Virus record (IMG/VR): IMGVR_UViG_3300029448_000474
Location: 1,038 to 22,799 of that record
Length of the DNA stretch: 21,762 nt
Source: a virus
Reading direction: 5' to 3' (one strand)
Shown: positions 1 through 21,762 of the stretch, piece by piece
Layout: every line of letters begins with the position of its first letter
How positions within the stretch are numbered: the first letter of the stretch is position 1
The notes under the pieces: generated by a model
Told to the model about the DNA's origin: nothing
Seen by the model: the letters and a program-made list of their open reading frames with translations, nothing else
Databases searched by the model: none
Position numbers and translations under genes: made by a program

Positions 1-1387
1 CACCTGTTGTAGATAATTTAGGTGCATTACCTGTCGCAGCGTTAGTTACATCAAACTGATTGACTGCAGAACTAGTAGTTTGAAAGACTATTTGTTCGTT
101 GCCGTTTTCATCTCCTATAAAGTGTGCATCATCAATTAATATGTTGTGTGAGTTAGTATCTAAGTTAGCACCTAATTGTGGAGAGGTGTCTTCAACTATA
201 TTAGATATGTTACCAGAAACACCCGTACCTGCAATAATAGTGCTACGTGTAACTTTTTTAAGTCCTCCTCCTGAAGTATCTACAGCTAAAAGAACATCAT
301 CATCTGCGGCTGTACTAATCTCTGATAAAGCAGTTACTAGGGTAGGATTAAAGTTTGTACCATCAGCGATAAGTAGAGCGCCAGCAGTATTGGTAGCCAT
401 TGTAAGGTCATCACCGCTAATAGTAAGATCACCTGCTAGTGTAGCATTAGCACCACTAAATGTCAAGGCTGTAGTTGTACCTGACTTAATTACTAAGTTG
501 CCAGAACTGTTTGTTAGTGAGCCATAGGTTGTACCTGCATCCTTTACAAATACGTCACCGCCATCTGCGTCAAGTATAATGTCACCAGAGGAGTCTAGCG
601 TAATGTCTGTGCCATCATTAGTAATTGTATCAAGGGCAATACTACCTACGTTAGATATGTCAAGATCACCAAAGTCTAAAGCACCTGCAACAGTAAGTGT
701 ACCTGATATATCAACATTGCCGTTTATATCTATTAGTGTTGCATTAAGTTCTATCTCATCAGTAGCGTTTATGTCTAGTACGGTAGCGCTGGGTGCATTT
801 ATAAACTGTGATGCATCGTTGAACTGGATAGCCATAGTGCTGTTTAACAACAGCCCGGTATCAGCTACATGTGTAAGTGTGACATCATTATCAGCACCAA
901 AGCCTAGAACAGCAGCATCACTGTCAAGTTTAAGATCGTTACTAACTGTAACTGCAGTAGAAGCATTAATATCTACGGTAGGTGCAGTAATCTCTAGTTC
1001 TGTGTCTGCGTCAATGTCAAGCTGTCCATCTGTACTAGAGTTAATAAATATAGCTGTATCACGAAACTGTATCTTTTCTGTAGATGCAATAAGTAAATCA
1101 TCTGAGAACTCAAAGTAATCCTCATCCTCCATCCACTTCAGTTGACCATCATTAGTCTCACCATCAAACGTAATAACAATATCTGTACCTGAAGTACCTG
1201 CACCAAATGTTAAAGCGTGACCAGCCATTGTACTAATAGGACCACCTTCACCAGTTGTGCCATCGTGTGTATGTCCACTGCCAGCAGCAAAGGCAGCTAA
1301 TAGCTGATCAAATTCATCATTAGAATCTGATGCTTGAATTATGTCTCCATCTGCAAAGGTGGACTGTCTTGTATATGTAGCACCCAT
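1..1387 (-). CDS. Fibre-like virion protein, 3' end cut by window edge
   Basis: Open reading frame without stops from an ATG at 1387 to the left edge, 462 codons seen. The ATG overlaps the TAA of the upstream tail gene (TAATG), so translation is probably coupled. The N-terminus carries SGHTHDGTTGEGGP (residues 37-50), a His/Gly-rich stretch like those near the virion-proximal end of phage fibres. The rest is low in Cys, Pro and Lys and rich in D, T, S, G, I and A, the pattern of a trimeric beta-helical fibre. There is an internal repeat: residues 106-141 and 187-222 both read IQFxD...FIN...DIxA..E.E..A..DIN, 81 residues apart. Its place as last gene of the tail cluster fits a receptor-binding or fibre role. 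The family is recognised by composition and context only, and the receptor-binding end lies outside the window. Confidence 0.82.
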   Translation of the reverse strand, partial: MGATYTRQSTFADGDIIQASDSNDEFDQLLAAFAAGSGHTHDGTTGEGGPISTMAGHALTFGAGTSGTDIVITFDGETNDGQLKWMEDEDYFEFSDDLLIASTEKIQFRDTAIFINSSTDGQLDIDADTELEITAPTVDINASTAVTVSNDLKLDSDAAVLGFGADNDVTLTHVADTGLLLNSTMAIQFNDASQFINAPSATVLDINATDEIELNATLIDINGNVDISGTLTVAGALDFGDLDISNVGSIALDTITNDGTDITLDSSGDIILDADGGDVFVKDAGTTYGSLTNSSGNLVIKSGTTTALTFSGANATLAGDLTISGDDLTMATNTAGALLIADGTNFNPTLVTALSEISTAADDDVLLAVDTSGGGLKKVTRSTIIAGTGVSGNISNIVEDTSPQLGANLDTNSHNILIDDAHFIGDENGNEQIVFQTTSSAVNQFDVTNAATGNAPKLSTTG

Positions 1388-3126
1388 TAGCGTCTAGCTC
1401 CTACTTGATATTCTAATTGAAATCCCTTTAAAGAGTACGGTGCAGATACACCATCATCGTCTACCTTTAGTGCAACAGTAAAACCTGATCCTTCTACTGG
1501 TTGTCTAACTAAAGGATTTGTAGCTCCACCATAAACAAACTGTGTCGTAGATGATGATGTGCTGTAAGTGGAAGAGCCGTACTGAGCACCCACGTTGGCT
1601 GTTGTTAAAGCATATGGGGCAGGTCTTGCTGCTCCTGTACTCTCATTGTCGTAGCGTAATATTAGGTTAGCACTGATAGCAGCTTCAGGCTCATAGTTAA
1701 GTATGACTCTGTGCATTTCTTTTCTTATACCTGCATCACCAAAGCTTAAATCTGGACCTCTGTATCTCCCTAATATAGTCGTACCATCGAAAGTATTACC
1801 TTTCTCTTGCCTGTGTACATACCCATCAAAAGACCCTTGTAATATTATTACATCACCTGAAGTTATAAAAGAGTCTGTACAAGATGGGCGTATCCCTAGT
1901 ATCTCAGAGAACTCAAAGCCGTTCTCTCTCATCACACATATCACACCTCTAGTTCTACTTTCTGTCACTGTAGACTTAGAGAAGAATATCCTGTATTGTG
2001 TTTTATCAGGTATAGTTACACTCTCAAAAAGATCAGAGCTTACTATATTTTTATCAAACAAACCTTGTACGTTTTTAGAAACTGTGCCAAGTTCAACGTC
2101 ACCAATCCTAGCTGTACCAGCAACTGTTCTCAAACCATCAGGCCCAAGAAACATTAAGTCACCTGCATATTCTTGGATAGTATCTCCGTTAATGCATCCT
2201 ATGTTTCTAGTTACAGGTTCTACTACAAAGTTTGATGCTGCTGTTCCTGATAGTTTAAATATCCTGTTCTCACAAAAGATAAATAACTCATTACGGAAAG
2301 CTTTTAATCCTACAATAGTATCATCTACTTTAAAGCTCCCAGCGCCAGAGCCAGATGTAAAGTCATCCTCATCTTGAGCAACACTAAATACTACCTCTTG
2401 TGGGGTGCTAGACATACCAGCGTAGAACATAAAGTTCTTATGTGCTGCCACAAACTTAGCGCCTGATACTGCACTAGTGCTTACATCTGTTGCACTCATA
2501 GCTGAGTTAAACACTACAGGTGCGTTAGTACCATCCACACATATTAGTTTATCGTTACCATCAAAGTTAAATCTCTCAAAGTTATACTTACCTGCGTTAG
2601 TTCTACCTGTATCTCTTTGTGTCCACGATTCTGATACTACATCATTTCCTGAATGATTGGCTGCTGTGGTACTGGTAGTTGCACGAGTCACGCCTGTAAA
2701 AGTAGTAGTGCTTATACCTGTATAAGTAAATAGTTCATCGTTTATTTGTAGTGTGCCGCTAGTGCTAAACCCTGCAGTAGAGCCAACAGTAAGTGTACCA
2801 GAGCCTGTCATGCTTGTGCTTGACAGTACCTTTAAGCCTAACTCTGTAGACCCTGCAGTAAATATTCTTTCACCACGAGCAGCCACAACTCTATCAGCAA
2901 AAATACAAGTTAGTAAAGTTTTTTCTGATGCGTTATTAGTTTGTGGTATCTGATGATTTACATACTTGCGAAATCCATTTATTCTTCTGTAGCCACCTTT
3001 AATGTCAGGCTCAAAGTTTACAAGCTCTAATGCTTGACCGGGTTGCATAATAAAAGTGGACTTGTTTAAAACTAGCCCACCTTCACAGTTGAATGTTGTT
3101 GATTGTAAAGTTGATGTATCTGGCAT
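1387..3126 (-). CDS. Tail protein, tail-tube B-like (579 aa)
   Basis: Complete ORF starting at ATG 3126, one base after the stop of the preceding tail gene. The N-terminus (GGLVLNKSTFIMQPGQALEL followed by VNFEPDIKGGYRRINGFRKY, residues about 16-55) matches the opening typical of podoviral tail-hub or nozzle proteins of the T7 gp12 / P22 gp10 kind, where a GxV..., QPGQA..LVNF... and GYRRI pattern precedes a beta-propeller-like body. Residues about 104-163 form a separate beta module (GF.TSGTLQI..ELFTYTG...TGVTRA) that also occurs in the upstream gene. The C-terminal half is mixed beta with no catalytic motif. Position between a gp11-like protein and a fibre gene supports a tail nozzle. Assignment is by resemblance and order, so the exact tail role is uncertain. 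Confidence 0.82.
   Translation of the reverse strand: MPDTSTLQSTTFNCEGGLVLNKSTFIMQPGQALELVNFEPDIKGGYRRINGFRKYVNHQIPQTNNASEKTLLTCIFADRVVAARGERIFTAGSTELGLKVLSSTSMTGSGTLTVGSTAGFSTSGTLQINDELFTYTGISTTTFTGVTRATTSTTAANHSGNDVVSESWTQRDTGRTNAGKYNFERFNFDGNDKLICVDGTNAPVVFNSAMSATDVSTSAVSGAKFVAAHKNFMFYAGMSSTPQEVVFSVAQDEDDFTSGSGAGSFKVDDTIVGLKAFRNELFIFCENRIFKLSGTAASNFVVEPVTRNIGCINGDTIQEYAGDLMFLGPDGLRTVAGTARIGDVELGTVSKNVQGLFDKNIVSSDLFESVTIPDKTQYRIFFSKSTVTESRTRGVICVMRENGFEFSEILGIRPSCTDSFITSGDVIILQGSFDGYVHRQEKGNTFDGTTILGRYRGPDLSFGDAGIRKEMHRVILNYEPEAAISANLILRYDNESTGAARPAPYALTTANVGAQYGSSTYSTSSSTTQFVYGGATNPLVRQPVEGSGFTVALKVDDDGVSAPYSLKGFQLEYQVGARR
2638..2817 (-). other. Second copy of the beta module, in the 579-aa tail gene
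   Basis: Codons 104-163 read GFSTSGTLQI..ELFTYTG....FTGVTRATTSTTAANHSG..VV, a clear partner of the module at 3497-3673. The shared residues include the GF, SGT, E.xTYTG, TGxTR, STTA and HxSG positions. Confidence 0.7.
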
Positions 3127-3127
3127 A

Positions 3128-4063
3128 TTAAGATACTCTTAGGACAGGGTTGTATGTTGTTGTGTCTCCACCCATAAGAGTTGATCTTACATAATCATAC
3201 TTGTTTATCACAAGTGTTTGCATATTTTTTATACCTTGTTGAAACCTATCAAAGTTTACTTGATACTGTTGTAGTTCACCACGATATTGATATATGTATG
3301 AAACAGCACCATCTACAACAACTGGTGCAAACCTGTCAGGTATAGTTGTAGTATCCCCATGAGCAGATAAATCAGAAGGAAAAGTAAAAAAGTCAAATGT
3401 TAAAACATATTGTTTATCAGGGAAAGGATATAGTAAATAATTATTATCTAATGTTCTAACTATAAATCTAGGTATACCACCTTTAGTAAATTGTGTTACG
3501 GTTACACCACTAGCATGTGTTTCTGCAGTGGTGCTGTTGGCTCCTCTGGTACAACCTGTTATATCGTTACCTGTCGTACCTGTGTATGTAACTTGCTCAC
3601 CTCCTATATGTACTGTACCAGAAGAGGCAAAGCCACTCGTAGATGTGAGTGTCAGTGTGGTCACAGAACTTGAGTGTGAACCATTTAGCGTTGTAGAAGA
3701 AACGTCATCCTCTTGAATAGCGTAGTCTCTAGAAATGTATTCGTTATAGTTAAGCTTAGTAAGACTATTACCTGTAGTATTTAAGTCTGTATCTTTTTTT
3801 ATTCTAGCAGTATTGTAATCTATATACTTTGCACTGGTAGGTAAAGAGTATCGTGTCACACCTGCAGTAAGAGTTTTTGTAGTCGAGCTATGATTAAAAG
3901 GATAGCCAAACTCTCTTTGGTTTATATATCTGATAGCGTCGTTCACTGCGTTTTTAGCTTGTGTTTGCACACCTCTAGATGCAGAAAAGTTAGAGGATGT
4001 TAGCTCTACCTCGTTCATTCTAACAAGTGATTTATTTGTTAGCGTAAGATATGATTCTGCCAT
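3128..4063 (-). CDS. Tail connector protein, tail-tube A-like (311 aa)
   Basis: ATG at 4063 has AGGATAATAG just upstream as ribosome site. The first 110 residues (SNFSASRGVQTQAKNAVNDAI, then REFGYPFNH, then TAGVTRYSLP) resemble head-tail adaptor proteins of the T7 gp11 / P22 gp4 type, with a helical N-terminus followed by 'YxLP..yi' beta strands. Residues about 131-189 look like an inserted beta module (SGFASSGTVHIGGEQVTYTG, then a TGCTRG and HASGVTV pattern) shared with the next gene. The C-terminus is again adaptor-like (IPDRFAPVVVDGAVSYIYQY, then a long helix). At 311 aa it is longer than a T7 gp11 protein of about 200 aa, which the insertion partly explains. Function as ring between portal and tail is inferred from order and resemblance. 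Confidence 0.8.
   Translation of the reverse strand: MAESYLTLTNKSLVRMNEVELTSSNFSASRGVQTQAKNAVNDAIRYINQREFGYPFNHSSTTKTLTAGVTRYSLPTSAKYIDYNTARIKKDTDLNTTGNSLTKLNYNEYISRDYAIQEDDVSSTTLNGSHSSSVTTLTLTSTSGFASSGTVHIGGEQVTYTGTTGNDITGCTRGANSTTAETHASGVTVTQFTKGGIPRFIVRTLDNNYLLYPFPDKQYVLTFDFFTFPSDLSAHGDTTTIPDRFAPVVVDGAVSYIYQYRGELQQYQVNFDRFQQGIKNMQTLVINKYDYVRSTLMGGDTTTYNPVLRVS
3497..3673 (-). other. Inserted beta module in the tail connector gene
   Basis: Codons 131-189 of the 311-aa tail gene encode a Ser/Thr/Gly-rich module with the pattern GFxSSGTxxI..E.VTYTG....TGCTRG..STTA..HASG..V. The same pattern is found at 2638-2817 in the adjacent 579-aa gene, aligned without large gaps. Outside this stretch the two proteins do not resemble each other. 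Confidence 0.7.
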
Positions 4064-4087
4064 ACTATTATCCTAAAGATGTACTAA

Positions 4088-4109
4088 GGGGGCCAGTTGC
4101 CCAGCCCCC
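4088..4109 (-). terminator. GC-rich hairpin after the capsid/decoration pair
   Basis: A perfect six-base stem GGGGGC/GCCCCC (4088-4093 with 4104-4109) with a 10-base loop lies 8 bases beyond the stop of the decoration-like gene, inside the 54-bp gap before the tail genes. Only two T residues follow on the transcribed strand, so it is a poor intrinsic terminator. It may instead be a partial terminator or an mRNA 3'-end stabiliser that sets capsid mRNA above tail mRNA. Confidence 0.5.
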
Positions 4110-4117
4110 AAGTTGCA

Positions 4118-4654
4118 TTATGCAAGTAGATCACGGTCCACTTCATTTGCAGAACCTGACTGCGAGATATCATCCATGATAATGCAAACTGCATACACAC
4201 GTAAAATACCACCAGTGATAGTTCCACTAGATGCTTGAATCTCTACATCAAGTGTATCTGCTGCTGCAGTAAACACTGGTAGATTTCCACACACGCCTGA
4301 AGATGTAATTGCTGGTGTATGATCACCAACAGATGCACCGTCATAGTCAAATGATGCAGCAAAGATGTCTACATCAGTTCCTGTGATACCTATGTGAAAA
4401 GCAGAGTCGGTAGTAGTACCTTCCATTGCTGTCACCACTTTGAAACCTGCGTGTAGGATCATAGTGTTTGTAGGTACAGCGATAGCTTGAATGATGTCAT
4501 TGGCTGCTAAAGCTGTGCCACCGTTTTGCAAAATGGCATCAGCCATATCAATATCGTTTTGCAATACAGTAAGAGCACCACGGAGTTTTTTATTCCCTGT
4601 TCCACCGTTGTTGGAAGTGGAAGCAGAGTTGGTTGACATAGTAATTGTAGCCAT
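4118..4654 (-). CDS. Capsid decoration-like virion protein (178 aa)
   Basis: ATG at 4654 follows GGGAG with good spacing, 12 bases beyond the capsid stop, so it is translated from the capsid message. The protein is rich in A, G, T, S, D and I with few charged residues (MATITMSTNSASTSNNGGTG at the start, then alternating hydrophobic strands), typical of an all-beta virion surface protein. Placement directly after the major capsid gene is where many phages encode a decoration or head-vertex protein. I recognise no named family and no catalytic motif. A minor head protein is the main alternative. Confidence 0.75.
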   Translation of the reverse strand: MATITMSTNSASTSNNGGTGNKKLRGALTVLQNDIDMADAILQNGGTALAANDIIQAIAVPTNTMILHAGFKVVTAMEGTTTDSAFHIGITGTDVDIFAASFDYDGASVGDHTPAITSSGVCGNLPVFTAAADTLDVEIQASSGTITGGILRVYAVCIIMDDISQSGSANEVDRDLLA

Positions 4655-4668
4655 AACTAAATACTCCC

Positions 4669-5742
4669 TTACGCTGCGTTATATTTGGCAGTCACGATAG
4701 CTTCTGGACGAAGTATCTTTCTACCATATAGATGCATACCACGAACAATGTCAGCAAAGCTGTCAGGGTCACGATACGTTTCCGTTTTGTTGATCTGCTC
4801 TGCAGTTGCTACAGCAGAATCGTGTCCAGCAACAATCACACCAAAGTTAGTGTTCTGGTTGGCTGTACCTGATGTACCCGGACCATCGCCTACTGCTGGC
4901 AGATTTGATGATGTGTACATACGGAAACCGTGGAAGTTGTTAATGACTAAGCCATTACGTAGTCCACCTGATTCACCATAGTCTGCGTTCATAAAGCGGC
5001 TGTCTTCATCACGAAGTAGCTCCATGAAAACTGGGTCCACTACCAGCCATCTTCCTTGTGTATCAACTTGCTGTTGATCAAGTAAACGAGCCATACGAGC
5101 TACAACCATTGCTGGTGAAGCTGTTGCAGTTGGCAGTGAAGTAGCACCGGGCATACGTGCTGTCAGTGGGATAGAGTGATCCCCTGCAGATGAAGTTGTG
5201 ATGTTAGCCATTGAAGACTTGATGATCTTCATAGATGACAACAATTCATCTGAGCCAGCAGTTGTTACAGACTTAGAACCATTTACTGTGGTGTTAGCTG
5301 TATCTGGTGAGCCATGTAGTGCAGACTGTTTAAAGCCTGATAGATAACCTAGAACGTCTTGGTCATACTGATCAGACAAACGATATGCGGCACGATCCGT
5401 TGCAAGCTGCATGAAGTTGACATGTGAGTGAGCTTCCTCAATATCATCCATCTTAAAAGCAAAATAATTCGCTTTGTCAATAGTTAATTGAAAGTCCTCA
5501 TCGTCTAAGTCTTGTGCTGTGACTTGCGTACCACGGGTATATGCCTGAACCGAAATTTCAGGCTCCTTGATAATTTGGACGGTATCCCCTTGTGCAGAAA
5601 TCTCCCCAAAATAATCACTGTTAGTAATTTCTCCTACTACGGTAGACTTGCGAAATGCAAGCTGTACCTGTTTGGAGTAGATTACGGGGCTAAAATTACC
5701 ATTAGGTAAATTCCCATAACCTGACGCTGATGTAAAAGCCAT
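4669..5742 (-). CDS. Major capsid protein, HK97-fold type (357 aa)
   Basis: The frame is open from an ATG at 5757, but that ATG is part of the ribosome site itself: GGAGG at 5752-5756 sits eight bases before the second in-frame ATG (5742), giving the start MAFTSASGYG. The product is 357 aa, a usual size for marine podoviral capsids. It has a capsid-like layout: an N-terminal arm, a beta-rich E-loop-like region (GEISAQGDTVQIIKEPEI), a long helical P-domain spine (DDIEEAHSHVNFMQLATDRA), and a C-terminal FADIVRGMHLYGRKILRPEA that I associate with major capsid proteins of this phage group. It follows the scaffold gene and has its own promoter and leader, fitting the most abundant virion protein. 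No protease or Cys cross-link motif is visible. Confidence 0.9.
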   Translation of the reverse strand: MAFTSASGYGNLPNGNFSPVIYSKQVQLAFRKSTVVGEITNSDYFGEISAQGDTVQIIKEPEISVQAYTRGTQVTAQDLDDEDFQLTIDKANYFAFKMDDIEEAHSHVNFMQLATDRAAYRLSDQYDQDVLGYLSGFKQSALHGSPDTANTTVNGSKSVTTAGSDELLSSMKIIKSSMANITTSSAGDHSIPLTARMPGATSLPTATASPAMVVARMARLLDQQQVDTQGRWLVVDPVFMELLRDEDSRFMNADYGESGGLRNGLVINNFHGFRMYTSSNLPAVGDGPGTSGTANQNTNFGVIVAGHDSAVATAEQINKTETYRDPDSFADIVRGMHLYGRKILRPEAIVTAKYNAA

Positions 5743-5764
5743 GATTAAATCCTCCATATAGATG
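5743..5764 (-). promoter_or_regulatory. Capsid ribosome binding site that decides the start
   Basis: On the minus strand the sequence is CTATATGGAGGATTTAATC followed by ATG at 5742. The GGAGG core is the strongest Shine-Dalgarno match in the structural block. An upstream in-frame ATG overlaps it and would place no ribosome site before that codon, so the downstream ATG is chosen. Confidence 0.8.
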
Positions 5765-5822
5765 TTTGGCTTACGTTATTAAGCGTAACACTTTGAAAGA
5801 GGCTAGATGTTCTAGGGTGCGA

Positions 5823-5854
5823 ACAACATACACTTTGGCCTTTGTGTAAGTTGT
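5823..5854 (-). promoter_or_regulatory. Hairpin in the capsid 5' leader
   Basis: The arms ACAAC/GTTGT and ACAC/GTGT, with one A.A mismatch and one further A-T pair between them, enclose a 10-base loop containing GGCC. It lies about 80-110 bases before the capsid start in the leader RNA made from the promoter at 5965-5992. A second, shorter stem TTACG/CGTAA lies at 5771-5788, close to the ribosome site. Such leader stems can protect capsid mRNA or time its translation; that role is inferred. Confidence 0.5.
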
Positions 5855-5964
5855 CGGGCCTATACTTAACTAGGTAGTTCTTATCTTAGTAGTTGGGCTT
5901 AGTGTTTAAAAATATAAAGGTAGCTAATAGTATTAGGGCTTTACACTTTTACTTCATAAACATA

Positions 5965-5992
5965 GTTATATCTAGTTAATTTACTATGTCAA
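5965..5992 (-). promoter_or_regulatory. Sigma70-like promoter for the capsid gene
   Basis: Minus-strand TTGACA (5992-5987) is a perfect -35 box, separated by 16 bases from TATAAC (5970-5965), five of six matches to the -10 consensus. It begins just after the scaffold stop codon (6002-6000) and points at the capsid gene, leaving a leader of roughly 215 bases. It would give the capsid its own transcript on top of read-through from upstream. The match quality is high but activity cannot be judged from sequence. Confidence 0.65.
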
Positions 5993-5999
5993 GAGTTTT

Positions 6000-6884
6000 T
6001 TATCTTGCAGCACCAGAAATATCATAAACAAACTTACCTGATCGTATAGCTTCCATAATATCATCTGATTTTGCTTCATATTCTTGGGCAGACATTTTTT
6101 GTACTTGTGATTCTAGTATCTGTCCTGCAACACCTGCATCATCAATTTTAGTATTTCTTTTAGTTTTTACTTGTGATGCTGCATCTTTAGTGTTACGTTT
6201 TTTAGACTTTGTGTCCATGTTGTTATCAATCTTAAACAAGTCTATAACTCGTACTACAGATTGTGGATCATCCTGATTCTCGTATAAAGCATCCTGTACC
6301 CACTTGGGTTGTTCGTTTGCCCAGTTGTGAAAGTCATCACTGTCACGTAGCTCATCAAAGTCAGAGTGTGCTGTACGTATTTCATTCTCTGCTTTAGAGC
6401 GCTGGGTGTCAGCGTTTATTTTATCTATCTCTTGTAGACGCTTATCTGCTTTAGCAAACTTCTCATCAGCTTTCTTAGCAGCTATAGTCTCTACTAGTCC
6501 AGCTATGTCAGGATACTTATTTGTCCACGCCTCTATGTCCTCATCAGAACTAGGCGCACGTACAGGTCCAGTTGTCTTTGCTTTTTCTAGCTGTGCTTTT
6601 ATTTCTTTTAGTTCTTCAGCTTGTTTGTTTAGATGGATGCGTAGATCACCGTACCGTTTTTTATACGTTCTTTCTTCAGCAGATAACGTCTCTTCTTTAA
6701 TTTCTGTATCGGACGTTTCTTCTTGGGAAGCCTCTTCCTCTGTTGGGGTTGATTTGTTTCCCTCAACGAGGGCTTTAAGTTCGGCTTCATCTTTTTCTAT
6801 ACGTTTCTGGTTGGCGCTACGTCCACCCTTAGACTGTACAAATCCTGCATTTTTTGGTGTTTCCACTTCTGTTAGTTCTGCCAT
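6000..6884 (-). CDS. Scaffolding protein (294 aa)
   Basis: ATG at 6884 follows AAAAAAGGAAAAC. The protein is highly charged with no Cys: an acidic Glu/Thr-rich N-terminus (residues about 35-72), a predicted coiled coil (LRIHLNKQAEELKEIKAQLE, about 81-104), a compact middle with W residues (about 119-215), then a Lys-rich stretch (KSKKRNTKDAASQVKTKRNT, about 226-245) and a short C-terminal helix. Charged, helical proteins encoded directly before the capsid gene are the classic scaffold position. The basic stretch near the C-terminus fits a coat-binding role as in P22 scaffold, although it is not at the very end. No protease motif is seen. The assignment rests on order, composition and length. 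Confidence 0.85.
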   Translation of the reverse strand: MAELTEVETPKNAGFVQSKGGRSANQKRIEKDEAELKALVEGNKSTPTEEEASQEETSDTEIKEETLSAEERTYKKRYGDLRIHLNKQAEELKEIKAQLEKAKTTGPVRAPSSDEDIEAWTNKYPDIAGLVETIAAKKADEKFAKADKRLQEIDKINADTQRSKAENEIRTAHSDFDELRDSDDFHNWANEQPKWVQDALYENQDDPQSVVRVIDLFKIDNNMDTKSKKRNTKDAASQVKTKRNTKIDDAGVAGQILESQVQKMSAQEYEAKSDDIMEAIRSGKFVYDISGAAR

Positions 6885-6908
6885 ATTGTTTTCCTTTTTT
6901 ATATGGGG

Positions 6909-6924
6909 CCAGCATTATTGCCGG
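6909..6924 (-). other. Small hairpin before the scaffold gene
   Basis: Six paired bases (CCGGCA with TGCTGG, one G.U) close a four-base loop in the short gap between the 851-aa gene and the scaffold gene. No U-tract follows, so it is not a convincing terminator. It lies about 25 bases upstream of the scaffold start. Confidence 0.35.
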
Positions 6925-6943
6925 GTAGCCTTATCGTTGTGGT

Positions 6944-9499
6944 CTATACGTTACCTACGCCGCCGGGAGTTCCTTTTTCAAACTCTTCAAAGAACTCATC
7001 ATCGTCTAAACTTTCATCTTGTATTAAGTCTGTTTCTGTTTGTTCAGTACCACCATAGAATGTACCGGGAGCACCACCAAACATAGGAGGTCTATTATCG
7101 TCATCATCATCATCCTTATCTCTAAGTGTTTTGATGTAGTCTTGCTGCTGTTGTATTATAGATGCAGCTTCTGGTGAGTCGGATGCAAAGGGATCAGCTT
7201 TACTAAAATCAAAAATATTCTTTTTAGTTTGGAGATTCATCTTTACAAAGTTTGCATTTACCCTAGCTTTATTATATATATCTAGCTGCGCTGCAGTTAA
7301 AACATTTCCATCATCATCTTTTCCTGTTTTTAAATAATTAGATGTATTAGTTAAAATCTGATCTGCTTTTTTTCTACTGTCATTATTAACAATTTTCTCA
7401 AGAGCAAAGCCACCACCGGGAACTATTATGTTTCCTACAAGTTGTAGCATAGCTCTTTCTATCATAGATGGCTTTCCTGCATTTTTATTGTTAGTTAAAT
7501 CATTGGCGTAACTTGCGTAGTAATCTTCTGTCCACTTACTAACGTCTGTGTTTCTCCAAGTCTTAGGTGGCTCTAGTCCACCTCCACCATCATCATCATC
7601 ATTATCATTATCATCACTAGTTCGTTTTTGTTCTTGCTGTTCTACAGGCGTACCTGCTTTTAAAGTATATCCCTCTGGTATAGGTCTAAGAGGTCTACCA
7701 TTAAAAGACACTATATCTATTTCTGGTTTTGTTGCGTGTACATAAGTTTTAAATTCAAAGCCAGTGAACATAGCTCCTGTACCACCATAGCCGCCAAAGC
7801 CGCCGCCAGTAGGTGCAGGTATCTCACGATTAGGTATTTCTACTTCTCCACCTTCTTGCATATTTTGTGGTTCTTGTTGTAGCTCCAACTCATCATCTCT
7901 AAAGAAAGACTCATCACCCTGTTTAATTCTTTGAAAGCCTTGTTTAGCAGCAGCCTGTAAGTTCTCAAAGAAAGGTGTACCGTAGTAGCGTCTGGTTGCT
8001 GCATCAATCATAAACTCATTAGGGCTTGCCATAATAGGGATATCATCACGTACCTCTGCAGTCGTAGCTCCTACTGGGGCAGTGTTACCGCTAACTGGGT
8101 CTTTTGTTTCATTTAGTATTTCATCCATTTGAGTATCGCCACTAGTTTTACCACCTAAACTAAAGCCCTCTAGTTCATTTGTAGCAGCACCATAACTAGA
8201 TGTAACTTTATAATCTTCAGCACCTGTGTACATATCTTCTCCTATTAAACCACCTTCAGCAAACTTTCGTTTTAATATAGATTCTACTTCATCTCTGTAT
8301 GGTAAATCTTTTACACCTAATTCTTTTTGTGCGGCTTTTGATTCTTCTCTAGTTAATATGCGGTTTACTCTCATGTCACCACCTACAACCCAAAAGTCAC
8401 TGTCTGCTTGCCCATCTTGGTATCTATAACTACCACCTTTAGGCACTCTATCATTTATATCTTTCTTGCGTTGTGACTTTAATATAGACTCATAATCTAC
8501 ATCATCTGCCATATCTACTTCTGCAAATACTTGATCTTCTGCTCTTCTTTTAACGTAAAACTTTTTAACTGTCTTTACTTTTTCTTTTTTATTTTTTGGT
8601 AGTTTTTTTGCATCATTTGCAGATATTAACTTTCCATCTATATAGTTAAATGTTTTTTCTTTAAAGGCTTGTTTAGGTATTCCTGCATCTAGCAGTAGTT
8701 TTTTTTCTGATGCATCTATAATTAAATCTTCTGGCCCTAAGTGTGTAGCAACTGGTTTTTGACTAGCATGCCAACCGGGTCTTCCTTTAACTGCCAATAC
8801 TTTACCATGAGGTGCGCTTGCTCTAGCTTTTTTGTCTTTAGGAATAACTATAGTAAAACCTGATTTTTTTAATTCGTCTGCAGTTTCTTTATCAGGTATT
8901 ATTACAAGATCACCTGTTCCTTTTGATTTTTCACCTTTGGTTCTTTCTGCTCCTTTTGTTGGTACATAAACCATCTCTTCTGATTTAGAAGTTCGCTTAC
9001 CTTTAAATGCTGTTTTAGGAAAGTCTGCTTCTAAAAATTCTCCTACTGGAACTTCATCTGCTGCGTTTACAAATAAAGGGTATAATTTTTCTTCTCGTTG
9101 TATAAATAATTTATATGCTTTTCTAGTTTTATTAAACGGTTCTTCTTGTTTAGGTTTTAATCTAATATTACCACCAAGTGATCCAACAGCGTCAGGATCA
9201 ACCTCAATACGTTTAGCTGTATCTAATGCAGTACGAGCACCCTTTTTTATAGCTGCTGCTGCTGCATCTCCTATGCCGGGAACCAAACCTATTATAGCTG
9301 CTCCACCTAAAGCACCAGCTAACAGATAATTAGGTTCGTCCTTTTGTAACTCATCGTACACTTCTTTAGCAGCTATAGCATCACCAATAATAGGTGTGGC
9401 TTCTGCTATAAAAGTAGCAGCGTCTTTTAAAGTGACATTATCTACACGCTCTGCATAACGACCCTCAGGGTCTTGTCTTCTTTTAGGATTTAAGGCCAT
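6944..9499 (-). CDS. Large multidomain virion or DNA-ejection candidate (851 aa)
   Basis: ATG at 9499 overlaps the end of the preceding 65-aa gene by 17 bases. Residues 20-98 resemble the hydrophobic 'pretoxin' type segment of secreted toxins: DAATFIAEATPIIGDAIAAK, then a Gly/Ala-rich stretch (LLAGALGGAAIIGLVPGIGD, 59-78) that could insert in or cross membranes. Residues about 230-400 carry RPGWHASQKPVATHLG, FAEVDMADDVDY and a SYRYQ...FWVVGGDMRVNRIL pattern, which I recall from large polyvalent phage proteins. A FAEGG motif (413-417) is followed by IPIMASPNEFMIDAATRRYY and GTPFFENL (488-514), a signature seen in many marine phage virion proteins. The C-terminal third has Asp runs (629-637 and 794-801), a Gly-rich linker and a KTYVHATKP strand. 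Between portal and scaffold, an internal virion or ejected protein is likeliest. The function itself is unknown. Confidence 0.75.
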   Translation of the reverse strand: MALNPKRRQDPEGRYAERVDNVTLKDAATFIAEATPIIGDAIAAKEVYDELQKDEPNYLLAGALGGAAIIGLVPGIGDAAAAAIKKGARTALDTAKRIEVDPDAVGSLGGNIRLKPKQEEPFNKTRKAYKLFIQREEKLYPLFVNAADEVPVGEFLEADFPKTAFKGKRTSKSEEMVYVPTKGAERTKGEKSKGTGDLVIIPDKETADELKKSGFTIVIPKDKKARASAPHGKVLAVKGRPGWHASQKPVATHLGPEDLIIDASEKKLLLDAGIPKQAFKEKTFNYIDGKLISANDAKKLPKNKKEKVKTVKKFYVKRRAEDQVFAEVDMADDVDYESILKSQRKKDINDRVPKGGSYRYQDGQADSDFWVVGGDMRVNRILTREESKAAQKELGVKDLPYRDEVESILKRKFAEGGLIGEDMYTGAEDYKVTSSYGAATNELEGFSLGGKTSGDTQMDEILNETKDPVSGNTAPVGATTAEVRDDIPIMASPNEFMIDAATRRYYGTPFFENLQAAAKQGFQRIKQGDESFFRDDELELQQEPQNMQEGGEVEIPNREIPAPTGGGFGGYGGTGAMFTGFEFKTYVHATKPEIDIVSFNGRPLRPIPEGYTLKAGTPVEQQEQKRTSDDNDNDDDDGGGGLEPPKTWRNTDVSKWTEDYYASYANDLTNNKNAGKPSMIERAMLQLVGNIIVPGGGFALEKIVNNDSRKKADQILTNTSNYLKTGKDDDGNVLTAAQLDIYNKARVNANFVKMNLQTKKNIFDFSKADPFASDSPEAASIIQQQQDYIKTLRDKDDDDDDNRPPMFGGAPGTFYGGTEQTETDLIQDESLDDDEFFEEFEKGTPGGVGNV
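7581..7615 (-). repeat. Trinucleotide repeat encoding a poly-Asp run
   Basis: Near-perfect ATC/ATT trinucleotide repeats on the plus strand encode an Asp/Asn run in the 851-aa protein, followed by four Gly. A similar run lies at 7095-7118 and encodes DDDDDD. Both lie in predicted linkers and could vary in length by slippage. Confidence 0.6.
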
Positions 9500-9680
9500 T
9501 TATCTCATCCCTTAAATATGTCAAGCGTCTAAGTGCAGCTATTTCACCTTGAGCACGATAGATACCCTCCATGCTAGTCTCTTGTTCTAACTTGCGCTGG
9601 GCTGTCTCTATCTTCTGTTGTATAACTTTTACAAAACCATCCCACAGAGGCTTATCATTTACTAGCTTCTTTATTATCAT
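9483..9680 (-). CDS. Small coiled-coil protein between portal and virion protein (65 aa)
   Basis: ATG at 9680 overlaps the portal stop as ATGA, and the end overlaps the next gene by 17 bases, so it is translationally coupled on both sides. The product is nearly all helix: a tryptophan-containing N-terminus (KPLWDGFVKVIQQKIETAQR), then heptad-like Leu spacing (KLEQETSMEGIYRAQGEIAA), then LRRLTYLRDEINGL. Similar short coiled-coil proteins directly after the portal gene occur in many marine phages; their role is unknown. It could be a portal or head accessory factor. No known domain is recognised. Confidence 0.75.
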   Translation of the reverse strand: MIIKKLVNDKPLWDGFVKVIQQKIETAQRKLEQETSMEGIYRAQGEIAALRRLTYLRDEINGLKS

Positions 9681-11806
9681 GTACCAGTAAATCCTTGCTC
9701 GCCCGGTACTGGTGCTGTGCCTGTGCCTATAGTGCCACCACCTGCGCCTGTAGTATCAGCTACGCCTGTACCTGCTGGGGGAGGAGCTACACCTTCAGGT
9801 GGGGGTGCGCCCTCTTGTGGCGCTACCTCTGGTGCTTCTGGTGGCGTTGCGAACTTCTTGAGTATCTCAGCTTGTATAGCTGCATCACTTAGAGAGTTAG
9901 TCACCTTGTCAGGGTCTAAGTCCATGCTCTTAGCTATCTCACGTATGATGTAATCTGATTTTACAAAAGGTTGTAGCATAGGATTAGAGGCCACACCTAA
10001 GAACTGCATTAAGCGCTGGGAGCGTACCTCGTTAGCCATAAGACTTTCTGTACCTTGAGCTTTTACTTCTAAGTCACCTTTGATACTTTCATCATAATCA
10101 AACTGCATGTTAAAAGCAAAAAATGCTTTACCTAGTGGTGCAACAAGATAGTCATCTACATTCTTTACAACATTTCGTATAGAGCCGTTAGCTGCAGACA
10201 TAAGCATACTAATACCAGAAGCAGTCCTTCCCACTCCACTAACACCTGTTTGACCGTGTGCAAAACTTGGGAATCCTGTACTTTCATCTGCTAATACTCT
10301 CGCCTTATCAAATAGCTGCATATTTTCAGCAGCTACATTTGGGAACTTAGTACCAAAGATGCCCTGACCCGGTGCGCCACCCTGTCTTCTAAACACCTTG
10401 CCGGGATAAACGGATAGGTCTTGACCCGGTACTAAGTTAGTCTCGTCTACTTCAATTATAAGATTACCACTTAGGGCTGCATTATCTATCGCCATACGCA
10501 TGAAGCCGTTCATAAGGGTCTGTGTGTCATCCATATTTTCTGCTATACCTACCCCAAAGAATGAGTAAGGGTTTAATTCGTATGGCACAGCGTAATAAGG
10601 TATACGTGCTGGTTTAAATGGGTTAAGAACTAATCGCAGTACTTTACCGTTACATATCCAAGCGTTTACACTTAGTTGTTCTGAGTCACGTAAGTCTTTA
10701 GGTATAGTCACTCCATGCTCTGCTAAGATGTCTGTATCTACGTAGCCCCAAAACTCTAGTACCTCATAGCGATATGGAGCAGAGCTATACTGTGCATCAT
10801 CCTCCATGTCTTGTTCCCAGTATTTCTTTTCGTAGGACTCGCCCATAGCTATAGCTTCATCTATGGACTCTTCTCTAAAGAAGGGTCTTGACTTTAAGCC
10901 ACGTATCTGTGAGCGTGTCATGCGGTGACGTTCTACTACATACTCTGCTTCATCCATGTTGTATGCATCAGGGTCAGGATAAAAGTTCCATATGGATACG
11001 TGACTCGTAGATGGTACAGTCTTTATTGTAGGATCGTAGTTACCGTCTTCACCCCAGTTAGGATACTCTTTATCTATAGCAAATGGCCCTTTCATAATTC
11101 CAGTGCCAAACAAGGCCATCTCAAAAGAAGTGTGACGTAGTTGCTTATTTGCACCACTTTCCTCTAACTGGTCATGTATTTTCTTTTCCATTTTCTTAGC
11201 TGCCACCATAGCAGGATGAAATGTAACTGTGTCTTGTGTTGTACCCGGCCCTTCTATAATCTTATCTGAGGCATACTCTAGCTTATCCTCTAGTGGACCC
11301 ATGCGCTTCATGCGGTCATACATAGTTTCACCGGGCTTTAGCTTCTCGTTAGGATCAAACAACAGTGTGACAGGGGGTTTGTTACCAAATGCATCTTCTA
11401 GTTGCTCTTTAGCTTCCTCTGCTTGGGGGTTGATACTTAGGTGCATAGACTCAGCTACGCCCTCTGGTAACGTAGTAGGATTAACTGTAAGGGGGAAGCG
11501 AGAGCTACCAAACAGCACATCAACTATCTGTCCGTATGCAGCTAGTGTTTTAGTTTTAGTTACCTTAATAAATACACGAGACTTTTCAGTTTCTGTGAAC
11601 TGTACATCTGAGTTGTATAAACCACGATAGTTTCTGTAAGCACGTAGCCATCTATTCTCATCTGCAAACCTAGCGTCCTCTGCACGACTAAACTTACTTT
11701 GTACAAAAGCTACAACACTCTGTGCATCTAGCTCATCAGAGTCTTTAATAGATGATACTTCATCTGTCTCAAATAGTTCGCTTTGGTTATTTTCTGTTTC
11801 AGCCAT
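9677..11806 (-). CDS. Portal protein (709 aa)
   Basis: ATG at 11806 lies five bases after the large terminase stop. At 709 aa the protein is close in size to the P22 portal (725 aa) and larger than T7 gp8. It has the expected layout: helical N-terminal clip/wing (FSRAEDARFADENRWLRAYR), a SIWNFYPDPDAYNMDEAEYV segment (271-290) typical of podoviral portals, a core YELNPYSFFGVGIAEN then MDDTQTLMNGFMRMAIDNAA motif, and helical crown sequences. The last 60 residues (650-709) are a Pro/Gly/Thr/Ala-rich tail without predicted fold, perhaps a flexible internal extension. It forms the dodecameric ring through which DNA is packaged and to which the terminase binds. Gene order terminase-portal-scaffold-capsid supports the call strongly. 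Confidence 0.93.
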   Translation of the reverse strand: MAETENNQSELFETDEVSSIKDSDELDAQSVVAFVQSKFSRAEDARFADENRWLRAYRNYRGLYNSDVQFTETEKSRVFIKVTKTKTLAAYGQIVDVLFGSSRFPLTVNPTTLPEGVAESMHLSINPQAEEAKEQLEDAFGNKPPVTLLFDPNEKLKPGETMYDRMKRMGPLEDKLEYASDKIIEGPGTTQDTVTFHPAMVAAKKMEKKIHDQLEESGANKQLRHTSFEMALFGTGIMKGPFAIDKEYPNWGEDGNYDPTIKTVPSTSHVSIWNFYPDPDAYNMDEAEYVVERHRMTRSQIRGLKSRPFFREESIDEAIAMGESYEKKYWEQDMEDDAQYSSAPYRYEVLEFWGYVDTDILAEHGVTIPKDLRDSEQLSVNAWICNGKVLRLVLNPFKPARIPYYAVPYELNPYSFFGVGIAENMDDTQTLMNGFMRMAIDNAALSGNLIIEVDETNLVPGQDLSVYPGKVFRRQGGAPGQGIFGTKFPNVAAENMQLFDKARVLADESTGFPSFAHGQTGVSGVGRTASGISMLMSAANGSIRNVVKNVDDYLVAPLGKAFFAFNMQFDYDESIKGDLEVKAQGTESLMANEVRSQRLMQFLGVASNPMLQPFVKSDYIIREIAKSMDLDPDKVTNSLSDAAIQAEILKKFATPPEAPEVAPQEGAPPPEGVAPPPAGTGVADTTGAGGGTIGTGTAPVPGEQGFTGT

Positions 11807-11811
11807 GTTAT

Positions 11812-13380
11812 CTAATATCCAAATGTTGAGTCAGCAGCTTGAAAGCCTGTCCTGTGTGATACAGGATTATAATCCCACAAAGAGCTACGTGGTCTTGTCA
11901 TTATACCATACCTTAGTGCATCGTACAAGTGGTCTTCTGAGTTTGTGTCTACATCCTCTGGGTTTCTTTTGTCTAACGGTATACCGGGAAGCTGTGCTAT
12001 AGTGTTGGTGCAGGAAGAAAAGAACACTAATCTTGGCTCCTCAGTGAACTCATCCACCTGCAAACGGCGGTGTAGCTCATTCTTACCTGCCACCCTTGAA
12101 CCTTTGGAACGATCAGAAGGACGCCACCGCAATCCTTTCTGGTTCATCTGTTCAGCCAATGAGGGGCCAGTGTCTCCACGCTTGTGCCACAGGGAGCTAT
12201 CCAACACGCCGTACCTGATATTGTCATCTTTCTCTGCATTTAATATCATATCCGCTAAGTCTGTTGCTGTAACTCTTGAGCAGTATAGTTCTCTATAAAC
12301 TATTAACTGTTCGCTTGGACTTACTGCTAACCAGACAACTCCTGTGTAGCTACCATACCCGTAGTCGCAAGCTCTAAATCTAGCCCAACTTCTAGGTATA
12401 TCGTGTGGATCAACTACGTGTATCTTTCTGTTAAACTCAGGGAAAGCTGCTCCCTCGTTTACATCCCAGTTCCCTTCTAGTAACTGCTTTCTTTGATGCT
12501 CTGGTAGTGACAAAAGCATAGCTTCATAGTCACCACTCTCAGCTAAATAAGGATTATCAAAGAGACTAGCAGGTATAAACCTCCGTTTAAATAGGGGTTG
12601 ACCAGCTTTACTATGCCCTTGTGGAAACTTTAAAACCTCACTAGTCTCAATGTCCGTTGCCCAGAAAGGCGTATTAGGTTTAGCTGGGTCAATGAACATC
12701 TTCTTAACCCAAGCGTGACCGGGACCACCGGGGTTTGTTGTTGCTCTCATGTACAAACCTAAGTCTTTGTTTGCACTACGTAATCTTGAACGCATGTAGT
12801 TCCACGAGTAGGGACTGTTCCATTGAGTCAACTCATCGAAAGCTACATAATTAAATGCTTGCCCTTGATACCGCATAACGTCTGTGTCTCTATCTAGGTA
12901 AGACATCCACAGTGTGCCACCTCTGGGTGTAGTCCACTGGGACTTACGCTCTGACCACTTGATGTTGGGTATAGCTTTAGGGTATAGCTCTTGGCTTTTC
13001 TGTATTAGTTCCCTTAGTTCTTCTGTTGTGTGTCGTACTAGCAGCCCACTAAAGTCTGGATTGTTTAAGTTACGCAAGGGATCAGCTAGTGTTGCATAGC
13101 TTTTCCCACCTCCTGCTGCCCCACCGTATAGTACCTCACGTTCAGAAGATGCTAAGTATTGTGTTTGTGGGCCGGGGTTAGGTTGAAAAACGACACTCTG
13201 TGCTTGCTTTACGTCATACTCTGGGGGCTTAACTTGTGCTGGCTGTGTCGTTATCTTCTTCGTAGGCGTAGGCTCCTGTTCTTTCTTTTTCGAGGATTTC
13301 GATCTGACGTAACGCCTTTTCGAGCCGCTTGGCATACTGGCGTTTAATCTTAGTAATCCTCTTTCGCTTTCTTTCGACAT
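11812..13380 (-). CDS. terL: Terminase large subunit (522 aa)
   Basis: This is the packaging motor and nuclease. The ATPase half has a Walker A loop GGAAGGGKS at residues 86-94 and a Walker B YVAFDEL at 178-184, with D182/E183 as metal and catalytic residues. The nuclease half shows the RNase H-like acidic set: FRACDYG (D339), GVLDSS (D394) and EDHLYDALRYG (D483/D487). All key residues are intact. The ATG at 13380 lies inside the preceding gene, giving a 152-base out-of-frame overlap, and the first 60 residues are a Lys/Ser-rich unstructured extension. A later ATG (residue 16) lacks a better ribosome site, so the first is kept, with the exact start uncertain. Confidence 0.96.
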   Translation of the reverse strand: MSKESERGLLRLNASMPSGSKRRYVRSKSSKKKEQEPTPTKKITTQPAQVKPPEYDVKQAQSVVFQPNPGPQTQYLASSEREVLYGGAAGGGKSYATLADPLRNLNNPDFSGLLVRHTTEELRELIQKSQELYPKAIPNIKWSERKSQWTTPRGGTLWMSYLDRDTDVMRYQGQAFNYVAFDELTQWNSPYSWNYMRSRLRSANKDLGLYMRATTNPGGPGHAWVKKMFIDPAKPNTPFWATDIETSEVLKFPQGHSKAGQPLFKRRFIPASLFDNPYLAESGDYEAMLLSLPEHQRKQLLEGNWDVNEGAAFPEFNRKIHVVDPHDIPRSWARFRACDYGYGSYTGVVWLAVSPSEQLIVYRELYCSRVTATDLADMILNAEKDDNIRYGVLDSSLWHKRGDTGPSLAEQMNQKGLRWRPSDRSKGSRVAGKNELHRRLQVDEFTEEPRLVFFSSCTNTIAQLPGIPLDKRNPEDVDTNSEDHLYDALRYGIMTRPRSSLWDYNPVSHRTGFQAADSTFGY

Positions 13381-13675
13381 CTAATCTTTTCTTTAAACCG
13401 TAATGTGATATGCTTTTACCTGACTGTGTGGTTAGCCAAGCTGCAACTTGTCTCAAGCTGTACTGCTTTACGTGCTTTCTCGCTAACTCTATTAACTCTA
13501 ACTCTGTCGATATAGGATTTAACCAATCCTCATCTTCAGGGTCTACCTCATATCCAAACGGTATATATTGGCTGAGTCTGGGTATCCGCATCCAGAGTTT
13601 TGCTTTGTAAGGAACTCTAGGAAGCATCCAGTATTCATGCTGTAGGGGTCTTTCATTCTTCAGTTGTAGTAGCAT
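13229..13675 (-). CDS. Helix-turn-helix protein before terL (148 aa)
   Basis: ATG at 13675 follows AAAGAGAACG and overlaps the end of the small terminase gene by 23 bases. Its last 50 codons lie inside terL in another frame. A helix-turn-helix unit is clear at residues 72-98 (YSLRQVAAWLTTQSGKSISH, then YGLKKRL), followed by a strongly basic helix (VERKRKRITKIKRQYAKRLE, 100-119) and an acidic C-terminus. The family is common directly before terL in marine phages of this type. It may bind the packaging site together with, or in place of, the small terminase, or act as a late regulator. Which of the two adjacent HTH proteins recognises pac/cos cannot be decided here. Confidence 0.8.
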   Translation of the reverse strand: MLLQLKNERPLQHEYWMLPRVPYKAKLWMRIPRLSQYIPFGYEVDPEDEDWLNPISTELELIELARKHVKQYSLRQVAAWLTTQSGKSISHYGLKKRLDVERKRKRITKIKRQYAKRLEKALRQIEILEKERTGAYAYEEDNDTASTS

Positions 13676-14033
13676 CGTTCTCTTTGGGTGGCAATATAAA
13701 CAAACCTCCTGAAGATTCTACTGCTACCTTCTCAGTCTTAACTATACCTGCACGATCTAGTATCTGACCTGCAGCCATAAGTGTTTCTTTTATTCCTAGT
13801 TGGGTAGGATCGTCCAAAGCCCTACCATAAGCGACTGCAGCTTTGGGTCCAATTCTAGACATATACGTTTTAGTAGCATCAAATATCTCATCCTTGAGTG
13901 TCTCCACAATAAGAGATGTAGGCGTGTTGGGGCTATAGCCAGCTAACTTTTTAGCTGTCACAGCATCTCCACCAGCCTCTTCAAACAAGACCTCTAGAAA
14001 CCTAGTCTGCTTTTCGTTCAGTGCTCTTGCCAT
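13653..14033 (-). CDS. terS: Terminase small subunit (126 aa)
   Basis: ATG at 14033. The N-terminus ALNEKQTRFLEVLFEEAGGD, followed by AVTAKKLAGYS, is the helix-turn-helix typical of small terminases that recognise the packaging start site. The middle (KAAVAYGRALDDPTQLGIKE) and the short helix (AAGQILDRAGIVK) match the oligomerisation part of such proteins, and the C-terminus is an acidic, flexible tail. The usual size is 120-180 aa. It is encoded two genes before terL. Its 5' end overlaps the tiny 37-codon ORF upstream and its 3' end overlaps the HTH gene downstream. Confidence 0.85.
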   Translation of the reverse strand: MARALNEKQTRFLEVLFEEAGGDAVTAKKLAGYSPNTPTSLIVETLKDEIFDATKTYMSRIGPKAAVAYGRALDDPTQLGIKETLMAAGQILDRAGIVKTEKVAVESSGGLFILPPKENDATTTEE

Positions 14034-14115
14034 TTTTCTTTACTCTTTTTCTTCTGTCCATGTACATCTTAATAAAGCCAGCTATAGTCCAAGCTCCGTT
14101 TATTAAGTTCCACAT
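14002..14115 (-). CDS. Tiny membrane-peptide candidate (37 aa)
   Basis: ORF from ATG 14115 to TAG 14002. It starts three bases after the stop of the 82-aa gene and overlaps terS by 32 bases in another frame. The peptide has a hydrophobic N-terminus (MWNLINGAWTIAGFIKMYMD) followed by a basic tail (RRKRVKKNGKS), the layout of a small amphipathic or membrane-anchored peptide. The ribosome site is weak (GAAGTAGCGC), but tight spacing makes coupling likely. I recognise no family. A small holin-like or structural peptide is possible, as is a chance ORF. Confidence 0.5.
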   Translation of the reverse strand: MWNLINGAWTIAGFIKMYMDRRKRVKKNGKSTERKAD

Positions 14116-14118
14116 GCG

Positions 14119-14367
14119 CTACTTCACTTTCCTGTAGGCTCTGGTTTTTTTTGCGATCTTCTTAGGTTGAGCCACATGCTGCTTACCTGCCTTAGTGCCT
14201 TGTCGTTTAGCTCTGGTTGTAGCGGCATACTCAGAAGAGCTAAGAGACTTAATAGCCGCACTAGGTAAATACCGTTCACCAGTTTTAGCGCTAGGCTTGC
14301 CACTCTTAGTACGCCACTTTTGTTTTGTCCATGACTTTAGACTCTTCTGAGATTTAGCTAGGGCCAT
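14119..14367 (-). CDS. Small basic phage protein with WTKQKW...ATTRAKR motif (82 aa)
   Basis: ATG at 14367 directly abuts the stop of the 24-aa ORF (TAAATG). The protein is extremely basic, with Lys/Arg spread throughout: SLKSWTKQKWRTKSGKPSAK at residues 9-28, then GERYLPSAAIKSLSSSEYAA, TTRAKRQGTKAGK and a PKKIAKKTRAYRKVK end. I recognise this as a signature of small proteins in cyanophages and giant viruses, from memory the C-terminal part of a DUF5872-like family. In those proteins it often follows a GGKPGQWSARKAQ module, which here is a separate gene just upstream. The function is unknown. Binding to nucleic acid is plausible from charge. Confidence 0.8.
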   Translation of the reverse strand: MALAKSQKSLKSWTKQKWRTKSGKPSAKTGERYLPSAAIKSLSSSEYAATTRAKRQGTKAGKQHVAQPKKIAKKTRAYRKVK

Positions 14368-14442
14368 TTAACAGCAGTCACACTCTGGGTGACATTTACG
14401 ATTTAGTAAAGCACACCATATTCTTTTTAAATATCTAAACAT
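14368..14442 (-). CDS. Cysteine-rich 24-aa microprotein candidate
   Basis: ATG at 14442 overlaps the TAA of the 61-aa gene (TAATG), and its own TAA (14368-14370) directly abuts the ATG of the 82-aa gene. A GGAGGAGGA stretch inside the end of the previous gene serves as ribosome site. The peptide starts MFRYLKRIWCALL and ends with CHPECDCC: five Cys in 24 residues, with one His between acidic residues, which could bind a metal. Exact nesting between two genes with no spare bases argues that it is translated. No family is recognised. Confidence 0.6.
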   Translation of the reverse strand: MFRYLKRIWCALLNRKCHPECDCC

Positions 14443-14627
14443 TATTTGTATCCTCCTCCTGCTTTTTTGTAAGCGGAGGCCAGCATCTGCGCTTTACGTG
14501 CTGACCACTGACCCGGCTTACCACCTTTACTACCAGACTTTATTCTAGAGAATTGTCGTTTACGCATGGCTGGCTTAGTGTAGTTTCCAGCTTTATTTAC
14601 TGTAGACTTTCCTGTAGATTTCGCCAC
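14442..14627 (-). CDS. Small basic phage protein with GGKPGQWSARKAQ motif (61 aa)
   Basis: The start is GTG at 14627, preceded by GGAGTAAGTC, and lies inside the DUF1127-like gene in another frame. The C-terminal half carries SGSKGGKPGQWSARKAQMLA, then SAYKKAGGGYK, a motif I know from small proteins of cyanophages and large DNA viruses, usually fused to the WTKQKW module encoded here by the next gene but one. The N-terminus is Lys/Thr-rich and probably flexible. Net charge is strongly positive. The role is unknown; a packaged or DNA-associated protein is a guess. Confidence 0.75.
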   Translation of the reverse strand: MAKSTGKSTVNKAGNYTKPAMRKRQFSRIKSGSKGGKPGQWSARKAQMLASAYKKAGGGYK

Positions 14628-14736
14628 GACTTACTCCTATATCCTTTAACTCCATGTCACTCATATTTTTTAACTGCCACAAAGCTACTTTACGTTCTTG
14701 GCTTTTCTGTATGAATTTAATTATCTTTCTAAACAT
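14593..14736 (-). CDS. DUF1127-like small protein (47 aa)
   Basis: ATG at 14736 follows a good ribosome site (AAAAAGGAGATAGTGC). The stop is TAA 14593-14595, and the 3' end overlaps the next gene by 35 bases. Residues 16-44 read KVALWQLKNMSDMELKDIGV then SRGEIY, matching the DUF1127 core pattern (xxLxxLsDreLaDIGlsRseI). The N-terminus MFRKIIKFIQKS is a short amphipathic helix. DUF1127 proteins are 45-70 aa and common in Alpha- and Gammaproteobacteria. Some were linked to RNA turnover and to phosphate or carbon metabolism. Here it is the first gene after a terminator-like hairpin. Acquisition from a host is likely but not shown. Confidence 0.75.
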   Translation of the reverse strand: MFRKIIKFIQKSQERKVALWQLKNMSDMELKDIGVSRGEIYRKVYSK

Positions 14737-14810
14737 GCACTATCTCCTTTTTTATTGTTGTGCTAGAGATAGTTTTACACATTTTTTATTTAATTAAAAC
14801 AGACAATAAT

Positions 14811-14834
14811 GCAACCCCGTTATGCTGGGATTGC
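14811..14834 (-). terminator. Terminator-like hairpin after the 103-aa gene
   Basis: An eight-base stem GCAATCCC/GGGGTTGC (one T.G wobble) with an eight-base loop starts six bases after the stop of the 103-aa gene. It is followed on the minus strand by ATTATTGTCTGTTTT, a modest U-rich tail. It divides the virion-protein genes on the right from the packaging cluster on the left. Confidence 0.55.
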
Positions 14835-14840
14835 AAAGTT

Positions 14841-15152
14841 TTAAGATAGTACTACTTTAACTGTTACGTTATCACTTGTTGCTGCTAAGATATTCATTAT
14901 AACAGCATTACCAACAGCGTCAGGTATTGCAAGAGTGTAATTACCTGCCTCTAGTTCTAAATCATTAGCACCACAGTTTGCCTCTGCAGCACCAAAGTTA
15001 ATTAGAAACTCTTGATCAGCGTGAAGGTGTACAACTTTAAAGCCAGTACAAGTAAAGTGTGCAGTATTACCTGCAGTATTATCTACAGTTACTTTTGTTT
15101 GTACACTCCACTGTAACGTGTTAGGTTGAAATGTGCCTACAGAAGTTGACAT
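14841..15152 (-). CDS. Beta-rich virion-like protein (103 aa)
   Basis: ATG at 15152, 15 bases after the stop of the 169-aa gene, with ATAGGAT-like sequence upstream as ribosome site. Composition is rich in Thr, Val, Asn and Ala, with alternating hydrophobics (WSVQTKVTVDNTAGNTAHFT, then FKVVHLHADQEFLINFG) and two Cys, and a C-terminal strand DNVTVKVVLS. This suggests a small all-beta virion surface protein such as a decoration or fibre-tip subunit. It forms a pair with the similar-looking 169-aa protein upstream. No named family is recognised. Confidence 0.72.
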   Translation of the reverse strand: MSTSVGTFQPNTLQWSVQTKVTVDNTAGNTAHFTCTGFKVVHLHADQEFLINFGAAEANCGANDLELEAGNYTLAIPDAVGNAVIMNILAATSDNVTVKVVLS

Positions 15153-15167
15153 ATATTATATCCTAAC

Positions 15168-15677
15168 TTATGTGAACGGAGTTGCTGCAGTACCGTCACC
15201 AAATAGATGACCAGTTACAACCCACTTAGAATCAGTAATACAGGTGTACTTAATCATACCGCCAATGAAACGGCCTTTGGTATCACCATCAGCTACAATC
15301 TGGTGATCTGCTGCTGCAGGACAAGCAAAAGCTAGTGTGTCAATGTTTTCATTTAACGCTGCTAGACCGCCTACTTCATCCTTGTCAATCATAGTAATCA
15401 TGCCTTGCAAGGTATCTGAGCTAGAGTCTGCGTTAATAGTCATAGTTCCTGTAAAGGTTGTACCTACATGAAACTCATATGTAAGACCTGCTGCTGCTGT
15501 AGGTAGTGTTACAGTAATACCACCTGCACGATTCAAGCTAAAGATAGTGCCTGACTCTGCTGCTGTTACTGTCTTAGTTGAATCAGTGATACTAGTTATC
15601 GCTGCTTTAATAGTAGTAAGAGTTATTGGAGTTTCGTATACTTCAATACCATCTTGCCTTGTTGCTGTTGCTGACAT
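15168..15677 (-). CDS. Beta-rich virion-like protein (169 aa)
   Basis: ATG at 15677 immediately follows the stop of the 90-aa gene, with GGAGACAAATAA as ribosome site. It is Thr/Ala/Gly-rich. The segment SGTIFSLNRAGGITVTLPTA, then AAGLTYEFHVGTTFTGTMTI, is a beta-strand pattern I associate with phage head-decoration or fibre-like proteins ('...v.LPaa.aGl.f.f.vgt...g...I'). It contains two Cys close to the middle and end. Position away from the main head cluster fits an accessory virion protein. The function is not known. Confidence 0.75.
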   Translation of the reverse strand: MSATATRQDGIEVYETPITLTTIKAAITSITDSTKTVTAAESGTIFSLNRAGGITVTLPTAAAGLTYEFHVGTTFTGTMTINADSSSDTLQGMITMIDKDEVGGLAALNENIDTLAFACPAAADHQIVADGDTKGRFIGGMIKYTCITDSKWVVTGHLFGDGTAATPFT

Positions 15678-15950
15678 TTATTTGTCTCCTTTGCCATAGA
15701 ACATTCCAGACTTTCTGTAGTCTGACTGTCCATTGTTTATTAAACCGCCTCTATTCTTGAAGCCCATTTTATTTCGTACCCCTGTAGGAAGCTTAGTTAG
15801 TCCAGTGTTTCCTTTTGGTACATCCTTTAAAGCACCACCTTCAGCCATACCTGTCATAGGTTTTTTGTTGGTTGAAAGAGGTTCGCCTTTACGCATTTCC
15901 ATCATACTGCGTTGTCTTTGTTGATCTGCTTGAGTAGGGTTATACATCAT
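15678..15950 (-). CDS. Small Lys/Gly-rich phage protein with MAEGG motif (90 aa)
   Basis: ATG-ATG pair at 15950 follows AAAGGGTAGTAG, part of the end of the preceding gene. The product has MAEGGALKDVPKGNTGLTKL (residues about 35-54), then a PTGVRNKMGFKNRGGLINNGQ pattern, which I have seen in several marine phage proteins. It is basic, has no hydrophobic core and is probably disordered. The MAEGG pentapeptide is echoed by MAKGG and MARGG in the upstream gene and FAEGG in the 851-aa protein. The function is unknown. Confidence 0.75.
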   Translation of the reverse strand: MMYNPTQADQQRQRSMMEMRKGEPLSTNKKPMTGMAEGGALKDVPKGNTGLTKLPTGVRNKMGFKNRGGLINNGQSDYRKSGMFYGKGDK

Positions 15951-15955
15951 AGCTA

Positions 15956-16153
15956 CTACCCTTTAACTAGCTTGTAGCCTTTAGACTTAGCTGCAGCACG
16001 AATATTAGGTAGTGTCATTCCACCGCCTAGCTTGCCACCCATAGCGTAACCTTTTTTCATTTTACCGCCACGAGCCATGCCTTTTTTCTTCATCTTAGCT
16101 TTGCCGTTGGTTTTACCACCCTTAGCCATGCCCTTCTTCTTCATCATTGCCAT
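15956..16153 (-). CDS. Lysine-rich repeat protein (65 aa)
   Basis: ATG at 16153. The first 42 residues consist of three degenerate repeats of MKKKGMAxGGK (MMKKKGMAKGGK, MKKKGMARGGK, then MKKGYAMGGK), with about one residue in three being Lys or Arg. A short C-terminal segment MTLPNIRAAAKSKGYKLVKG looks like a folded or helical tag. The composition is that of a nucleic-acid-binding or condensed, packaged protein, and no catalytic fold can be present. The repeats are also visible in the DNA. No family name can be given. Confidence 0.7.
   Translation of the reverse strand: MAMMKKKGMAKGGKTNGKAKMKKKGMARGGKMKKGYAMGGKLGGGMTLPNIRAAAKSKGYKLVKG
16027..16153 (-). repeat. Three degenerate in-frame repeats in the Lys-rich gene
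   Basis: The units run at 16147-16112, 16090-16058 and 16057-16028 on the minus strand. Each encodes MKK(K)G(M/Y)AxGGK. The first two units are the closest in sequence and are separated by seven codons; the third follows the second directly. Confidence 0.55.
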
Positions 16154-16158
16154 AGTAC

Positions 16159-16839
16159 TTATTCCTCTTGTTTATATAGATTGTTGAACACTCGTTGCGT
16201 ATCCCAAACGTATTCTACGTCTAGTTTGGAGTGATATATGTTTTGGTTAGGCTTAAAGTCAGGAGCACCTTGTCCTGTCTCAAACCAAGCTGGGTGAGTT
16301 ACTCTCACTCTATTGTTGGGTAACGCAACTATGTTACCAGTATATTCACCTGCATCTAATAACTCTAGCACATGACTTTGTTTGTGCTGCGCTGGGTCAT
16401 CAGCTATCTCACTGTCAGTGTAGTCAACAGTAAAGTAATACCTAGCAGGGTAAAACTCGTCATCTATCTTTGCTATCCACGGAGCCGGGGTAGCTCTATC
16501 TAGCACATACACAGAATGATTGTGAGACATGCAGTCCCACGGCTGTGCTATATGAGGTGGTAACTCTTCAGGCCACTCTCCTAAAGGCGTGTCAGCTACG
16601 AGGGCTGTTAGAGGCATCCTAGCCCACATCGCCCCTCCGTGTACGTTCTGCTCGTCTTCCAAACCGTCTGACTCGCACCCTGTAAATATCACTTGAAAGC
16701 TTAGAGTCCTGTTGGGCATCGTTGTCACTGCTACTACCATAGCGTGAAGAAACTCTCCGTGATACTCTTCTTCGTTCTTTGTATACTCTCTTCTTACCCA
16801 TGCTTTAAAATACGGTATGTTACTTTGTAGATACGGCAT
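16159..16839 (-). CDS. Conserved marine phage protein, unknown function (226 aa)
   Basis: ATG at 16839 follows AAAGGAAAGAA and lies inside the end of the 67-aa gene (20-base overlap, other frame). The protein is rich in aromatic residues and His: MPYLQSNIPYFKAWVRREYT, HGEFLHAMVVAVTTMPNRTL, a QPWDCMSHNHSVYVLDRATP segment around residue 100, and a C-terminal pattern GNIVALPNNRVRVTHPAW. I recall near-identical proteins in uncultured marine phages but no function for them. It has no membrane segment and looks like a compact globular fold. The position upstream of virion accessory genes suggests a late structural or assembly role, which is inference. Confidence 0.8.
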   Translation of the reverse strand: MPYLQSNIPYFKAWVRREYTKNEEEYHGEFLHAMVVAVTTMPNRTLSFQVIFTGCESDGLEDEQNVHGGAMWARMPLTALVADTPLGEWPEELPPHIAQPWDCMSHNHSVYVLDRATPAPWIAKIDDEFYPARYYFTVDYTDSEIADDPAQHKQSHVLELLDAGEYTGNIVALPNNRVRVTHPAWFETGQGAPDFKPNQNIYHSKLDVEYVWDTQRVFNNLYKQEE

Positions 16840-17023
16840 TTCTTTCCTTTCGCAAGACTAACTGGTGCATCTGTTGTTTCTTATATAAATTATTCACTGA
16901 GCGCTGGGTACGCTCTATGTCCTTCTCAACACGTTCTACCCTCCTAGCTTGACTTTGTATACGATAGTCATTTAACACATAGGGGGCAGGGTTTACGTGA
17001 TGAGAAGGGTTCGTTGATATCAT
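16820..17023 (-). CDS. Small coiled-coil protein (67 aa)
   Basis: ATG at 17023, four bases after the stop of the 91-aa gene; the ribosome site is weak (GGAAGTGTTAG). The first 20 residues are Pro/His/Asn-rich (MISTNPSHHVNPAPYVLNDY). The rest is one long charged helix with heptad spacing (SQARRVERVEKDIERTQRSV, then NNLYKKQQMHQLVLRKE). An oligomeric coiled coil is likely. I recognise no named family, and the role is unknown. Confidence 0.75.
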   Translation of the reverse strand: MISTNPSHHVNPAPYVLNDYRIQSQARRVERVEKDIERTQRSVNNLYKKQQMHQLVLRKERNAVSTK

Positions 17024-17027
17024 AAGT

Positions 17028-17303
17028 CTAACACTTCCATCTTTTTCTGGCTTGTCTTAACCTAGAGTTAGGGTCTTTGGCAGCTTTAGGGAACTTCTTC
17101 ATCTGCCCAGCGCTTCTAGCACAGAAAGACTTTCTACGCTTTGCATCTTTACTACCAGCTTTTACTTTACCTGTCACAGCAGTCTTTAATTTACTGCCGG
17201 GGTTCTTCCTTCGATAAGCAGCCACGCCTTTTGCTGTCATACCTGCACCTTGCTTGGTAGGACGAAAGTTCTTTTTGTTTCTAGCTGGCATCTTATCAGC
17301 CAT
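17028..17303 (-). CDS. Small basic phage protein, GMTAKGV...RRKSFCAR type (91 aa)
   Basis: ATG at 17303. It is very basic, with the signature KQGAGMTAKGVAAYRRKNPG (residues 17-36), then KLKTAVTGKVKAGS, AKRRKSFCARSAGQMKK and a C-terminal LRQARKRWKC ending in Cys. I recognise this as a conserved small protein of cyanophages, other marine phages and some large DNA viruses, with no known function and an accession I cannot name with certainty. The two conserved Cys (in SFCAR and at the last residue) and the charge suggest nucleic-acid binding, possibly with metal. It lies with other basic small proteins in the late block. Confidence 0.8.
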   Translation of the reverse strand: MADKMPARNKKNFRPTKQGAGMTAKGVAAYRRKNPGSKLKTAVTGKVKAGSKDAKRRKSFCARSAGQMKKFPKAAKDPNSRLRQARKRWKC

Positions 17304-17314
17304 ACTGGGCTATC

Positions 17315-17521
17315 CTATACGTTAGGTTTAGTATCTTGTGGCATTGGTACTTCAGTACAGGCTGCTGTAGCAAAAGAATCAGGGAAAGGTCTACTAGAGT
17401 TAAGCGCTTTTAGTTGAGTGTACATAGATGCTTCACACAATTCCATACTTGTGTACAAAACTTGATCAGATGCTACCTTAAAGCCACCACCCATTATTAA
17501 TACGAGGACCATTACATACAT
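17315..17521 (-). CDS. Small exported or membrane protein with two Cys (68 aa)
   Basis: ATG at 17521, two bases after the stop of the 87-aa gene, with a poor ribosome site, so coupling is likely. Residues 1-18 (MYVMVLVLIMGGGFKVAS) form a hydrophobic segment like a short signal or membrane anchor. The rest is polar, with two Cys (C29 and C55) that could form a disulphide outside the cytoplasm. I recall similar small proteins in marine phages with the start MYVM..V.IMGGGF. A spanin-like or superinfection role is possible, but no lysis gene lies nearby. Confidence 0.7.
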   Translation of the reverse strand: MYVMVLVLIMGGGFKVASDQVLYTSMELCEASMYTQLKALNSSRPFPDSFATAACTEVPMPQDTKPNV

Positions 17522-17523
17522 AT

Positions 17524-17781
17524 TTAACCATACTTTCTTTCTCTGTCAGGGTCTAACACTTCGTGTCTCTCTAAATGCCCCTCTAGATACATGGCTCTCT
17601 CTACATGATCCAGTGTATACCACTCACCTGTGTTATTGTGAATAGCTTCTCTTACGTAAAACACATCCGACTTAGGTATATGTACCTTTTTCATAGCATA
17701 CGAGTTATTAGATGCTAGAGCACTGTAAAAATCCTCTATAACACTTTCACTCTCATATAGTTGTACACGTTTCTTCTTCAT
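17524..17781 (-). CDS. First gene of the leftward block, unknown (85 aa)
   Basis: A TTG two codons upstream (17787) is possible, but the ATG at 17781 is preferred; neither has a clear ribosome site. The protein is MKKKRVQLYESESVIEDFYS at the start, then a segment with VFYVREAIHNNTGEWYTLDH and VERAMYLEGHLERHEV that I recall from marine phage proteins of unknown function. It looks soluble and mixed alpha/beta, without known motif. A TTGACA box overlaps the start region (17787-17782), so a shorter product from a downstream Met (residue 30) is conceivable. Confidence 0.7.
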   Translation of the reverse strand: MKKKRVQLYESESVIEDFYSALASNNSYAMKKVHIPKSDVFYVREAIHNNTGEWYTLDHVERAMYLEGHLERHEVLDPDRERKYG

Positions 17782-17814
17782 TGTCAATACATATTTAACT
17801 TAAACTGGGAAAAA

Positions 17815-17891
17815 AGTGTTACAAGTACATATAAAGTACTGGGAGAGAGGAGACACATGAGAGGGCAATACCCTATTGTGCTTGTAACACT
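17815..17891. repeat. Inverted repeat AGTGTTACAAG / CTTGTAACACT
   Basis: Two perfect 11-bp arms at 17815-17825 and 17881-17891 face each other across 55 bp. With one mismatch the match extends inward by four bases (AGTGTTACAAGyACA). Beyond that both arms continue with an ATA(AAG/GGG)TA(C/T)TG pattern if one base is skipped. They could be operators or two facing promoter elements. Confidence 0.65.
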
Positions 17892-17901
17892 GTTAGTTTA
17901 A
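17857..17901 (+). CDS. 14-codon leader-peptide candidate
   Basis: GAGGAG four bases before ATG 17857 is a strong ribosome site, and the 10-base stretch GGAGACACA plus A/T is shared with the ribosome site of the early gene at 20522. The peptide is MRGQYPIVLVTLLV, hydrophobic after the first five residues. Its stop overlaps the first AGTTTAACTATA repeat. It may be a leader peptide for the rightward transcript, a tiny membrane peptide, or a nonfunctional remnant. Confidence 0.35.
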   Translation: MRGQYPIVLVTLLV

Positions 17902-18062
17902 CTATAGTTTATTGTTATTATAGTTATAAAATAATATTAACACAGTTTACGTATAGTTGTCAATAGGTTTTATTATATTTATTTAATTAATCCTTAGTTT
18001 AACTATAAGTTTAACTATATTATAATCGATTTATAATAGTTTTAACTCTATGTTTAACTATA
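17895..18062. repeat. Iteron-like AGTTTAACTATA repeats
   Basis: The 12-mer AGTTTAACTATA occurs at 17895-17906, 17996-18007 and 18008-18019 (the last two exactly in tandem), with an 11/12 copy TGTTTAACTATA at 18051-18062 and a degenerate copy at 18038-18050. Copy 1 also forms a perfect palindrome AACTATAGTT (17900-17909). The surrounding DNA is nearly pure A/T. Repeated sites in an AT-rich, noncoding region are typical of replication origins or multi-site operators. Confidence 0.65.
17934..17963 (-). promoter_or_regulatory. Sigma70-like promoter candidate towards late genes
   Basis: A perfect TTGACA (17963-17958) with TAATAT (17939-17934) 18 bases downstream on the minus strand, pointing at the leftward block. 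The -10 box matches four of six positions in a very AT-rich setting, so a chance match is possible. Confidence 0.4.
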
Positions 18063-18078
18063 CTACTTCTACTTCGTA

Positions 18079-18106
18079 GTTTTACACAAGTATTACCCCT
18101 TGTCAA
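18079..18106 (-). promoter_or_regulatory. Second TTGACA promoter candidate towards late genes
   Basis: TTGACA (18106-18101) and TAAAAC (18084-18079) are separated by 16 bases, the same spacing and same terminal AAC as the capsid promoter at 5965-5992. It would transcribe leftward through the repeat region. Confidence 0.4.
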
Positions 18107-18141
18107 TATGTAAAATACACTATCATTGTATAATAATCCAT

Positions 18142-18188
18142 GTGTGTTGCTGTTTGAACACAGTAAAAGTAAAAACCCCGTGTGTTGC
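18142..18188 (+). repeat. Direct repeat GTGTGTTGC
   Basis: Nine identical bases at 18142-18150 and 18180-18188, 38 bp apart, flank a short segment with TGTTTGAACA. The function is unknown. Confidence 0.4.
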
Positions 18189-18210
18189 AGAGTACATATA
18201 CATATACGGT

Positions 18211-18256
18211 AGACCCCCCTGTGGCCCTCGCCGGGGCCTGATGTCGCTGCTGGTCT
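18211..18256 (+). ncRNA. GC-rich structured element, possible small RNA
   Basis: A sharp GC-rich island in AT-rich DNA. AGACC (18211-18215) can pair with GGTCT (18252-18256), enclosing a second stem GGCCC/GGGCC (18223-18227 with 18234-18238) around a six-base loop. The element is followed by T-rich sequence on the plus strand. It does not match tRNA. A folded regulatory RNA or protein-binding site is possible; no family is recognised. Confidence 0.35.
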
Positions 18257-18357
18257 TTGAAGTGTCGGTTTTGTTACATTCTTTGCTGTAGGTTTTGTCT
18301 CTTTTGTTTGCTGCTGCTGTATTCTGCTGATAAAGTATTGTTTTTATTACAGATTAT

Positions 18358-18376
18358 TACTGATATGCTGTCAGTA
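18358..18376. repeat. Palindromic site TACTGA-N7-TCAGTA
   Basis: Six-base perfect arms at 18358-18363 and 18371-18376 with a seven-base centre. It is one of four similar dyads within 300 bp upstream of the early genes and could be an operator half-site pair. Confidence 0.4.
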
Positions 18377-18408
18377 CATAAGGAAATTGTGGGTAAAACA
18401 GTATAGAT

Positions 18409-18424
18409 TTGAACAACCGTTCAA
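18409..18424. promoter_or_regulatory. Perfect 16-bp dyad TTGAAC-AACC-GTTCAA
   Basis: The core GAAC-N4-GTTC has the form of the LexA box of Bacillus-like bacteria and not the alphaproteobacterial GTTC-N7-GTTC. It lies in the control region about 300 bp before the first rightward gene. It may be an SOS-type or phage-repressor operator. Confidence 0.45.
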
Positions 18425-18451
18425 TTAACTAGGTTTGGATGTACAAAACAC

Positions 18452-18553
18452 CAAAGCAATACAATTCCAAACAATCCCAAAAAGAAAAGCTCTATTCTAT
18501 ACCCTATCCCATACAAAGCATTGCAGCATATACTACCCTCTAAAATTGCTTTG
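18452..18553. repeat. Inverted repeat CAAAGCAAT / ATTGCTTTG
   Basis: Perfect nine-base arms at 18452-18460 and 18545-18553, 84 bp apart. The distance is long for a simple hairpin. They could be paired protein sites or chance. Confidence 0.35.
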
Positions 18554-18558
18554 CCTAT

Positions 18559-18571
18559 GTCAGCAGCTGAC
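18559..18571. promoter_or_regulatory. Perfect palindrome GTCAGCAGCTGAC
   Basis: Six-base arms around a single central A, 13 bp in all. It lies 155 bp before the first rightward gene and 67 bp before the larger palindrome at 18639, so it may be a second operator. Confidence 0.4.
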
Positions 18572-18638
18572 CTATGTGCTGCAAATGCCCCCATTGATTT
18601 TAAACAATAAATTTTTTAAAACTCACATATTTATCAAA

Positions 18639-18653
18639 GTGACGTTACGTCAC
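18639..18653. promoter_or_regulatory. Operator-like palindrome GTGACGTTACGTCAC
   Basis: A 15-bp perfect dyad with seven-base arms and one central base, lying directly upstream of a -10-like TATACT (18676-18681) and over the expected -35 position. A protein bound here would control the first rightward gene at 18726. There is no good -35 box, which fits either an activated promoter or an operator. Confidence 0.5.
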
Positions 18654-18675
18654 AATTGCACTTTTTTGAATAGTC

Positions 18676-18681
18676 TATACT
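18676..18681 (+). promoter_or_regulatory. -10-like box of the rightward block
   Basis: TATACT lies 45 bases before the ATG at 18726. The only -35-like hexamer (TTGCAC, 18656-18661) is 14 bases away, which is too short, so the promoter may need an activator. Confidence 0.4.
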
Positions 18682-18725
18682 GAAGGTTTTATCTTTTAAC
18701 TTTTGATCTTTAGAAAGGGTCTACC

Positions 18726-18986
18726 ATGATTAAACTAGCACACAACAAACTAGCAACCCATACGCAAGCTGAACTAGACGCCAAAGGATTATCAGAAAGA
18801 CAGATACAAACCTTAGCTTTAAAGAATATAAAATCATTAGATGCAGCGTATGAGTTAAAAGAAGTATTCAACAATCAAGAAGCATTAAACATTTTGGGCC
18901 ATGCTCAACACTCTCTACAAATGAAAATTTGTAATGCTACAATAGCCTATCACGAGTTTAAAAAGTATGAAGCTGACAATAGTTAA
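18726..18986 (+). CDS. First rightward gene, unknown helical protein (86 aa)
   Basis: ATG at 18726 has AAAGGG six bases upstream. The product is helical and moderately basic: MIKLAHNKLATHTQAELDAK at the start, then GLSERQIQTLALKNIKSLDA, with a single Cys and no membrane segment. The segment 'aeldakGLSerQIqtLalKNi' could be a helix-turn-helix-like fold, but I cannot support a DNA-binding call. As the first gene behind the control region and its palindromes, an early regulatory or host-takeover role is possible. A hairpin follows the stop. Confidence 0.75.
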   Translation: MIKLAHNKLATHTQAELDAKGLSERQIQTLALKNIKSLDAAYELKEVFNNQEALNILGHAQHSLQMKICNATIAYHEFKKYEADNS

Positions 18987-18996
18987 TTTTCTCTCT

Positions 18997-19021
18997 GGTA
19001 GCATCACAATATGGTGCTACC
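18997..19021 (+). other. Intergenic hairpin 1 of the rightward block
   Basis: GGTAGCATC pairs with GGTGCTACC (nine pairs, one T.G) around a seven-base loop, 10 bases after the stop. No U-tract follows, so simple termination is unlikely. Confidence 0.6.
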
Positions 19022-19056
19022 TAAAAGACAATTAAACTAGCAAAGGAGAATACACC

Positions 19057-19176
19057 ATGACTAAGCAAATCTCAAAAACACCTTATGAAGACACAATAGA
19101 AGAAAACCTATTAGCTTTACTTGAAAAGCTTTGGAAAGAATACCATATCAACAAAACATCTAAGAAGGATCAATAA
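19057..19176 (+). CDS. Small acidic-helical peptide gene (39 aa)
   Basis: ATG at 19057 follows CAAAGGAGAATACACC, a strong ribosome site, and the TAA ends one base before the next gene's ATG. The peptide MTKQISKTPYEDTIEENLLA, then LLEKLWKEYHINKTSKKDQ, is an amphipathic helix with a polar tail. Excellent ribosome site and tight coupling argue for translation. No family is recognised. It could interact with the product of the next gene. Confidence 0.7.
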   Translation: MTKQISKTPYEDTIEENLLALLEKLWKEYHINKTSKKDQ

Positions 19177-19177
19177 A

Positions 19178-19996
19178 ATGAACGTCAACGGTTTTACATC
19201 AAAAGCACAAGCGATACGTTATCTTAAAAGCAAAGGCCACAATGTTTGCACGTTACTGGCACAACCAGAAGCGAACCCAAAAGTAGCAAAGAACGGCAAA
19301 GAAGTAGACGTGAATACTTATCCATTACACTTAGCACCTTATAACCTATCCGGCTTTAATGTTTGCGCTATGGCTAGCAAAGGTTGCATTATGGCTTGTT
19401 TACATACTGCTGGCAATCCGGCTTACATGGACCAGAAAAACACCAGTCGTATTACTAAAACGCAAGCCTATTTCAAAGAGCGTAAGGCTTTCCTTGCCGT
19501 TCTATTCTTTGAGATGCTTTCCAAGTATAACAAGGCAAAGCGTAACGGCGAAGAAATAGCTTTCCGTTTAAATGCTACAAGTGACCTACCAGTAGAACGG
19601 TTAAAAGTTACAATAGGGAAACATACCATTACGCTTATGGACTACTTTAGTGACGTGCAATTCTATGACTACACTGCTATAACTAAACGTGCTATTGCTT
19701 GGGCAAGTGGTAAAATGCCAAGTAATTACCATTTAACCTTTAGTCGTAAAGAAGACAACGACGAGGCTGTCTTTGAAGTGTTAAAGAATGGCGGCAACGT
19801 TGCGGCTGTAGCTAGTAAAGTCGTATACGACACTGCATTAGCTATGCAATATATCCCACTATTTAAAACGACTTGGAAAGTAACGGACGGCGACAAGCAC
19901 GACTACAGGCCAGTTGATCCAGTAGGGTGCATTGTATTGCTTAAAGAAAAAGGCGATGCAAAGTATGATAATACTGGTTTTGTTATCCGTAAGTGA
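19178..19996 (+). CDS. GP88-like phage protein (272 aa)
   Basis: The frame is open from an ATG at 19121, but that lies inside the 39-aa gene without a ribosome site. AAGGATC before ATG 19178 makes MNVNGFTSKAQA the likely start. The product matches what I know of the 'gene product 88' family of mycobacteriophages and other phages: HLAPYNLSGFNVCAMASKGC, then IMACLHTAGN, and a SRITKTQAYFKERKAFL helix. Cys63, Cys70 and Cys74 form a C-x6-C-x3-C cluster that could hold a metal or iron-sulphur centre. The function of the family is unknown to me. The C-terminus (DYRPVDPVGCIVLLKEKGDA) is also family-like. It is flanked by hairpins on both sides. Confidence 0.82.
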   Translation: MNVNGFTSKAQAIRYLKSKGHNVCTLLAQPEANPKVAKNGKEVDVNTYPLHLAPYNLSGFNVCAMASKGCIMACLHTAGNPAYMDQKNTSRITKTQAYFKERKAFLAVLFFEMLSKYNKAKRNGEEIAFRLNATSDLPVERLKVTIGKHTITLMDYFSDVQFYDYTAITKRAIAWASGKMPSNYHLTFSRKEDNDEAVFEVLKNGGNVAAVASKVVYDTALAMQYIPLFKTTWKVTDGDKHDYRPVDPVGCIVLLKEKGDAKYDNTGFVIRK

Positions 19997-20008
19997 GAAT
20001 ATTTTTAG

Positions 20009-20042
20009 GGTGGCATTACTTGTTAATCTTTGTAGTGCCACC
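20009..20042 (+). other. Intergenic hairpin 2 of the rightward block
   Basis: GGTGGCATTAC pairs with GTAGTGCCACC (11 pairs, one T.G) around a 12-base loop, 12 bases after the stop of the GP88-like gene. ATATGAATATT follows rather than a U-tract. Confidence 0.65.
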
Positions 20043-20086
20043 ATATGAATATTAACTTTAACACTAAACAAAAAAGGACAAATAAA

Positions 20087-20431
20087 ATGTATACACTAGA
20101 TAAATGGACTAGACCAGAATATTACGCTGGCGACAATCACTTTAACTCTTACGCCTTTTTAGGCAGAAATAGAGACAGTGATGTCCTTGATGAAAGCAAT
20201 TTTCATGTTGCGCTTGCTAGGCTAGGCGGTGAAAGCGAAACCGTGCAAGTGATCCGTGAGAGAAACTGGGCCTGCGGATGGATTGAGTGGATAAAAATTT
20301 ATGCAAGTGATACCGTATCAATTAACAAAGCTAAAATAATGATTGATGAATTGAACGCTTACCCCTGCTTATGTGAGGATGATTTATCAGAGCGTGAATA
20401 TTTTTTAGAATGTGACGCAAACAAAACATAA
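20087..20431 (+). CDS. Conserved phage protein, WxCGWIEWI type (114 aa)
   Basis: An upstream in-frame ATG at 20045 lies next to the hairpin without a ribosome site; AAAAGGACAAATAAA before ATG 20087 makes MYTLDKWTRPEYY the likely start. The central RERNWACGWIEWIKIYASDT, then a helix and ELNAYPCLCEDDLSEREY, matches a small family I know from actinophages and marine phages, where the pattern is hWaCGWvE.i.I....A...A..iL..L.dYPvL.EdD.S..E. The family has no known function. The protein is soluble and acidic with four Cys. It stands alone between two hairpins. Confidence 0.75.
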   Translation: MYTLDKWTRPEYYAGDNHFNSYAFLGRNRDSDVLDESNFHVALARLGGESETVQVIRERNWACGWIEWIKIYASDTVSINKAKIMIDELNAYPCLCEDDLSEREYFLECDANKT

Positions 20432-20448
20432 CTTGTCGCAAATGGTGG

Positions 20449-20480
20449 TTCAAGTATAGTTTTAATTTGCTATACTTGGA
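20449..20480 (+). other. Intergenic hairpin 3 of the rightward block
   Basis: CAAGTATAG (20451-20459) pairs perfectly with CTATACTTG (20470-20478), extended by one wobble and one A-T pair, around a 10-base loop. It lies 17 bases after the stop of the 114-aa gene. Confidence 0.65.
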
Positions 20481-20491
20481 CTATAGAGAGA
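20479..20491 (+). promoter_or_regulatory. GACTATAGAGAGA, T7-class promoter-like sequence
   Basis: Eleven of 13 bases match the 3' half of the T7 promoter (CACTATAGGGAGA), 31 bases before the next gene's ATG. The 5' specificity half does not match and no phage RNA polymerase gene is in the window, so this is weak. Confidence 0.25.
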
Positions 20492-20521
20492 AACCAAACA
20501 TGTATATAAGGAGACACAATC

Positions 20522-20761
20522 ATGTTTATATTATTCGCAACTAAGCCCCTCAATGATGGTACTAATGGCTTTCGTTTTAACTTTGCAGGGATCAAAGGGT
20601 TGACCCGTAAGCGTAAGCCTAACCGCAAAGATAGTAGTCGTGGCTATAAGGTAGTTACTGGTGATTGTATGACACAACTACACTTAGGCAGACGTAGCGT
20701 CTACATTGAACGCAAGCCTAACCGTCAAACCAAGCGTAAGCTTTGCCACTTTGCAGGGTAA
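20522..20761 (+). CDS. Small basic protein, unknown (79 aa)
   Basis: ATG at 20522 follows AAGGAGACACAATC, a strong ribosome site. The product is basic with a short hydrophobic N-terminus (MFILFATKPLNDGTNGFRFN) and two Arg/Lys-rich stretches that both contain KPNR (LTRKRKPNRKDSSRG and ERKPNRQTKRK), a possible internal duplication. A nucleic-acid-binding role is plausible from charge. I recognise no family. A large hairpin follows the stop. Confidence 0.72.
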   Translation: MFILFATKPLNDGTNGFRFNFAGIKGLTRKRKPNRKDSSRGYKVVTGDCMTQLHLGRRSVYIERKPNRQTKRKLCHFAG

Positions 20762-20781
20762 GCGTTAAGACTTACTTTTAC

Positions 20782-20810
20782 CCTAGCATTGTTTGAGGTG
20801 CAATGCTAGG
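20782..20810 (+). other. Intergenic hairpin 4 of the rightward block
   Basis: CCTAGCATTG pairs perfectly with CAATGCTAGG (10 pairs) around a nine-base loop. Outer segments ACTTAC (20770-20775) and GTAAGT (20817-20822) can add a further stem with internal loops. No U-tract follows. Confidence 0.65.
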
Positions 20811-20857
20811 ATGATGGTAAGTAATAAATGCAACACACAAAACAGGAGACTAATCCA

Positions 20858-21073
20858 ATGCAAATAACTAATGAACAATTCCTAGAACTATCAGCAGATA
20901 TTACAGGTGCATGGCTAGAAGATGCATACGCCAGAGGTGATGCTGACTTTGACGATATTTGGCTAAAAGACGAAAACGGTGATGAGTGTTACACTGAGGT
21001 TGCACAAAATAGATTTAATGATATACTTGATACTGTACAAGATATGATGCTTGATTATGTGGAGGTACTATAA
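20858..21073 (+). CDS. Very acidic small protein (71 aa)
   Basis: An in-frame ATG at 20828 exists, but ACAGGAGACTAATCCA before ATG 20858 makes MQITNEQFLELSAD the likely start. It has 19 Asp/Glu and only three Lys/Arg in 71 residues, with a net charge near -16. A helical start is followed by an acidic stretch DADFDDIWLKDENGDE and a helix NRFNDILDTVQDMML. Small acidic early phage proteins can act as DNA mimics against restriction or host DNA-binding proteins; that is a possibility only. Its stop abuts the next ATG (TAAATG). Confidence 0.75.
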   Translation: MQITNEQFLELSADITGAWLEDAYARGDADFDDIWLKDENGDECYTEVAQNRFNDILDTVQDMMLDYVEVL

Positions 21074-21244
21074 ATGGTACTTGATGAACAGCAAAAATTA
21101 GACATAATACGTGAAGCAATGCAACGCATTGAGGATGCACTACGCAAGTCAGTAGAAAAAGGTAACGACATGGACTTGCCTATTGCTTTGGCTATGTGTG
21201 AATTAATTAACCCTAACAAGATGAAAACTGAGGAGGTAGCGTAA
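21074..21244 (+). CDS. Small helical protein, unknown (56 aa)
   Basis: ATG at 21074 directly follows the previous stop, with GGAGGTACTATAA as ribosome site; the next gene starts two bases after its stop. The product is MVLDEQQKLDIIREAMQRIE, then DALRKSVEKGNDMDLPIALA and MCELINPNKMKTEEVA: two helices joined by a polar loop. Tight coupling to genes on both sides and an excellent ribosome site support expression. No family is recognised. Confidence 0.75.
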   Translation: MVLDEQQKLDIIREAMQRIEDALRKSVEKGNDMDLPIALAMCELINPNKMKTEEVA

Positions 21245-21245
21245 C

Positions 21246-21590
21246 ATGACAAAACTACAGCTAAACAATAAAGAATACGCAGACATTCCTGATAGGCAAT
21301 TGATTGAAGCGCTAGGTATTCTACCGATATGGGTTAAAGAGTGGGTTATATTTGGCAAGGGTATGGACATTATAAAGTATATGACTGACGCCTACGGCTT
21401 TGGTAGCTTGTACAAGTTTAAGGGTGAAGTATTAGATGATGGTTCATATCGTAGTAGCTATGAGGAAGATGATGATATGACTTGGGTAGGCAAGATGGAT
21501 ACACCCAATGGCACAGCTTATTTCTATGAGGCAGCTATACTTGCCTTGCCTATGCCTGACGGTAAGCACTACATAACAAGGATGGACTGA
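21246..21590 (+). CDS. Conserved phage protein, unknown (114 aa)
   Basis: ATG at 21246 follows GAGGAGGTAGCGTAAC. The product starts MTKLQLNNKEYADIPDRQLI, has an aromatic patch (GILPIWVKEWVIFGKG) and a YGFGSLYKFKGEVLDDGSYR segment, then an acidic stretch with EEDDDMTW and a hydrophobic strand AYFYEAAILALPMPDG. This looks like a compact alpha/beta fold, and similar short proteins occur in marine phages with no function assigned. No catalytic or membrane motif is clear. Its stop overlaps the next start as TGATG. Confidence 0.75.
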   Translation: MTKLQLNNKEYADIPDRQLIEALGILPIWVKEWVIFGKGMDIIKYMTDAYGFGSLYKFKGEVLDDGSYRSSYEEDDDMTWVGKMDTPNGTAYFYEAAILALPMPDGKHYITRMD

Positions 21591-21739
21591 TGAGTGTATG
21601 CGGTGAGATTGAGATTGCAGAGCACGAGATACGCCAAGCACAAGAAAAGATACGTGCTTTGCAGGATGAACTGGACAAACAAGCAGAGAATATTCGCTTG
21701 GCTTATGAGCGAAAGACAATGCTAGAGGAGGTTAAATAG
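21590..21739 (+). CDS. Small coiled-coil protein (49 aa)
   Basis: ATG at 21590 shares its first base with the previous stop (TGATG), so translation is coupled. The product MSVCGEIEIAEHEIRQAQEK, then IRALQDELDKQAENIRLAYE and RKTMLEEVK, is one continuous charged helix with heptad-like spacing, likely an oligomeric coiled coil. No family is recognised. GAGGAGG at its 3' end serves the next gene. Confidence 0.7.
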   Translation: MSVCGEIEIAEHEIRQAQEKIRALQDELDKQAENIRLAYERKTMLEEVK

Positions 21740-21740
21740 T

Positions 21741-21762
21741 ATGGCATTTCTAATGTTGATCC
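21741..21762 (+). CDS. Start of a gene cut by the window edge
   Basis: ATG at 21741 lies one base after the previous stop with GAGGAGGTTAAATAGT as ribosome site. Only MAFLMLI is visible before the window ends. The hydrophobic start could be a membrane segment; nothing more can be said. Confidence 0.55.

Follow-up and report, generated by a model that had tools for sequence, protein, structure and literature searches.

A paired-box control region with two predicted leftward promoters and a putative structured leader RNA in an HMO-2011-type marine podovirus

The stretch of DNA analysed here (the window; 21,762 nucleotides) is part of a 22.8-kb virus record. Because its terminase large subunit shares 72-82% identity with the corresponding proteins of the isolates CRP-603, CRP-2, CRP-207, CRP-9, CRP-1 and CRP-13 and of HMO-2011, the window is assigned on sequence grounds to an HMO-2011-type marine podovirus. 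It contains a gap of 940 bp in which the ORF list places no supported gene, and which separates a leftward structural and packaging unit from a rightward early and replication unit (Table 1). An earlier note on this DNA had placed a group of 12-nucleotide repeats in a noncoding region between divergent transcription units, and this description of the locus was borne out. An equivalent gap is present at the matching place in all the phages named above and in CRP-345. A contig from another record (G006), near-identical to the window, extends rightward and codes for a tyrosine integrase and for primase-, helicase- and polymerase-like proteins. The first leftward gene begins TTGACAATG (17779-17787), with a TTGACA word abutting the ATG, and MTM is the start of its protein in all aligned relatives. 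Another contig, G001 (58.6 kb; L115-L117), has a control region at either end, and the two differ. The left one lies at L115:3142-4157 and the right one is almost identical to that of the window; G001 is probably an assembly chimera of two strains.

Table 1. Coordinates of the features in and beside the control region (positions in the window)
Feature	Position	Strand	Basis or remark
First leftward gene; conserved protein of 87 aa (or 85 aa) with no assigned function	17524-17787	-	ORF list and relatives
Noncoding control region	17788-18725		ORF list; between leftward structural/packaging and rightward early/replication units
Predicted leader stem-loop SL2	17815-17891	-	Pyrimidine-rich UGUCUCCUCUCC in the loop, then a U run
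Box in 12-mer copy 1 (17895-17906), also 3' arm of SL1	17896-17902	+	Partner 12 bp away degenerate (GTTTATT)
Predicted leader stem-loop SL1 (UAACUAUA / UAUAGUUA)	17899-17926	-	Predicted 5' end of the P2 transcript
Predicted promoter P2	17934-17963	-	-35 TTGACA (17963-17958), 18-nt spacer, -10 TAATAT (17939-17934)
Pair B, degenerate: GTTTACG-TATA-GTTGTC	17944-17961	+	Between P2 -35 and -10, overlaps -35
Pair C: GTTTAAC-TATAA-GTTTAAC (tandem 12-mers)	17997-18015	+	Sequence
Pair D: GTTTTAAC-TCTAT-GTTTAAC	18039-18058	+	About +14 to +33 of P1; P1-locked in relatives
Predicted promoter P1	18079-18106	-	-35 TTGACA (18106-18101), 16-nt spacer, -10 TAAAAC (18084-18079)

The 12-mer AGTTTAACTATA occurs exactly at 17895-17906, 17996-18007 and 18008-18019, the latter two copies being in direct tandem, with an 11/12 variant at 18051-18062 and a degenerate 10/12 variant at 17944-17955. 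All copies reported earlier were thus recovered at their places, and they far exceed the shuffle expectation: four matches with at most one mismatch lie in 17788-18300, where 1000 dinucleotide shuffles gave 0.04 on average and never more than 2, and a 12-mer with three exact copies was seen in 0 of 2000 shuffles. The 22.8-kb record has no further exact copy. Two elements had been missed, namely the half-site GTTTTAAC at 18039-18046, which is the partner of the copy at 18051, and the coincidence of the first 12-mer copy with one arm of a predicted RNA hairpin.

The window was compared with 37 relatives, giving 38 nonredundant sequences, and boxes were counted over the 430 nt next to the first leftward gene. 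All counts given below are over related sequences and do not represent independent events. GTTWWAAC-type boxes number 203 in the 38 sequences, compared to 16.7 in shuffles, and 68 pairs of neighbouring boxes have their centres 12-14 bp apart, compared to about 0.1 in shuffles. The control region therefore contains repeated dyad-symmetric sites of the kind that make up an operator array, and the unit is a dyad, GTTWWAAC-N5/6-GTTWWAAC, of about 20 bp per pair. The 12-mer, which had been described as an iteron-like unit, is half of such a dyad. In those near-complete genomes in which the pair pattern matched, it is limited to the control region, and it is absent from G006, which holds the rest of the near-identical genome; a shorter 9-mer has a few scattered copies outside the control region in the near-complete genomes searched.

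Two sigma70-type promoters were predicted on the minus strand, with starts near 18072 (P1) and 17927 (P2). A TTGACA-17/18-TANNNT-like element is found at the P2 place in all 38 sequences, and the P1 element, TTGACW-16-TAWAAC, in 36, the remaining two sequences ending short of P1; HMO-2011 has TTGACA-17-TATAAT at the P1 place. The region is AT-rich, single -10 matches are weak when taken one by one, and a local scan revealed no excess of promoters in the window. A plus-strand candidate, TTAACT-16-TATAAT at 17999-18026, was dropped, as it is not conserved across clades. A generic search for the best dyad near P1 was too noisy in such AT-rich DNA, and box-based measures were used instead.

The boxes occupy constant positions on these predicted promoters. 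The end of the outermost dyad, pair D, lies 18-22 nt from the P1 -10 element in 34 of the 36 sequences, and in the two outliers, where this gap is 32 nt, a last box with one mismatch is found at the usual place. The D-P1 gap is fixed while the distance between P1 and P2 varies from 91 to 245 nt. An exact box is present inside the P2 core in 24 of the 38 sequences; pair B is absent in some relatives and degenerate in the window. Such rigid placement on promoters fits the needs of an operator, whereas a replication origin would not need it.

The earlier note had offered the repeats as a replication origin or a cooperative operator. One rival explanation, which we consider improbable, is that the boxes are iterons at which a phage initiator opens the AT-rich DNA of 17906-18040 to start replication. 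The AT-rich stretch, the direct repeats and a nearby minimum of the cumulative GC skew all speak for it, and in the first two respects the region resembles plasmid and phage iteron origins. GC skew was computed on contig G001 and on CRP-603, followed by the skew of the coding strand. The minimum that the earlier note had suggested looking for does fall near the repeats, but it fails as a sign of an origin: the coding strand is rich in G on the early side (+0.090) as on the late side (+0.077), and the third-position skew is about 0 or negative, so that gene orientation alone explains the minimum, which is silent on replication. No skew inflection beyond gene orientation was found. The units are, moreover, dyads locked to P1, and boxes that serve an initiator could do without a constant distance from a promoter. 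The gap has no recognised DnaA boxes, and the replication proteins recognised among the scanned genes are only helicase, primase, polymerase and nucleases, with no recognisable iteron initiator, although an initiator of an unrecognised family is possible. Operators and an origin could also share one region. The operator half of the earlier proposal is thus upheld by the fixed place of the boxes on two conserved promoters, by their dyad symmetry and by the switch of specificity in a sister clade described below, whereas the origin half is not.

The sister clade comprises 41 nonredundant sequences whose first-gene protein is of a different type. P1 was found in 38 of the 41, and P2 in none of 38. 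The 41 sequences contain just four GTTWWAAC boxes; 30 of them carry instead a CACTT..AAGTG dyad, which in 27 of the 30 is centred 27.5-29.5 nt from the P1 -10 element, i.e. at the place of pair D. No such dyad exists in the clade of the window. Differing boxes are also found among CRP-1, CRP-2, CRP-9 and CRP-13, which have a common host strain, FZCC0023. Since the boxes differ between phages of a single host strain, the protein that would bind them is probably phage-encoded. The same observation, together with the CACTT-AAGTG dyad of the sister clade, argues against an explanation to which we give little credence, by which the boxes are sites of a host regulator that couples transcription of the phage to the cell cycle of its host. 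The TTAA within the boxes recalls the half-sites of CtrA, and the hosts of CRP-type phages are alphaproteobacteria, where CtrA is common. However, the CtrA site is TTAA-N7-TTAA, and the gap from TTAA to TTAA is here 8-9 nucleotides, not 7.

As to the putative binder, no convincing helix-turn-helix protein was detected among the genes scanned with Pfam and PHROGs. The type of the first-gene protein tracks the type of box, a link that is partly a product of sampling, because the relatives were retrieved through this very protein. The 87-aa protein itself may be the binder, but CRP-207 has nearly the same predicted-helix sequence and carries GTGTTAC boxes. Its AlphaFold model is all-helical and of low confidence (pLDDT 58), and no relative of it was found in the PDB. 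Between the small and large terminase genes (13229-13675), the window also encodes a conserved protein with a helix-turn-helix-like stretch, LRQVAAWLTTQSGKSISHYGLKKRL, and this protein is a candidate DNA-binding protein.

The predicted start of P2 coincides with the first bases of a stem-loop, SL1, which is directly followed by a larger one, SL2. A helix of the SL1 type, of at least 6 bp and beginning at +1 to +6, is found in all 38 sequences, compared to 9-25 in shifted controls. Similarly, all 38 sequences fold into a domain of SL2 size, whose outer arms come in 26 distinct versions; in the minimum-energy fold of about nine of them, however, SL1 itself or the boundaries of SL2 are rearranged. 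Folding of the leader gave minimum free energy z-scores of -3.2 to -7.6. The stems are wholly different in sequence between clades with the pairing kept, and the leader covaries, with changes on both sides of 11 of 35 pairs in one clade and of 3 of 28 in the window's own. A pyrimidine-rich, UCUCCUC-like word is kept in the SL2 loop, and in the window's clade a U run follows SL2, which could make SL2 a terminator. The window has no Rfam match at the gathering score, and the gap yielded only chance-level matches at relaxed thresholds. A short ORF at SL2 that has an ATG was rejected, its reading frame being lost in relatives. SL2 as an RNA of the opposite strand was likewise set aside: counts of G-U versus A-C pairs point to the minus strand in two alignments out of three and to the plus strand in that of the window's own clade, and the strand was assigned mainly from the direction of the promoter and of the operon. 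Because the first 12-mer copy is the 3' arm of SL1, this copy may serve the RNA instead of, or besides, an operator.

Taken together, we consider it probable, at roughly 70%, that the boxes are operator half-sites on two leftward promoters, forming dyads bound by a dimeric phage protein, and that the P2 transcript carries a cis-acting leader RNA. A phage-encoded dimeric DNA-binding protein would recognise two GTTWWAAC boxes, spaced 12-14 bp from centre to centre. From pair D, which lies just past the start of P1, and from pair B within P2, it would control, and most likely repress, both promoters, which would drive the leftward packaging and structural operon of about 34 kb, and pair C, between D and B, would probably assist through cooperativity or looping. 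Sites that lie within a promoter or a short way past a start are most commonly repressive, but activation is possible. The transcript from P2 would open with the two-stem-loop leader acting in cis upstream of the first gene. It might do so by modifying RNA polymerase, as in put-like antitermination, which in HK022 works through the zinc-binding domain of the polymerase beta' subunit, or by controlling translation.

The explanation that the sites are stoperators, at which a protein halts elongation from P1 rather than initiation, seems to us quite unlikely. Pairs D and C do lie downstream of P1, and box arrays oriented with transcription have a precedent in the Cluster A mycobacteriophages (PMC6550527), whose repressor sites are, like the boxes described here, repeated and lineage-specific. 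Stoperators are, however, asymmetric and spread genome-wide, whereas the sites of the window type are dyads in one control region. That the boxes are arm-type or core sites of a phage tyrosine integrase (attP) is very improbable, for although G006 encodes such an integrase and inverted boxes around a 5-6 bp spacer look like core sites, the control region has several pairs and not a single core, the positions of the pairs track the promoters, the integrase gene is about 4 kb off, and the window has no tRNA gene, whereas the integration core of CRP-3 overlaps a tRNA-Met gene (PMC6918029).

As operators, the dyads resemble the OL and OR regions of lambda and 434, where a divergent region likewise has a number of dyad operators overlapping its promoters. 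Their variation among related phages also recalls the lambdoid phages, in which differing operator sequences underlie heteroimmunity (PMC6550527). Unlike the lambdoid arrays, the boxes have no recognised cI/cro-like gene in their neighbourhood, the promoters that would be controlled lead to a packaging and structural operon, and the half-sites are near-palindromic GTTWWAAC words. The leader is similar to that of HK022 putL, which has two stem-loops just downstream of a phage promoter and ahead of a long operon (PMC9378689); the same arrangement is found here on the predicted starts, but the leader is about 140-190 nt rather than about 70 nt long, and the SL2 loop is pyrimidine-rich. We advance only tentatively, and consider rather doubtful, the further idea that SL1-SL2 represents a previously undescribed class of phage RNA acting in cis, which would start at +1 and, as a put-like antiterminator, enable the polymerase of the host to transcribe the operon. 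It would be coupled to a promoter switch whose operator specificity has diversified, in the manner of an immunity system, in a phage group that is among the most abundant in the ocean.

HMO-2011-type phages have been described as dominant and widespread in the ocean (PMC9038755), and promoters go unmentioned in the two papers on such phages that were searched for them (PMC9038755, PMC6918029). The present analysis offers a concrete map of their putative transcription control, with two predicted promoters, an operator code that varies among lineages and a leader RNA that has no match in Rfam. It leads to testable predictions on the timing of late genes and, for integrase-bearing members, on superinfection immunity between phages of one host.

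Other elements lie in the gap or on its rightward side. A block at 18175-18230, GTGTGTTGCAGAGTACATATACATATACGGTAGACCCCCCTGTGGCCC, is recognisable in the HMO-2011-type isolates inspected that have the gap, laid out as TATAAC/TATACG, then ACCCCC, then TGGCCC; it is possibly an early rightward promoter or another cis element. The gaps of CRP-603, CRP-1, CRP-13 and CRP-345 (L004, L010, L011, L012) contain TGTGATCACA palindromes, in several copies in CRP-603, and TTGTGATCACAA was not found in the gap of the window. Long hairpins precede the first rightward (early) gene in L010, L012 and L006, for example ATATCTCTC...GAGAGAGATAT in CRP-1, so that a structured leader may be present on the rightward operon as well.
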